The notes beneath the pieces were generated by a model that saw only the letters and a list, made by a program, of their open reading frames with translations, was not told the origin of the DNA and searched no databases. Shown one piece after another: positions 1 through 46,056 of a stretch of 46,056 nucleotides of DNA (positions are counted from its first letter, which is position 1; each line of letters begins with the position of its first letter). The DNA lies in the IMG/VR virus record IMGVR_UViG_3300048838_000493, positions 1-46,056 of that record. One strand, given 5' to 3'. The position numbers and the translations under genes are program-made. The stretch comes from a virus.

Positions 1-673
1 TTTCAATTCCGATAAAATTTCTATTTGTATTTACGCAAGCGACTCCGGTACTGCCTGAACCCATGCAATTATCAAGTATAGTTTCATTTTCAAGAGTGTA
101 TGTGCGTATCAAATATTCTAAAAGTTTTATTGGTTTTTGAGTGGGGTGTAGTATTTTATTCGTATTTTCTTTTTTTATATGTTCTATAATTGTTTTATGT
201 TTTGCGTATCCATCATATTTTTGATTAGTTTCCATCAATTTAAAATCATTCAAACTTTGTGTTTTATTGTGTTTACCATGTCGCATATAGTTGACCTTAT
301 TTATTTCTAATTGGTTAAACATACATTGATTTTTATAAAACACTGATATATTTTCATTATTTCTCATTGGTTGTTTATTACATAACAAAAAACCAAATGG
401 TGACTTTTTCCACACCCAATCATACTTATAATCCTTAATATTACTCATTCTCAAATGACTTGAAAACGGCTCACTTCCAAAAAGCGCAATACACCCCCGA
501 TCTTTTATAATTCTTTTATACTCTTTCCATAGCGGTTCAAAAGGAATAACAACATCCCATTTACAAGCGGTCGTACCGTAAGGTAAATCACATAAAATCA
601 TATCAACAGATTTATCCGGTATCTTTATGGGCATTATTTCTAAACAGTCACCCCGATATAAAACGGAACTCAT
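1..673 (-). CDS. DNA N4/N6 methyltransferase, 5' part (gene split by window ends)
   Basis: This is an amino-methyltransferase of the DNA type that methylates cytosine N4 or adenine N6 with SAM. Translation from the ATG at 673 shows the catalytic motif as DLPYG near residue 30, a DPPY variant. HPTQKP and the SAM-binding motif DNCMGSGSTG follow near the C-terminus, so the catalytic motif precedes the SAM motif. The frame is still open at base 1, ending in NFIGIE. The missing tail, KDEKYFNIAQKRI and onward, lies at 45963-46056. The start overlaps the stop of the upstream distal tail gene by one base (TGATG). No restriction endonuclease lies beside it, so it is probably an orphan self-protecting methyltransferase. 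Its site inside the tail operon is unusual. Confidence 0.9.
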   Translation of the reverse strand, partial: MSSVLYRGDCLEIMPIKIPDKSVDMILCDLPYGTTACKWDVVIPFEPLWKEYKRIIKDRGCIALFGSEPFSSHLRMSNIKDYKYDWVWKKSPFGFLLCNKQPMRNNENISVFYKNQCMFNQLEINKVNYMRHGKHNKTQSLNDFKLMETNQKYDGYAKHKTIIEHIKKENTNKILHPTQKPIKLLEYLIRTYTLENETILDNCMGSGSTGVACVNTNRNFIGIE

Positions 674-1365
674 CAAAACCTCTCTTCAAAATTGAATTTA
701 TAAGAGTATAAAAATTTATAACTGCTTGATTGCAATAATGACAATGGCTTATCTGATGCAGCATAAAAATGTAGCATTGTATCAGGTACCTTATGCTGTT
801 CATCGTCGAGTAGTAAGAAATAAGGGAATGACCTTTGAATCTGCGTCTGATATGCGGTTTCTAAATCATTGTAAATTTCTTCCGTAAATTTATATCGCAC
901 ATCAGCAACAAAACGCCTGCCGTAATAACCTCCCGCACCGGGAATAGTTTGACCTGACAATGTTTCCCTGCTTTCCGTTGTTGTATAAAATCCTATTTCT
1001 TTTGACGGTGCGGTGCCTAAAGTTCTGTATTCACCTATTCCGACACGCCCCATATAGTTCCCGTTATGGGTTATAGTGTAGCTGTCTGATGTCATTTCAG
1101 TTAACAAATAAAGCCCGTTATTATATTTCCGTGTAATGTCAGTTCTTACGGGTAGTGTTATAGTCTGCGGCGTTGTTATTCCGTCATCAATTTCAATTTC
1201 CGTTGCGTCGGTATATCCTATGCCGATACAGTTAACAGCTTCAGCATCGTCAAAAGTTGCAGTAAATGTAACCGCTGTATTATATCTGTCAGACAGTGCC
1301 GGTGAAATTATTTCAGCCGGTACGCCTGATGCAAATTGCATTTTATCGTTTATTAAAATTCTCAT
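673..1365 (-). CDS. distal tail protein-like
   Basis: A 230-residue protein encoded directly after the tape measure gene, where siphoviruses usually encode the distal tail (Dit) or tail-tip ring protein. It starts MRILINDKMQ and is rich in beta-prone segments with repeated aromatic and threonine residues. No enzymatic motif is visible. The C-terminus SYKFNFEERF resembles the end of many tail baseplate ring proteins. The ATG at 1365 overlaps the tape measure stop by one base, which supports translational coupling. The family is inferred from position and length, not from a diagnostic motif. Confidence 0.5.
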   Translation of the reverse strand: MRILINDKMQFASGVPAEIISPALSDRYNTAVTFTATFDDAEAVNCIGIGYTDATEIEIDDGITTPQTITLPVRTDITRKYNNGLYLLTEMTSDSYTITHNGNYMGRVGIGEYRTLGTAPSKEIGFYTTTESRETLSGQTIPGAGGYYGRRFVADVRYKFTEEIYNDLETAYQTQIQRSFPYFLLLDDEQHKVPDTMLHFYAASDKPLSLLQSSSYKFLYSYKFNFEERF

Positions 1366-3824
1366 TAGTTTGCAAACACTCCGCGCCCGATGTTATTATT
1401 GGTAACTGATATTTCTCCGGTGTTAATTCCTTTTTGTACTATGCTGAATAATTCAGCTTCACCGATTTTTATTGATACGTTTGTAATGCCCATTGTGCTT
1501 TCCCCGCGTGGCGTGACTGTGACTGTTTCGCCTGCTTGAGCTTTTACCGGTGCGCCGTCATTTCTGTTTTGCCTGATGTCTGGTACTTCATAAGATGTCA
1601 GACCGGTTTGCGCGGATATCGGTGTTGATGCTATTGCGCCGACTTTGGCGAGACCGGCGGCGAGTGTTATTCCGGCGGCGACCATGTTTACCGGAAACGG
1701 TAAATTCTGAGCGAGCACTTTATCAAACGCAAGATAGGATGATATTGTCGCCTCACCAATTGCAACGGCTTTCAGCATAAGAGCAAGCGCTTTTGATTCT
1801 TTACCGGCATTTTTAAATATTGTTTGAAGGTCGGTAAGCATGGAGCCGGTTGTTGATAACATCGTTTGCCCGAACTGAACATTGTTAGTCAGCATTTTTT
1901 TCGAGTGCTGATTTGTTGCGTCCTGTAATGCTTTCATGGCATCAAGTTTCTGCTCATAGCTCATGGTACTGTTAGCAATGTCAGATATGCGCTGTTGTTC
2001 CCACATTGCCAACTGCTCTTCATTATAAATCTGTTCCTGTGCAATCCTGTCCGTAAAAAACTTTTGAGCCATATCAAGACGCTGTTGGTATATTGCCGCC
2101 TCAGTTTCGGGTATCATTTCAAGTTGAGCTTTAAAAATATCATTTGCTGTTTTTGCTTTTTCCGCTGATGCAGCCGATGCTTTTCTATCGGCTTCCATCA
2201 TCGCAGAAGCCTTTTTCCCATATTCTTTTATTTCATCTTTTAGCTGTGCTTTACGTTCTGCGTATGCGGCACGGGCTGCTGACTGTTTTGTTTTTTCAAC
2301 TTCAATAGCCGCTTTCATTGTCGCGGTTACTTTGTTTTGGTTTTCTTGTATCGATTTAAATTTTTTGCCGATAAGCGGAAGCTTTGACAATTGCTCAAGT
2401 AATCCCGATACGGCGCCCATGACTTTTTCTCGGATTGAAACACCAAGTTGTAATAATCCGATTGTTGCAGTACTTGCAAAATCCTGAAACTTATATTTTA
2501 TTAAATCCCAGTTCTTTGCAACTATAACACCGATTACAACAAGAGCCGCAAGACCGGCGACTATTAAGCCGACTGGATTTAAAAGCATTATAGCGTTTAA
2601 TGCTGCCATTGCTCCAGACATTAAACCGGTAACAACCGCCGCCGCCGATGTAACAACATTGTAAGCTAAAAATGCAGATCCAACTATTGCGATAGTATAG
2701 CCTAAACCTTTTAAAAGATTGTTGAGATTATCTCCCGTGTTTACCCATTTTAAAATGGCACTTGAGACTTTTATCACAACAAGAGCTATATCTTTTAACA
2801 GCGGTAAAAATTTTTGACCTATTCCGGCTGCTGTCATTTTTATATTATCACTCATTGTTGATAATACGCCTGATGTCGTCTTGCTTGCAATTATCATGCC
2901 TTCAAAAAATATACCACCCTCGCCGGTCATTTTTTGAAACGCTTTTACAAGTTCATCGGTCGACACTGTGCCGGTTGATATTTGTTTAAAAAATGCGGTC
3001 ATGTTGTCCTTGCCATAACCCATACTTTGAGCCATTTCTGTAAATATCGGGACTCCGGCTTCAGCTATCATGTTTAGAGATTCCATGTCAACTTTGCCCT
3101 TTAGCATGGCTTTTGAAAAACCGCGTGTTATACTATCAAGTTTTTGTGCGTTTCCTCCGGCGGTATCGCCGAGCATTTTAAAAGTATCTACGGTTTTTTG
3201 TATGTCGCCATTCATAACCGGTAATAAAGTTGTTGTCGCTTTTCTTATTGCGTCAAACTCAAATGGAGTTTCTGCGGCGGCAACATTTAAAGCCTGAACT
3301 AATTCTTTAGCACGTGCAGCCCCACCCATAAGCGGAGTAAATGCGGCCTCTGCATCTTCAAGTTTTCGAGCCTCATTAAATATGCCGACAAAACCGTCTT
3401 TTATTTTGTATAGTACGGATTGAATTAAATTTGCACCTAAAACACCTTTTAAAACTGATGCGAACATAGATGTCGATTGTTGCGCTTTTTGTGCTGCTGG
3501 CCCGATTTCTAACATTCTATTCCGCATTTTATCAAGCGCCGGACTTGCAGGGTCAATGCCCTTTGATATTAAACTCTGAATTTGTGTCTGAAGTTTTTTA
3601 TACTCAGCCGCAAGCGCCGCAGACTTGCCTTGCGTTGCGGTCATTGCGACTGTGGAGAGTTTATTTTTCTCGATGTATTTATCTATCTGATTTGATAGAG
3701 CTTTGTATTCTTTAGAGTTTACATCGTTAACTTTTTGCAGTTTTTCAGATGTACCGATTAGACTTTTAAAATCCGCTTCGGCTTGTGCAAAGTCTGATTT
3801 GATTTTTAAACTTATATCAGCCAT
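1365..3824 (-). CDS. tail tape measure protein
   Basis: An 819-residue protein that sets tail length and forms the core of the tail tube before ejection. The N-terminal third is helical and rich in K, A and Q. A central hydrophobic stretch around residues 350-440 carries several membrane-like segments (for example LVVIKVSSAILKW and LIVAGLAALVVIGVIVAKNW). A long charged coiled coil (about 470-680) and a second hydrophobic patch near 730-760 follow. This layout is typical of TP901-type tape measure proteins. It follows the two tail assembly chaperone frames and precedes the distal tail gene, the canonical order. By the usual 0.15 nm per residue the tail would be about 120 nm, an inference only. 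Confidence 0.92.
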   Translation of the reverse strand: MADISLKIKSDFAQAEADFKSLIGTSEKLQKVNDVNSKEYKALSNQIDKYIEKNKLSTVAMTATQGKSAALAAEYKKLQTQIQSLISKGIDPASPALDKMRNRMLEIGPAAQKAQQSTSMFASVLKGVLGANLIQSVLYKIKDGFVGIFNEARKLEDAEAAFTPLMGGAARAKELVQALNVAAAETPFEFDAIRKATTTLLPVMNGDIQKTVDTFKMLGDTAGGNAQKLDSITRGFSKAMLKGKVDMESLNMIAEAGVPIFTEMAQSMGYGKDNMTAFFKQISTGTVSTDELVKAFQKMTGEGGIFFEGMIIASKTTSGVLSTMSDNIKMTAAGIGQKFLPLLKDIALVVIKVSSAILKWVNTGDNLNNLLKGLGYTIAIVGSAFLAYNVVTSAAAVVTGLMSGAMAALNAIMLLNPVGLIVAGLAALVVIGVIVAKNWDLIKYKFQDFASTATIGLLQLGVSIREKVMGAVSGLLEQLSKLPLIGKKFKSIQENQNKVTATMKAAIEVEKTKQSAARAAYAERKAQLKDEIKEYGKKASAMMEADRKASAASAEKAKTANDIFKAQLEMIPETEAAIYQQRLDMAQKFFTDRIAQEQIYNEEQLAMWEQQRISDIANSTMSYEQKLDAMKALQDATNQHSKKMLTNNVQFGQTMLSTTGSMLTDLQTIFKNAGKESKALALMLKAVAIGEATISSYLAFDKVLAQNLPFPVNMVAAGITLAAGLAKVGAIASTPISAQTGLTSYEVPDIRQNRNDGAPVKAQAGETVTVTPRGESTMGITNVSIKIGEAELFSIVQKGINTGEISVTNNNIGRGVFAN

Positions 3825-4185
3825 TCTGTGCTCTTGCCTCCGCTTTTCTTTGTTGCTTTTCTACGAGAAAATTTTCAACATGTTTAAAAGTCTTTTCCAT
3901 TTGTTTCAAAAAGTTTAAAAGCCATTGCCGTTCGCTTCCCCACCCTGAACCATGGGGTAATCCGAAATAGTGATAATTGTCCCAGATGTCAAAATAGTAA
4001 CGAAACTCAATACCACTTACCGCTTCACATCTGACCGGCTTTCCGGTTTCACTATTATTATAAAAAAAGTTATTACCGAAAACGGCTTTCTTGATTTCTC
4101 GTTGTATTATAAAGCCGCCCGGCAACTCCTCTGCTTTATCCCAAAAAACATCGCTGTAATTATCAGTGTCAAAATATCCGAGCAA
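3817..4185 (-). CDS. tail assembly chaperone, C-terminal 'T' frame (probably made by -1 frameshift)
   Basis: This reading frame of about 122 residues sits between the first chaperone frame and the tape measure gene, the place of lambda gpT. Its only start-like codon is a TTG at 4185 with no ribosome site before it. The frame is open upstream to the run of five G residues at 4220-4224, just before the stop of the preceding gene. A -1 slip there would add GVESLTTLFKLL and give a G-T fusion of roughly 250 residues. The C-terminus is charged (EKQQRKAEARAQNG) and overlaps the tape measure start by 8 bases. Fusions of this sort bind the tape measure and guide tube assembly. Independent translation cannot be excluded. 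Confidence 0.65.
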   Translation of the reverse strand: MLGYFDTDNYSDVFWDKAEELPGGFIIQREIKKAVFGNNFFYNNSETGKPVRCEAVSGIEFRYYFDIWDNYHYFGLPHGSGWGSERQWLLNFLKQMEKTFKHVENFLVEKQQRKAEARAQNG

Positions 4186-4214
4186 TAACAGCTTGAATAA
4201 AGTTGTCAGGCTTT

Positions 4215-4571
4215 CTACTCCCCCGATGTTAGTTCCTCATCTGCCGGAAAAAGATAAGCTCTGATTTCTGTAAATAAATCTTTTAATAACGGGTTGTTAG
4301 CCGTAGCTAACTCTGTACCGGTTTTAATTTTATCATCGCCGATTTCAAGATTTAAAACTTTAGAAACAAAAGTTGATACAAGCATGTTATCATTATACAC
4401 AAGCTGCATCGTGCCTGATGAGTCAAATTTAAAGCCCTTATAATTCTGCTCTTCACTTGTTGCGGGTATGCGGGAAAATTCAATCACCACCTGTTCATTG
4501 GACGGTAAACTTTTGTTATCGTTCCATTCCGGTATAAACCTTTTGTCAATTTTAATAGCTCTTAATTTCAT
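4215..4571 (-). CDS. tail assembly chaperone, N-terminal 'G' frame
   Basis: A 118-residue acidic protein beginning MKLRAIKIDKRFIPEWNDNK, lying between the tail tube gene and the tape measure gene. The order tube, G, G-T, tape measure is conserved in lambda-like siphophages. The sequence has the mixed alpha-beta content and the acidic C-terminus (PADEELTSGE) often seen in first-frame chaperones. A ribosome site (AGGAG) lies before the ATG at 4571. It should act with the frameshifted product to keep the tape measure soluble. The assignment rests on gene order and on the frameshift geometry. Confidence 0.65.
   Translation of the reverse strand: MKLRAIKIDKRFIPEWNDNKSLPSNEQVVIEFSRIPATSEEQNYKGFKFDSSGTMQLVYNDNMLVSTFVSKVLNLEIGDDKIKTGTELATANNPLLKDLFTEIRAYLFPADEELTSGE
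4218..4226 (-). other. probable -1 programmed frameshift site
   Basis: On the minus strand the end of the first chaperone frame reads TCG GGG GAG TAG. The P-site GGG can re-pair perfectly one base back, entering the frame that continues as GGA GTA GAA into the 3817-4185 region. The site sits directly before the stop codon, and the downstream frame lacks a good start. It is not a textbook X XXY YYZ heptamer, so efficiency is uncertain. Confidence 0.5.
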
Positions 4572-4594
4572 TCTTGATAAATCTCCTTATATTT

Positions 4595-5281
4595 TTATAC
4601 TGATGCTGTTGGCACTGTTCTTAAATATAGACTTGCTGGCCCTTGACCTTTAGTCCATCCGTAATCACCTTTGAAAGCATCTTTCAGTGCAACGTTATTT
4701 GACACGCTGTTTAGTATCGCCGGAGTTATAAGCCAGTTTTCAACCTTGCCGTCTACATTTGCGTTTTTGCTGTTGAGCAGTATCATGAGTAAAAGGTCAT
4801 TATCATTTTGTGCTGTAAGCGAATATGTCCCTTCTCCGTCATCTTCTATGATGTCGTAAAACTTAACGAGGAAATCTTTTGTCACCGGTACAAGTTCATC
4901 TGTATCCTCATCGAACCTCAGAAAAGTATTTATTGAGCCTGAAAGATTTGTAAAACCGTCAGGGATGTTTGACATATACGGTGCATCACATGAGTCAGTA
5001 ACATCTATTACGCCCATCTCACCGGATATTTCAACGTCAACTTTGCATACCTCTGTTAGTGCAAGAGGATAAACACTATCACCGGTTGCAAGTGTGATTG
5101 CGTCACCGTCCTCTTCCGGTGTTTTAAAAATCGAACCGACTTTTAGAGCGGGCAGGGCACTTGCTGTACCGAATGAAAATATTTTATACCACTTATCCGC
5201 CGTCAGTGCACCGGTTGTAACGAGTGTACCCTTTGTTGCATTGTAAAGTATAGAGTCACTTCCTTTGTGTTTTATGCTCAT
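4595..5281 (-). CDS. major tail tube protein
   Basis: A 228-residue protein in the position of lambda gpV, just after the tail completion genes and before the chaperones. The sequence is beta-rich: MSIKHKGSDSILYNATKGTL, then repeated short strands with D/G turns and an acidic loop (RFDEDTDELVPVTKDF). This fits the beta-sandwich tube subunit that stacks into hexameric rings. No enzymatic motif is visible. The ATG overlaps the stop of the preceding 68-residue gene by one base. Its size and place make a tail tube role likely, although no signature motif proves it. Confidence 0.7.
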   Translation of the reverse strand: MSIKHKGSDSILYNATKGTLVTTGALTADKWYKIFSFGTASALPALKVGSIFKTPEEDGDAITLATGDSVYPLALTEVCKVDVEISGEMGVIDVTDSCDAPYMSNIPDGFTNLSGSINTFLRFDEDTDELVPVTKDFLVKFYDIIEDDGEGTYSLTAQNDNDLLLMILLNSKNANVDGKVENWLITPAILNSVSNNVALKDAFKGDYGWTKGQGPASLYLRTVPTASV

Positions 5282-5487
5282 TATTCTTCTCCTTTAATTT
5301 CTATATTGTAAGATGATAAACTATCATCTATATTTTCACTTTCAACAGCTTTGATAACTGTTTTTTTTTCAGGTTGCTTTTTTACATTTTTTACAACCGT
5401 ATAAACATCCGGTGTATTTAGTTTATCTTCGTTGCGTTTTCCACAATATGATGTTCGCTTGCCGTCTTGTATTACTACTTTAGTCAT
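5281..5487 (-). CDS. small hypothetical protein in the tail gene cluster
   Basis: A 68-residue lysine- and glutamate-rich protein (MTKVVIQDGKRTSYCGKRNE) between the tail terminator and tail tube genes. No known domain is recognised. The middle is basic (VVKNVKKQPEKKTVIK) and the C-terminus acidic, so it may be largely disordered. The ATG at 5487 follows a plausible GGAGG site (5492-5496), and the gene abuts the tail tube start. A minor head-tail or tail assembly role is only inferred from position. Confidence 0.6.
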   Translation of the reverse strand: MTKVVIQDGKRTSYCGKRNEDKLNTPDVYTVVKNVKKQPEKKTVIKAVESENIDDSLSSYNIEIKGEE

Positions 5488-5497
5488 ATATCCTCCG

Positions 5498-5905
5498 TTA
5501 GTCGCATGAGTCTAAGGGCTCTGAAAATGTTATTGCAAAATAAATATATACTGATAAATTCTGCATTATATCCATGCTTTCGACTTCTATGTTTTCTAAT
5601 ATTGTCATTCCTAAATTTTCAGGGTCATAAGCTATCATATAATCTGTAATAACTTCCTGATATTTTAATGAATCTTCATAAGATGTTTTGTATAATTGCG
5701 CTTGAAAATATAATGATAATCTATTTTCTGTTACTGATTTTTGTACTGAATTATCGTAAATAAACAATGAAAGTTTTTTACTGTCTCGACTTCCGCCGAT
5801 TTGTATTTCTTCAAAAGTTGCAACACCTTCTGCTGTCAGTAACGCCGGTAAATCGGTCTGCAAATCAAGAGCAAGCGTTGTCATAATGTCGTGTAATTTG
5901 TTCAT
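5498..5905 (-). CDS. tail terminator-like protein
   Basis: A 135-residue protein beginning MNKLHDIMTTLALDLQTDLP and ending in a beta-rich segment (SVYIYFAITFSEPLDSCD). Tail terminators (lambda gpU, SPP1 gp17) are small alpha-beta proteins that cap the tail tube. They are encoded just before the tail tube gene, and this one fits in length and place. The start overlaps the stop of the preceding gp10/Z-like gene by 4 bases. No sequence motif is diagnostic, so the function is inferred from synteny. Confidence 0.55.
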   Translation of the reverse strand: MNKLHDIMTTLALDLQTDLPALLTAEGVATFEEIQIGGSRDSKKLSLFIYDNSVQKSVTENRLSLYFQAQLYKTSYEDSLKYQEVITDYMIAYDPENLGMTILENIEVESMDIMQNLSVYIYFAITFSEPLDSCD

Positions 5906-6315
5906 ATCTTTTTCATTTCTTTGTCTAAAAATTTACTGTCGAACTCGTTTAAGATTCTCTGCAAGTCAGATTGCATTATGCCCTTTAATCTTCCCCTGAT
6001 TATATTTCTCGCCGGTTCTTTTTTTCCGCTCTTCCATGTTCGTCCACGCTCAAATAAATTGACCGGATAACTTGATATTGATACTTGGTCTGCTCTCCTG
6101 TTTATTGTGTAACCGACTGTACGCCGTCCGCGTTTGTCATCGGGGTATGCTCTTAAATTTAAAGATTGCCCTGATAAAAGTTTTGTCTTTAAATTATCTT
6201 TTCCTTCCTTGCCCACGTAGCCGAGCATTTGCGCTCTGATTTGCGGAAACATTTCAACGAGCTTGCGCATGAAATCAAATTGTCTGTTATCATATTCAAA
6301 AATTAAACGAGCCAT
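5902..6315 (-). CDS. tail completion protein, gpZ/HK97 gp10-like
   Basis: A 137-residue basic protein with a helical N-terminus (MRKLVEMFPQIRAQMLGYVGKEGKDNLKTKLLS). A glycine/arginine-rich centre includes YPVNLFERGRTWKSGKKEPARNI. This pattern, with a helix followed by a 'NLFE.GR..' type strand and a C-terminal helix, is typical of HK97 gp10 or lambda gpZ tail completion proteins. These act at the head-tail joint. It overlaps neighbours on both sides (13 bases upstream, 4 downstream), consistent with one polycistronic late message. Confidence 0.65.
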   Translation of the reverse strand: MARLIFEYDNRQFDFMRKLVEMFPQIRAQMLGYVGKEGKDNLKTKLLSGQSLNLRAYPDDKRGRRTVGYTINRRADQVSISSYPVNLFERGRTWKSGKKEPARNIIRGRLKGIMQSDLQRILNEFDSKFLDKEMKKI

Positions 6316-6629
6316 AAAACTTGCGCCCCCTGTTCGTCTCGTTCAACTTCCTGAATAGTGTACATCTTATCACGATATGAAAGATATAATTGCACATTTT
6401 CATATAAATCAAAAGTTGTAATCTCTGAGACAATAAATCGCGCGCCGTCTTTTTTCTGCTGTACGCCTGCGGCATCTTTATTGCCTCTGAAATTATTTTC
6501 GTCAAACACACCTGACAAAGGTACATCCGCACCGGACGGGTCAAATATTGCGGTTTCCGTGAATACACCGTTTTCTCCGAGCTGTTCAGTTAGATGTAAC
6601 TTATATATGTCAAGTGCGCTTGATGTCAT
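6303..6629 (-). CDS. head-tail joining protein, lambda FII-like
   Basis: A 108-residue protein encoded immediately after the major capsid gene. It begins MTSSALDIYKLHL and contains TETAIFDPSGADVPLSGVFDENNF, a beta-rich block ending TIQEVERDEQGAQVLWLV. This arrangement of 'AIFDP...V.GVFDE' followed by small beta strands is characteristic of lambda FII-type head-tail attachment proteins, which add to the portal vertex before the tail docks. Position between capsid and gpZ-like gene agrees with lambda order. Confidence 0.65.
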   Translation of the reverse strand: MTSSALDIYKLHLTEQLGENGVFTETAIFDPSGADVPLSGVFDENNFRGNKDAAGVQQKKDGARFIVSEITTFDLYENVQLYLSYRDKMYTIQEVERDEQGAQVLWLV

Positions 6630-6639
6630 TGTCTATATC

Positions 6640-7731
6640 CTACGATACCGGGAAAGTCCCTGTTGACCTTGCTGTATGGTCTACGTTACCCGGAACAAAA
6701 CAGAGTCTTGTCTGTGACCTGATGTATTCAGTCACGGGGTCAGAGCTGTTGAATGTATCAAAAATTATTTCAGCACCCGCAAGTCTAACCGCTTTGCCTG
6801 AATCGCTGAGAGCATCTATTCCGCCGAATACTCGATAACGCTTTTCACCGATTGAGAAAATAACCGCCTCGTCTGATGGGAAGAAACTTTCAGCAGTTGC
6901 GCCTTTGTACGCGGTGAATTGGTCTTGTGGTGAATACCCGCAAATCCATATTGGGAATAATTTACCCGGTACTCTGTATTGACCTACAAGATAAAGTCCT
7001 TGTGTATTCTGAAGCTCAGGAGGCATCATGTTCATCTGAAGAATAACGTTAGCCGCGTTTGCTTTCATGCGCTCCATTACGTCGGTATCTTCTTCAAGAG
7101 CGCTAAGCCAATCTTCGCCCATAATTACACATACGTTCTGAGGGTTGCCCCCCTTAGCCCTGTAAGCGTCGATAAGCGCTCCAAGTGCTTTGTCTATTGT
7201 TGCTCCGGCGGCGGTGAAATCATAAGTTATGTCAAGGCTTGCGTCCCTGCTGAAATCTATTTCAAGTCCGATGTCTTTACCCTGCTGTCCGAGCGGTGTA
7301 AATTTACCTGTTCTGAGTGTATCAATTGCATATTTCCAGCGAGTTGTAACATGTGCTACGCTGTGCTGTGTTACAATGTCAGATATAAGCCTTGCGTTGT
7401 TTTCTGCAAAACCAGTCTGGGAGCCACCCGCAACGATTGAGTCTTTAAGGCTTTCACTTATCGGTGTTTTTTCTGATGCGTGAGGTATGTCATAAAAAAT
7501 ACCTTTTCCGGGCTGATATTCCCTTACAACTGATTGTGTGTCTGGATGCCTGAATGCTATACCGTGAGGTGCAACAATCAATCTGTCAATGTTAAATTCT
7601 GCGGCCATTGAGCGGTTGTCGGTTCCGAAAAGAAATTGGTCGATTCCCTTTTTGCCCGCCATGAGCTGATTGTTTATTTCTGAATAAAATTCTTTTAGAG
7701 TTGAAAGAATTTTGTTGCTTGTATTACTCAT
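6640..7731 (-). CDS. major capsid protein, lambda gpE family
   Basis: A 363-residue protein following the decoration-protein gene. It shows features of gpE (HK97 fold) capsid proteins. Near the N-terminus is a loop with RLIVAPHGIAFRHPDTQSVVREYQPGKGIFYDIPHASEKTP split by short strands. The central part has long helices followed by YRVFGGIDALSDSGKAV, and the C-terminus is variable. gpE-type proteins pair with a gpD-like trimer, which is present just upstream. Length is close to lambda gpE (341). It starts at the ATG at 7731 with a GGAGG-type site before it. Confidence 0.9.
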   Translation of the reverse strand: MSNTSNKILSTLKEFYSEINNQLMAGKKGIDQFLFGTDNRSMAAEFNIDRLIVAPHGIAFRHPDTQSVVREYQPGKGIFYDIPHASEKTPISESLKDSIVAGGSQTGFAENNARLISDIVTQHSVAHVTTRWKYAIDTLRTGKFTPLGQQGKDIGLEIDFSRDASLDITYDFTAAGATIDKALGALIDAYRAKGGNPQNVCVIMGEDWLSALEEDTDVMERMKANAANVILQMNMMPPELQNTQGLYLVGQYRVPGKLFPIWICGYSPQDQFTAYKGATAESFFPSDEAVIFSIGEKRYRVFGGIDALSDSGKAVRLAGAEIIFDTFNSSDPVTEYIRSQTRLCFVPGNVDHTARSTGTFPVS

Positions 7732-7744
7732 TATTTATTCCTCC

Positions 7745-8095
7745 TTATTTCCTTTTAATGTAAATACCGGCCTGTGCACAGATGGCCCTTATATCTTCTG
7801 TCACCGTGAATGCCGCGTTTGCGTCTGTCACAATTCCGCCCTCCATGACTTCCCCGCCGATAATTACAGAATCGTAACCGGCCGCACTTAGAACTCTTGA
7901 TGCACCTATACCATTGCCAAGATATATGGCAATTGTGTCAGTCTGCGCCGGTGTTGCATCATACTGATAAGCGTCTGTTGCGGCATCGTATGTTAAAATC
8001 ATGCCCCTGTAATATGTATCAGCTTTAAGATACACTTGATCTGTTTTAATATCACCCGCGATTAAATTTTCGGTGTTAAAAGTTACCTCTGCCAT
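7745..8095 (-). CDS. capsid decoration protein, lambda gpD-like
   Basis: A 116-residue protein directly before the capsid gene and after the protease/scaffold gene, exactly as gpD lies in lambda. It contains the typical run of small residues and strands: NLIAGDIKTDQVYLKADT, YRGMILTYDAATDAY, and a final AICAQAGIYIKRK. gpD-like trimers cement expanded capsids. The ATG at 8095 overlaps the last base of the protease gene. Synteny and composition agree well. Confidence 0.85.
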   Translation of the reverse strand: MAEVTFNTENLIAGDIKTDQVYLKADTYYRGMILTYDAATDAYQYDATPAQTDTIAIYLGNGIGASRVLSAAGYDSVIIGGEVMEGGIVTDANAAFTVTEDIRAICAQAGIYIKRK

Positions 8096-8502
8096 TATAT
8101 TCCCCCTATTGCGCTAATAGCGTTTTTTACGTTAGACTTCATTTTTTCAGAATCAAAATCATCAACCTGCGCCACTACCGCCGGAGCTTGTGTTGCCGGT
8201 GTTTGTGCTGAATCAATTCTGATATTTGCAAATACTGATTCCTTTTTTTCTGCTCTGATTTCTTTTTGCCTCATGAGTTCCTGTTTTGCGAACTCGCCCT
8301 CATCAATATTGTTTTCGATTGCTTCAATAGTTGAATCGGGAAGTGTTACTCCTGACAGTTCGAGAATGTTTGATATTCTTTTTCTGTCGCTTGTGAAATT
8401 TGCCTGAACTGAATCTACTCCCTTTTGCTCTGCGGATAGGAGGGATGCTTTATATTCCGCTTCGGCTTCAGGATTCGATTTCAAAAAGTCCTGTAGGTTC
8501 AT
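8095..8502 (-). CDS. internal scaffold protein (in-frame start inside the protease gene)
   Basis: An in-frame ATG at 8502 begins MNLQDFLKSNPEAEAEY. The minus strand before it reads GGAGGAACAA-ATG, a near-ideal ribosome site with correct spacing, which an ordinary internal methionine would not need. The resulting 135-residue product is helical and acidic to basic, with a proline/alanine linker near its C-terminal part (TPATQAPAVVAQ). Lambda and relatives make their scaffold this way. The claim rests on the ribosome site and on the family precedent. Confidence 0.65.
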   Translation of the reverse strand: MNLQDFLKSNPEAEAEYKASLLSAEQKGVDSVQANFTSDRKRISNILELSGVTLPDSTIEAIENNIDEGEFAKQELMRQKEIRAEKKESVFANIRIDSAQTPATQAPAVVAQVDDFDSEKMKSNVKNAISAIGGI

Positions 8503-9234
8503 TTGTTCCTCCGTTATATTATTTTCTTCTACCGGTTTTTCAACTGGTGTTAAATCCTGTAATAGTGCTGCTGCTTTATTTTTATTTCTTGATATTCTCT
8601 CGACATCTCTTGACATTCTGTTTTGACATTCTAATATTTTTAATTGCGCTTTTTTCTTTTTCTCCGGCTCGCCACATTTTGCAAGCTCTGAATCTGTGAA
8701 CATTATTTCCTGTTTTTTTTCTTCATCCGGTATGTCTATTTCATCCGCCGAATCTATTACGTTGTCAATTATACCAGCATTAGTTAGAGACTCCCATCCA
8801 ATAAGCCATATCTCATTTTTCATTTCTGATAAAATTTCTTCTTTTGGCTTTTTCATTTTTTTAGAATAAGCTTCAGATAAAACATTATCCATTGCTCTTG
8901 CTATGTCGGCTTCTCGCTGTATTTCGTCGGCATCACCGATTCCTATTGCCTGTGCTCTGTGAGCCATAAAGATAGAATTTTTAAATGCTGAAATTTTATC
9001 ACCGGACATTATAATATAACTCATTGCACTTGCTGCCATGCCGTTTATTACAAATTCTATTTCACCGTTGTATGTTGAAAATATATTGAATATTTCAAAA
9101 GCATCTATAACAAAACCGCCGGGGCTATTTACAATTATCTGCCATTTTTCTTTTGACGCTCCGTTCATCTGTGCGCGTATATCGTCCGCTGTTATATCAA
9201 GTCCGACTATGCCGGATAAATACATTGTTTTCAT
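8095..9234 (-). CDS. head maturation protease (ClpP/S49-like) fused to scaffold
   Basis: A 379-residue protein. Residues 1-165 form a ClpP-type serine protease: NSPGGFVIDAF near 36-46 (oxyanion region), the nucleophile in GMAASAM (Ser69) and the catalytic His92 in FMAHRAQ. This enzyme trims the procapsid and itself during head maturation. Residues about 190-379 are charged, helical and alanine-rich, as expected of scaffold. An internal ATG at 8502 with a strong ribosome site could make the scaffold separately, as lambda Nu3 is made inside C. The gene lies between portal and decoration genes. The start overlaps the portal stop by 4 bases. Confidence 0.9.
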   Translation of the reverse strand: MKTMYLSGIVGLDITADDIRAQMNGASKEKWQIIVNSPGGFVIDAFEIFNIFSTYNGEIEFVINGMAASAMSYIIMSGDKISAFKNSIFMAHRAQAIGIGDADEIQREADIARAMDNVLSEAYSKKMKKPKEEILSEMKNEIWLIGWESLTNAGIIDNVIDSADEIDIPDEEKKQEIMFTDSELAKCGEPEKKKKAQLKILECQNRMSRDVERISRNKNKAAALLQDLTPVEKPVEENNITEEQMNLQDFLKSNPEAEAEYKASLLSAEQKGVDSVQANFTSDRKRISNILELSGVTLPDSTIEAIENNIDEGEFAKQELMRQKEIRAEKKESVFANIRIDSAQTPATQAPAVVAQVDDFDSEKMKSNVKNAISAIGGI

Positions 9235-10754
9235 TCTTTAACCTCCTGTTCGTCTTCTATGTCAACTTCACTTGTTGTCTTTTTTTCCATGTCCTGCTGT
9301 AATGCTTGCGCCTGTTTTTCGGGTGACATTTTTTGAAATTCCTCCATTTGCTGTTGCCACTCTTCTATCTGGTCATCCCATTCTCTACTACCATATTGAG
9401 CCGCTGCGTCTGCCGGTGTGATAAACGCGTTGTCTTTTGCTGTAACGAGTGCGCCGACTTCCTGAAGCGGATTTATGTGTCCGGGGACTGGGCCAAGCCA
9501 TACACCGGATAATGTTGCCTCCTGAATTATCGGGTCTGTGAAAAATTTAGGATTAGGCATCTCAATTAAGTTTTCCATGAAAAGCCATTTGGCTATCTCA
9601 CGGATTACCGGCTTGTTTACATTGCGGAAAAAGTTTGACCTTTTCTGTGTATATGATTTTACAAAATCATTTAAGGCACCCTTGTGGGCTGTAAAGCTTG
9701 TACTATATTTGCTCATCACAACTTCAGGCGGTGTGTCTGTTGCCATACCGACACATTCAATATATGCTGTTTGCAGTTTGTCAAAATTGTTTGACGGTGT
9801 TTTTAAATCTGCAAATTGAAAATCACCTTTACTGTCAAGTTGCATTATAGAGCCGGTCGGCATGTTCGCAGTGTTTGTCAGTGTTGATAAACCGCTTGCC
9901 GGATTTGAGCTGATGCCGTCTATGCCGCGCGCCTCTTCTGCAATTTTTAAAGCCTGCTCACGCGTATCAGTTTGGTCTGACTTTGAGAATCCGAGCATGG
10001 TTGATTCCATGACAGCGCGAGCAAGCATTGCATCCCACCATCTATCATTATTTTTCGCGGCGGCTATGATTCTGTAATCTATCGGCATGCCGCGTAATTG
10101 ACGCGCCATTTTCTTATCAAAAAACTGGATTGCGTTTTGGTCACCGTTGTCGTCTCTGAAATTTATGTGCGATTGCTCTGTATCGTTTAATACAAAACCT
10201 TTGCGTCTTAAAAATTTATCGTGAATTATTCCGAGTGTAATCAGCTCTTTATTTTTCGGTGTTGCTTGAAAGTTTATTTGGTCTCCGCCGATTTCAATAA
10301 GGTCAAAAGGCATGTTGTCATCTGGTGTTTCACGGTCAAAAAGCAAAACGCTATCACCCATTATTAAGCCAGTGCCGAAAAGGGTAGCCTGTTTTTCATA
10401 ATAATTCAGCATCAAAAAAGCGTAATGAACGAGCTTCTGAAATCTCATTCCCCAGTCTTTGGCTTTTTCTTTCGTGATGCCAAGTGTCTGCCAGTCTGGC
10501 TGACTACGATATACAAGTCCGTTACCGATTGCATAAGCTGTCTGTTTATTTATTGCCGCTGTAACCGGTGGGTGTGTGTGGTATAATGTTGTTGCTCTCT
10601 GACATAAAATATCATAGTTTAATTTTAATATTTCATTTGGGTCTGTTCCAAAATAATTCCATGTGTCCAAATCGCCGGGGATTTTATCGCCGGTTAATTG
10701 TGCATGGTTTGTTAAATTCTGTAACTTGCCGTTATTTATTATCATTATCGACAT
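9231..10754 (-). CDS. portal protein, lambda gpB family
   Basis: A 507-residue protein that forms the dodecameric DNA channel at the head vertex. It begins MSIMIINNGKLQNLTNH and shows the family's early segment 'LYHTHPPVTAAINKQTAYAIGNGLVY' in pieces at residues 57-83. A central block carries the 'KSDQTDTREQALKIAEEARG' helices. The region 'TDTPPEVVMSKYSTSFTAHK' around residue 340 is typical of lambda-type portals. The C-terminus is glutamine- and glutamate-rich (EWQQQMEEFQKMSPEKQAQALQ). Neighbours are a gpW-like gene upstream and the protease downstream. Confidence 0.93.
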   Translation of the reverse strand: MSIMIINNGKLQNLTNHAQLTGDKIPGDLDTWNYFGTDPNEILKLNYDILCQRATTLYHTHPPVTAAINKQTAYAIGNGLVYRSQPDWQTLGITKEKAKDWGMRFQKLVHYAFLMLNYYEKQATLFGTGLIMGDSVLLFDRETPDDNMPFDLIEIGGDQINFQATPKNKELITLGIIHDKFLRRKGFVLNDTEQSHINFRDDNGDQNAIQFFDKKMARQLRGMPIDYRIIAAAKNNDRWWDAMLARAVMESTMLGFSKSDQTDTREQALKIAEEARGIDGISSNPASGLSTLTNTANMPTGSIMQLDSKGDFQFADLKTPSNNFDKLQTAYIECVGMATDTPPEVVMSKYSTSFTAHKGALNDFVKSYTQKRSNFFRNVNKPVIREIAKWLFMENLIEMPNPKFFTDPIIQEATLSGVWLGPVPGHINPLQEVGALVTAKDNAFITPADAAAQYGSREWDDQIEEWQQQMEEFQKMSPEKQAQALQQDMEKKTTSEVDIEDEQEVKE

Positions 10755-10758
10755 ATAA

Positions 10759-10986
10759 TTACCACATTGGACGCATTCTGTAACCGCGCGTCCCCTGAAC
10801 CGACGCTAATTGCCTGTATAATTTGTCGCGCTCTTCTGACAGCATCTTATAATCTGCCATTGTAACCGTTCTGGATGTACCCGCTCCGGTTGCTGATGTT
10901 ATTGTATATTCCTGACCGCCCTTACGGATGTGGTCAAGTGCTGTAGTTATGGAGGCTATTTCTGCTAATATTTCGGCTTCAGTCAT
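10759..10986 (-). CDS. gpW-like head-tail connector protein
   Basis: A 75-residue protein with the plan of lambda gpW: an N-terminal helix (TEAEILAEIASITTALDHIRKG), a short hairpin (QEYTITSATGAGTSRTVTM), a second helix (ADYKMLSEERDKLYRQLASVQG) and a basic tail (YRMRPMW). gpW adds below the portal to make the head ready for the tail. It is the first gene after a strong promoter at 11046-11074 and lies 4 bases from the portal start. Related small proteins precede portal genes in many lambda-like phages. Confidence 0.75.
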   Translation of the reverse strand: MTEAEILAEIASITTALDHIRKGGQEYTITSATGAGTSRTVTMADYKMLSEERDKLYRQLASVQGTRGYRMRPMW

Positions 10987-11045
10987 TTAGTTTTTAATTA
11001 CCTTATAAATTCAGAAAATTCTTAAATACTGTCTAACTTTTTGCA

Positions 11046-11074
11046 ATCATAATATATATATGATAATTTGTCAA
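11046..11074 (-). promoter_or_regulatory. sigma70-type promoter for the head gene operon
   Basis: On the minus strand TTGACA (11074-11069) is followed after 17 bases by TATGAT (11051-11046). This is five of six at -10 and a perfect -35 with optimal spacing. The predicted start lies about 50 bases before the gpW-like gene. It would allow the head and tail genes to be expressed independently of the accessory island upstream. Confidence 0.75.
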
Positions 11075-11101
11075 CACTTTTTTATATGTGAAAATTAAAA
11101 T

Positions 11102-11392
11102 TTATCGTTGTTTCAAAAACATCCTGCATTTTTCATTATCCCACCCGTCCGGATAATTGTCTTTGTTTTTGCAGAAATCTAATATTTCGCGCTGTTCTTT
11201 GTTTTGGTCTCTGTCATTATACCGTTCTGCGAGTTTTACACATGCCGCCGGATTTTGTGTGTTGCGGTAATTACAATCAGCAAGCATAAAGGCAAGCTCT
11301 GAGTCATAGTTTTCTCTGTCAGGTGCAAATTGACAGCTTGTACAACCGATAAAAATTAGTGATGATAAAAATATAGCTGATATTATTTTCAT
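11102..11392 (-). CDS. small lipoprotein
   Basis: A 96-residue protein with a type II signal peptide: positive N-terminus (MK), a hydrophobic core (IISAIFLSSLIF) and a lipobox ending IGC at residue 17. It should be lipid-anchored in the host membrane. The mature part is polar and has five further cysteines (for example CTSCQF, ADCNYR, AACVKL, DFCKNK, EKCRMF), so disulfides or metal binding are possible. A clear GGAGGAAGGG site precedes the ATG. It is the last gene before the head promoter. Phage lipoproteins often block superinfection or act in lysis; neither role is shown here. Confidence 0.75.
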   Translation of the reverse strand: MKIISAIFLSSLIFIGCTSCQFAPDRENYDSELAFMLADCNYRNTQNPAACVKLAERYNDRDQNKEQREILDFCKNKDNYPDGWDNEKCRMFLKQR

Positions 11393-11880
11393 TGCCCTTC
11401 CTCCCTTATGTTTATTGTTTTTGGGTCTCCTATTCCGATGCGTCCATCTGTATATGTGATGTGCGTCCAGAATGTCCAGTTGCCGACTGTTAAAAATTCT
11501 GTATTCAGCAAGTCATAATATATTTCGCCGTCGTTTTCGGTGTCTATTGTTGCGGTCCATTGTCCCGTTGTTAAATCGGGCTTTTTGTATTTTATTAAAC
11601 ATGTTCCGGCAGTTGTTAAATCTCCGAGATTATATGCCCGTATTTGTACTGCATTTTGTCCGTCATAAAAATAATCAATAAGACTCATATTTGCCCCCAG
11701 TTTTATAATGCTCTTGATTTCTGATTTTATTCTTAATTCGTTTCTGATTTCAGACTCAAAATAAATCTCGTTTCTGATTTCTGATGCAAATTCTAATATC
11801 TGATGTGATGCAAGTTCGCCCCATACCGGCCACATGCCGGAAGGATAAGAATATAAAGGCTGTGAATAAACAGGTATCAT
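11389..11880 (-). CDS. hypothetical protein with SEIRNE repeats, possible virion protein
   Basis: A 163-residue protein with two parts. Residues 33-62 hold three 10-residue repeats beginning SEIRNE, SEIRNE and SEIKSI, probably a helical rod. Residues 65-163 begin MSLIDYFYDGQNAVQIRAYN and are beta-rich, ending in an acidic RIGIGDPKTINIREEG. An internal ATG at 11688 has a better ribosome site (GGGGGCAAAT) than the ATG at 11880, so two products or a shorter protein are possible. It lies just after the 445-residue repeat protein and overlaps the lipoprotein start by 4 bases. No family was recognised. A fibre or baseplate accessory role is inferred from its neighbours. Confidence 0.6.
   Translation of the reverse strand: MIPVYSQPLYSYPSGMWPVWGELASHQILEFASEIRNEIYFESEIRNELRIKSEIKSIIKLGANMSLIDYFYDGQNAVQIRAYNLGDLTTAGTCLIKYKKPDLTTGQWTATIDTENDGEIYYDLLNTEFLTVGNWTFWTHITYTDGRIGIGDPKTINIREEGQ
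11695..11784 (-). repeat. three tandem 30-bp units coding SEIRNE-type decapeptides
   Basis: Reading on the minus strand, codons 33-62 of the 163-residue gene repeat with a period of 10 residues: S-E-I-R-N-E-I-Y-F-E, then S-E-I-R-N-E-L-R-I-K, then S-E-I-K-S-I-I-K-L-G. The DNA units share the core TTTCTGATTTC on the plus strand. Copy number could vary between relatives. Confidence 0.75.
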
Positions 11881-11884
11881 CTAT

Positions 11885-13222
11885 TTAATCCAGACTTATT
11901 GTCACGGCTGTTCTGTTGCCATCTTCATCAACTGTCATCGTCAGGCGGTTTTTTGTGTCTCCGTAATTGCGGAAAGAAATAGAGCTTGTACCGCCTCCTG
12001 TGGCTTTTAGTGCCAGTGCCGTTATAATTTGCATAGCATGTTTAAGTGTCAATCCTGATTCAGTTTCACCGGCTAAAATGTCTGCGACTGATATGTTATT
12101 TAATGCTGTTATGTCGGCCGTTTTTGAAAGTCCTGATTGTACAGATGTCACTCCGGCGCTCGATAATGAATATCCTGTTTTGTCTGCAACGGTCGCGGCA
12201 ACCGTAAAACCAAAAGCGGATAATGTTCTTGTTGTTGCACCCCATACTGCTGTTGTAATATCAGAAACAAGCGTTCCGAAACTTGACAATGTTCGTGTTG
12301 CATAGCTCCACACATCCGCGGCGGTTAGTGTTGATAAACCCGATTGTATGGCTGACACCCCGGCTGTTGAAAGCGAATAACCGGTTTTATCGCTTATTGT
12401 GCTTGCCGTATATCCTGTTTTATCGTTGTTTGTTGTTACTGTAACCCCACCCGTGACGCTACCGACTGAGCCGGATAAATTGCCTGTTATGTTTCCGGTT
12501 AAATTAAAACTTTGTGAAGATGATAAACTGAATCCGGTTTTATCTGAAACCGTTACACCAGAGGCAAGAGCAACAGCACCGCCTGATAGATTATCTATAT
12601 ACCCGGCTCTGAGTGCGGTTAATCTTGATAAGAGAGTATCTATATCAGCCGGAATATTAACTGCTCCAAGTTCATCAAGATTGGTGGCTCTTTGTGCCGT
12701 GAGTCGTGTTTCAATCTCGTCAACAAGAGTTTCGATTGCAGATAATCCGTAAGTTGCGTTGGCAAGATAATCAACATATCCCATTCTTGTTGTCGTGACT
12801 CCTGCGTCACTTATAGCGGTATCGCAAGCGGAGTTGATTTGATCTGTTGCGTCTGTTCCTTCAATCAGTATCGTATCAACTTCGAGATTGTCACTCCCCG
12901 CAATCATAGAGTCATAAACTTTTTGAGGTAATACGCAAAATTCAAGTATGCAATATAACGCCCCCGAAACATGAATAAATGCTTTTCCGCTTCCAAGAGT
13001 ATTTGTGTCCGTTGCATCAAAAACGGCATAGTATATACCGTTGCTTATGTGTGTTGCTCCTCCGCTGTTTTTATTTGCAAGCGTTGTTGCTCCAGTTTTC
13101 CATATTTTTATATCGGTATTTGCAATTGTTAGTCCGGTTTCTTCGGTGTTGCCGTCGGTCGAGTCGACAAATATTCCAAAAACTACTTCTTGCGAATCGG
13201 TGTTATATCTTAAGTATTGCAT
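11885..13222 (-). CDS. repeat-containing structural protein (tail/fibre-like)
   Basis: A 445-residue protein whose first 100 residues form a beta domain (MQYLRYNTDSQEVVFGIFVD). The rest is built of repeats: helices such as LSAIETLVDEIETRLTAQRA, beta-helix-like NLTGNITGNLSGSVGS, and units with the core DKTG-Y/F-SLS recurring at least four times. Pairs of 'VWSYATRTLSSFG' and 'VWGATTRTLSAFG' also occur. Such TGN/LSG repeats are common in phage fibre or capsid-decorating proteins. It is followed by the 163-residue gene and preceded, with a one-base overlap, by the lectin-fold gene. A role in host or glycan binding is an inference. Confidence 0.65.
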   Translation of the reverse strand: MQYLRYNTDSQEVVFGIFVDSTDGNTEETGLTIANTDIKIWKTGATTLANKNSGGATHISNGIYYAVFDATDTNTLGSGKAFIHVSGALYCILEFCVLPQKVYDSMIAGSDNLEVDTILIEGTDATDQINSACDTAISDAGVTTTRMGYVDYLANATYGLSAIETLVDEIETRLTAQRATNLDELGAVNIPADIDTLLSRLTALRAGYIDNLSGGAVALASGVTVSDKTGFSLSSSQSFNLTGNITGNLSGSVGSVTGGVTVTTNNDKTGYTASTISDKTGYSLSTAGVSAIQSGLSTLTAADVWSYATRTLSSFGTLVSDITTAVWGATTRTLSAFGFTVAATVADKTGYSLSSAGVTSVQSGLSKTADITALNNISVADILAGETESGLTLKHAMQIITALALKATGGGTSSISFRNYGDTKNRLTMTVDEDGNRTAVTISLD

Positions 13223-13929
13223 TACATTACTCCTTGCTGTCTGTAGTTGTTTATTATTGCGGGGAGAGAGCTTCCGCCGGATTCTGTGTATGCCCCGATG
13301 TATGAAGAATCGACTTTGATGTCATCTATATATATTTTGCTTCCAGCCGTGGGAACTCCACCTCTCCAGTTTCCAGACCACACTCTCGACGCCTGATAAT
13401 TGTTATTTGCTAAATCACTTAAAGATGCTTTTGATGTTCCGTCAATCCATAATTCAGCAATTCCATCACCGCTTCCGGATTTATACCGCATTTCAATGTA
13501 ATATAAAGTATCAAAAGATATATCAAAATTTATCGCAGAAGATGATGCCGCCCCTGTGTTTGTGCGATAATTAAAATAATCGAGAGTTAATTTTGTACCG
13601 CTCCAACGAAACCTCGGAAAACAAAGATAGTTTCCGGTGGAATCGTACAAAGAAAAAACTGAAAAATACTCAGAATCTAAAAAAGAAAATTCTGAACTAA
13701 ATTTAAAATAACATCTTGCATAAATATCGTCTCCGGCAGTGAATGCTTTGTAAAAATATAAAAGATTCTCACCTGTATCTCCCGAAAATGCAAACTCATA
13801 ACCGAGTGAACCGTGTAGAGCCGCACCGGATGATATTGTTAAATCATTACTTCCTTCCTCTGTTATGGTGAGACCTGATAAATCGTTATCCTCTGCATTT
13901 AAAAGTGATATTCCGGTTGATTCAGCCAT
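13222..13929 (-). CDS. concanavalin A-like lectin/LamG-fold protein
   Basis: A 235-residue protein with the beta-sandwich pattern of ConA-like lectins. Visible segments include YARCYFKFSSEFSF, then FDTLYYIEMRYKSGSGDG, AELWIDGTSKAS and the closing strand IYIDDIKVDSSYIGAY. 'W.EMRYK', 'ELWIDG' and 'IYIDDI' are hallmarks of carbohydrate-binding or structural LamG domains. The N-terminal 35 residues (MAESTGISLLNAEDNDLSG) look like a linker, and the C-terminus ends NNYRQQGVM. No signal peptide is present. It is probably a virion surface protein binding glycans. A ribosome site GAGG precedes the ATG. Confidence 0.7.
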   Translation of the reverse strand: MAESTGISLLNAEDNDLSGLTITEEGSNDLTISSGAALHGSLGYEFAFSGDTGENLLYFYKAFTAGDDIYARCYFKFSSEFSFLDSEYFSVFSLYDSTGNYLCFPRFRWSGTKLTLDYFNYRTNTGAASSSAINFDISFDTLYYIEMRYKSGSGDGIAELWIDGTSKASLSDLANNNYQASRVWSGNWRGGVPTAGSKIYIDDIKVDSSYIGAYTESGGSSLPAIINNYRQQGVM

Positions 13930-14107
13930 TTGTTACCTCAAGAATTAAATCGCCTGTATATTCTTCCATCTGCCATAACTCCGATAGTTGATGTTTTAGA
14001 TTTTCATCGACCGTATATTTTCCATCATCAATATTCATAATTATATCGGGGCTTGTCGTTCTGATTAGTTGTTTATCATTACTATATAACGTTAATATCT
14101 GCTTCAT
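13922..14107 (-). CDS. small hypothetical protein
   Basis: A 61-residue acidic protein starting MKQILTLYSNDKQLIRTTSPD, with alternating beta and helical segments (IIMNIDDGKYTVDENLKHQLSELWQMEEYTGDLILEV). The start at 14107 is chosen because it overlaps the preceding stop as ATGA. An upstream in-frame ATG at 14125 lies inside the previous gene. It overlaps the lectin gene start by 8 bases. No family was recognised. It may be a chaperone or linker for the neighbouring fibre-like proteins. Confidence 0.65.
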   Translation of the reverse strand: MKQILTLYSNDKQLIRTTSPDIIMNIDDGKYTVDENLKHQLSELWQMEEYTGDLILEVTNG

Positions 14108-14346
14108 CTTATCCTCGCTATACACTTGCGCACAAAACTATAATACAAATCAACGCCCATTTCAAAATCTATCAAATGATGTCTGTATTCCGATTCCGGA
14201 ACTTCTATTATATCATGGTTAAATCTATCATCGAGTGACGGCTCATATCCTGCGGGGTGTACTGCAACAATTTTACCCGCAATCAAACCTTGAGCCGGAC
14301 GGGCATTAACTTTTTTAATCAGATATAAAATATATTTATCCGGCAT
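14104..14346 (-). CDS. small hypothetical protein
   Basis: An 80-residue protein beginning MPDKYILYLIKKVNARPAQG. The motif GKIVAVHPAGYEPSLDDRFNHDIIEVPESEYRHH suggests a compact beta domain like that of proteins carrying 'V..G.I....P.G....P..P..I.V...D' seen beside tail fibre genes. It is coupled to the next gene by an ATGA overlap. No catalytic motif is evident and the function is unknown. Confidence 0.65.
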   Translation of the reverse strand: MPDKYILYLIKKVNARPAQGLIAGKIVAVHPAGYEPSLDDRFNHDIIEVPESEYRHHLIDFEMGVDLYYSFVRKCIARIR

Positions 14347-14347
14347 T

Positions 14348-14644
14348 TCAACCTATAAAAATCAAAATGTAATTTAAGCACCCGCCGATAATCCAGAAAC
14401 ATAAATCTCTTATTGAGTCCATCCATGTCCGGGGTATTTCTAAGGCTTTAATATATTTCCGATACTGATAACACTCCATGAGTAATCCGGATATAAAACC
14501 GTATAACACCGGCAAGTATATTATCGGAAAAAAATGATAAATAAAAAATGAAATCCAGAAACCATAAAACATATGTGTATGCTGATATGCGAGTTCTTTT
14601 ACGTTCCAGAATGCTTTCTTATCAGTTGTTATTCCGAATGGCAT
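14348..14644 (-). CDS. membrane protein, holin candidate
   Basis: A 98-residue protein with about three hydrophobic segments: FYGFWISFFIYHFFPIIY (near 26-43), LPVLYGFISGLLM (44-56) and CFWIIGGCLNYILIFIG (82-98). A polar loop (ECYQYRKYIKALEIPRTWMDSIRD) separates the last two. Size and topology would suit a class I holin. The conserved-looking E...D..RD pattern also recalls small VanZ-like membrane proteins. The ATG has a strong GAGGAGG ribosome site at 14652-14658 and lies inside the end of the NrdD-like gene. Confidence 0.6.
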   Translation of the reverse strand: MPFGITTDKKAFWNVKELAYQHTHMFYGFWISFFIYHFFPIIYLPVLYGFISGLLMECYQYRKYIKALEIPRTWMDSIRDLCFWIIGGCLNYILIFIG

Positions 14645-14775
14645 ATTGTGGCCTCCTCAAATTTTACTGTTTGTCTCTCACTGTATTCTTCCCGCTTCCC
14701 CTTGTTCCATTGCTGAACCGGGCGGAAATATCCGACAACGCGCGAATATACTTCTGTTGGCACTTTTTTATTCAT
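14629..14775 (-). CDS. stand-alone glycyl-radical C-terminal domain of anaerobic ribonucleotide reductase (NrdD-like)
   Basis: A 48-residue protein whose residues 7-39 match the C-terminal end of class III ribonucleotide reductase NrdD: TEVYSRVVGYFRPVQQWN, then KGKREEYSERQTVKF. The radical-bearing glycine would be Gly15 in the RVVGY motif. The catalytic barrel, the ATP cone and the usual CxxC zinc pairs of NrdD are absent, and no NrdG activase gene is seen. The ATG overlaps the stop of the preceding gene as ATGA, and the next gene starts inside its end, so it is embedded in an operon rather than being a decayed remnant. By analogy with YfiD/GrcA, which replaces the damaged end of pyruvate formate-lyase, it may restore oxygen-cleaved host NrdD. 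That role is inferred. Confidence 0.8.
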   Translation of the reverse strand: MNKKVPTEVYSRVVGYFRPVQQWNKGKREEYSERQTVKFEEATICHSE

Positions 14776-14873
14776 CTCAAATTATCTCCGTCATGCAACA
14801 TTGAAATCATAAAAAATATAAAAAGCAGGCACATGCAAGTTATAGCTGCCGTAATTACATTATCTACTATCAT
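14772..14873 (-). CDS. 33-residue membrane peptide
   Basis: A short protein, MIVDNVITAAITCMCLLFIFF followed by a polar end, with one clear transmembrane helix (about residues 6-25) and an acidic C-terminus. An AAGGA site lies 8 bases before the ATG. It overlaps the preceding gene by 14 bases and the NrdD-like gene by 4 (ATGA). It could be a holin partner or a membrane anchor. No family was recognised. Confidence 0.5.
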   Translation of the reverse strand: MIVDNVITAAITCMCLLFIFFMISMLHDGDNLR

Positions 14874-14997
14874 TTTTATTTTCCTTTTCATTTTCTTTTA
14901 TTGGTGTAAAACATTTTTTAATGTCGTTTCCGTTTTTCATTTCCATGCAGTAAATATATTTTGAACAGAAGAAACAGCAATTTTTAGAAACTGACAT
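14860..14997 (-). CDS. 45-residue cysteine-rich protein
   Basis: A small protein beginning MSVSKNCCFFCSKYIYCMEM. Cysteines at 7, 8, 11, 17 and 29 form a C-x2-C...C...C set that may bind zinc or iron-sulfur. The C-terminus is lysine/glutamate-rich. The ATG is preceded by GGGG at proper spacing and lies inside the end of the upstream membrane gene. A phage gene of this size with a CxxC cluster is plausible but not assigned to a family. Confidence 0.5.
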   Translation of the reverse strand: MSVSKNCCFFCSKYIYCMEMKNGNDIKKCFTPIKENEKENKNDSR

Positions 14998-15136
14998 TTA
15001 TTGCCCCAAAATAAAAACCGGCTATGGTTATGATTATCAGTGTCATACAGATTATAAGTATAATATTTCTTATGCGCTTGAATTTTGTCTTATTGCCAAG
15101 AATTTCGCTGACTGCTTTTATTTCTTCTTTTGCCAT
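14984..15136 (-). CDS. 50-residue single-pass membrane protein, holin candidate
   Basis: Starts MAKEEIKAVSEILGNKTKFK, a charged N-terminal helix. One transmembrane segment follows (IILIICMTLIIITIAGFYFG, about residues 25-44). An ideal AAGGAG site lies 8 bases before the ATG. It follows the metallopeptidase gene by one base and overlaps the cysteine-rich gene by 14. The N-in tail plus one helix would fit a small holin or spanin-like partner, but this is inferred. Confidence 0.6.
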   Translation of the reverse strand: MAKEEIKAVSEILGNKTKFKRIRNIILIICMTLIIITIAGFYFGAINVSF

Positions 15137-15137
15137 T

Positions 15138-15446
15138 TTAGTTCTCCTTAATGATTTTATTCCTGATTAAAACGTCTGATAATCCGAGTGCTAATCTATC
15201 AATAAATTTTTCATCGTGTTCTTCGTCATATAGTCCGAGGTCAAAACATACAGCGTGTATAACTTCGTGCAATAATGTTTGCAATTCAATTGATTCCTGT
15301 GATTTTCTTATCCTGATAACTTTATTGTTGTAATCACAGTCACCGCATAACAGTATATCCGGAATATCAGTGTTGCTGAAATAATCCTTTTCCATTATTA
15401 CTTTCCAGTTTACGGAAAATATGTTTAATGTTTTTGGTATCTTCAT
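15138..15446 (-). CDS. zinc metallopeptidase (HExxH), ImmA/SprT-like
   Basis: A 102-residue protein with the zinc-binding motif HEVIH at residues 60-64. A downstream acidic helix (HDEKFIDRLALGLSDVLIRN) probably supplies the third ligand. This compact layout (beta start, 'TLLHE.IHA', then 'E..v..la..l..vl') matches phage-borne gluzincin-like peptidases related to ImmA/IrrE and SprT. Such enzymes may cleave repressors or process virion proteins; the target is unknown here. It lies directly after the papain-like gene and before small membrane proteins. Confidence 0.8.
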   Translation of the reverse strand: MKIPKTLNIFSVNWKVIMEKDYFSNTDIPDILLCGDCDYNNKVIRIRKSQESIELQTLLHEVIHAVCFDLGLYDEEHDEKFIDRLALGLSDVLIRNKIIKEN

Positions 15447-15447
15447 T

Positions 15448-15990
15448 TTAATTCATATCAAGTAATTTTTCAAACTGATTTGCTTTAATTTCTTTAAATG
15501 CTAATACACCGACTCCACGATTCATTGTATCAAATAAAAATAGCGCGCCCATTTTCATCATGCAGATAATAAAGTGGTTCTTTCGCTTTCCGGTTAGTGT
15601 TCTGCCAGTGTAAATTCTGAGCTGATAAACTCCATCCGGTTTTAATTTTGTAGGATTTATTATCTGGTTGTAATCTTCAATAAAGTTCAGTTTGAAATTT
15701 TTAACTCCGAGCTTTTCACATAACGCCGGTTTGTCTGTGATATATCCATCTGCTTTTATTGTGCCTGATTCATACCCGATTTTAAAATACTCGTCATAAT
15801 TTATGCAGATTTTATCAGTAATAAATAAACCCATCCAGAAAGACACAGAGTTGCAATGTGATAACGCGTATTTTTTAGCCTGTTTTTCGGTGCAATCCAA
15901 TACAAGCATTATATCTTTCCAGAGTAACGAGTCATCGTTCACCTGATTATATTTTTTTGCCATGCCACGCAAGATTTCAAATTTATACAT
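15448..15990 (-). CDS. papain-like cysteine peptidase-like protein (DUF261-like)
   Basis: A protein of 180 residues from the ATG at 15990, chosen because GGAG lies about 10 bases before it. An ATG 12 bases further upstream directly abuts that GGAG and is unlikely. The pattern of a cysteine in an early helix (LSHCNSVSFWMGLF), a middle strand pair, KNHFIICMM and LFLFDTMNRG recalls the Cys...His...Asp/Asn order of papain/NlpC-type folds. It also resembles Borrelia DUF261 proteins. It may act on peptide cross-links (lysis or entry) or be a non-catalytic relative. The match is by eye and low-scoring, so the fold is a proposal. It overlaps the ferredoxin gene by 8 bases. Confidence 0.55.
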   Translation of the reverse strand: MYKFEILRGMAKKYNQVNDDSLLWKDIMLVLDCTEKQAKKYALSHCNSVSFWMGLFITDKICINYDEYFKIGYESGTIKADGYITDKPALCEKLGVKNFKLNFIEDYNQIINPTKLKPDGVYQLRIYTGRTLTGKRKNHFIICMMKMGALFLFDTMNRGVGVLAFKEIKANQFEKLLDMN

Positions 15991-16165
15991 ATTCGACCGC
16001 ATCTCCTAAACAAGTTTTTAAAACTTCACACTCTTCACACCGTAGACATCTGTCTGAAATATAAGTACAAGAATATTTTCCATCCGCCTCAAACGCTTCG
16101 CCTTTGCAATTTTCTAAACAAGTACCACATCCGATACAATTATCAGGATTAAATTTTATGTTCAT
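15983..16165 (-). CDS. 2[4Fe-4S]-type ferredoxin
   Basis: A 60-residue protein with two cysteine sets. Cys10, 13, 16 and 20 (CIGCGTCLENC) form a classic CxxCxxCxxxC site. Cys40, 43, 46 and 52 (CLRCEECEVLKTC) form a second site with a longer last spacing, as in some bacterial ferredoxins. An extra Cys33 is present. The proline that usually follows the fourth cysteine of the first set is a lysine. It should be a soluble low-potential electron carrier. The ATG overlaps the preceding stop (ATGA), showing operon coupling. Phage ferredoxins exist but are rare in late structural operons. Its partner enzyme is unknown. Confidence 0.85.
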   Translation of the reverse strand: MNIKFNPDNCIGCGTCLENCKGEAFEADGKYSCTYISDRCLRCEECEVLKTCLGDAVEYV

Positions 16166-16362
16166 CTTTTCTTGTACGCTTTCTCTTCTATTTTATTAAA
16201 GATTCTGATATGCTCGTCTCTGTTTTTTGCAAATTGGCAATCGTTGTCTGACACATGGCGCTTGAATATGTAAACAACAAGCCCGCCGCCAAATAACAAC
16301 AGAGAGCCGACAATACCAAGCAGGAGGCCGATAAATTTAAATATAATTTCATTTTGCGGCAT
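16162..16362 (-). CDS. 66-residue membrane protein
   Basis: Begins MPQNEIIFKF, with one long hydrophobic segment (IGLLLGIVGSLLLFGGGLVVYIF, written here in part, about residues 11-33). A cytoplasmic-like basic and charged tail follows (RHVSDNDCQFAKNRDEHIRI). GGGGGG lies upstream of the ATG. A second reading frame (about 16370-16188) also looks hydrophobic, but this frame is preferred because it runs into the ferredoxin start with a 4-base overlap. A holin or membrane anchor role is possible. Confidence 0.55.
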   Translation of the reverse strand: MPQNEIIFKFIGLLLGIVGSLLLFGGGLVVYIFKRHVSDNDCQFAKNRDEHIRIFNKIEEKAYKKR

Positions 16363-16391
16363 CGCATACTTCCCCCCTTCCTCAATTATTG

Positions 16392-17891
16392 TTATACTTT
16401 TGACTCCGTGAAACCTATATTATCATAGTGCATTATAACGCCTAAGTTTTTCTTCTCCAAATATTCCGCATAATTACCTTGAATAATTTTTGTTTCTCCT
16501 TTTTTTCCGCGAGCCGGGAATGGTGACATTACGTCACGCAGATAATATACTGCTATTTTGTCAGTTTTACCGAGTCGGCGCTCACCCTTGCCGTCTATAT
16601 CAATCCGCCTTCCATGTCCTTTGCCGGTTTGTGCTTCGCAGACTATCAAGTCATCAACCCAGTTTATTTCAAGTGGGTTTTCGTCACGTCTTGTTAATTG
16701 ACCTGTGTAATAATGGTCTCCGCCTTCATTTGCCCACCAGCGGGCGGCGTTCCTGTGTTTCGTGTGCAGCATAAAACATTCAGTTTGAAAAGTATTACAC
16801 TCTTTCCATTTTTTTGGGTATATGGTTTTATTCCATCTTATGACACGACATACATTTATTTTGTCCTCTTCACATTGTGAGACAAATTTTTCTATCGCGC
16901 GCGGTTCCGTGTACATATCATCATCATCAAGAAAACAATAATATCCCGGCTCTTCCGGTATTGAGTCAAGCAATCTGTTGTTGTATAGGTTGTAAGGTGC
17001 TTTGCCTTCAAGTGGAGAAAATCTGTTGCCCTTTACGATTATATCACCCTCAACATAAGTGTCAAGCGGGTTGTCTGTGTGGACTATTGTAATAATGTTT
17101 TTATATGTCTGTGACCTGACAGACTCCATCATGGTTTTAAAATATTTCGGACGGCCTGAAGTACGGATTAAAATATAAACAGGAGGTACTTCTGATTTTT
17201 CAGGCTCTATAAGTTTTAATTCTGTAATTTCGGGATTGATTTTTATTTCTCCATTTTCTCTTTTTTCTGTCATCTTCTCCCAGGACTCACGCCGATAATT
17301 ACTTCCGTGTTTTGTTTCTTCCTTGCGTGTCAGGTTCTCCCCGTGAATACGTCTATAATATAAAGCATCTTTTATTTTGTATATATCATACCCTGCCATT
17401 TCTGCACGTTTTATAAAATCAGTGTCCGCCGCACATCTATAGGGTACAAATCCTCCAAGCGATTTTAAAACTTTATGCGTAAAAATCATTGCACCGCCAG
17501 ATTGTAATATTGCTTTTGATTTCAGCGGCATCAAATTTTTATCACACTGGATTTTTGCGGGCATTACTATTTCATTGCCCTGCTCTATTTTTTTTAAACA
17601 CTCAGAAATAAAAGCGGGGTGCATAACATCATCTGCATCAAAATAACAATAAGCGTCCGCCTCTTCTATTGACATTAAACTATTGCGCATAATATAAGCG
17701 CCAACATTTTCATCCGAGTAAAAATATTTTATTCCGGTTAGTGCTTCTGCTGTTTTTTTACATCCATCAACGCCGATTCTAATATCATAAATCCACCCGT
17801 CTTTTTTTTCCTGTTTTAAAACGGAATTATAACAGGTGTATATATATTCATCTGCATTAAAAGCGGGTATTATAACAGCAAGTTTTTTCAA
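16392..17891 (-). CDS. tandem-domain family 2 glycosyltransferase
   Basis: A 499-residue protein with two GT-A domains. The first starts KLAVIIPAFNADEYIYTCYN and has a DXD-like metal site in CYFDADDVMHP near residue 85, then GGFVPYRCAADTDFIKRAE. The second starts VYILIRTSGRPKYFKTMMES near 235, with DDDDMYTEPRA about 315. These are the nucleotide-sugar and Mn-binding features of GT2 enzymes. It follows the methyltransferase gene with a 4-base overlap, and a smaller glycosyltransferase-like gene precedes that. Together they likely add and cap sugars on virion proteins or on host glycans. The acceptor is not shown by sequence. Confidence 0.85.
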   Translation of the reverse strand: MKKLAVIIPAFNADEYIYTCYNSVLKQEKKDGWIYDIRIGVDGCKKTAEALTGIKYFYSDENVGAYIMRNSLMSIEEADAYCYFDADDVMHPAFISECLKKIEQGNEIVMPAKIQCDKNLMPLKSKAILQSGGAMIFTHKVLKSLGGFVPYRCAADTDFIKRAEMAGYDIYKIKDALYYRRIHGENLTRKEETKHGSNYRRESWEKMTEKRENGEIKINPEITELKLIEPEKSEVPPVYILIRTSGRPKYFKTMMESVRSQTYKNIITIVHTDNPLDTYVEGDIIVKGNRFSPLEGKAPYNLYNNRLLDSIPEEPGYYCFLDDDDMYTEPRAIEKFVSQCEEDKINVCRVIRWNKTIYPKKWKECNTFQTECFMLHTKHRNAARWWANEGGDHYYTGQLTRRDENPLEINWVDDLIVCEAQTGKGHGRRIDIDGKGERRLGKTDKIAVYYLRDVMSPFPARGKKGETKIIQGNYAEYLEKKNLGVIMHYDNIGFTESKV

Positions 17892-18373
17892 TCAAATCTC
17901 CATGTCATAATTATTCTGTGATTTATAATTTTCACACTTTCCGGCTTTATATTATAAGTCCATTCTGATATTTTTTTATCATCGATTCCCTTGTGCTGTT
18001 TATCACCCCATGTCCATTTGTATGGGAAAGATAATATTGCATTTTTGCTTATCCGCATTACCTCACGGAAAGCGTCTGACTGTTTTTCTAAATGCTCCCA
18101 GACCTGAAGAGCTATAAATGTGTCAAATTCATTATCTTCAAATTTGTATGGTATATTGTTTAAATCATATTCCGGATAATCAAACAAAAAGCTATCTTTA
18201 AATAACGGCATACCGCTTGCGCCAGCTTCAATAATTTTTTGACCGCCGATTTTTACAGCCTGAGCGATTACATAATCCATATATTGCCAGCGGTATTTAT
18301 AGCCCTCTTTCCAGTAATTTGATTTTCCAGATAACGCATATTTTTCAAGCTCTAAAAAAGTTAATGGTTGCAT
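17888..18373 (-). CDS. class I SAM-dependent methyltransferase
   Basis: A 161-residue protein with a Rossmann-like methyltransferase core. IIEAGASGMPLF (about 44-55) fits motif I, the E/DxGxGxG-type SAM site, here with a serine. EDNEFDTFIALQVWEHLEKQ (about 81-100) is the post-motif region typical of Methyltransf_11 enzymes. The N-terminal part (LELEKYALSGKSNYWKEGYK) suits a sugar or small-molecule methylase. It sits between two glycosyltransferase genes, so a sugar O-methylase capping a glycan is the simplest idea. The substrate remains unknown. Confidence 0.75.
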   Translation of the reverse strand: MQPLTFLELEKYALSGKSNYWKEGYKYRWQYMDYVIAQAVKIGGQKIIEAGASGMPLFKDSFLFDYPEYDLNNIPYKFEDNEFDTFIALQVWEHLEKQSDAFREVMRISKNAILSFPYKWTWGDKQHKGIDDKKISEWTYNIKPESVKIINHRIIMTWRFD

Positions 18374-19024
18374 TTATTGCGCCCCCGTTTTTCGGCCGTC
18401 CAGATGTGTCACTGTCGCCGAATAATTTTCAGGGCCATACAAGCAAGAGAAATATTTTTTCCTTGCGTTTAGATCCTCCTCGATTCCTTTTGAGCCTTGC
18501 TTTAATTTTATATCGTCTATTATTTCTGTTATATATCTGTTGCGGTCGATTATGTGTGGATTATTTGACATGTTGTTGCTTATACAGCATTTAAAGCCGT
18601 CAATTTCGGCGGGATTAAAATTTGTGTCCCATCCGGCGCGGATGTTTGCTCTTTTATTAAATCTCAAATGATAAATGCTGTTTTTATACATTATTTTTAT
18701 CAATTCTTGCAAGCTGTGATTTATATTTCCGTTAAAAATCCAATCGCCTTCGAGCTGAAAAAGATAATCAGCTTTTGAATTTTTTATTGATTTTAAATAT
18801 CCGTCTGAAAGTGAATTTGTATGTATTACTTCACAATTTTTAAAATATTCTTTTAAATTTTTGAAATATTCCGAAAATTTTGCGGTGTTTGGGTGTGAAT
18901 CGCAGTATATTGTTGTCGGTATTTCACCGAAAGTATCACAAAATGATTGATATGTCTGCCTGACTATGTTTATATCGGGAGCGGTCTGAATAGAATTTGT
19001 AAAAATGTTTAAATTTATATCCAT
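18374..19024 (-). CDS. glycosyltransferase-like GT-A fold protein
   Basis: A 216-residue protein beginning MDINLNIFTNSIQTAPDINI. The segment DYLFQLEGDWIF near residue 90 looks like the D/E-x-D metal site of a GT-A enzyme, with an N-terminal nucleotide-binding sheet (TTIYCDSHPNT). Later segments HLRFNKRANIRAGW and SATVTHLDGRKTG are compatible with an acceptor site. It is the first gene after the promoter at 19032-19059. It and the downstream methyltransferase and GT2 genes form a glycan-modification cassette. Assignment is by pattern and context. Confidence 0.6.
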   Translation of the reverse strand: MDINLNIFTNSIQTAPDINIVRQTYQSFCDTFGEIPTTIYCDSHPNTAKFSEYFKNLKEYFKNCEVIHTNSLSDGYLKSIKNSKADYLFQLEGDWIFNGNINHSLQELIKIMYKNSIYHLRFNKRANIRAGWDTNFNPAEIDGFKCCISNNMSNNPHIIDRNRYITEIIDDIKLKQGSKGIEEDLNARKKYFSCLYGPENYSATVTHLDGRKTGAQ

Positions 19025-19031
19025 GCGGGCA

Positions 19032-19059
19032 ATTATAGCATATACTAAAATACTGTCAA
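19032..19059 (-). promoter_or_regulatory. sigma70-type promoter for the glycosylation cassette
   Basis: On the minus strand TTGACA (19059-19054) and TATAAT (19037-19032) are perfect consensus hexamers separated by 16 bases. The start of the 216-residue gene at 19024 follows within about 10 bases, so the message may be nearly leaderless. A terminator-like hairpin lies just upstream. Confidence 0.75.
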
Positions 19060-19080
19060 TGATTTTTTATATGTAAATTT

Positions 19081-19115
19081 AAAAAAAATGAGTGCCGGTA
19101 TATTTCAACCGGCTT
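19081..19115 (-). terminator. hairpin terminator carrying a 23-bp repeat (copy A)
   Basis: On the minus strand GCCGGT, an 8-base loop and ACCGGC form a 6-bp stem, followed after 5 bases by a run of eight T. It ends the small two-gene unit to its right and lies 34 bases before the next promoter. The core and flanks, 23 bases in all (19093-19115), are identical to 27040-27062 read on the plus strand. Confidence 0.65.
19093..19115 (-). repeat. 23-bp dispersed repeat, copy A
   Basis: The minus-strand sequence equals the plus-strand sequence at 27040-27062 over all 23 bases. Both copies keep the hairpin GCCGGT-N8-ACCGGC and lie just upstream of a TTGACA promoter element in their own reading direction. 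An operator for a phage regulator is possible. Confidence 0.8.
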
Positions 19116-19142
19116 CCAGATATGTTTAATGGTTTTGGCATG

Positions 19143-19358
19143 TTAAATTTCCACTCCTGATTTTTTTATTGCAGTTTTCCAACAATCAATACAAACATCT
19201 TTATCGTATAAATCTCCGGAATTATCTTTATGTGCTGGACAAATATCACAATCGTAATATTCAGAATTATCAAATATATATGGAGATAATGTTAGCTCGC
19301 TTAAATCTGGAATTGCAGTAAGCAAATCCAGAACTTTTTCTATTTTTATAAATTTCAT
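19143..19358 (-). CDS. small cysteine-containing hypothetical protein
   Basis: A 71-residue protein from the ATG at 19358 (MKFIKIEKVLDLLTAIPDLS), with a C-terminal part holding four cysteines (YDCDICPAHKD and KDVCIDCWKT) that look like a CxxC...CxxC zinc ribbon. The longer in-frame reading that begins inside the previous gene has no ribosome site. It ends before a terminator hairpin. No family was recognised. A DNA- or RNA-binding regulator is possible. Confidence 0.6.
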   Translation of the reverse strand: MKFIKIEKVLDLLTAIPDLSELTLSPYIFDNSEYYDCDICPAHKDNSGDLYDKDVCIDCWKTAIKKSGVEI

Positions 19359-19362
19359 AATT

Positions 19363-19548
19363 TTAATTTGCCTTATTTCCTTGTAGTTCGTTTGCTTCAA
19401 ATTCTGCAATTTTGCACATTTTTTCTGCCAATTCAATACTCATTCCTAAATTAGTAAAATGCCTCTTCACATTTTTTAACAAAACACCTGATAAAATCAT
19501 TTGTGTTGCAGTTGCTATAATTTGGTTTATTTTGTCTTGGCTATTCAT
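19363..19548 (-). CDS. small hypothetical protein
   Basis: A 61-residue mostly helical protein (MNSQDKINQIIATATQMILS, then LLKNVKRHFTNLGMS and a final FEANELQGNKAN). It is the first gene after the promoter at 19582-19610 and is followed 4 bases later by the zinc-ribbon gene. The basic middle could contact nucleic acid. No domain was recognised. Confidence 0.6.
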   Translation of the reverse strand: MNSQDKINQIIATATQMILSGVLLKNVKRHFTNLGMSIELAEKMCKIAEFEANELQGNKAN

Positions 19549-19581
19549 CTGCGTTACTCCGTTTTTTAATTTGATAAAATA

Positions 19582-19610
19582 ACCATACTTTTAAACATTT
19601 ATAATGTCAA
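19582..19610 (-). promoter_or_regulatory. sigma70-type promoter after the packaging genes
   Basis: On the minus strand TTGACA (19610-19605) and TATGGT (19587-19582) are 17 bases apart, preceded by long A-tracts that may act as an UP element. It would restart transcription after the terminator at 19653-19678 and drive the two small genes that follow. Confidence 0.6.
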
Positions 19611-19652
19611 TCTTTTTTTATTTTTTTTCTTAATTTTTTCACTTTTTTTAAT

Positions 19653-19678
19653 AAAAAAACCGCCCTTTTACAGGCGGT
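19653..19678 (-). terminator. Rho-independent terminator after the tRNA-like element
   Basis: On the minus strand ACCGCC, an 8-base loop, then GGCGGT form a GC-rich stem whose last T starts a seven-T run. It is placed to end the packaging message (HNH, TerS, Mom-like, TerL, tRNA-like). Stem, loop and T-run all match an intrinsic terminator. Confidence 0.85.
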
Positions 19679-19732
19679 CAAAAATCAAAAAAAGAGGTTT
19701 CATGAAAGAGAGTTGTTAATGGGTGTGTAATT

Positions 19733-19798
19733 TAGCAGAGGCGGGATTCGAACCCGCACCACCCGTCGGTACATGCTCCCAGCTAACACCACTCTGCT
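19733..19798 (-). tRNA. tRNA-like element, probably degenerate (apparent CGG anticodon)
   Basis: On the minus strand a perfect 7-bp acceptor stem (AGCAGAG with CTCTGCT) encloses a perfect T-arm (GCGGG, TTCGAAT, CCCGC) and a D-like arm (TTAGCTGGGAG). The middle is about 7 bases shorter than in a normal tRNA. The best anticodon arm has a 3- to 5-bp stem around the loop GACGGGT, lacks the conserved U33, and runs into the T-stem with no variable loop. If decoded, the anticodon would be CGG (Pro). No CCA is encoded. It may be a tRNA relic, an aberrant phage tRNA or a tRNA-mimic. It lies downstream of TerL and before a terminator. Confidence 0.5.
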
Positions 19799-19841
19799 AC
19801 TACGTATAACCTATAATTTATATATTATTTTTTGTCAAGCA

Positions 19842-21725
19842 TTATTTCAATAGTCTCATCTCCACGTCATTCCAAATCTGTTCCGTCCATGAACTTAAAT
19901 TCAAATGTTCCGCTGCTGAACGTGCAAGAATCCATGTATCAAGCGGTTCATTTCGTTCATATATTTTCCTGTAATTCCATTTCCCCGGCTCCGTTTCGGC
20001 ATAGACTTCAGATAAAAAACCGCGAAAAAACTCCTCGCCGAGCTGTTTTGTAAAATGCATTTCGCCCGGTGCACCTGCGGGTAAATCAACTTTTACAAAT
20101 ATTTCATCTTTCAGCTCGTTTATTGCGTGGTCGTAACGTACTTTTAAAGGTGATTGTCTTTTTACTCGCTCCTCTTTTAATATTGTGTCTTTTAATTTTG
20201 CGTTACCTCTACATGCGATTGTCCGTGGTGTACGTGCCACCATTTCATAGACCGTATGCTCATAGGTTATGTCTGTTCCATCTATTTTGTCGTCGTCCGG
20301 GTTATATCCTGAATCTATCGCCGCACGGCTTATTATTACATCCACCGTTTCACGTTTTTTTAGCTTATATTTTTTCGTTGCAATAAAATTTCGCCAGTCC
20401 TGCCAGCATCTATCGTTTTTATCTTTTGTTCCGTTCTGTGCGTGGAACTTTCCTTCGTCTATTACCCATGACTGCATATCGCGCCCCCATGCAACAACGG
20501 TATATTGCAGGTACATTTTTTGAACGTCTGTTCCCATTGTTACAATTAGAGCACCCTCCGGTAATATGCCTAAAGGATAATCTTCTGATTTGTTGTATAG
20601 ATCGGTATAACTGCGTTTTTCTGTGCGGGCTTCCCAAGCTTCACCGAGTACATCAATAATAAAGTTTTTGAGCTTTAAAATATTTGCACCCCATCCGGTC
20701 TCTGCAAACTCCTGCATGCACTGAGTCCATGAATAAAATACAACGGGAGACATTAAATTGCTTATATGATAACTTCTATATCGCGGGTTTACCGGTCGCG
20801 CCGTTGGTATCCATTTACCGCCATTTAACATCTGACCTTTCTGATATTCCTTAATCATTTTTTTGCAGAACTTACAAATATAGCCAACTGAATCAGGGAT
20901 AATCAATTCTAATTTATCAACCATTTCAGAGCGTGCAAATAAACCGTGTTGTCTGCCTTCTGTCATGAGTTCCAAAACCTGAAGCTCGCCACATAAAGGG
21001 CACTGACAAAAATATTTTCGTTGGTCACCTTCAAGCCAGTTTTTATGGATTCTGCCTTGTGTGTTTGTTGGCGTACTGATTTTAATTATTTTAAATCCTC
21101 TTATTGTTTTTGTACGCCCGCGAAATATTGCTTCAACATCGCCCTGTCCTTTTAGTTCACCGTGTGGCGCTTCCTCCAACTCATCCATAATAATGAGACT
21201 GTACGAAAAGCTCTTCGCGTCGGCTATTGAATTATAGCTTGTCATAAGTAATCGCCGATTGCCGTGCATCTCTTTATAAAACGCGCCGTCTGCAACTTTC
21301 TTTTTTGCACGTTGTGAAATCGGCTTCATGCAGTCAGCTAATCCGGAGTAGTCTATCATTGTGTCAATAGCGGCGGAGGAGCGCATTTTTGCCATAGATA
21401 AAGATGATATGATATACAGGATATTATGCAATTTATATTTTATACTATGCCCTATCACATTTTCCGCGGCTGTTGTTATGAGTGCCTGAGTGCCTTTTTT
21501 GATTGTGATTACATCAACATCACTGTCTGGGTGTGCGGCATCCATAATCTCAACGGAATACGGAGCAAGAGAATGGTCTACCATGCCGGGGTATTCTGTT
21601 GTTCCCGCGGGGAGGTATCTATTTTGTGAGGCCCATTCTGATATGAGCGGAATATGCGCGTCTGTATGCCATGTATTTATATAACGGGTTAATTTTTCAC
21701 GGGATTGGATTTCTATGTCTATCAA
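19842..21725 (-). CDS. terminase large subunit, lambda gpA family
   Basis: A 627-residue packaging motor and nuclease. The N-terminal ATPase part contains VDVITIKKGTQALITTAAEN (about 69-88, Walker A region). LIIMDELEEAPHGE near 175 is the Walker B and catalytic carboxylate region, and KISTPTNTQGRIHKNWLEG near 215 is the coupling motif. Two CxxC pairs (CQCPLCGEL and CKFCKKM) form a zinc site seen in gpA-type terminases. The C-terminal nuclease part holds GTDVQKMYLQYTVVAWG and AAIDSGYNPDDDK acidic residues. It overlaps the Mom-like gene by 4 bases. Length is close to lambda gpA (641). Confidence 0.93.
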   Translation of the reverse strand: MIDIEIQSREKLTRYINTWHTDAHIPLISEWASQNRYLPAGTTEYPGMVDHSLAPYSVEIMDAAHPDSDVDVITIKKGTQALITTAAENVIGHSIKYKLHNILYIISSLSMAKMRSSAAIDTMIDYSGLADCMKPISQRAKKKVADGAFYKEMHGNRRLLMTSYNSIADAKSFSYSLIIMDELEEAPHGELKGQGDVEAIFRGRTKTIRGFKIIKISTPTNTQGRIHKNWLEGDQRKYFCQCPLCGELQVLELMTEGRQHGLFARSEMVDKLELIIPDSVGYICKFCKKMIKEYQKGQMLNGGKWIPTARPVNPRYRSYHISNLMSPVVFYSWTQCMQEFAETGWGANILKLKNFIIDVLGEAWEARTEKRSYTDLYNKSEDYPLGILPEGALIVTMGTDVQKMYLQYTVVAWGRDMQSWVIDEGKFHAQNGTKDKNDRCWQDWRNFIATKKYKLKKRETVDVIISRAAIDSGYNPDDDKIDGTDITYEHTVYEMVARTPRTIACRGNAKLKDTILKEERVKRQSPLKVRYDHAINELKDEIFVKVDLPAGAPGEMHFTKQLGEEFFRGFLSEVYAETEPGKWNYRKIYERNEPLDTWILARSAAEHLNLSSWTEQIWNDVEMRLLK

Positions 21726-22411
21726 TTTGTTTTTTCCTTATAATGTTTTGGGTATGGTTTTTCTGTTAATAAGCAATCTCTAATACATCGTTTATCTATA
21801 AAATAAATATATCTGAATTGCCTTAATTTTTCACTTGTCGCCCTGTCTTTTCCTTCCTGTAATATTGCAGCACTTTTTGAAAGTTCGGGCCGTCTTGTCA
21901 TTAAACTATTATGGTATATTTCATCGTCCAATGTCCAAAATATAGCTTCATGTTCACCGTAATATTTAAAATTTGCCGCTTGATATACTATCCCAAAACA
22001 TCCACAGCGTTCATCAGCAAAAGATTGTATCCATTTAATTGCTGGATATTTTCTTTTAATATATTTTATACTGTATGAAATGGCCTTGCTTTCTGAATTT
22101 CTTCCGGCCTTGTCGTCCAGCCACATCCTATTTAATTCTAAATATTCTTTTATACCAGTATTCTTGACAACACTTTCTTGACTTGCCGGATTCATTGCGT
22201 ATCCATATTGTAACACTCCGAGCAATCCATTATTTATAAATATTCCCAAATGTATATAACTTGCAGAATAAAACTTTTTAGAATAATGATTCTTTTTTAT
22301 AATATAGTTAGCCTTGTCCCTTATAATTTCTTTTACAAAAAAACTTTCATCACCGAACCCAACAACATCATTATGGCCAAATAATGTTTGTTCCTCAAGA
22401 TATTTTTTCAT
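21722..22411 (-). CDS. Mom-like DNA adenine modification protein (GNAT-fold)
   Basis: A 229-residue protein resembling phage Mu Mom and relatives, which turn adenine into N6-carbamoylmethyl-adenine and so block many restriction enzymes. Visible family features are IKKNHYSKKFYSASY (about 38-52), LGVLQYGYAMNPA, LELNRMWLDDKAGRNSES (about 91-108), AIKWIQSFADERCG and the end part YQAANFKYYGEHEAIFWTL. These correspond to Mom's 'KNHYS', 'LELNR..L.D....SES' and 'SFAD' blocks. It sits between the two terminase genes with ATGA overlaps on both sides. Modification coupled to packaging is an attractive but unproven idea. A plain GNAT acetyltransferase is the alternative. Confidence 0.8.
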   Translation of the reverse strand: MKKYLEEQTLFGHNDVVGFGDESFFVKEIIRDKANYIIKKNHYSKKFYSASYIHLGIFINNGLLGVLQYGYAMNPASQESVVKNTGIKEYLELNRMWLDDKAGRNSESKAISYSIKYIKRKYPAIKWIQSFADERCGCFGIVYQAANFKYYGEHEAIFWTLDDEIYHNSLMTRRPELSKSAAILQEGKDRATSEKLRQFRYIYFIDKRCIRDCLLTEKPYPKHYKEKTN

Positions 22412-23112
22412 TTCTTCATCCCTTTAAATTTAATTCCCTCCTCCTCTAACGCTTTTAATAAATCCTTCTGCGTATCCTTTACGATGCTTTCTAATTCACG
22501 CAACATTAACTGCTCTGCCTCTCTGTCCTGATTACCGAGGTAAAAGGCTTTTAGCTTTGGCCCTATCTCGTGCGGGCGCCTGTACCATCGCTGAATTATG
22601 TTTTCTATAAAGCTGAAAAAGTGAATCATTAAATCCACGTTTGCTAAATCTTTTTTTATCTCTAATGTTTTTAGTTTCTCCTGCATTTCTTTTTCGCGCT
22701 TTATGCCTGCCGCGAAAATTATATCCTCCATTGCAGCAATGGCGGCGCGTCTTTGCAGTTCATCTAATTCCGGATTCCTCACCGCCTCCGGTATATCAGG
22801 AACACTACTCCTTTTTTGCCGTCCTGTCACCTCTATATCTTCTTCCTCGTCGCCACCATCAAAAACAGATTTTTTTAAATCAGCCTTAAACTTCTTAGCC
22901 TGTGAAACTTTCTCATTTATTAAATTCTGTTTTATACCCTTTGTTTCTGATTGTTTTATGCGCTGTATCCAATCTTCAGAACTTGTATCTACCATAACTT
23001 TATTGTCGGTGTCTACAAAATAACCCGGACGCGGGTCTCTGTTTTCCCATTGTTGCAATGCCTGTTTTGTCACGCCTAAACGTCTGGCGGCCTCTGATTT
23101 TGTTATTAACAT
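22408..23112 (-). CDS. terminase small subunit
   Basis: A 234-residue protein with an N-terminal winged helix-turn-helix (MLITKSEAARRLGVTKQALQ, recognition helix near 15-27) like the Nu1/Xis-type DNA-binding domain. A charged linker (KSVFDGGDEEEDIEVTGRQK) and a helical C-terminal half (DELQRRAAIAAMEDIIFAAG) follow. A small subunit recognises the packaging site and recruits TerL. Its place directly upstream of the terminase module supports this. It overlaps the HNH gene stop by 7 bases and the Mom-like gene by 4. The residues are not diagnostic on their own. Confidence 0.7.
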   Translation of the reverse strand: MLITKSEAARRLGVTKQALQQWENRDPRPGYFVDTDNKVMVDTSSEDWIQRIKQSETKGIKQNLINEKVSQAKKFKADLKKSVFDGGDEEEDIEVTGRQKRSSVPDIPEAVRNPELDELQRRAAIAAMEDIIFAAGIKREKEMQEKLKTLEIKKDLANVDLMIHFFSFIENIIQRWYRRPHEIGPKLKAFYLGNQDREAEQLMLRELESIVKDTQKDLLKALEEEGIKFKGMKK

Positions 23113-24035
23113 AAAACTTTACCCGATATATAATTGATTATACTTTTAGGATTTATATTTCTTACTTCGCATATTCTTATAATTACATCCTGCCAATTTT
23201 CAGGAAGTGAATCATGTTTTGAACAATTTTCAGAATAATGAAGTGGCTGCAAATTTAAATAATGACACGCGATTAACTGATGCTCTGGGTCTATCAAGTT
23301 AAATTTTGATATTGGTATAATATGGTCTATATGGTCTGTGGATTTATCATATCCTAAATTTTCAAGATAACAAGAAAGTTCTAACCCGGTACAGCCGACT
23401 AAATCCATAGTTGCTTTTGTTTTTTTAGCCGATTGAATTTTTAAAGCTTTTCGTAATCGTGCCCGCATATTGTCGGAAAGTTTATATTGAATATCGGTTT
23501 TTCTTTTTTCTTTATATTTAATGCTTTCCTTTTTTCTGCGTTCTTGATTTTTAAAAATATCAATCTGTTCTTTCCATGCTGTTTGAAATTCTATTACATC
23601 CGAAAATTGGTTTTTAAAAAATATTTTTTTAATAGTCCGTTTTTGTTCTGCTCTTTTTTTTATTTCATCCTTGTTTTTCTCTTTCCATCGTTTACTATTT
23701 TCCAACAATCTTTTCTTGTCTCTTTTATATCTTTCTAAATGACATTTTGGATTTTCATCGCGCCATTTTTTATTTTTTTCTATCAACATATTTCTATAAT
23801 CTTCATCTTCTGCTCTTTTCTTGTTTCTTCTTAAATTATATTTTTCTTTATTTTTTTCAGTCCAGGATTTTGAGATGGCTCTTCGTCTTTCTATATTCTT
23901 TTCTCTGTATTCTTTTTCTCTTTTCTTATCACACTCAAGGCAGACATTTCTGCACCCTGTTTTATTTCTATCATCTTTTCTAAAACAATCAAAAGATTTT
24001 TCAACTCCACATTTTATACAAACTTTTTTATTCAT
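23106..24035 (-). CDS. HNH endonuclease with N-terminal zinc finger
   Basis: A 309-residue protein from the ATG at 24035. This start is chosen over an upstream ATG because AAAGGGGA lies at the right distance. The N-terminus has two CxxC pairs (CIKCGVEKSF and CLECDKKREK). The middle is very basic with repeated 'R..NKKW..ENPKCH' motifs. The C-terminal nuclease holds the HNH signature: DHIDHIIPISKF, a central NLQPLHYSEN and a final NCSKHDSLPEN. It is the first gene of the late block, directly before TerS, a placement common in HNH genes that assist terminase cutting. A homing-type origin is also possible. Confidence 0.88.
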   Translation of the reverse strand: MNKKVCIKCGVEKSFDCFRKDDRNKTGCRNVCLECDKKREKEYREKNIERRRAISKSWTEKNKEKYNLRRNKKRAEDEDYRNMLIEKNKKWRDENPKCHLERYKRDKKRLLENSKRWKEKNKDEIKKRAEQKRTIKKIFFKNQFSDVIEFQTAWKEQIDIFKNQERRKKESIKYKEKRKTDIQYKLSDNMRARLRKALKIQSAKKTKATMDLVGCTGLELSCYLENLGYDKSTDHIDHIIPISKFNLIDPEHQLIACHYLNLQPLHYSENCSKHDSLPENWQDVIIRICEVRNINPKSIINYISGKVLC

Positions 24036-24060
24036 ATTTTCCCCTTTAAAATAATACAAG

Positions 24061-24087
24061 TTTATAATATCCGAGTAAAGAAGTCAA
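24061..24087 (-). promoter_or_regulatory. promoter for the late/packaging block
   Basis: On the minus strand TTGACT (24087-24082) and TATAAA (24066-24061) lie 15 bases apart; a 17-base alternative reads TAAACT. The HNH gene start is about 25 bases downstream. The hexamers are each one mismatch from consensus but the spacing is short, so strength is uncertain. Confidence 0.45.
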
Positions 24088-25002
24088 GTAAATAAAATAT
24101 GTTTACAAAAAAAGTAAATCTGTGTAGTAAAAATGCCACAGGTTATCGATTCGAGATTCACCGTCGATGATAGCCCAAAAGGCCGGACAGTACCTTTTAA
24201 AATATTTTAATTTGTATAAATAGTATTATAAGAGCGCTGTACACGCGGTAAATAAATAATATAATCACTACATAATAGATATATATAGAGATTGATAGCT
24301 ATAGAGGGCTAAAGGCCTGATTAAGGGGTGCTTTATAATGGATGCATTATACCTGATAAGATATAAATAATAATATATTGATGTGCAGTGCACCAGATAG
24401 GGTATAATACATTGATAGTAATGTATGCAGATATATATAAGTGTATGCATTATAACAGTGGGCGTGTTAGTGTGCATGGATAGTGTTATATAAAGTGCAT
24501 AAAATAAAAGCATATAATAGAAGAAAGTGTTGCGAATGATGTTCTGACCGTTTCAAGCGTAATTTATCTAAGCCATTTGTAATATACTATGTGTATATAT
24601 ATATAAGCACAGTGCTCAGAGAGCGAAAAAGTAAGTTAGTCGTGAAATGGTCTATTCAATCAGAGGAGAGTGTATTGTTAAATAAACGCCTCTAATCGCC
24701 TGTAATCGGGAATTGAAAAGGTCATAGAAAGGTCATTCAGACCTTGAAAAGGTCATTATTTGTGTAAATAGTGTTTTATGAGGCGTGGAAAGCACTAATA
24801 TAGTGTTGCTGTTTTTATGTTTTTATATGTAAAGAAAAGTATAAATAGCGGTGTAAATAGTCAGATTTATGGCAGAATGACCTTTTCAGGGGGTAAAATG
24901 ACCTTTTTGAATTTCAGTTCAATCATTTTAGTGGATACTTAAATAGGTGGTGTTTTATATGGGAATGTGAGTATTTTTTATTGGCTAACATATAAAAAGT
25001 TG
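24088..25002. other. 1-kb intergenic region between early and late blocks
   Basis: No convincing gene lies here: the readable frames give low-complexity translations without ribosome sites. The region is rich in TATA runs and dyads: an inverted repeat ATACATT-N6-AATGTAT at 24407-24426, an odd palindrome GTGCA-G-TGCAC at 24383-24393, and AGCAC-A-GTGCT at 24606-24616. TGCATTATA recurs near 24344 and 24445, and GTGTAAATAG at 24761 and 24851. Five copies of an AAGGTCAT motif lie at 24716-24907. Divergent promoters sit at its two ends. It is the best place for an origin of replication and for operators. Confidence 0.6.
24716..24907. repeat. AAGGTCAT iteron-like cluster
   Basis: The motif AAAAGGTCAT appears at 24716-24725 and 24747-24756, and as AAAGGTCAT at 24728-24736. 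Inverted copies ATGACCTTTT are at 24877-24886 and 24898-24907. A half-site makes a dyad AAGGTC-N5-GACCTT at 24729-24745. The inverted pair is spaced 21 bases apart, two helical turns. Flanks match too (GAATTGAAAAGGTCA and its reverse). Copies ~100-270 bases upstream of the early promoter suggest initiator or regulator binding. Confidence 0.75.
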
Positions 25003-25030
25003 TTGACAATAGTAATATGTATTATATAAT
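25003..25030 (+). promoter_or_regulatory. early promoter
   Basis: TTGACA (25003-25008) and TATAAT (25025-25030) are both perfect, with 16 bases between. The first early gene starts 30 bases downstream at 25060 after AAGGAG. This is the strongest match in the window to a host sigma70 promoter on the plus strand. Confidence 0.8.
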
Positions 25031-25059
25031 TTTACATAATAAAATACAAGGAGAATTAA

Positions 25060-25200
25060 ATGGATTCAAAACGTAAAACACTTTTAATAAATGAAGAATT
25101 ACACAAACGCTTTTCAGAATATTGCAAAAAAGAAGGATTGGTTATGATAAATTTAACCGAGAGAATAATTTCTGATTTTCTTAAAAAGGTGGTGAAATAG
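25060..25200 (+). CDS. 46-residue ribbon-helix-helix-like DNA-binding protein
   Basis: MDSKRKTLLINEELHKRFSE opens with a short strand and two helices. The rest (YCKKEGLVMINLTERIISDF) fits the ribbon-helix-helix plan with LLINEELHKRFSEYCKKEG as strand plus helix A. It is the first early gene, 30 bases after the early promoter, with AAGGAG at correct spacing. The stop overlaps the GTG start of the next gene by one base. A repressor of the early promoter or a host-gene regulator is plausible; the operator is unknown. Confidence 0.65.
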   Translation: MDSKRKTLLINEELHKRFSEYCKKEGLVMINLTERIISDFLKKVVK

Positions 25201-26318
25201 TGAATAAAATAATTATAGATAATGAATTTAAAAAACTAATACCACCACTAACACCGGATGAATTTAAACAGCTCGAAGAAAATATTATTTCCGAAGGTAT
25301 AAGGGATAATTTAATAATATGGAATAATATCCTTATTGATGGACATAACAGATATGAAATCGCACAGAAACACGGTATTAAATTTAATATAATTGAAAAG
25401 AATTTTTCAAACCGTGAAGATGTGAAAATATGGATAATAAAAAATCAGTTTGGAAGAAGAAATATTACAGCTTATGACAGAAGCAGATTGGCCTTACAGC
25501 TTGAACCGTTGATAGCGGGGAAGGCGAAGGAAAATCAAATAAGAAATTATGAAAACCGTGTTTGTCAGAAATCTGACGAACAAAAAATTGACACAAAAAA
25601 AGAACTTGCCACGCTTGCCGGTGTATCACATGACACAATAGCAAAGGTTAAAGTTATTGAACAGAAAGCGGACGAAGAAACAAAAGAAAAATTATCATCG
25701 GGGGAGGTGTCAATCAATCAGGCATATAAAGAAATAAAACAGGCCGAAAAGAAAGAACAGTTTGATGAGAAAATTAAAAAACAAAAACAAGATATAGAAA
25801 GTGGAAAAATTCAAATGCCGGACGGAGTGTTTGAGGTTATAGTTATTGACCCCCCTTGGAATTACGGTCGAGAATATGACCCAGATTCAAGTAGAGTTGC
25901 TAATCCATATCCCGAAATGAGTCAAGAAGAATTATTAAAAATAAATTTACCATCATCAAAAGATTCTATAATTTTTTTATGGACTACACATAAATTTTTA
26001 TGGAATGCTAAAGAACTAATGGATAAATGGGGTTTTGAATATAAAGCAAATTTAGTGTGGGATAAAGAAAAAATTGGAATGGGTGCATGGCTACGAATGC
26101 AATGTGAATTTTGTCTTGTTGGTATAAAAGGAAAGCCTATATGGAATAATACAAAATGGAGAGATATAATTAGAGAGCCGCGCCGTGAACACTCAAGAAA
26201 GCCAGAAATTTTTTATACTATGATTGAAGAAATTACAGTCGGAAGAAAACTTAATTTTTTCAGCAGAGATAAAAGAGAAGGATGGGTATCTTATGGCAAT
26301 GACACTGAAAAATTTTAA
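25200..26318 (+). CDS. ParB-domain/MT-A70 adenine methyltransferase fusion
   Basis: A 372-residue protein starting at GTG. Residues 1-95 form a ParB/Srx-type domain, with EFKQLEENIISEGIRDN and ILIDGHNRYEIAQKHGI. A helix-turn-helix region follows (ATLAGVSHDTIAKVKVIEQ, about 138-156), then a coiled linker. The C-terminal MT-A70 domain carries the catalytic DPPW at 217-220 and later IIFLWTTHKFLWNAKEL and KPEIFYTMIEEIT. MT-A70 enzymes make N6-methyladenine. ParB-fused forms are found in phages and may bring sequence binding or nucleotide-dependent activity. It overlaps the next gene by about 20 bases and lies in the first early operon. The methylated site is unknown. Confidence 0.88.
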   Translation: MNKIIIDNEFKKLIPPLTPDEFKQLEENIISEGIRDNLIIWNNILIDGHNRYEIAQKHGIKFNIIEKNFSNREDVKIWIIKNQFGRRNITAYDRSRLALQLEPLIAGKAKENQIRNYENRVCQKSDEQKIDTKKELATLAGVSHDTIAKVKVIEQKADEETKEKLSSGEVSINQAYKEIKQAEKKEQFDEKIKKQKQDIESGKIQMPDGVFEVIVIDPPWNYGREYDPDSSRVANPYPEMSQEELLKINLPSSKDSIIFLWTTHKFLWNAKELMDKWGFEYKANLVWDKEKIGMGAWLRMQCEFCLVGIKGKPIWNNTKWRDIIREPRREHSRKPEIFYTMIEEITVGRKLNFFSRDKREGWVSYGNDTEKF

Positions 26319-26781
26319 TATTGCTTTAACTAAAGGTGAAATTGGCGAAAGCATTATAAGGGAATATTTAGAAAGTAGAGGGTGGATTGTATATTTACCC
26401 ATTACTAAAAATAAACCACATTATTTCGACCAGCTTGCCACAAAAAATAAAGAACAGGTTATTGCAATTGATGTTAAAACAAAAGCAAGGTTAAATAAAT
26501 GGGCCGCCCAGGGTATAAATATAAAGCATTATAACGAATATAAAAATTTTATTGAAAAAGTGAATGTTCCATTTTATATAATTTTTGTTGACGATAAAAA
26601 TGGAGACGTATATTCTGCTGAACTAAAAAATCTAAAGAACGGCTTTAATCCTGCGCCTTATATTATCGCGTGGGAATTAAAACAAATGAAGTTTTTATTT
26701 AATATTGGTGAAGAAAAAATTAGACTATTAAGCAAATATGACCAGCGTAGTTATGAATTTGAGCCGGAAAATAACATTTGA
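26293..26781 (+). CDS. putative PD-(D/E)XK nuclease-like protein
   Basis: A protein of about 162 residues from the ATG at 26293 (MAMTLKNFN; the ATG at 26299 is an alternative). It has a leading helix with GEIGESIIREYLESRGW, then FDQLATKNKEQVIAIDVKTKAR. The order Glu in a first helix, Asp before a strand and D-V-K in the next strand matches the PD-(D/E)XK nuclease core found in Holliday junction resolvases and related nucleases. A later segment is FYIIFVDDKNGDVYSAEL. It is encoded right after the methyltransferase and overlaps its end by 26 bases. Nuclease plus methyltransferase might form a protective or modifying pair. Catalysis is not proven. Confidence 0.55.
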   Translation: MAMTLKNFNIALTKGEIGESIIREYLESRGWIVYLPITKNKPHYFDQLATKNKEQVIAIDVKTKARLNKWAAQGINIKHYNEYKNFIEKVNVPFYIIFVDDKNGDVYSAELKNLKNGFNPAPYIIAWELKQMKFLFNIGEEKIRLLSKYDQRSYEFEPENNI

Positions 26782-26829
26782 TAAAAAGAAGAAAGTGATA
26801 AAAAAAATAATAAAAAAAGAAAAAAATTG

Positions 26830-26858
26830 TTGACAGGGAATTAGAATGTCGATATATA
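26830..26858 (+). promoter_or_regulatory. early promoter
   Basis: TTGACA (26830-26835) is followed after 17 bases by TATATA (26853-26858), with a long A-rich tract just upstream that may be an UP element. It precedes the 47-residue gene at 26891 by about 30 bases. Confidence 0.6.
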
Positions 26859-26890
26859 TAATGTAATACAAAGGAATGAGAGGTAATGAG

Positions 26891-27034
26891 ATGAGAATTG
26901 AATATGTAAAAGACGGAATAAACAAAGTTGAGATTTGTGATACTTATGAAGAGATTGAAAAATTTGTAAAAGAAAATAATCTCACAGAAACAAGAGAGCC
27001 TGAAAATGAAGGTGAATACAGAATAACAGAATAA
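26891..27034 (+). CDS. 47-residue acidic hypothetical protein
   Basis: MRIEYVKDGINKVEICDTYE leads into an acidic helix (EIEKFVKENNLTETREPENE). A GAGGT site stands about 6 bases before the ATG, and it is preceded by its own promoter. It ends just before the 23-bp repeat and a second promoter element. No family was recognised. Confidence 0.6.
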   Translation: MRIEYVKDGINKVEICDTYEEIEKFVKENNLTETREPENEGEYRITE

Positions 27035-27039
27035 CATTC

Positions 27040-27062
27040 AAGCCGGTTGAAATATACCGGCA
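27040..27062 (+). repeat. 23-bp dispersed repeat, copy B
   Basis: All 23 bases equal the reverse strand of 19093-19115. The hairpin GCCGGT-N8-ACCGGC is kept, but here no T-run follows, so it is not an obvious terminator. It stands 13 bases before a TTGACA element at 27076. This placement is more like an operator site or a second-copy leader hairpin. Confidence 0.8.
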
Positions 27063-27075
27063 GAATAAAAACTAC

Positions 27076-27104
27076 TTGACATTTTAAACTATATATATTT
27101 TGTT
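27076..27104 (+). promoter_or_regulatory. possible early promoter with unclear -10
   Basis: TTGACA at 27076-27081 is perfect, but no good -10 lies 16-18 bases on. The nearest TATATT (27094-27099) is only 12 bases away. It may need an activator or another sigma factor, or be inactive. The repeat copy just upstream makes a regulated promoter possible. Confidence 0.35.
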
Positions 27105-27129
27105 GAGTAATCGAAAAAGGAGTAATATT

Positions 27130-27465
27130 ATGCAAACCGCAAAAATGAAAATCTATATTTCCGGACCTGTAACGGGTACATCAGATTACATCGAAAGATT
27201 TGCAAAAACAGAAAAGCATTTATCATCTTCATTCGGCAAGGTTGAAGTTTTTAATCCCGTAAGGCATATAATAAACACGTTCAGACACCCTGAAGAAATT
27301 GGATGGCCGTTTATAATGTCCGTGTTGCTGGATGAATTACGTTATGGCAATTTTACGCATGTTTATCTTATGCAGGGCTGGCAAAGTTCAGAAGGGGCTG
27401 TTATTGAAAAATGCTATGCAAAGAGACTTGGGATAGATATTATTTATGAAGTTGAAAGGGACTAG
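27130..27465 (+). CDS. DUF4406 family protein (nucleoside deoxyribosyltransferase-like)
   Basis: An approximately 111-residue protein. MKIYISGPVTGTSDYIERFA is the DUF4406 start, where a beta strand and glycine loop resemble nucleoside 2-deoxyribosyltransferases. EVFNPVRHI and the later DELRYGNFTHVYLMQGWQSSEGAV give the conserved 'D...L..cd.vy.L.gW..S.Ga..E' pattern. These proteins are common in phages and probably act on nucleotides or nucleobases, though the reaction is not established. The ATG at 27130 is chosen for its AAAGGAG site; an upstream in-frame ATG is less likely. It overlaps the next gene by 20 bases. Confidence 0.85.
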   Translation: MQTAKMKIYISGPVTGTSDYIERFAKTEKHLSSSFGKVEVFNPVRHIINTFRHPEEIGWPFIMSVLLDELRYGNFTHVYLMQGWQSSEGAVIEKCYAKRLGIDIIYEVERD

Positions 27466-27667
27466 ATATTGTCCGGATTGCGGATACAGAGAGCTTGAAA
27501 AATATCAGAAAAAATGTTCCGAATGTCGAGAGGCAACAAGATTACACTGTCAGGCCGTTGCTGAATATAAATACAGAAAGTCACAAAAGTTTTATGATAA
27601 CCGGCATAGCGAAAATCATAAAAAATATATGCGCGAATATATGAGAGAAAGGAGATTAAGAGTATGA
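27446..27667 (+). CDS. zinc-ribbon protein with a basic C-terminus
   Basis: A 73-residue protein. Two CxxC pairs (CPDCGYRELEKYQKKCSEC, residues 9-27) form a zinc ribbon, and the tail is basic (KYMREYMRERRLRV). The arrangement suggests DNA or RNA binding, like HNH-associated zinc modules. The start lies 20 bases inside the DUF4406 gene; it is accepted because the CxxC pair begins directly after it. The stop overlaps the next gene by 4 bases. Confidence 0.65.
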   Translation: MKLKGTRYCPDCGYRELEKYQKKCSECREATRLHCQAVAEYKYRKSQKFYDNRHSENHKKYMREYMRERRLRV

Positions 27668-27861
27668 CTGAAACAGAAGAAATTGATGAGTTAAAACAGC
27701 AGAATAAACAGATGCTTGAAGCGTTGATATATTTCCTGAAGCCAAATACAATGATGCTTGAAGATGGATTGTATTATCTAAAAGATTTAAAGTGGATTGT
27801 TGACCTAATAGAATCTGTAACTGAAAAGAAAATCGAGGAAGTATTAACAGGAGGAGAGTGA
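27664..27861 (+). CDS. small coiled-coil protein
   Basis: A 65-residue acidic helical protein (MTETEEIDELKQQNKQMLEAL, shortened here) with a further helix KWIVDLIESVTEKKIEEVLT. It overlaps neighbours by 4 bases at the start and 1 base at the end. Heptad-like spacing of Leu/Ile suggests oligomerisation. No function is known. Confidence 0.65.
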   Translation: MTETEEIDELKQQNKQMLEALIYFLKPNTMMLEDGLYYLKDLKWIVDLIESVTEKKIEEVLTGGE

Positions 27862-28058
27862 TGAGTGAATCTTATTGGGAAGAAGAAGCTAACAGTTTAG
27901 AAATACAGTTATCGGAGTTACAGGAAAAATATGAAGAACTCGAACAGCAGAAAGCGGAGTTGTATAACTTATTAAATCAAATTGCACACACAAAAGGAAT
28001 AAAAATGGCCATGCAAAAACTTATCAGAGATACTTTAAGAAAAATAGATATTACTTAA
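27861..28058 (+). CDS. small coiled-coil protein
   Basis: A 65-residue protein starting MSESYWEEEANSLEIQLSEL and continuing as a coiled coil (EKYEELEQQKAELYNLLNQI), then a basic end (KLIRDTLRKIDIT). The ATG at 27861 is preferred to a GTG three bases upstream because GGAGG lies at the best distance. It may pair with the preceding coiled-coil protein. Unknown function. Confidence 0.65.
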   Translation: MSESYWEEEANSLEIQLSELQEKYEELEQQKAELYNLLNQIAHTKGIKMAMQKLIRDTLRKIDIT

Positions 28059-28101
28059 CTGTTATTATACAACATAAAAATATAACCTCACCGGAGATAC
28101 A

Positions 28102-28278
28102 ATGGAAACAACAAGGTTATTCTGCTACATCCCCGTAGCAACACACAGAAAGACAAAATCAATTGCCGCGTTAAACGGAATTGACATAAAAGATTTTGTA
28201 AACAGTGCATTACTACACTACATAGAGCACATGGAAAATGAGGATTTGAAGATTGATAAAAGTTTGATAAAGGAGTGA
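28102..28278 (+). CDS. 58-residue ribbon-helix-helix-like protein
   Basis: METTRLFCYIPVATHRKTKS gives a strand with basic residues. AALNGIDIKDFVNSALLHYI follows, the helix-turn-helix A/B pair typical of ribbon-helix-helix DNA binders, and then an acidic tail. GGAG precedes the ATG. It lies immediately before the gene for a 108-residue protein. It is likely a transcription regulator; the operator was not identified. Confidence 0.6.
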   Translation: METTRLFCYIPVATHRKTKSIAALNGIDIKDFVNSALLHYIEHMENEDLKIDKSLIKE

Positions 28279-28282
28279 TATA

Positions 28283-28609
28283 ATGAGCCTGGAACATTTA
28301 AAAGCCGGTGATACTGTATATATAAATTCAAGATGGCGTGGCATTTTGTTTTATAAAATTGACAGGGTTACGAAAACACAAATAATCATCGGAAATACTA
28401 AATACAACAAAAATGGTTATCAAATCGGAAGTCGTGACAAATGGAACTCTACATGTATTCAGGAGGCAACTCCGGAAATAATACAACAATATAAAAAACA
28501 GAAATTACAAAAAACTTTAATCGAACTTCAGGAAATAAAAATTACCGATGAAAATTATGAAGATATTTTATCTCATATAAATTCTTTATTAAAATATAAA
28601 GATATATGA
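28283..28609 (+). CDS. hypothetical protein
   Basis: A 108-residue protein beginning MSLEHLKAGDTVYINSRWRG. Two beta-rich halves (FYKIDRVTKTQIIIGNTKYN) are followed by a helical end (YKKQKLQKTLIELQEIKITD). The layout of KAGD-V-v-h-s plus small beta barrel is common in short phage proteins that follow regulators. It overlaps the primase-helicase start by 4 bases. No family was recognised. Confidence 0.65.
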   Translation: MSLEHLKAGDTVYINSRWRGILFYKIDRVTKTQIIIGNTKYNKNGYQIGSRDKWNSTCIQEATPEIIQQYKKQKLQKTLIELQEIKITDENYEDILSHINSLLKYKDI

Positions 28610-30975
28610 CATCCGACATTTTCAAAGAAGCTGAACGACACATAAGCCGTGTTCTAATCGAGAAATATTTTGCCGTCCACGGTGCCAAATGGCATAAAGA
28701 TGAATACTGGACTTTATCGCCGTTGCGTGCAGACGGAAATATAAAAAACGGAACATTCTCAATAAATGAAAATGGCTTATGGCATGACCTTGCTACAAAT
28801 GAATCGGGAAATTTTATTCAGTTAGTTTCTCATAAATTTAACATATCAAAACTTGAAGCTGCAAAAAAAATAATTGAAGATAGCGGCGGAATTGTGCAAA
28901 CAGAAAATCAAAAAGAGAAAAGCGGACATAAGAAAGATGAAAAGCCCGAAGCGATTATGCCCGTTCCGGCATCAGCAAAAGAATCATTAACACAAAAAGT
29001 TCAATCAAAATTTTATACTGAAACATGGGGAAGGGCTACTGAAATATATTTATATAAAAACATAGATAACGAAACATTATTCTGTACCTGCCGGTTTGAA
29101 AAAGAAGAAAATGATAAAACAACAAAAACAGTATTACCTTTTTATTTCACGGCGAGCGGCTGGTACAACGGACGGCCAAAATTAAAAAAATTCCCTCTTT
29201 ATCACGAACAACAATTAAAAGAAAATAGATTACCCGTAATAATAGTTGAGGGCGAACGGTGTGCAAATGTAAAAATTGAAGGTTATATTCTTGTTTCATG
29301 GCTTGGCGGTTCTAACGCTGTTCAAGCGTCAAACTGGGAAATATTAAAAGACTACAAAAAAATAATTATATGGCCTGACAATGATGAATCAGGACTAAAG
29401 GCAAGTTATGAAATAAAAAAGTTATTGCCACAATCTGAAATATTAAAAATTGAACATGATTTAAAAGGCTGGGATGTATATGACGCGTACACGGAAAATC
29501 TTGACCTCATAAAATTTATTTCAGAATGTCCACGCATTGCAGAACGTGAAACACCGGCGAACCCGTACGACGCTTTTTGTCAGGCAATATTAGATTGTTA
29601 TGGTGACGGAAATCTTGTACAATTCGACGGGCTATATTATATCTATGACCCACAAAAACATTACTGGGAAGAGCGTTTACAAATAAACATTGAATCAGAC
29701 ATACAAAAATGGATAGTTGATAATCATCTTGAATATTTAGAAAACACTGAAACTGCAATACATACATTTATCGGAAATACAACAAGTTTTCTGCGCAGAT
29801 ACAACACTGCATACTATGAGAGAAACCCGTTTAAAGATTCTGCGTTATCTCCTTATATACATTTAAGAAATGGTTCAATTCACATCAAATACAACGGCTT
29901 TGAATTTATAAGCCGGCAAGAAAAACCTGAATCATTTTTCCGCGAGCTGTATCCAACTCACTGTATGGATTTTGATTTTGATTTGAAATATTATCACAAT
30001 GATAATTTGGAAGAAGTTGCTCCGGCGTTTCATCATTACATGAAAAGTTTGGTGCCTGAAAACATGGATCATGAAAAACAAAGCACAATAGATTTCTTCT
30101 GTCAGATACTTGCTTATTGCATAAATCCGATAAAAAAACGCCCGCACTTTTTCGCAATGTACGGGAAACAGGACACGGGAAAATCATTTTTCCCTGAACT
30201 ATTAGAACACATAATCGGTGAACAGTTTTTCGTTAAAAGAAAAATGGCGGACATGGAAAATCGTTTCGCTGCTTCTGACCTATGGGGTAGTAAAATATTT
30301 GTTGATGACGATGTAAAAGCAAATTTAAAATTGCCTGATGATTTTATAAAATTCTATTCAGGTGAAAAATCAATAACAATAGAAAAGAAAAACAAAGACG
30401 CAATAAAAGGCGTAAAAATCAGTGTAGCGATGTTTTTCATAAGCAATCATTCTTTCAGCGTTTCCGGCGGTGTAGAAGGTATCGAACGCCGTATGATATA
30501 TATTCCTTTTTATAAAGAAATTGAAAATCCTGATGTATTTCTAAAAGAGAAAATAATCGGCTTATTACAGAAAGGTGAAGAGTCCGGCGTACATGAGGGA
30601 AAAACTTTTGACGAACGCCCGGCTTTAATCGGTATGGCATTACGCGGAATAGACATGTTAATCAGCAACAATCACCATTTTAAAATGCCTTCATGGGTAA
30701 GCAAAGAGCGCGATAAATGGCTTGTTGAATCTGACAGCGTGACTCAGTTCTTGCATGATAAAATATATGATAATATACAAATTATAACACCGAAAGAAAT
30801 GTACGAAAAATATAAAGAATGGTGTGATGAGGAAAGCAAAAAACCTTACGGCAAGAATAATTTTTATGAGAAAGTACGCATGCAAAAACGAGTTGAAACC
30901 GGACGAAGTGTTACCGGCGATATATTTAAAATTAAAATAACAGTGAAAGATGAACAGGAAGTTATACCGTTTTAG
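28606..30975 (+). CDS. primase-helicase (Toprim/SF3)
   Basis: A 789-residue replication protein. The N-terminus holds a CHC2/primase-like region (HGAKWHKDEYWTLSPLRADG). A Toprim block follows, with PVIIVEGERCANV (E near 215) and KKIIIWPDNDESGLKASYE (D-x-D near 260). The C-terminal helicase has Walker A in YGKQDTGKSFF (about 519-529), Walker B IFVDDDVKA (about 565), and VAMFFISNHSFSV with the arginine-finger-type GGVEGIERRMI. This is the DUF5906/VapE-type SF3 helicase. It probably primes and unwinds DNA at the phage origin and relies on the host polymerase. It is the largest early gene and lies after several small regulators. Confidence 0.88.
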   Translation: MTSDIFKEAERHISRVLIEKYFAVHGAKWHKDEYWTLSPLRADGNIKNGTFSINENGLWHDLATNESGNFIQLVSHKFNISKLEAAKKIIEDSGGIVQTENQKEKSGHKKDEKPEAIMPVPASAKESLTQKVQSKFYTETWGRATEIYLYKNIDNETLFCTCRFEKEENDKTTKTVLPFYFTASGWYNGRPKLKKFPLYHEQQLKENRLPVIIVEGERCANVKIEGYILVSWLGGSNAVQASNWEILKDYKKIIIWPDNDESGLKASYEIKKLLPQSEILKIEHDLKGWDVYDAYTENLDLIKFISECPRIAERETPANPYDAFCQAILDCYGDGNLVQFDGLYYIYDPQKHYWEERLQINIESDIQKWIVDNHLEYLENTETAIHTFIGNTTSFLRRYNTAYYERNPFKDSALSPYIHLRNGSIHIKYNGFEFISRQEKPESFFRELYPTHCMDFDFDLKYYHNDNLEEVAPAFHHYMKSLVPENMDHEKQSTIDFFCQILAYCINPIKKRPHFFAMYGKQDTGKSFFPELLEHIIGEQFFVKRKMADMENRFAASDLWGSKIFVDDDVKANLKLPDDFIKFYSGEKSITIEKKNKDAIKGVKISVAMFFISNHSFSVSGGVEGIERRMIYIPFYKEIENPDVFLKEKIIGLLQKGEESGVHEGKTFDERPALIGMALRGIDMLISNNHHFKMPSWVSKERDKWLVESDSVTQFLHDKIYDNIQIITPKEMYEKYKEWCDEESKKPYGKNNFYEKVRMQKRVETGRSVTGDIFKIKITVKDEQEVIPF

Positions 30976-30995
30976 AAAACAAAGGAGTGCACAAC

Positions 30996-31166
30996 ATGAA
31001 AACCCTATCCCTATCCTTTTTATTATGGTCTGCAACCGGATTAACATTTTTAATCCTCGACCCGCCGACATTATTTCTGCATTATTTAATTTTATTTATT
31101 TTTTTGTTCTTGACAATTTTAATTTGCTATATACTAATTGACATATTATGGATTTTATGGAGTTGA
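30996..31166 (+). CDS. 56-residue membrane protein
   Basis: Starts MKTLSLSFLLWSATG and has two hydrophobic helices (FLLWSATGLTFLILD and LHYLILFIFLFLTILICYIL, split here) ending ILWS. AAGGAG lies before the ATG. It follows the primase-helicase by 20 bases and overlaps nothing. It could be a host-takeover or antiholin-like protein. No family was recognised. Confidence 0.6.
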   Translation: MKTLSLSFLLWSATGLTFLILDPPTLFLHYLILFIFLFLTILICYILIDILWILWS

Positions 31167-31170
31167 CATT

Positions 31171-31548
31171 ATGAGAGAAATTAAATTTAGAGGATATGAT
31201 GAAGAAAATAAATGCTGGAGATATGGGCATTTATTTGAAACGGTTGAAGGCATAAGAAGATGTTACAATATTGTTGAGGGTAGAGAAGTTAAATATTATG
31301 TATCGCCCGAATCCATAGGACAATACACTGGCCTTCACGATAAAAACGGAAAAGAGATTTATGAGGGTGATATACTGCGTGAGCAATACGGATACGACGA
31401 AACTCCGTATAATTATCATGTTGTAAAAATAGGTAAATCTGAAGATGTAAGATATTGCGTATCTGCCGGTAGGAATGTTTTTGTTGATGTAATAGAAAGT
31501 CTTGAAATTTGTGGCAACATCCACGAAAATCCGGAGCTAATAAAATGA
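31171..31548 (+). CDS. YopX family protein
   Basis: A 125-residue protein. MREIKFRGYDEENKCWRYGH and GQYTGLHDKNGKEIYEGDIL are the hallmark blocks of the YopX family. A small beta domain is found in many phages and prophages; its function is unknown, though a role in host interaction or DNA-associated processes has been suggested. The ATG at 31171 has GGAG 8 bases upstream and is chosen over an earlier GTA-rich region. It overlaps the MazG-like gene by 4 bases. Confidence 0.9.
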   Translation: MREIKFRGYDEENKCWRYGHLFETVEGIRRCYNIVEGREVKYYVSPESIGQYTGLHDKNGKEIYEGDILREQYGYDETPYNYHVVKIGKSEDVRYCVSAGRNVFVDVIESLEICGNIHENPELIK

Positions 31549-31808
31549 CCGATTGCAGTATAACATTAAGAGCAATATTTAATCATTTCGGCGAAGAGAA
31601 ACAACTTGAAAAACTGCAAGAAGAACAGGTTGAATTATTAGAGGCGTTTGAATCTGAATGCACAGAACATATACAAGAGGAACTTGCTGATAATTATAAT
31701 ATCATAATGCAATTTATACAGGAATACGGATACAAAAAAATAATGAAAATAGCAATTGAAAAACAGGGTAGGACTATAAAGAGAATCGAGGAGGGGTTTT
31801 ATGAGTGA
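31545..31808 (+). CDS. MazG-like nucleotide pyrophosphohydrolase
   Basis: An 87-residue helical protein. EEKQLEKLQEEQVELLEAFE holds the first acidic helix (E-E-x-x-E) and IQEELADNYNIIMQF the second (ELAD) of the MazG fold, which binds magnesium and cleaves NTPs to NMP and pyrophosphate. Length is short but typical of phage MazG-like dimers. It may sanitise the nucleotide pool or lower ppGpp. The start at 31545 overlaps the YopX stop by 4 bases. Confidence 0.75.
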   Translation: MTDCSITLRAIFNHFGEEKQLEKLQEEQVELLEAFESECTEHIQEELADNYNIIMQFIQEYGYKKIMKIAIEKQGRTIKRIEEGFYE

Positions 31809-32124
31809 AGTGAGAGAAAGATATTATGAATGTTTAGAGGGGTGGGGTTTTGTTAATCCGGAGGCAAAAGATTACATCACCGAACTCGAACAGCAAATAA
31901 CCGAGTTGAAAGAATCCCAAAAGCAAAAACAGATAATAAAGTTATGTGAAAGACTTGATAAAGCTGAACAGCAGAATGAACAGATGATTGAAGCTTTAAG
32001 AATGATAAAACATAAACTTGAAACTGACCCCGCGATTACTGACACAATATGGATTGATGACACCCCGAAATGCTCCGAAACAGCGGTTGACAGAATAAAT
32101 TACTTACTGGGTATAAAAGAATGA
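31801..32124 (+). CDS. coiled-coil hypothetical protein
   Basis: A 107-residue protein with MSEVRERYYECLEGWGFVNP and a coiled coil (ELEQQITELKESQKQKQIIK). A C-terminal compact part follows (DTIWIDDTPKCSETAVDRIN). It overlaps its neighbours by 8 and 4 bases. No domain was recognised. Confidence 0.65.
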   Translation: MSEVRERYYECLEGWGFVNPEAKDYITELEQQITELKESQKQKQIIKLCERLDKAEQQNEQMIEALRMIKHKLETDPAITDTIWIDDTPKCSETAVDRINYLLGIKE

Positions 32125-32291
32125 TATGCTACAGAGATAAAACATTTTGCCCACATTATCTAATCTGTAAAAACGGCAACACTTGCAACAGGGCATTAAC
32201 TCCTGAAATTATACATCAGGCGGAAAAATCAGGTTTACCGATTGCAAGATATACCGATTTTCCGGAATGCTTTATAAGGTGGTTTGAATGA
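32121..32291 (+). CDS. cysteine-rich microprotein (56 residues)
   Basis: MICYRDKTFCPHYLICKNGN shows Cys-His spacing (C3, C10, H12, C16, C22) that could bind zinc. PEIIHQAEKSGLPIARYTDF and PECFIRWFE follow. Start and stop both overlap neighbouring genes as ATGA. No function known; likely a DNA- or protein-binding adaptor. Confidence 0.6.
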   Translation: MICYRDKTFCPHYLICKNGNTCNRALTPEIIHQAEKSGLPIARYTDFPECFIRWFE

Positions 32292-33247
32292 TAAGCGAAA
32301 AGCGATTAAAAGAAATATCAGAATACTCCGCAAAATACGGCAGAGACGCAACTTGTAATTATTATAAAATAAGCCGCTCTTCTCTTTCGGCATATTTAAG
32401 AAAAAGCAAACAAGAAGAGGGAATGCCTATTGATTGCGATAATGATATTTTATTTAAAAAGCTATCAGAAAAATTTTCCCCCGGTGAATTAAAGTCATTA
32501 TTAAATGATAAATTTACACCACAACACGGAGAAACAAATTATGACTTTTCGGGTGATGTAATTAAAATCGGCGTGCTGTCAGACCTTCATATCGGGAGCA
32601 ATCACACAAACGAAGAGCGCATAGCGGCGGCTTTTGAATTATGCAAATCGGAAGGTGTGTCTCTAATTCTCATGCCCGGAGATATAACAGAAGGAATGTC
32701 TGGACGTGATGGTCACGTGTACGAATTAACACATATCGGTTATCACGCACAAAGGCAAGCAGCAATAAATATATTACAGCCATACAGCAAAATTTTTGAC
32801 ATTAAAATGATAAGCGGTAATCATGATTTATGGTATGCCTCAAAAGCAAACATGGGAGCACTGATTGTAAAAGATATATGTGAATCAATCGGCGCTGAAT
32901 ATTTAGGCGAGCATGAAGCGATAGTGAATATAAACGGTGTAAAAATAATGTTATGGCATGGAGAAGATGGAGCTTCATACGCTTTATCTTATCGCTTACA
33001 AAAAATAATTGAATCATTCACGGGTGGAGAAAAGCCGAATATACTGCTTGCCGGACATGACCACAAATACGGCAATTTTTTTATCCGTAATGTTCACGCC
33101 GTCGGCGCGGGATGTATTCAAAAGCAAACACCGTGGATGAGAAGAAAAAGACTTGCCGCTTATGAAGGATTTAATATAATAGAAATAACAATAAAAGACG
33201 AAGAGGTCAAACGTTTTAAATCTGAATGGGTACCGTTTTATGTGTGA
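32288..33247 (+). CDS. metallophosphoesterase with N-terminal HTH
   Basis: A 319-residue calcineurin-like enzyme. Motifs are DLHIG (D99, H101), GDI (D132), GNHD (N178, H179, D180), WHGED near 220 and GHDHKYG near 257, giving a full two-metal site. The N-terminus (ISEYSAKYGRDATCNYYKIS, with SSLSAYLRKS) looks like a small helix-turn-helix for DNA contact. Such fusions may act as DNA nucleases, DNA end processing enzymes or phosphodiesterases for cyclic nucleotide signals in anti-phage defence. The last idea is a guess. It overlaps the previous gene by 4 bases. Confidence 0.85.
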   Translation: MISEKRLKEISEYSAKYGRDATCNYYKISRSSLSAYLRKSKQEEGMPIDCDNDILFKKLSEKFSPGELKSLLNDKFTPQHGETNYDFSGDVIKIGVLSDLHIGSNHTNEERIAAAFELCKSEGVSLILMPGDITEGMSGRDGHVYELTHIGYHAQRQAAINILQPYSKIFDIKMISGNHDLWYASKANMGALIVKDICESIGAEYLGEHEAIVNINGVKIMLWHGEDGASYALSYRLQKIIESFTGGEKPNILLAGHDHKYGNFFIRNVHAVGAGCIQKQTPWMRRKRLAAYEGFNIIEITIKDEEVKRFKSEWVPFYV

Positions 33248-33250
33248 TTT

Positions 33251-33418
33251 ATGCCGATAGTAACCAAACGCACCGATTTAAAATTAACATTTCTAAATAC
33301 GGAATACACACACATCTACATATATAAATGTGAATGTGGGGAAGAAATGACATATTATGATTATGAAAAGCCTGAACGATTGCAGAAGTGTTTTGAATGT
33401 CAGGAAAAAGCACGATAA
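33251..33418 (+). CDS. zinc-ribbon microprotein (55 residues)
   Basis: Starts MPIVTKRTDLKLTFLNTEYT and holds a C-x-C ... C-x2-C set (CECGEEMTY, KCFECQEK). The pattern fits a short zinc ribbon. It starts 3 bases after the phosphoesterase stop. A promoter region follows. No family was recognised. Confidence 0.6.
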   Translation: MPIVTKRTDLKLTFLNTEYTHIYIYKCECGEEMTYYDYEKPERLQKCFECQEKAR

Positions 33419-33455
33419 TTTTTTTAACTTTTTTTTAATTTTTTTCTTTTTTTTG

Positions 33456-33484
33456 TTGACAGGTTCCGATATAAATAGTAGATT
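33456..33484 (+). promoter_or_regulatory. early promoter with T-rich upstream tract
   Basis: TTGACA (33456-33461) and TAGATT (33479-33484) are 17 bases apart, preceded by long T-tracts. The following gene starts at 33515 after GGAG. Confidence 0.55.
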
Positions 33485-33514
33485 ATATTTATCAAAAAGA
33501 GAAGGAGAAAAGAG

Positions 33515-33712
33515 ATGAAAAAAATGATAGCAGCAGCAAGAGACAAACAAAGCAAAGAAATAATAACAATAGAATCAGAGTACGAATCAAAAGCGGCATT
33601 TAAAAAAGATTTAAACAATAACGGTTATGAGGTTATCGGAAGAATAAGCGTTGACGGAGAAAAAGAAACTACGAGGTCAAGACTTTATGATAGAGGAATT
33701 AGAACAAGATAA
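33515..33712 (+). CDS. small basic hypothetical protein
   Basis: A 65-residue protein, MKKMIAAARDKQSKEIITIE and then KAAFKKDLNNNGYEVIGRIS. This resembles a small beta-alpha-beta fold with a 'D...f..dL..NGY.V' segment seen in short phage DNA-associated proteins. A basic end (RSRLYDRGIRTR) follows. It begins 30 bases after its promoter. Confidence 0.6.
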   Translation: MKKMIAAARDKQSKEIITIESEYESKAAFKKDLNNNGYEVIGRISVDGEKETTRSRLYDRGIRTR

Positions 33713-33908
33713 ACTCATCAACATAATCAACACGGACAATCAGCCGGATATTTTATCCGAGCTGTATTGTAAAAACAAAAAAGGAGCATCACATGACAAG
33801 AATACTAACCCTAAAATACAGATGTATAAAATGCAACAAAACGGAATACAACACAGTAAAAAACGATTCACTAAATGCAAAATATCAGCTTGTTTCAAAA
33901 TGTTTTGA
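33687..33908 (+). CDS. possible hypothetical protein (overlapping frame)
   Basis: A 73-residue frame starting MIEELEQDKLINIINTDNQP, with GAGG ten bases before the ATG at 33687. Its last 116 bases overlap the next gene in another frame, and the C-terminal part (KKRFTKCKISACFKMF) looks like the shadow of that gene. The N-terminal 35 residues are more convincing. It may be short in reality or not expressed. Confidence 0.3.
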   Translation: MIEELEQDKLINIINTDNQPDILSELYCKNKKGASHDKNTNPKIQMYKMQQNGIQHSKKRFTKCKISACFKMF

Positions 33909-33996
33909 CAATAAAATTTGCTTAGATTGTTATTGCGCATCGGAAAAAGCGTTACATGGTACCGCTGAAAAAATAGAGGATGTTCTCTATGGCTGA
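33793..33996 (+). CDS. zinc-ribbon protein (67 residues)
   Basis: MTRILTLKYRCIKCNKTEYN and then SKCFDNKICLDCYCASEKAL give two CxxC sets, CIKC and CLDC, plus two further cysteines. The ATG follows AAAAAAGGAGC at good spacing. It likely acts as a nucleic-acid- or protein-binding adaptor. No family was recognised. Confidence 0.65.
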   Translation: MTRILTLKYRCIKCNKTEYNTVKNDSLNAKYQLVSKCFDNKICLDCYCASEKALHGTAEKIEDVLYG

Positions 33997-34054
33997 TGTG
34001 CTGACAATATACGTTTGTCGGTATCGTATAACCGGCATAAATTTAAGCCAATGA
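33989..34054 (+). CDS. possible 21-residue peptide
   Basis: A short frame from the ATG at 33989 reading MADVLTIYVCRYRITGINLS. It overlaps the zinc-ribbon gene by 8 bases and lacks a clear ribosome site of its own. It may be a leader peptide for the following hairpin region or simply chance. Confidence 0.25.
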   Translation: MADVLTIYVCRYRITGINLSQ

Positions 34055-34107
34055 CGGCAAGGTAGAATAAGATTAGATTTCAGAAAAGTTCACACATTTA
34101 ATTACCG

Positions 34108-34129
34108 TTCCCGGCGGTATATCCGGGAA
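34108..34129 (+). promoter_or_regulatory. hairpin/dyad TTCCCGG-N8-CCGGGAA
   Basis: A perfect 7-bp dyad with an 8-base spacer lies about 19 bases before the start of the 65-residue gene at 34148. No T-run follows. It could be a translational or transcriptional control hairpin, or an operator. Confidence 0.5.
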
Positions 34130-34147
34130 AAATTAAAGAGGTGATTT

Positions 34148-34345
34148 ATGACCGAAGATAACCGCATAACAACACACTGCAACTCGATTGAGCAGAAAGA
34201 AAAAATTCAATTTCTTATTCGAAACGTAAAACAGAAACACGGATTTAAAAAGACGGGTGATGCGTTGGAGTTTATAGCGGATAAATATGTCGAGGAGTGT
34301 ACAGGGAAACAGAATATTCCGGAAGGGGGTATAATTTTTAAATGA
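34148..34345 (+). CDS. small DNA-binding-like protein
   Basis: A 65-residue protein (MTEDNRITTHCNSIEQKEKI, then FLIRNVKQKHGFKKTGDALE). A basic helix with GFKKTGDALEFIADKYVEEC fits ribbon-helix-helix or nucleoid-type folds. GAGGTG lies before the ATG. The stop overlaps the next gene. Confidence 0.6.
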   Translation: MTEDNRITTHCNSIEQKEKIQFLIRNVKQKHGFKKTGDALEFIADKYVEECTGKQNIPEGGIIFK

Positions 34346-34476
34346 AATTCAAAACAGAAAAATATATCTGTAAATGTGGTCATGTTGTCACGGTAGAATT
34401 TGACGAGGATGACCCAAGAATTGAATGTAGCAAGTGTAAAAAAATAATGAAGAAAATTAAAAAGGAGGAAAACTAA
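34342..34476 (+). CDS. zinc-ribbon microprotein (44 residues)
   Basis: MKFKTEKYICKCGHVVTVEF and then IECSKCKKIMKK give C-x-C and C-x2-C, a compact zinc ribbon, with a lysine-rich end. The ATG overlaps the preceding stop; GGGGG upstream supports the start. Confidence 0.6.
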   Translation: MKFKTEKYICKCGHVVTVEFDEDDPRIECSKCKKIMKKIKKEEN

Positions 34477-34659
34477 ATGCCAAAAATAAGAGAAGTCCCG
34501 CTGATAAATGTCGACTCAAACGGCGATGAACTTGTGACAATCGGTTTTAAATGTCCGTTGGAATTATATGACAAACTAAACGAAGATTCAAAAACAAACG
34601 GCATGAGCAAAACAAAGAATCTGATAAAGATTTTAAAAAAATATTATGGAGTGAAATAA
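34477..34659 (+). CDS. ribbon-helix-helix-like regulator (60 residues)
   Basis: MPKIREVPLINVDSNGDELV, then TIGFKCPLELYDKLNEDSKT and GMSKTKNLIKILKKYYGVK. The strand 'ELVTIGFKCPLELYDKL' with two helices is the ribbon-helix-helix plan. GGAGG precedes the ATG at 34477. It may regulate the early operon. Confidence 0.6.
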   Translation: MPKIREVPLINVDSNGDELVTIGFKCPLELYDKLNEDSKTNGMSKTKNLIKILKKYYGVK

Positions 34660-34661
34660 GT

Positions 34662-34820
34662 ATGAACAGAAAATTTATGTTTTTTAAACGTGATGAAATT
34701 CAAAAAGCTAAAAAAGAAAAAAGAAATCCGGCATACTCTTTTAGTATAGAAACTGATTCATTGACATTATCAAAATTGATAAATAAATATGAGCTTGATT
34801 TTGAATACACACATAACTAA
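34662..34820 (+). CDS. small basic hypothetical protein (52 residues)
   Basis: MNRKFMFFKRDEIQKAKKEK begins a basic helix, followed by NPAYSFSIETDSLTLSKLIN. Only 2 bases separate it from the upstream regulator gene, and a GGAG site lies before it. No family was recognised. Confidence 0.55.
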   Translation: MNRKFMFFKRDEIQKAKKEKRNPAYSFSIETDSLTLSKLINKYELDFEYTHN

Positions 34821-34837
34821 ACAAGGAGTGAAATGAA

Positions 34838-35101
34838 ATGACAAAAAAAACACATGACCTTGCCGTAAAAGTCGGCGAATATGAAAAAGACGGACAGACA
34901 AAAAACCGTTATCAGAATATCGGAATGATACTTGAAAAAGATGACGGCGGAAGATTTATGCTTTTAAACAGAAGTTTCAATCCGGCGGGTGTACCGTTCA
35001 AAGAAGGCTCTGAAACCATTATGGTTTCTATGTTTTCGGTGAAATCCGGCGAACAGAATGAAGACAAAACACCACCGGCAGACGGTGATATTCCATTTTA
35101 A
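34838..35101 (+). CDS. single-stranded DNA-binding-like protein
   Basis: An 87-residue protein with MTKKTHDLAVKVGEYEKDGQ, then YQNIGMILEKDDGGRFMLLN, SFNPAGVPFKEGSETIMVSM and an acidic tail ending DGDIPF. The DDDIPF-like tail is the hallmark of SSB tails that recruit replication partners. The core beta block with 'Y.NIG..L' is found in small phage ssDNA-binding proteins, probably OB- or Whirly-type. The ATG at 34838 has AAGGAG. It lies before VRR-NUC and recombination genes, which fits. Confidence 0.7.
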   Translation: MTKKTHDLAVKVGEYEKDGQTKNRYQNIGMILEKDDGGRFMLLNRSFNPAGVPFKEGSETIMVSMFSVKSGEQNEDKTPPADGDIPF

Positions 35102-35113
35102 ATAGGAGGCAAT

Positions 35114-35368
35114 ATGCTCGACGTAGGAAAACACAAATACTGCTGTAAATCATGCGGAAAAAAAATAACACTTGATATATTTCCGCAACCGTATATGACT
35201 GTAACTCAAAATGAATTTGCTGAAAAATTGTATACAGAAAAGCTGTGTAAAAGGTGTTACATGAATAAAAAGAGACACGAAGAACTTGAAAACACAGGTT
35301 TAGAATTTGCGGTTGATAGAAGTAATTTTTTAAAAGGATGGGACGCGAGGCGTAAGTACGCTGAATGA
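35114..35368 (+). CDS. zinc-ribbon protein (84 residues)
   Basis: MLDVGKHKYCCKSCGKKITL gives C-C-x2-C; KLCKRCYMNKKR provides CxxC. It thus has two CxxC sets separated by 44 residues, then a C-terminal helix (FLKGWDARRKYAE). The stop overlaps the VRR-NUC start by 4 bases. It may guide the nuclease; the link is only positional. Confidence 0.65.
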   Translation: MLDVGKHKYCCKSCGKKITLDIFPQPYMTVTQNEFAEKLYTEKLCKRCYMNKKRHEELENTGLEFAVDRSNFLKGWDARRKYAE

Positions 35369-35703
35369 AAGAATCAATAATCCAGCAACAAATATGCGAT
35401 TATCTTTCAGCGGTTGGAGTGTTTTATTTTTCAATACCGAATGAACATTATAATATATCACACGGGCAACGGGTAACACTTCATAAGATGGGTATGTTAT
35501 CCGGTATCCCCGATATATGTATATTAGCAAATGGAACTTGTTATTTTTTAGAAGTAAAAAACGAAACAGGAAAACCGAGCAAACAGCAATTGATAATTCA
35601 TAAGGCACTTATCGACAAAGGTTACAAGGTTGCTATTGTTCGGAGCGTGGAGGATGTCAGACATTTTTTAATCAAGGAAAATATTATAAAGGGGGTGTTT
35701 TGA
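35365..35703 (+). CDS. VRR-NUC domain nuclease
   Basis: A 112-residue nuclease of the VRR-NUC family. KESIIQQQICDYLSAVGVFY contains the first helix with E. GIPDICILANGTCYFLEVKNE gives the PD...E-x-K core (catalytic D, E, K near 52-69), and KPSKQQLIIHKALIDKGYKV the conserved end. These nucleases cut branched or ssDNA structures in phage replication or host genome degradation. It is followed one base later by a small gene and soon by an SF2 helicase, so a helicase-nuclease pair is probable. Confidence 0.88.
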   Translation: MKESIIQQQICDYLSAVGVFYFSIPNEHYNISHGQRVTLHKMGMLSGIPDICILANGTCYFLEVKNETGKPSKQQLIIHKALIDKGYKVAIVRSVEDVRHFLIKENIIKGVF

Positions 35704-35928
35704 ATGACAGTAAAAAATAATGGTGGGCCAGCGTTTCCGATCACTGTAACAGATAATAGCGGACAGATTGCACCAACATTTACCGGCATGTCTCTCCGTG
35801 ATTATTTTGCTATTCACGCAAGCGAAAAGGATATTGAAGCTGTAAGATTTGGTTTTTCAGATATGTCAAGAAGTGAAGCAAGATATATTTATGCAGATGA
35901 AATGCTAAAAGCAAGGGAGGAAAAATGA
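35704..35928 (+). CDS. conserved phage protein ('GGPAFP...GMSLRDYFA')
   Basis: A 74-residue protein with NGGPAFPITVTDNSGQIAPT, GMSLRDYFAIHASEKDIEAV and an end rich in RYIYADEMLKAR. The GGPAFP and GMSLRDYFA blocks are widespread in phage early regions, where the protein has no known function. It overlaps the next gene by 4 bases. Confidence 0.75.
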   Translation: MTVKNNGGPAFPITVTDNSGQIAPTFTGMSLRDYFAIHASEKDIEAVRFGFSDMSRSEARYIYADEMLKAREEK

Positions 35929-36041
35929 CCTGTCAAAACTGCAAAAACTGGAACGCAAAACTTTTAACATGCAAATTAAATCCTGATGTGAAGAGAGATA
36001 AAAACGGAACATGCCCCGAAAATACCAGCAAGAAGCAATAA
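35925..36041 (+). CDS. zinc-finger microprotein (38 residues)
   Basis: MTCQNCKNWNAKLLTCKLNP gives C-x2-C and a further Cys; NGTCPENTS adds a fourth. It is a short four-cysteine module. Its stop lies 31 bases inside the helicase gene. GGAGG precedes the ATG. Perhaps a small adaptor of the helicase. Confidence 0.55.
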   Translation: MTCQNCKNWNAKLLTCKLNPDVKRDKNGTCPENTSKKQ

Positions 36042-37444
36042 ATAAAATAAATCAGGCACTAAACGCCGGAATAAATCCGATATATTGCGCACCATGCAGA
36101 ACCGGAAAAACAAAAACAACGGCGTTTGTAATTGAATCACGAAAACAGATGAAGGAAACTTTTTTTATTTTAGTTCCTTCATTTGAAATTTTTGACCAAT
36201 GGTGTCTTGAGTTTTCGCACTCCGGCATTGACTACGGATATATAAACGCCGACGGTGTAACCGGAAAAAATAAGCGCGTTTATGTCTGTATGCCGATGTC
36301 ATTGAATAATATGTTGTCGGTGTTGCCCGAAAAATTTAAGCCTGATATTATAATTACAGATGAATGTCACAGGTCAGAAGCGAACACGTGGCAGAACATT
36401 TACAATTTCTATCCGCACGCTAAACGTTTAGGCTTAACAGCTACACCGCAAAGAACAGACGGCAAAGGATTGGATAACACTTATGATATAATAATAGAAA
36501 CAATAGACATAGACACAGCAATTAAAGACGGTTATCTGACTAAACCGGTTTTAATAGTCCCCGAAAAATACAAGATTGAAATGGATGTACCCATAATAGA
36601 CGGCGATTATGACATAAATAAACAGGCTGAATTATTAGGCAAAACTCAGATTATCGGTGATGTAATAAGTCAGTACGGAAATATTTTTAACGGCGCGCCG
36701 GTGCTTGTGGCTTGCTGTACAATTGAACACGCCGAAAAAATGACAGCAGAATTTAACAAAGCCGGATGGAGGTTTGAATGTATATCAAGTCAGATTCCAT
36801 ATTCAGAACGTAAGCGAATGCTGCGACAAATAAGAAACGGAGAATTAAACGGTTTATGTACCGTTGCAATAGGAATTGAAGGGTTAACAATTGAAGGCTT
36901 ATATGGTCTGATATGGTTACGCCGTACAATGTCATTGACTGTTTATATTCAGTTTTCAAGCCGTCCACTAACACCGATGAAGGGAAAAAAATACGGCATA
37001 ATATTAGACCCCGTGGGTAATTGTTTTATACATGGCAAGGTTGAATTACATCGAACATGGAGTTTAAAAGGAAAAACAGAAAGAACTCCGGCTGATGACT
37101 TAGCCCCTAAAATGAAAATATGTCCTGCGTGTAATGTTATGAATAGTTCAGAAAATATCATCTGTCATATTTGCGGATATGATTTTTCAAGCGATGATAT
37201 ACCCACAAAAAAAAGACGCTTGCCGGTAATGGTTGACGGTGAGTTGGTATTATTAGACGAGCATGAATTAACAGAGCGACAGGAAGAAATTAAAATCAAA
37301 CTATCAGAAAATAAACGCAGCACAAAACAGGAGGAGAAAAAAACAGAAATGAAAAGATTATCACAAGAAGAGAAATTACAGGTTTTGAAAAATGGGTTAG
37401 GGAAGAAGAATAATATGTTTGAGAGGGGGAGGAGTTATTTATGA
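36011..37444 (+). CDS. SF2 DEAD/DEAH-box helicase with C-terminal zinc ribbon
   Basis: A 477-residue helicase. Motif I is CRTGKTKT (about 29-36), motif II TDECHRSEA (DECH) near 120, motif III GLTATPQR near 143 and motif V/VI near 290-320. Motif VI reads YIQFSSRPLTP, where many relatives have Q-x-x-G-R-x-x-R, so the two glycine/arginine residues differ. A zinc ribbon (CPACNVMNSSENIICHICG) lies at about 374-392. The tail is lysine/glutamate-rich. UvsW-like or RecQ-type remodelling of recombination intermediates is likely, with VRR-NUC nearby. The start overlaps the microprotein gene. Confidence 0.85.
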   Translation: MPRKYQQEAINKINQALNAGINPIYCAPCRTGKTKTTAFVIESRKQMKETFFILVPSFEIFDQWCLEFSHSGIDYGYINADGVTGKNKRVYVCMPMSLNNMLSVLPEKFKPDIIITDECHRSEANTWQNIYNFYPHAKRLGLTATPQRTDGKGLDNTYDIIIETIDIDTAIKDGYLTKPVLIVPEKYKIEMDVPIIDGDYDINKQAELLGKTQIIGDVISQYGNIFNGAPVLVACCTIEHAEKMTAEFNKAGWRFECISSQIPYSERKRMLRQIRNGELNGLCTVAIGIEGLTIEGLYGLIWLRRTMSLTVYIQFSSRPLTPMKGKKYGIILDPVGNCFIHGKVELHRTWSLKGKTERTPADDLAPKMKICPACNVMNSSENIICHICGYDFSSDDIPTKKRRLPVMVDGELVLLDEHELTERQEEIKIKLSENKRSTKQEEKKTEMKRLSQEEKLQVLKNGLGKKNNMFERGRSYL

Positions 37445-37620
37445 AATGGATAAGCGTTAAGGATAGATTGCCGGAAAAAGGATATGTTTTTTGTTGTAAT
37501 AACAGGTGCCTGCCTTTTGTTGGCAGTTATAACACATGGGATGATAAATTATGGCGTTCAGGTGGTGAAATAATAAACGTTACTCACTGGATGCCACTTC
37601 CTGAACCGCCGGAAAATTAA
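37441..37620 (+). CDS. DUF551 family protein (59 residues)
   Basis: MKWISVKDRLPEKGYVFCCN and then ITHWMPLP-type ending VTHWMPLPEPPEN are the DUF551 signature (W-I-S-v-k-d-r-l-P, ... t-H-W-m-P-l-P). The family is common in phage early regions with unknown function. Its ATG overlaps the helicase stop. Confidence 0.85.
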   Translation: MKWISVKDRLPEKGYVFCCNNRCLPFVGSYNTWDDKLWRSGGEIINVTHWMPLPEPPEN

Positions 37621-37639
37621 CATTTTTTTATTTTTTTTA

Positions 37640-37673
37640 TTGACATTTTGGTTTTAAATTGTACGGTGTATAT
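37640..37673 (+). promoter_or_regulatory. possible promoter before the recombination genes
   Basis: TTGACA (37640-37645) is perfect and follows a long T-tract. At 16-17 bases the -10 position reads TACGGT, a poor match; TATATA lies further at 37669-37674. It precedes the 102-residue gene by about 20 bases. Possibly weak or activator-dependent. Confidence 0.4.
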
Positions 37674-37687
37674 AGAGGTTAAAAAAC

Positions 37688-37996
37688 ATGAACGAGATAA
37701 AATTAAACAAATCAAATCTGAACAAAATTATTAAATGGAGTACAAGCAGATATAATGTATGTAGCAAAAAAAGAGCTATAGAGTGGGCGTTAAAATGCCT
37801 CAACGATGGTTTTTATGAAATAGCAGATGAAAAAAGATATTCAATAATTTTAAGTTCCGGCTCATATTGTGAATGCTCGGCGATGACAACTACGGGCGAA
37901 TATGTTATAGACTTAAAAGAAAAAATAATCAGAGAAGTTACTTTAAACTTAGAAAATGAAGTTGAAAAAATACATAAAGAATGGAGGCTGATATAA
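37688..37996 (+). CDS. hypothetical protein
   Basis: A 102-residue protein, MNEIKLNKSNLNKIIKWSTS and later YCECSAMTTTGEYVIDLKEK. The first part is helical and basic, the second beta-rich with two cysteines. A C-terminal acidic/basic helix ends EKIHKEWRLI. The next gene starts at its last base. No family was recognised. Confidence 0.65.
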   Translation: MNEIKLNKSNLNKIIKWSTSRYNVCSKKRAIEWALKCLNDGFYEIADEKRYSIILSSGSYCECSAMTTTGEYVIDLKEKIIREVTLNLENEVEKIHKEWRLI

Positions 37997-38151
37997 TGAA
38001 ATGCGATTCATGCAAAAATTATCAAATTGATGGTGACGGAACAAATGACAAGTATTACACCGCCTGTAAAAATATCATGCTTACAAGACAATATAAACAA
38101 GCGGTAATGGATGAAAAAATAAAAAATTGCAAAGGATACGAGAAAATATAA
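37996..38151 (+). CDS. zinc-binding microprotein (51 residues)
   Basis: MKCDSCKNYQIDGDGTNDKY then YTACKNIMLTRQYKQAVMDE and NCKGYEKI give C-x2-C and two further cysteines. It abuts the YqaJ gene (stop 38151, start 38152). It may accompany the exonuclease; the link is positional. Confidence 0.6.
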   Translation: MKCDSCKNYQIDGDGTNDKYYTACKNIMLTRQYKQAVMDEKIKNCKGYEKI

Positions 38152-39285
38152 ATGCAATACATAAAAAATTTCACAAAAGAACGCAGTACAAAAATCGGGG
38201 CATCAGATATATCTAAACTTATCCAGCACCCCGAAAAATCAGAATCATTATATGGTTACGACGAAACCGCTCTCACATTATGGCAAGAGAAAACCGGAAA
38301 GATAAAACGTGAACCGGCAGGCTTTTCTGCTGAAATGGGTAACGCACTTGAGCCGGTTGTTCTGCGTAAATTCATATCGGAAAACATAGATAGAGAAACC
38401 GCTGAAAAGTTTTATCGCGGTTATATGCTATGCGAACTAAACAAAACCGATGACGGTTACCCCGATGCGGAGAACTTTCAGAATACTAATTTTTTGCATC
38501 ACACAAAAGCTGAAAATGATTTTGCTGTTGCACATGCGGATTGTCTGCGGTTACAAATAGCCGGTAATCACGCTGAACTTATAGAAGCAAAAACAGCATT
38601 ATCGGCAGCATCAAAACGCCGTGATGATATTTATTCCGGTTATGATACTACATTAAAAAATCATCAAGGAATACCGTTAAAACATTTCTACCAGGTGCAA
38701 TTTCAGGCGGCAATATATCAGGAAGTATACGGTCTGAATATTAACACGGGTTTTCTCGCTCTTATATTTACGGATGGATTTAAGCCGGTATCATTCCATC
38801 AGTGGGAGATTAGAATTGATGTAAAAATTCAGGAGCGATTATTAGAGCTTGCCTCGTATATGAAAAAATGTATCGATACGGATACACCTCCGAAAATGTT
38901 AGCAATGAATCAGGATGACATTAAAATAATGTACCCGAAACTTGACGAAGATTTCCGCATAATATCAGGCGATGAATTACAGGTTGCATTACATGCAATA
39001 GAACAGCGTAAACTTGCAAGTGAGCAGGAAAAAGCATGGAAAAGAAGAAAAGAAGATGCAGACAACACACTGTCAATATTTCTAAAAGATGCAAAAACTA
39101 TTAAGGGAATTATCGGTGATGAAATTGTAAATCTTGCGACATGGCAAGAGAAAAAAGGCGCTGACCGTGTAGCGGGCTTGAAAGAAATAAAGCAGTACCC
39201 CGAAATTGAAAAGCTATTGCGGGAAAAAGAATTGATAAATAAAAGCGAAGATTCAAAAAGTGTTGTTGTGAAATATAAGGATTGA
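38152..39285 (+). CDS. YqaJ-like phage exonuclease
   Basis: A 377-residue protein of the YqaJ/lambda-exo type, which digests dsDNA 5' strands to leave 3' tails for annealing. The start shows KIGASDISKLIQHPEKSESL. AEMGNALEPVVLRKF (about 63-77) is the first acidic helix. AHADCLRLQIAGNHAELIEAKTA (about 127-148, here split) has the D...E-x-K core, and FYQVQFQAAIYQE (about 181-193) the conserved Q. The following lysine/glutamate-rich C-terminus is typical. It is paired with a RecT-like gene downstream, separated by a methyltransferase. Confidence 0.88.
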   Translation: MQYIKNFTKERSTKIGASDISKLIQHPEKSESLYGYDETALTLWQEKTGKIKREPAGFSAEMGNALEPVVLRKFISENIDRETAEKFYRGYMLCELNKTDDGYPDAENFQNTNFLHHTKAENDFAVAHADCLRLQIAGNHAELIEAKTALSAASKRRDDIYSGYDTTLKNHQGIPLKHFYQVQFQAAIYQEVYGLNINTGFLALIFTDGFKPVSFHQWEIRIDVKIQERLLELASYMKKCIDTDTPPKMLAMNQDDIKIMYPKLDEDFRIISGDELQVALHAIEQRKLASEQEKAWKRRKEDADNTLSIFLKDAKTIKGIIGDEIVNLATWQEKKGADRVAGLKEIKQYPEIEKLLREKELINKSEDSKSVVVKYKD

Positions 39286-39294
39286 GGATATAAA

Positions 39295-39936
39295 ATGTTC
39301 GACTGGGATTCAATGAAAAATAAAATCATACTTGCCGATAATAAGGATGTACTGAAAGATATACCGGACAAGTTTTTTGAATTGGCTATTGTTGACCCGC
39401 CTTATGGGATAGGATTTGACGGTCAAAAAGTTTCAACATCTAAACATGGAGGAAGAAAACTACACGATTTTAAAGGATGGGATAATTCAACTCCGGACGA
39501 AAAGTATTTCAATGAATTAAAAAGAGTAAGTAAAAATCAAATAATATGGGGTGCAAATTATTTTGCAAAATATTTACCGTCAAGCATGGGGTGGATATTT
39601 TGGGACAAAGGTCAAAGAATATGCAATTCTGATGGAGAGCTTGCTTTTAGTAGTTTTAAAAGAGCCTTGAGGGTTGCGGAATATAACAGAGTCGAATTAT
39701 TAAAAGACGGAACAATCCACCCAACCCAAAAACCCATCGCCCTTTACCGCTGGCTATTACAAAACTACGCAAAACCAAACGACAAAATAATAGACACGCA
39801 TAGCGGCTCAGGCTCGCTTGCTTGCGCTTGCCACTTAGAAAAGTTTGATTTTTTAGCAATTGAAAAAGATGAAGATTATTATAAATCATCTTGTGATAGA
39901 TTAGAAATATTAAGAAGTCAGGGAACACTATTTTAA
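39295..39936 (+). CDS. DNA N4/N6 methyltransferase
   Basis: A 213-residue DNA methyltransferase. DPPYGIGFDGQKVST near residue 34 is the catalytic motif, and IHPTQKPIALYRWLLQNYAK follows. The SAM motif appears late as DTHSGSGSLACA near 182, so the motif order is beta-type (catalytic before SAM binding). The gene is embedded in the recombination cluster between YqaJ and RecT. No endonuclease partner is seen. It likely protects phage DNA; the target sequence is unknown. The ATG at 39295 is chosen, with ATG at 39313 an alternative. Confidence 0.9.
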   Translation: MFDWDSMKNKIILADNKDVLKDIPDKFFELAIVDPPYGIGFDGQKVSTSKHGGRKLHDFKGWDNSTPDEKYFNELKRVSKNQIIWGANYFAKYLPSSMGWIFWDKGQRICNSDGELAFSSFKRALRVAEYNRVELLKDGTIHPTQKPIALYRWLLQNYAKPNDKIIDTHSGSGSLACACHLEKFDFLAIEKDEDYYKSSCDRLEILRSQGTLF

Positions 39937-39946
39937 AGGAGGTCTC

Positions 39947-40114
39947 ATGAACGCAGAAATAGCACTATGTAAAATTTACCGTCAACAGGTAGAGAATCAG
40001 AAATTAGATTTAAGCCTGAACACACCGGTAAAAGATTTACAGAAGAGAATCAGAAATTTAAATAATCAGTACCCGTATGATATGGAGAAACTTTGCGAGG
40101 TACATGGGATATGA
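39947..40114 (+). CDS. small helical hypothetical protein (55 residues)
   Basis: MNAEIALCKIYRQQVENQKL and a second helix (VKDLQKRIRNLNNQYPYDME) make a short basic coiled coil. The AAGGAGG site before the ATG is strong. The stop overlaps the next gene as ATGA. No function known. Confidence 0.6.
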   Translation: MNAEIALCKIYRQQVENQKLDLSLNTPVKDLQKRIRNLNNQYPYDMEKLCEVHGI

Positions 40115-40440
40115 AAAATTTAAAACATACGCCGGGGCCGTGGAAAGAATTATTCAACGGAAATTATTGGGATATTAAATGCCTTTGTGGTGACGATGGA
40201 GATATTAACACCTATAATCCCAATATCGCATATTGCATGGATAATAAAAATTATGAGCATACCGCCCACCACTCAGAATTTAACGCCCGCCTTATCGCCG
40301 CCGCTCCGGACATGCTTGAGGCGTTGATAAATGCCTATTGCAATATGGATTCCGGAAATTTTGAAGAGATAGAATCTGTTGTTAAAAAAGCAACTGGTTT
40401 AGATATCACAAAAGTACTGGAGATATTAAATGAAAACTAA
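40111..40440 (+). CDS. conserved phage protein ('HTPGPW...NARLIAAAPDML')
   Basis: A 109-residue protein. HTPGPWKELFNGNYWDIKCL and FNARLIAAAPDMLEALINAY are the hallmark blocks of a widespread phage protein family without known function. The middle has two CxC-like residues (CLCGDDGD). The ATG at 40111 overlaps the upstream stop by 4 bases. It ends in the RecT-like gene start. Confidence 0.8.
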   Translation: MKNLKHTPGPWKELFNGNYWDIKCLCGDDGDINTYNPNIAYCMDNKNYEHTAHHSEFNARLIAAAPDMLEALINAYCNMDSGNFEEIESVVKKATGLDITKVLEILNEN

Positions 40441-41509
40441 CTGCCCGCAATGCAACAAAGTCACAGAATCAAAATACAGCGAAAAGGAAGAGCTACATTA
40501 TTTTTATTGTTCAGATTGTAAAATCGGCGGGAAGGGTAAAACCGAAAAAGAAGCAGAAAAAGAATTTAAAAAACAGGGGGATAAATTGACAAACGCAATA
40601 ATTGAGAGGCCGAAAAATAAGAATGAGTTTGCATTATATGTACAGCAGCATAAAAATAAGTTTGCGGAAAATGCACCGCTATGGGCTGATAAAGTTTACA
40701 CAAGAAAAATGTATGAACAAAATGAAAAATATATTTTAAGCGCTGATTTCAAAGACGCATGGAATACACCGGAAGGTCAGGAATCTATTGTTGATGCTTT
40801 CAATTCGGCTAATGAAATTTGTGCAACACTTGGACAAATGGGAGATATTGTGCCATTTGGTAAAACAGTTGAGTTCATACCGGATTTTCAGGCTTTCAAT
40901 TTTGCACTGACAGAAGGCGATAACGCACCGTTTAAACGTATAGCTGTAGATGTACTGCATGAGAATGACCAATACGATTTACACTCAGACAAAGAAGGAA
41001 ACTTTATTTTTGAGTTTAAGAAAATCGGTTTTCCGCGTGGTGAAATTATCGGAGTTATTGTTCGTGGGTGGCTATCAGATAAAGACATCTGCATCGGGAA
41101 AGCGTATGACATAAAAACACTGATGGGTAAGGCTGAACAGCATTCTAAGGGCTATCAATATTATTTAAAAGACATGTCAGACCTGCGAAAAGCACAAAGT
41201 GAAGGGAAAGACTATATAACAAAATGGGATAAAAAAATATATGAAAAAGATATTGTATCTCCCTATGTCGGTGCGAACGCCTCAGAAATGCTTTCTAAAC
41301 TTGCCGGTAAAAGTTTTTTCAGACCATACATGAAAACACGAAACGCCCGTGCGATGAAAAGCGAATGGCAAAACGAACCGGAAGAAAAAGAACAGACACC
41401 GGAGGAGTTATTAAAGCCGATGATTGACGTGTCAAATATGTCAGATGTTAAAGACGCGGAAATAATACCGGAAAAACAAAATGATTTATTTGGAGGGGAG
41501 AAGATATGA
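40430..41509 (+). CDS. RecT-like ssDNA annealing protein with zinc-ribbon N-terminus
   Basis: A 359-residue protein. Residues 4-31 have CPQCNKVTESKYSEKEE and CSDCKIGG, a zinc ribbon that most RecT proteins lack. The following core, with FALYVQQHKNKFAENAPLWA, TLGQMGDIVPFGKTVEFIPD and DNAPFKRIAVDVLHENDQYD, then GFPRGEIIGVIVRGW, fits RecT/YqaK recombinases. It anneals the strands produced by the exonuclease. The C-terminus is acidic and ends ENDLFGGEKI-like. It overlaps the conserved gene upstream by 11 bases and the next gene by 4. Confidence 0.75.
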   Translation: MKTNCPQCNKVTESKYSEKEELHYFYCSDCKIGGKGKTEKEAEKEFKKQGDKLTNAIIERPKNKNEFALYVQQHKNKFAENAPLWADKVYTRKMYEQNEKYILSADFKDAWNTPEGQESIVDAFNSANEICATLGQMGDIVPFGKTVEFIPDFQAFNFALTEGDNAPFKRIAVDVLHENDQYDLHSDKEGNFIFEFKKIGFPRGEIIGVIVRGWLSDKDICIGKAYDIKTLMGKAEQHSKGYQYYLKDMSDLRKAQSEGKDYITKWDKKIYEKDIVSPYVGANASEMLSKLAGKSFFRPYMKTRNARAMKSEWQNEPEEKEQTPEELLKPMIDVSNMSDVKDAEIIPEKQNDLFGGEKI

Positions 41510-41730
41510 GCATCTCAACCGACATAAAAATCGTTAAATCATGGTTCGAATATACGGAGGCTTTGTTATCAAAAACGCCAAATACGGAAACGAATACAAC
41601 ATGGGAGGCTGTTAAAAACGTAATCGCATACGCCGAAACATGCTACAAAAAAGAATATGCTAAAGACACAATGGAAACACTTACAAAAATCTTAACAGGG
41701 GAAAAAGATGAAGATGTTAAAAAACATTAA
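41506..41730 (+). CDS. small hypothetical protein (74 residues)
   Basis: MSISTDIKIVKSWFEYTEAL and ETNTTWEAVKNVIAYAETCY, a helical acidic protein with the end KILTGEKDEDVKKH. It overlaps the RecT-like gene by 4 bases and the next tiny gene by 23. Unknown function. Confidence 0.6.
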   Translation: MSISTDIKIVKSWFEYTEALLSKTPNTETNTTWEAVKNVIAYAETCYKKEYAKDTMETLTKILTGEKDEDVKKH

Positions 41731-41812
41731 GGAGTACGAAAACGAGATTTATCAGGTTGTGATATGGATTCAGTTTACAATAATCTTTTATTTGATGTAT
41801 AGGGGGGTGTGA
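41708..41812 (+). CDS. 34-residue membrane peptide
   Basis: MKMLKNIKEYENEIYQVVIW then IQFTIIFYLMYRGV, with one hydrophobic stretch near the C-terminus. It overlaps the preceding gene by 23 bases and the next by one base. It may be an antiholin or a host membrane modifier, but the evidence is limited. Confidence 0.4.
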   Translation: MKMLKNIKEYENEIYQVVIWIQFTIIFYLMYRGV

Positions 41813-42036
41813 TGAAACCAAGAAGATTTAAAACAAGAAACGGGAGCATTATCGAGGAATGGCCAAGAGCTCTAACTGTGACTAAAAATAATTTTATTGA
41901 CGATTACAAAATAATAAAAAGCACAAGAAAAAAATATAAAGAAGGAGATTACATTTGTCTTTTTTTGTTATCAAATCATGCACCGATTGGCGGTGCACAC
42001 GGCGAGGAGTGGGATATTATTGAGGATGTCTTGTAA
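41812..42036 (+). CDS. hypothetical protein (74 residues)
   Basis: MKPRRFKTRNGSIIEEWPRA, then NFIDDYKIIKSTRKKYKEGD and HAPIGGAHGEEWDIIEDVL. A basic first half and an acidic last part. The ATG at 41812 follows GGGGGG. No family was recognised. Confidence 0.6.
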   Translation: MKPRRFKTRNGSIIEEWPRALTVTKNNFIDDYKIIKSTRKKYKEGDYICLFLLSNHAPIGGAHGEEWDIIEDVL

Positions 42037-42037
42037 A

Positions 42038-42112
42038 ATGAAAACCTATTCAACAATTTTAAAATGTTCTTTAATACTTAATTTGTTTTTATTTTTTACT
42101 GCCTGCGGATAA
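42038..42112 (+). CDS. 24-residue peptide with lipobox
   Basis: MKTYSTILKCSLILNLFLFF, then TACG before the stop. It has a positive start, a hydrophobic core and a lipobox-like FTAC-G, so the mature lipopeptide would be only two residues. It may be an entericidin-like or lysis-type lipopeptide, or chance. It ends 7 bases before the convergent terminator. Confidence 0.35.
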   Translation: MKTYSTILKCSLILNLFLFFTACG

Positions 42113-42119
42113 TTAAATC

Positions 42120-42138
42120 GGCCGGCATAACGCCGGCC
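42120..42138. terminator. bidirectional hairpin between early and late blocks
   Basis: GGCCGGC, a 5-base loop and GCCGGCC form a perfect 7-bp GC stem. It separates the end of the plus-strand early block (42112) from the end of the minus-strand tail block (42148). T-runs are modest (TTAAGTTTCTT on the plus side), so it could work in both directions. Confidence 0.7.
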
Positions 42139-42147
42139 TTAAGTTTC

Positions 42148-43176
42148 TTACATAATTATTTTTATAAAACCAGAACCTCCCAAGCCTCCGGAACATGTGA
42201 TATAGTTCGGATATACAAAAACAAGCCCACCCCCGCCCCCTCCGGCTCCATAATTAGGAGAATTTCCACCGACTGACTTATCTCCCCCAGAACCGCCATA
42301 ACCATAGCCACCATAATATTGTAATAAACATTGCAAATTTGCCCCAGCGCCTCCCGCCGATGTTGTACCGTTCGACCCTGGATTATATCCGCTTACGGCT
42401 TTATCCAAACCTGATGAGGATGAGCCAAAATTTCCACCGGCACCACCGGATGAACCATTAGCCCCGTTATAACCGTTTTGGACAGATAAGGTTATAGTTG
42501 ACCCGTCGGTTATAGATGTATTTCCGCCAGAGGTAGATGATAGTGTTGCCGATAATGATATACCCGCCGATATAAATTTTTCCCTTGCCCATCCCCATGC
42601 CGCAGCTCCGCCGCCCCCGCCGGACATAAAAGTGGAAGCGCCATCCCAGAATGAAGTTCCGCCGTTTCCACCCTTCCCGCATAATTCAAAATCATAAAAC
42701 TGTGACCACGGAGATATAAAAGTTGATGTGGACGTAATCCATATTATTATTTTATCTATACCACGTCTATAAACCCTACAATCAGTCCCATCAAAATCAA
42801 CAAGCCAATCTAAAACTCTATACTCATCACCAACAGTATAGTAAGCATTTTTTAATGCACTCCAATATGCATATCCGGCGGTCACCTCTGACAAAGTCGG
42901 CGTTAAATACTGCGGCCCTGCACCCTGTAGCGTAATATAATATCTTCCCGCCGACGGAGGTGTCAAAACTGTTTGAGATTTAATATCATACATTACACCG
43001 TTCACATCAACCGGCCCGCTGATTTCAACTGTTACGGTACCCGCGCCGCCCGACACATAAGTTTTATCAATTCCCGTTCGCTGTGAAACAAGATTTGTAT
43101 TTTGTAATTGATAACCTGTTGATACTGCTCCAGGCGTGCTATCCGGATTATTTATAATTTCAGCTTCGTTTGCCAT
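42148..43176 (-). CDS. glycine-rich tail fibre/adhesin
   Basis: A 342-residue protein. Residues 1-150 form a beta-rich domain (MANEAEIINNPDSTPGAVST). From about 170 on, glycine-rich stretches dominate: GKGGNGG, SGGGGGAAAWG, GGYGYGGSGGD and GAGGGGGGL. The spacing resembles polyglycine II bundles of receptor-binding adhesins such as gp38 of Salmonella phage S16. It ends in a compact GSGFIKIIM. It is the last gene of the late block and likely sets host range. The function is inferred from composition and place. Confidence 0.65.
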   Translation of the reverse strand: MANEAEIINNPDSTPGAVSTGYQLQNTNLVSQRTGIDKTYVSGGAGTVTVEISGPVDVNGVMYDIKSQTVLTPPSAGRYYITLQGAGPQYLTPTLSEVTAGYAYWSALKNAYYTVGDEYRVLDWLVDFDGTDCRVYRRGIDKIIIWITSTSTFISPWSQFYDFELCGKGGNGGTSFWDGASTFMSGGGGGAAAWGWAREKFISAGISLSATLSSTSGGNTSITDGSTITLSVQNGYNGANGSSGGAGGNFGSSSSGLDKAVSGYNPGSNGTTSAGGAGANLQCLLQYYGGYGYGGSGGDKSVGGNSPNYGAGGGGGGLVFVYPNYITCSGGLGGSGFIKIIM

Positions 43177-43196
43177 TGCTTTCTCCTGATATTTTT

Positions 43197-44117
43197 TTAT
43201 GCTGCGTAAGAGCCTACAAAAACATAAGCCATTATTGTTGCTGATTCCATTTCTGTTTTTGAGCCGGTACGGGGAGTGCCGTTTGTGCCGTCATTCATGG
43301 CTTTAAGTGGTCTTGTGCCTTGAGTGGAAGTGGCGAAAGCTAAATTTGTACTATTCGTGGCTGGAGCTGTTGTTGGTACTACATCCCTTGCGCCTGAATA
43401 GCCGTAATAATTTCGTGCGCCCGCAGAATCTTCCGTAAACCCCGCTTGCCATGCTTGAAACTTATCCCGTCTTCTTAACCCCGTAATCTTATTCTGACCC
43501 GTCATATACAATCCAAGTCCAGCCCATGAAAAATGTTTGCATGAAGTTGTTGAGCCTAAAATTCTATTAAGATAAATTTCTATACTTGTTCCGGATGGTG
43601 AACCTGATACAGTTATTATTCTCGATGCGACTGTAAAGCCCGTAATATTATATTCAGTTCCCCCCGAAACAAGTATTCTCCATCCTGATGTTGGCGAACC
43701 TGCAAAAAGCCAATCTTCATATAATTCTGCAATCATCGCAACATTAGCAGCGTTATTGTCAAGCGTAAAATCAGAGCCTGACCACGTGCCAGAGAAAGAA
43801 GAAACCGCAGTATTAAATTCATCGTAGGTGACTTTTCTTGACCGCATTTCATCTATAAAAGCAGAATCATAATTTGTTGTCGTCAATGTCTGGTCTGGCA
43901 GTGACATGCAAAACCACGGAAAACTTGCGGATATTGGTTTATAACAATTTAAAAATTTCATCTCCTGCCCGATATACAGTGATTGTAAAGATGAAATTAA
44001 ATTTGTAATTGTTATTTTAAAGTCACCTGAGCTGTCGCGCCCCGGCACTCGCTCCGTACCGTCGATAACAGTTTTCGTTCTCGAAATATCATCAATAGTT
44101 TTTGGTTGTGTACTCAT
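43197..44117 (-). CDS. tail fibre/collar-like protein
   Basis: A 306-residue protein beginning MSTQPKTIDDISRTKTVIDG. The centre shows beta-rich repeats (TGFTVASRIITVSGSPSGTS). The C-terminal part (RRDKFQAWQAGF, then STQGTRPLKAMNDGTNGTPR and AYVFVGSYAA) resembles the ends of phage tail collar or fibre proteins, which often close with R.E..s.t..YV.vG. It precedes the glycine-rich adhesin gene and follows the 606-residue tail protein. A host-contact role is likely. Confidence 0.6.
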   Translation of the reverse strand: MSTQPKTIDDISRTKTVIDGTERVPGRDSSGDFKITITNLISSLQSLYIGQEMKFLNCYKPISASFPWFCMSLPDQTLTTTNYDSAFIDEMRSRKVTYDEFNTAVSSFSGTWSGSDFTLDNNAANVAMIAELYEDWLFAGSPTSGWRILVSGGTEYNITGFTVASRIITVSGSPSGTSIEIYLNRILGSTTSCKHFSWAGLGLYMTGQNKITGLRRRDKFQAWQAGFTEDSAGARNYYGYSGARDVVPTTAPATNSTNLAFATSTQGTRPLKAMNDGTNGTPRTGSKTEMESATIMAYVFVGSYAA

Positions 44118-44145
44118 TTATTTTTCTCCTGATAAATAATAATCA

Positions 44146-45963
44146 TTATCGTATATCACCACTTACAATCCATTGTACGCCGTCTATGTATGCCGGTTGT
44201 GCATCAAAAGTAAGCGGATAAAATTTTTCTAAACCTTCCATTTTAATTACATCCTGTCCGGGGTCACATTCTTTAACTATCCATTGTGACCATTGAGAAA
44301 ATTCCCTATCGTTTATAGTTGGTTCAAAAATTACAGTATCGAGTAAGTTGATTTCAAAAGTATCTGCACCAAGACCGACCTCAATTGTTTCTCTAACATT
44401 TCCAAAGCGCTCTATAATTCTATCAGATAAATCAATGGCGTCAGCTTCAGCAATTAAATCAGTTTCAAATTCAGCAAGAAAAGATTTTCTCCAACGCCCG
44501 AAAAGGTCAAGTTCCGAACTATTGTTTAAATAATTGCAATCAAAATCATCATTGACCCAGTTTTTACAGTAGTTAATTTTTGCACTTGAGCAGTAATATT
44601 TTGTAGCGTCATTAAAGTTTTTCTTAGGCGCCTGCGTTGCAAGCCATGACTCAAAATAATGTTCGTCGTATGTTTTACCCCATTGCCTTATTGTGAGCAG
44701 TTTATTATTTTTCTGAATTAAAAAAGCTATATCATTTTTTAAAACGCCTTCAATCAATTCTTTTGTTGTTCCACCGTCAAAATAAAAACCGATGTCAGCA
44801 CAATATGAAAGGTAATCATCCGTTTCTGTTAAATCCCATATGCCTTCGATGTATTGTATATTCTCATTCTGTGCAAGTGCCTCAATAATTATTTCACCGA
44901 TAGAACAATCTGTTTTTCCGGTTACGTTCATGTATTCAGCTTCAATAACTTCTCCGTCACCGTCTACGCTTGTAACTCTGATAACTCCTGTTGTTGCATT
45001 GAAAGAATGCGTCAGGGAATTTCCGTCTTTGTCGAAAACCCCCTGAACGCTTGTAATATGAGATTTATCAAGAGCAATGTAATCAATCCATGTTGCAGGG
45101 TCTGCCGTGTCTTTATCAACTTCAATAGGCTCTATGCCGTATAGTGTGCCCCATCCGACTGGTATATTTTCATTCAAGTTTGAATCTGAAATATTTGGAA
45201 ACTCATCTGTAGTAAATTTCCGGCAATATTCTTTATTCATTAAATAAAATTGGTCAACTGCTGTTATCTGTATTTTTTTAAAATCAACTTTTATATCTTG
45301 AACTATGCCGAAACGTATCTGATTAAACTCATCTATGCTTTGTGCGTTTGTACTTGTCTTTGATATTTGAAGTGGTGTATTAAAATAATTCAAAATGTCA
45401 ACCCCGTCAAAAAATCCGTCACGGTTATCTATATTGATATTGAATGAATTATAAACATTTACTCCGGATATAGCGTCTGATATTGCATTATTCAGAGACG
45501 GAATTTCCATTCGTGGAATAGCACGAACACCGCCATAATATATATCAGACAGATTATCTTCATTACGCGGAGCAGTTGAAAATGTTGAAAGCGGATTACC
45601 ATAAACAGAAGCATACGCCGTGTAATACTGCCAAGGGTTTTTGTCGGTGTTCATGTAACAGATATTATTTGTTATGTCGATATAAAAACTATTTTCCGTT
45701 ACCTCTAAATTTGATTCAAGAAAAACCTCAGTCAAAAATTTATCCATGTAAACTTGCACGCCCGTTCCGACAACGTTATCGAAATAACCGCCCCATGTTA
45801 TCCAATAGTTGCCTGAATCAGTTATAAGCGGAGCAATTGAAAACGAGAAAATATTATTCTGCCGTGAAAAGTTATTCGGTGCAATTGCAACAGTCGGAGA
45901 CCATTGATTAGACTGAAATAATTCTGCTATGTATTTTACATTTTGACGGAGAGGAGATGACAT
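44146..45963 (-). CDS. large tail tip/baseplate protein
   Basis: A 605-residue protein starting MSSPLRQNVKYIAELFQSNQ at 45963, right at the methyltransferase stop (TGATG). The first 250 residues are beta-rich with IDNRDGFFDGVDILNYFNTP. Later parts show beta domains followed by GEIIIEALAQNENIQYIEGI and an end region LDTVIFEPTINDREFSQWSQ. The plan (strands with 'f.i.i.NrdG.f' loops) matches tail-hub proteins such as lambda gpL/gpI-like baseplate elements of non-model siphophages. No peptidase or lysozyme motif was found. A tail tip role is inferred from place. Confidence 0.6.
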   Translation of the reverse strand: MSSPLRQNVKYIAELFQSNQWSPTVAIAPNNFSRQNNIFSFSIAPLITDSGNYWITWGGYFDNVVGTGVQVYMDKFLTEVFLESNLEVTENSFYIDITNNICYMNTDKNPWQYYTAYASVYGNPLSTFSTAPRNEDNLSDIYYGGVRAIPRMEIPSLNNAISDAISGVNVYNSFNINIDNRDGFFDGVDILNYFNTPLQISKTSTNAQSIDEFNQIRFGIVQDIKVDFKKIQITAVDQFYLMNKEYCRKFTTDEFPNISDSNLNENIPVGWGTLYGIEPIEVDKDTADPATWIDYIALDKSHITSVQGVFDKDGNSLTHSFNATTGVIRVTSVDGDGEVIEAEYMNVTGKTDCSIGEIIIEALAQNENIQYIEGIWDLTETDDYLSYCADIGFYFDGGTTKELIEGVLKNDIAFLIQKNNKLLTIRQWGKTYDEHYFESWLATQAPKKNFNDATKYYCSSAKINYCKNWVNDDFDCNYLNNSSELDLFGRWRKSFLAEFETDLIAEADAIDLSDRIIERFGNVRETIEVGLGADTFEINLLDTVIFEPTINDREFSQWSQWIVKECDPGQDVIKMEGLEKFYPLTFDAQPAYIDGVQWIVSGDIR

Positions 45964-46056
45964 CAAAAAGCCTCCGCAAGTACGGGCTGAAAATTATTTT
46001 CTGCTTCTTTAATTCTTTTTTGTGCGATGTTGAAATACTTCTCGTCTTTTTCAATT
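45963..46056 (-). CDS. DNA methyltransferase, 3' end (continues from base 1)
   Basis: The minus-strand frame reads IEKDEKYFNIAQKRIKEAEN, ends ...AEAF and stops by overlapping the ATG of the tail gene. This is the usual closing motif of N4/N6 methyltransferases after the FIGIE sequence. It continues the gene at 1-673 when the 8 shared terminal bases (TTTCAATT) are merged: 673 + 94 - 8 = 759 bases, exactly 253 codons with stop. The gene thus spans the circle junction. Confidence 0.9.
   Translation of the reverse strand, partial: IEKDEKYFNIAQKRIKEAENNFQPVLAEAF

Follow-up and report, generated by a model that had tools for sequence, protein, structure and literature searches.

A phage gene for a stand-alone NrdD glycyl-radical domain and its possible relation to split class III ribonucleotide reductases

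A 48-residue radical domain in a phage morphogenesis operon

The window, by which we mean the whole 46,056-base contig that was analyzed (an IMG/VR virus record), encodes on its minus strand a 48-aa protein (MNKKVPTEVYSRVVGYFRPVQQWNKGKREEYSERQTVKFEEATICHSE) that starts at the ATG at 14775 and runs to 14629, stop included. The ORF sits between the terminase and portal genes, all on the same strand, in a morphogenesis operon with the following features.

9231 to 10754, minus strand: portal protein, on the downstream side of the operon (phrog_21, E = 2.1e-43)
14348 to 14644, minus strand: 98-aa membrane-type ORF, downstream of the radical-domain gene (85% identical in the related phage stretch L187)
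14629 to 14775, minus strand: stand-alone NrdD glycyl-radical domain protein, 48 aa (PF13597, TIGR02487, relatives in 208 viral stretches)
14731 to 14733, minus strand: codon 15 (GGA), the predicted radical glycine in RVVGY (from the sequence; glycine also in the stand-alone viral relatives listed)
14772 to 14891, minus strand: 39-aa membrane-type ORF, upstream, with an ATGA overlap with the radical-domain start (95% identical in L187)
15983 to 16165, minus strand: 60-aa dicluster-type 4Fe-4S ferredoxin-like ORF, same operon (Fer4_6, E = 2.8e-7; 92% identical in L187)
19842 to 21725, minus strand: terminase large subunit (phrog_15, E = 1.1e-119)

The 98-aa ORF starts at 14644, inside the 3' part of the radical-domain ORF, and is preceded by a GAGGAGG ribosome-binding site. 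An earlier note on this DNA had called an NrdD glycyl-radical domain at 14629 to 14775, with an ATGA overlap on one side and a nested start on the other; the coordinates, the domain call, and both junctions are right, and the ORF lies on the minus strand.

The 48-aa ORF matched the Pfam NRDD family PF13597 with 36.8 bits (E = 2.5e-9; curated cut-off, 26.2 bits) over profile positions 532 to 560 of 562, so the search for a significant match to NrdD C termini that the earlier note had called for returned one above the cut-off. The NCBIfam model TIGR02487 matched with an E value of 2.1e-7 over positions 551 to 579 of 581. The radical-glycine motif R-V-x-G-Y/F is present as RVVGY, which includes Gly15 and is followed by FRPVQQWNKGK. 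Pfam returned PF13597 alone among matches listed up to an E value of 1, with no match to a PFL-type glycyl-radical family. A PDB sequence search with the peptide gave only weak matches, to the class III NrdD chains 4coi and 4u3e (E about 0.05), and an AlphaFold model of the lone peptide, based on a 22-row alignment, had low confidence (pLDDT of 68) with a single helix at residues 19 to 30.

Across the whole contig, the NrdD model matched nothing besides the 48-aa ORF and the NrdG-type domain PF13353 matched nothing, in line with the initial reading that neither a catalytic barrel nor NrdG is visible. The ten-stranded barrel with its active-site cysteine is absent, as TIGR02487 is matched contig-wide only at positions 552 to 579, and the window contig holds no adjacent nrdG or nrdD lacking the radical domain, as is usual for phage copies. 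Given this absence of NrdD and NrdG matches, the window phage would use the NrdD and NrdG of its host. The ferredoxin-like ORF at 15983 to 16165 is a possible electron source for NrdG; it was not seen in a relative of the window phage, L007. The same operon also encodes a SprT-like/metallopeptidase-like ORF (15138 to 15446, minus strand; phrog_1233, E = 8.7e-21) with an HEVIH motif. An HNH-endonuclease-like ORF (23106 to 24059, minus strand) appears to be an insertion upstream of the small terminase ORF, where L187 has only ∼230 bases.

A family of stand-alone radical domains in phages

Relatives of the window ORF are encoded in 208 IMG/VR stretches, which answers the earlier call for a search for other short phage copies. 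About 70 of the best 80 of these 208 relatives are short ORFs standing on their own, with full-length NrdDs accounting for 9. We searched the whole records of 40 phages with a stand-alone copy (30 to 122 kb) and found the NrdD barrel missing from 38, an absence that is not absolute given that virus records may be fragments. The remaining two, L010 (a 95.7-kb record) and L018 (a 122-kb record), encode an NrdD without the radical domain plus a separate radical domain; the L010 NrdD spans PF13597 positions 1 to 531. A PF13353 match was present in only 3 of the 40 records. The small piece occurs on its own in phages of several unrelated types.

At the same morphogenesis site, a homologous ORF is kept in L187, whose portal protein is 93% identical to that of the window phage, and in the more distant L007 (terminase, 59%). 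The radical-domain gene of L187 is divergent, with 64% DNA identity versus 96% for the preceding ORF and 84% for the following ORF, a pattern suggestive of cassette exchange or of unusually rapid divergence. Among 68 distinct stand-alone phage cores, purifying selection was evident from a mean pN/pS of 0.22 (0.31 for less saturated pairs). K20 and E23, which the core regex left free, were invariant in 68 of 68 cores; the regex fixes R5, G8, P12, and R27, and invariance there is partly by construction. Both the viral and the genome matches were collected with query-derived patterns. The same-site copies in L007 and L187, together with purifying selection, argue that the window ORF is more than a chance reading frame.

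Split class III ribonucleotide reductase in bacteria and archaea

We scanned bacterial and archaeal genomes and recovered at least 576 relatives. Many belong to a split class III ribonucleotide reductase (RNR), found in Spirochaetota, Thermodesulfobacteria, Elusimicrobia, several Deltaproteobacteria, a Micrarchaeon, and others. In the split layout, nrdD ends at position ∼532 of the 562-position profile, an ORF of 45 to 120 aa directly behind it supplies positions 532/533 to 562, and nrdG often comes next. The NrdD terminus upstream of the small ORF reads TPTFSICPVHGYIPGxHxxCPYxHT. A spirochaete NrdD (L091) covers PF13597 positions 1 to 532 plus the ATP cone, and the complementary small proteins cover 532/533 to 562 by Pfam. 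Operons of the order nrdD, radical-domain gene, nrdG occur in several phyla, and ribosome-binding sites precede most of the small ORFs inspected. The motif (M/N)CCRLR(L/I), as in fused NrdDs, is retained by 37 of 40 split NrdDs; a Cys in it aligns with a Cys near position 420 of the Prevotella NrdD structure 8p23, which we take, with an inferred numbering offset, to be the Cys416 named in PMC11226230.

A frameshift or assembly error as the origin of the bacterial split was ruled out, as the small ORFs have their own starts, most of those inspected have ribosome-binding sites, and the arrangement recurs across phyla. The gap between the nrdD stop and the small ORF, which varies from an overlap to about 130 bases, also counts against such an error. 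Based on these gene structures, class III RNR is encoded as two polypeptides in many anaerobes, namely an NrdD that has the ATP cone and barrel yet lacks the radical domain, and a protein of 45 to 120 aa with the radical loop.

Within the Spirochaetota, 115 of 247 genomes had a match: 59 with short separate domains only, 40 with only 140- to 235-aa proteins, 14 with fused domains only, and 2 with both. Only separate radical domains were thus found in 99 of the 115 matched genomes, a count obtained with a profile built mainly from stand-alone copies, which may miss divergent fused NrdDs. At three Spirochaetota loci that we inspected (L225, 9851 to 10429; L226, 9632 to 10186; L122, 237 to 818), the radical domain and a glutaredoxin-like domain are joined in one ORF, and in L225 and L226 this fusion adjoins an nrdD lacking the radical domain. 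Many more of the 140- to 235-aa class are probably fusions of this kind, which join the radical carrier and a likely reductant in one small protein. A search of plasmid records with a spirochaete operon copy as the query gave no match.

Class I or II RNR matches were also present in 24 of 31 split-RNR genomes. Class III RNR therefore need not limit deoxynucleoside triphosphates (dNTPs) in these organisms, and any gain to a phage may depend on conditions.

Extra copies and the host of the window phage

Where a genome has at least two copies, one is typically part of the nrdD operon, and several of the other copies lie in prophages. Prophage-borne extras were found in L174, L190, L194, L213, L217, and L219, near terminase, portal, head, or Mu-like transposase genes; some other extras have no phage sign nearby. 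The extras were more similar to the operon copy of their own genome (82.5%) than to the operon copies of other genomes (73.9%; permutation p < 5e-5). This p value held for all 28 extras and for the Spirochaetota alone, and it is optimistic, as the test takes in related metagenome-assembled genomes and chromosomal paralogues. Extras with clear phage genes followed the same own-genome trend in a small sample of few copies. The operon nrdD was readable in 19 of 20 multi-copy genomes tested and stops short of the radical domain.

The core of the window protein is identical at 25 of 27 positions to the spirochaete operon copy of L091. A terminase-based host search matched 14 of 247 Spirochaetota genomes at 27 to 34% identity, too distant to inform. 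In one spirochaete prophage (L201/L229), a protein that matches a tail-fibre family is homologous to a tail-fibre-like ORF of the window (43197 to 44117, minus strand), with 58% identity over the matched region. This was the single match among 296 Spirochaetota genomes, and 198 genomes of the phylum of G021 had none. As the sole link, the tail-fibre-like ORF gives a hint that the window phage may infect a spirochaete.

A candidate radical subunit for host NrdD

We consider it likely, with a probability of roughly 60%, that the window ORF is a phage copy of the detachable radical subunit of a split class III RNR, supplied to a host NrdD that lacks one. Host NrdG would install the glycyl radical on the phage peptide, and the charged peptide would then dock within the barrel of host NrdD, next to the active-site cysteine, to start NTP reduction. 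In class III RNR, the radical domain flips from the barrel to meet NrdG and then returns (PMC12662201), from which it follows that a detached domain may need only charging and docking. From what is established on radical scission, oxygen would destroy the radical subunit, and a small piece that costs little to replace would limit the loss. A late-expressed phage copy could provide a fresh or extra radical subunit outside the control of the host nrd operon and so sustain dNTP supply. The broader proposition is that the two-piece form of class III RNR, in which the radical subunit is exchangeable, is widespread and that phages of anaerobes carry host-matched copies of this subunit as a minimal, one-gene takeover or upkeep of dNTP synthesis; we favor it slightly.

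The earlier note had instead proposed that the peptide may patch host NrdD cut by oxygen. In such a role it would replace the C-terminal piece of an ordinary full-length enzyme broken at the radical glycine. YfiD and the phage T4 protein Y06I do this for pyruvate formate-lyase (PMC8683613). Two Patescibacteria loci (L117, 8035 to 10120; L134, 4294 to 6910) also fit such a role, with a full NrdD, a second ORF with a Zn-ribbon and a radical domain, and nrdG, and the Zn-ribbon type occurs in phages L025, L071, and L074 as well. However, only these two Patescibacteria genomes showed a second radical domain next to a full NrdD, and the window peptide has no Zn-ribbon extension. The lack of a zinc ribbon and the core identity to the spirochaete operon copy place the window peptide with the split type. 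Split systems make up most of its best cellular matches, and none of the readable operon nrdD genes of the multi-copy genomes reaches the radical domain. In most bacteria with the closest homologues, nrdD likewise ends before a separate radical-domain gene, which makes an NrdD without the domain from the start the likely partner. We thus regard repair of oxygen-cut NrdD as an unlikely main role for the window peptide and as a weaker, special case of radical-subunit supply.

It is less probable still that the phage copy is a decoy or switch that takes the place of the host radical subunit on NrdD or NrdG and inhibits or retunes dNTP synthesis, for example by escaping dATP control. Small phage proteins often aim at host enzymes, and the L187 copy is divergent, as fast-changing interaction partners can be. 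Against this, the copies retain the radical glycine along with conserved K, E, and W positions, which a pure decoy would not need, and the presence of an own NrdD barrel in some large phages points to activity. A decayed, now functionless remnant of a phage NrdD gene could also leave the C-terminal 48 residues alone in a contig without nrdD. The earlier note had named decay of the homologues as a result that would speak against its idea; the stand-alone copies are intact, with pN/pS values of about 0.2 to 0.3. Purifying selection, the same position in two relatives, translational coupling to the neighboring genes, and dozens of intact stand-alone copies all contradict decay and make it very improbable. 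Supply of a radical subunit to host NrdD remains our preferred reading.

Comparison with known systems and implications

The view that a phage here encodes an autonomous NrdD glycyl-radical domain, similar in kind to YfiD/GrcA, is supported. Like YfiD/GrcA of Escherichia coli and Y06I of phage T4, the window protein is a separate, small glycyl-radical-loop protein, a kind likewise known from a phage, and by analogy it would be charged by the activase of the parent enzyme and dock in its barrel. Unlike them, it is NrdD related and has 48 aa, whereas they are pyruvate formate-lyase cofactors of about 127 aa. The partner of YfiD/GrcA is oxygen damaged, whereas most relatives of the window ORF pair with an enzyme that has no domain from the outset. 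With class III NrdD (PF13597, TIGR02487) the window protein shares the last ∼30 profile positions, including the radical glycine and RPVxxWN, but it is a free-standing gene product without an ATP cone, barrel, or zinc site.

An RNR catalytic chain in two polypeptides is also known from the split class II NrdJa/NrdJb and the split nrdA of phage Aeh1 (PMC9669993, PMC3653736), although these are other RNR classes and their separate piece carries no glycyl radical. Phage T4 and Desulfovibrio phage ProddE likewise supply part of class III RNR, as NrdD/NrdG, but they encode a complete enzyme, radical domain included.

In the open papers that we searched, with most subscription papers and preprints outside this set, we found no mention of a split class III RNR whose radical subunit is a separate protein and no description of stand-alone NrdD radical domains, in agreement with the earlier note, which had known of no NrdD version in phages. 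In a passing annotation, a 144-aa ORF of the ANMV-1 virus was named anaerobic ribonucleoside triphosphate reductase. Validated spare-part proteins number only two (YfiD and T4 Y06I), both for pyruvate formate-lyase, and spare parts for other glycyl radical enzymes have been considered possible (Andorfer et al. 2021, PMC8683613). If true, our reading would give glycyl radical enzymes besides pyruvate formate-lyase their first spare-part family. The candidate set of RNR spare parts is large and includes cultured species, among them Thermodesulfobacterium hveragerdense, whose nrdD and small gene are both in L096, and the natural two-piece enzymes allow a direct test. RNR surveys that exclude short sequences miss the radical subunit; one survey (PMC9531940) dropped sequences of <400 residues. 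The truncated-looking NrdDs found in many anaerobes probably function as they are, and the genes of nucleotide metabolism may include a phage gene of only 48 codons.

Some NrdD genes in our set are also unusual in other respects. The phage L018 NrdD (6675 to 9917), which lacks the radical domain, has an intein-like domain (PF14890) inside it and is followed by the separate radical-domain ORF. The NrdD frames of two Thermodesulfobacteria loci (L094, 6920 to 9949; L147, 5653 to 9936) are unusually long, at 1009 and 1427 aa, and possibly contain inteins.

Follow-up and report, generated by a model that had tools for sequence, protein, structure and literature searches.

A 48-residue phage peptide as a candidate exchangeable glycyl-radical subunit for the class III ribonucleotide reductase of the host

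A viral DNA of 46,056 nucleotides (IMG/VR record IMGVR_UViG_3300048838_000493, positions 1 to 46,056; referred to as the window) encodes a stand-alone peptide of 48 residues, which is probably an exchangeable glycyl-radical subunit for the class III ribonucleotide reductase (RNR) of the host and would be charged by host NrdG. Given that many likely hosts build NrdD from two proteins, the phage peptide could plug straight into the host enzyme. On infection, host NrdG would charge the phage subunit, and the charged subunit would insert its loop into the host NrdD body, in place of host subunits that are missing, in short supply or cleaved by oxygen, so that dNTP synthesis for phage DNA is maintained or raised. 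In hosts with an uninterrupted NrdD, the peptide may serve as a spare part, comparable to YfiD and Y06I for pyruvate formate-lyase (PFL).

We lean slightly towards the broader view that Spirochaetota and other anaerobes make their class III RNR from two polypeptides, with the radical on a small exchangeable subunit, and that viruses of these hosts have captured this subunit, swap its variants and commandeer the enzyme. If this is true, a gene of 150 bases gives the phage control of an essential enzyme of 700 residues, which would be an unusually cheap viral route to control the host dNTP supply, and the peptide would give ribonucleotide reductase its first glycyl-radical protein of a spare-part or exchangeable type. 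A spare part for other glycyl radical enzymes is named as an open possibility by workers in the field in the consulted part of PMC8683613; the question becomes testable using two small proteins and a body. Short viral or bacterial ORFs annotated as anaerobic ribonucleoside-triphosphate reductase, moreover, are not necessarily fragments or complete RNRs.

The peptide gene and its operon

The peptide gene lies on the minus strand (14629..14775), and its product carries the motif RVVGY and a C-terminal RPVQQWNKGK..E...R. The peptide matched the Pfam family NRDD (PF13597) with an E-value of 2.5e-9 and 36.8 bits (cut-off, 26.2 bits), and the match spans only positions 532-560 of the 562 profile positions. 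It consists of the glycyl-radical loop (RVxGY) and the C-terminus of NrdD and nothing else. The Zn ribbon, which host bodies retain, is absent, as the peptide begins after it, and the catalytic barrel with the finger-loop Cys is found neither in the peptide nor in the 46,056-base record, which contains no other NRDD match and no NrdD body. A Pfam scan of the peptide at E-values up to 1 returned NRDD only, with no PFL C-terminal glycyl-radical domain. Class III NrdD enzymes with known structures (T4, T. maritima and Prevotella copri) have the same loop and C-terminal sequence; unlike them, the phage protein lacks the barrel, the Zn ribbon and the nucleotide sites, and the enzyme of related hosts is made of two polypeptides.

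The operon is tightly packed, with overlaps or 1-nt gaps between its genes, all on the minus strand. It begins with a ferredoxin of 60 aa and 9 Cys (15983..16165; 92% identity in the sister phage L082), followed by a 184-aa protein with no Pfam match (15448..16002; 92% in L082), a 102-aa SprT-like protein of the HExxH type (15138..15446; phrog_1233; absent from L082), a 50-aa protein with a hydrophobic stretch (14984..15136; 98% in L082), a Cys-rich 45-mer (14860..14997; 89% in L082), a 39-aa protein with a hydrophobic stretch (14772..14891), the NrdD peptide, and a 98-aa hydrophobic protein (14348..14644; 85% in L082) whose start overlaps the end of the peptide gene. The peptide ORF is translationally coupled within the operon: its start codon overlaps the stop codon of the 39-aa gene in the sequence ATGA, with GGAG upstream. 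The original prediction had described the ferredoxin, the 45-mer and the NrdD-like peptide as minus-strand genes linked by small overlaps. All three are present at these positions and the packing is as described, but the three genes are not neighbours of one another. The peptide gene sits between terminase and portal, a position at which late expression is expected and which is not an obvious site for a dNTP gene.

Split class III ribonucleotide reductases in anaerobes

Gene and protein sequences show that many anaerobes have a class III RNR naturally divided after the Zn ribbon. In this architecture the body lacks the radical glycine, and a separate small ORF supplies the glycyl-radical sequence. 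A split enzyme with adjacent genes was present in 53 of 149 Spirochaetota genomes, and the Thermodesulfobacterium phylum had a split enzyme in 17 of 197 genomes; in complete genomes, the two genes were also found 95-527 kb apart. The isolates Thermodesulfobacterium thermophilum DSM 1276, T. hveragerdense DSM 12571, T. hydrogeniphilum DSM 14290 and Thermodesulfatator autotrophicus possess the split enzyme, and the genome sample from which they come was seeded with a pattern characteristic of stand-alone peptides, so the split share in that sample is not a frequency. The order body, small subunit, nrdG is frequent, and a radical-SAM ORF lies directly downstream in 38 of 55 split loci. In the genome G224 (2,843,201 bases), the small subunit overlaps a radical-SAM gene and is separated from the body by about 517 kb.

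Split bodies retain the Zn ribbon and terminate there, and the finger-loop Cys was kept in fourteen of them. A structure model of one split body has the fold of class III RNR (Z about 30-35), the fold that class III NrdD and the split bodies are predicted to have in common, and its alignment to T. maritima NrdD stops at residue 610, short of the radical glycine, which is Gly621 in the section of PMC4493059 consulted. Open-frame lengths had suggested that many Spirochaetota enzymes are one-piece proteins with a long linker; the true reading frames are short, and this interpretation was set aside.

The window peptide is most like the split small subunits, particularly the spirochaete ones. Its start coincides with the boundary of the host small subunits, in the linker between the Zn ribbon and the radical loop, and its 37-residue core is identical at 28/37 positions to several split subunits of spirochaetes and Thermodesulfobacteria, compared with 26/37 for the best phage and 24/37 for the best intact NrdD. 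The putative host groups combine NrdG with an NrdD body that has no radical glycine. The window portal has a distant match in a spirochaete genome (42% over 461 aa), and portal matches of any kind occurred in only 7 of 392 spirochaete genomes.

Extra stand-alone copies in 11 spirochaete genomes were more like the small subunit of their own genome than those of other genomes (0 of 20,000 shuffles; p 0.0002 in the strictest subset), by a shuffle test that ignores phylogeny and in which some of the copies may be paralogues of chromosomal origin. Among Spirochaetota genomes, 11 of the 53 with a split enzyme and 1 of the 9 with only an intact one held such lone copies, numbers too small to claim an association. 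The extra copies are not all viral: some adjoin housekeeping genes (biotin-protein ligase, phosphomethylpyrimidine kinase or a lactate dehydrogenase-like gene), and two or more phage-like neighbours were seen at only 6 of 26 extra-copy loci.

RNR chains divided over two genes are on record, as a class II enzyme of P. aeruginosa in the consulted part of PMC4520616 and as split phage nrdD genes in that of PMC3653736. Those splits concern another class, or introns, inteins or unknown breaks, whereas here the radical-bearing loop would be a separate mobile subunit. The 'nrdD' of the archaeal virus ANMV-1 (KP703175, AJP62049), published as an oxygen-sensitive RNR according to the portion of PMC4372165 consulted, is likewise a stand-alone glycyl-radical protein in a virus; unlike the 48-aa peptide, it has about 144 aa and an extra Cys-pair region. 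No earlier account of stand-alone NrdD glycyl-radical subunits or of a glycyl-split class III RNR was found in the open-licence literature.

Phage relatives and other roles for the peptide

Viral relatives of the peptide numbered 208, and 80 loci were kept for analysis. The peptide is encoded by a stand-alone short ORF (≤261 aa) in 71 of these 80 loci, and an NrdD body is absent from 68 of the 71 whole records with a stand-alone peptide. Such lone peptides are widespread in phages, mostly in the absence of an NrdD body. Two simpler interpretations were rejected: a decayed nrdD remnant, given the conserved stand-alone family and the low omega of the peptide in the closest phage pairs, and a part of a complete phage RNR, given that neither the window nor most of the relatives' records contain an NrdD body.

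Exactly the NrdD peptide gene has been exchanged in the sister phage. Identity between the two phages is 87-100%, drops to 53-57% at the peptide ATG and rises again with the following gene; dN and dS are 0.46 and 1.41 for the peptide, as against dN of no more than 0.08 and dS of 0.15-0.74 for six neighbours. The exchange of this one gene suggests that the variants are matched to different host enzymes.

It is possible, at a clearly lower probability than the subunit reading, that the peptide is purely an oxygen-repair spare part, replacing the lost C-terminus of a one-piece host NrdD cut by oxygen at the radical glycine. YfiD/GrcA of E. coli and the phage T4 protein Y06I are likewise small stand-alone glycyl-radical proteins with a separate activase and homology to a glycyl radical enzyme's C-terminus, Y06I being likewise virus-encoded; the consulted part of PMC8683613 gives Y06I this role for PFL, considers such proteins possible for other glycyl radical enzymes, and names only these two as validated as of 2021. 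For 30 of 70 phage peptides, the closest member of a reference set of 17 was an intact NrdD and not a split subunit, so that the split-host reading accounts for only part of the phages; genomes with an intact NrdD can also hold a chromosomal protein of about 102 aa ending in the same glycyl-radical sequence. However, split subunits are the closest matches of the window peptide, and in the genomes surveyed an intact NrdD of the strong-scoring kind was never seen accompanied by a lone copy of the same type. Moreover, YfiD and Y06I serve PFL whereas the window peptide is predicted to serve NrdD, it lacks the N-terminal part of YfiD, and a one-piece enzyme that could be repaired is often absent from the hosts here.

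Small phage peptides are frequent inhibitors of host enzymes, and this one could bind the same surfaces as the host subunit. A dominant-negative inhibitor, which would occupy the loop site of the body or titrate NrdG and thereby block dNTP synthesis of the host or a competing phage, is nevertheless unlikely. The radical glycine and its surrounding residues are kept in 20/20 aligned sequences, hand-picked from several types, omega is low as noted above, hosts themselves use such subunits, and a phage in need of dNTPs would gain little.

The ferredoxin, the 45-mer and the origin of the gene

The ferredoxin scored above the Pfam cut-offs of Fer4_6 (30.6 versus 25 bits), the dicluster family Fer4_7 (28.2 versus 27 bits) and Fer4. 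It has two Fer4-type Cys motifs, the first canonical and the second atypical by eye (CxxCxxC-x5-C), and is under purifying selection relative to the sister phage (dN 0.04, dS 0.70). All Cys of the 45-mer are kept in the sister phage, and neither a Pfam scan nor a further family search assigned the 45-mer to a family over cut-off. Both are intact genes, conserved in one sister phage only.

The original prediction had joined the ferredoxin, the 45-mer and the NrdD peptide into a dedicated redox module that recharges host RNR. One operon does hold all three in the window and in L082, and NrdG-type activation requires low-potential electrons. Yet no ferredoxin-like ORF (CxxCxxCxxxC) was present around the peptide relatives in any of the 80 viral loci, searching 46 whole records for the ferredoxin gave one clear match, in the sister phage, and a second, weak one (28% over 32 aa), and the sister phage was also the only source of close ferredoxin relatives in the viral collection and of 45-mer relatives among the loci compared. 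Neighbour clustering of the lone-peptide viral loci and the window revealed no conserved partners beyond the peptide and generic phage genes. The ferredoxin is thus not a general partner of the NrdD peptide, and a three-gene module is very unlikely and was rejected; service to host RNR is strongly strengthened for the peptide and unsupported for the ferredoxin and the 45-mer.

Least probable of all is that a host small-subunit gene is carried as mere cargo where the phage recombines, as suggested by a viral contig (L008) whose small-subunit ORF shares 97.6% identity with T. hveragerdense across 207 bases and by a related contig (L003) with a host-type body, a small subunit and then the same phage genes, since L003 may have been joined in assembly at the 207 bases held in common, the window ORF is coupled inside an operon and near-identical to no host gene seen, and no integrase was recognised among the part of the window's proteins scanned.

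As for the charging of an exchangeable subunit, neither the window nor the lone-peptide viral loci yielded a recognisable radical-SAM ORF of the NrdG type, so that the delivery of any electrons for activation would take place on the host's enzyme. Two radical-SAM ORFs of other kinds were seen in the lone-peptide viral loci L026 and L029.

The NrdD peptide, its operon and its viral relatives

The NrdD peptide lies in a minus-strand operon at 14.1-16.4 kb, whose genes encode, in transcription order, products of 66, 60, 184, 102, 50, 45, 39, 48, 98 and 80 aa. The 66-aa ORF is followed by a ferredoxin over the Pfam cut-offs (15983-16165, 60 aa), the 184-aa ORF and an SprT-like protein (15138-15446, 102 aa) that is missing at the same place in the sister phage L082. 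The 50-aa ORF, the Cys-rich 45-mer (14860-14997) and the 39-aa ORF precede the NrdD peptide (14629-14775, 48 aa), and the 98-aa and 80-aa ORFs come after it. The peptide scored 36.8 bits against Pfam NRDD, whose cut-off is 26.2, at profile positions 532-560 of 562. No second NRDD match was found elsewhere in the 46,056-base window record, and a motif search of the window recognised no NrdG-like radical-SAM ORF. Outside the operon, positions 21722-22411, adjoining the terminase gene, strongly matched the Mom family of DNA-modification proteins (PF25680, E 2.8e-70), and positions 25200-26318 carry an MT-A70 methyltransferase domain (PF05063) with, judged by eye, a ParB-like N-terminal sequence.

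An IMG/VR search with the peptide returned 208 relatives, of which the best 80 were analysed. At 71 of these 80 loci the match fell in an ORF no longer than 261 aa, mostly 43-126 aa even when counted from the earliest possible start, and in an NrdD-size ORF at nine. When the 71 lone-peptide records, many of them fragmentary, were inspected whole, the C-terminal piece stood alone in 68; the other three (L003, L010 and L018) also held an NrdD body ending before that piece. The phages carrying the peptide are diverse, terminase being the commonest neighbour (11 loci). The dN/dS of the peptide had a median of 0.30 over 61 comparable pairs, ranging from 0 to about 0.7 among the pairs listed. By these comparisons, the NrdD peptide belongs to a conserved stand-alone family.

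The original prediction had proposed that the ferredoxin, the 45-mer and the peptide form a redox module. All three are indeed located in the one minus-strand operon; as a module the proposal failed, since the co-occurrence check in related viruses found the complete set in L082 only, where the 102-aa gene is absent. An ORF of at least 40 aa with the ferredoxin-like motif CxxCxxCxxxC was present in the examined flanks of none of the 80 peptide relatives (best 80 of 208, IMG/VR). Searched against L082 and 45 of the 71 lone-peptide records, 46 in all and each taken whole, the window ferredoxin clearly matched L082 (E 8.9e-38); the one other match was weak and spanned 32 residues. These results make a dedicated redox module unlikely and, given that the set is confined to the window and its sister, the ferredoxin and the NrdD peptide are operon mates within one phage lineage, not partners.

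Split class III ribonucleotide reductase in anaerobes

When a genome collection was scanned with a pattern characteristic of the stand-alone peptides, 91 relatives were obtained, 80 of which were analysed. At 63 of these 80 loci the match was a short ORF with an NrdD body upstream in the flank, although not directly adjacent at L155; at nine it lay inside an NrdD chain (one being a 208-aa piece), and at eight the examined flank held no NrdD body. Going by their record titles, the body plus short-ORF loci came from Spirochaetes, Thermodesulfobacteria, Chloroflexi/Anaerolineae, Aminicenantes and several archaeal lineages. Split bodies stop just past the Zn ribbon, which an excerpt of PMC4493059 places between the barrel and the radical loop, and the small ORF begins at the linker after it. 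A radical-SAM ORF was immediately downstream at 38 of 55 split loci (stricter motif count, some genomes counted twice). Judged from sequence, the class III enzyme of these anaerobes is split into a body and a separate small glycyl-radical ORF. At L192 and L198, the small subunit adjoins a different radical-SAM gene, possibly another activase, and the body is elsewhere.

The split body is a real ribonucleotide reductase. Fourteen split bodies aligned to the first with 52-77% identity and an invariant finger-loop CysCys. One of them, modelled with AlphaFold (mean pLDDT 77.8), matched class III enzymes with Z of about 30-35; the alignments omitting the N-terminal domain had an rmsd of 2.4-3.5 over 460-504 residues. 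Against T. maritima NrdD, the alignment stopped before Gly621, its last residue lying between 589 and 610 for the different chains.

An NRDD match was found in 78 of 149 Spirochaetota genomes, 73 of which were tabulated; the other five have an NrdD with a C-terminus unmatched by the alignment. Body and small ORF were adjacent in 53 of the 73 (gap 87-469 nt, small ORF 56-235 aa; the G111 pair overlaps), 11 had a body without an adjacent small ORF, and nine had intact NrdD only. In five of the 11 (G116, G124, G189, G224 and G229, about 2.8 Mb each), the two share a contig, with some 95 to 527 kb between them, and the small ORF of G224 overlaps a radical-SAM gene. In the Thermodesulfobacterium phylum, 112 of 197 genomes had an NRDD match and 17 a split enzyme (15 out of a group of 16, plus G081 and G087); the sixteenth, G338, has an apparent frame break and was not counted as split.

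The small subunit at L220 has a C-terminal glutaredoxin domain (PF00462, Pfam), so that one small protein bears the radical site together with a likely reductant. Those at L216, L219, L210 and similar Treponema-like loci also end glutaredoxin-like, judged from their sequences. Spirochaete host small subunits (split loci L086-L125) often bear a YEYxGN-like tail, possibly regulatory, which the window peptide lacks.

Affinities, gene exchange and extra copies

Over a 37-residue core, the window peptide was identical at 28 positions to several split subunits (L090, L096, L097, L102, L114 and others), at 26 to the best phage peptide and at 24 to the best intact NrdD. Two other types of phage peptide likewise have look-alikes among split subunits, namely the KCDAKTEVYSRVCGFFRPV type (L226, L227) and the ..GTPCE.YSRVVGY type (L223, L224, L228). 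When 70 phage peptides were compared with 17 references, the best was a split or separate subunit for 40 and intact NrdD for 30, with many near ties; a one-piece NrdD is therefore likely in the hosts of many such phages. For the window phage, a 42% relative of its portal in one spirochaete genome makes a spirochaete host plausible.

Nucleotide identity between the window and L082 ran at 87-100% as far as the ATG of the peptide, fell to 53-77% over the peptide including its end, and returned to mostly 77-90% in the following gene. Since the dS of the peptide (1.41) exceeded that of six neighbours (0.15-0.74), replacement of the gene by another variant between the sister phages fits better than faster change. 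In the viral contig L008, the small-subunit ORF was 97.6% identical over 207 bases to a host gene of Thermodesulfobacterium, likely a recent capture from the host. L008 shares 96%-identical phage stretches with L003; the ORF is preceded by DNA methyltransferase-like genes in L008 and by a host-type NrdD body in L003, an arrangement explained either by integration into nrdD or by a join made during assembly.

Seventeen stand-alone extra copies were found in 11 spirochaete genomes. They resembled their own genome's small subunit more than those of others (mean percentile 0.82), with 463 identical residues where shuffling gave 401 on average, and none of 20,000 shuffles as high; a strict subset (12 copies, 8 hosts) gave p 0.0002. 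Copies L169, L173, L174, L175, L199 and L243 lie among phage genes, and L196 adjoins a terminase-like protein. Others adjoin metabolic genes or a gene for biotin-protein ligase, so spare copies are apparently maintained by hosts as well. At L166 and L200, in two spirochaete genomes, the copy adjoins a biotin-protein ligase gene, apparently outside phage. Separately, L183, L184, L185 and L186 (genomes G350, G299, G325 and G393) encode a chromosomal protein of about 102 aa, whose N-terminal part has no assignment and whose C-terminus resembles the genome's own intact NrdD (GITRITGYFTK..), seen in three of the four; the architecture is YfiD-like, but for NrdD.

Possible action of the phage peptide

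The glycyl radical of NrdD is made by NrdG, and oxygen cleaves the NrdD chain at the radical glycine. Beyond the sequence, boundary and family of the peptide, the host architecture and the gene exchange, all of which are shown by the comparisons, we infer that the phage peptide would be charged by host NrdG and would then complete host NrdD. With a split host enzyme, insertion would need no damage, and the phage subunit may therefore simply compete for the body; with a one-piece NrdD, the peptide would act once oxygen has cleaved the chain. Candidate gains for the phage are more dNTPs, recovery after oxygen and escape from host control.

The closest known counterparts are YfiD and Y06I of phage T4. 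Both serve pyruvate formate-lyase as spare parts and, according to PMC8683613, were the only such proteins validated by 2021, others being possible. In the portions of the open-licence literature searched, no description of a stand-alone glycyl-radical subunit of NrdD was found. PMC3653736 describes phage nrdD genes that are split by introns, by inteins or by unexplained breaks. The annotated nrdD of the virus ANMV-1 (L083, KP703175), which extracts of its paper call an oxygen-sensitive ribonucleotide reductase in arguing for an anaerobic host (PMC4372165), is only a stand-alone glycyl-radical protein of about 144 aa with two Cys pairs, like the phage peptides.
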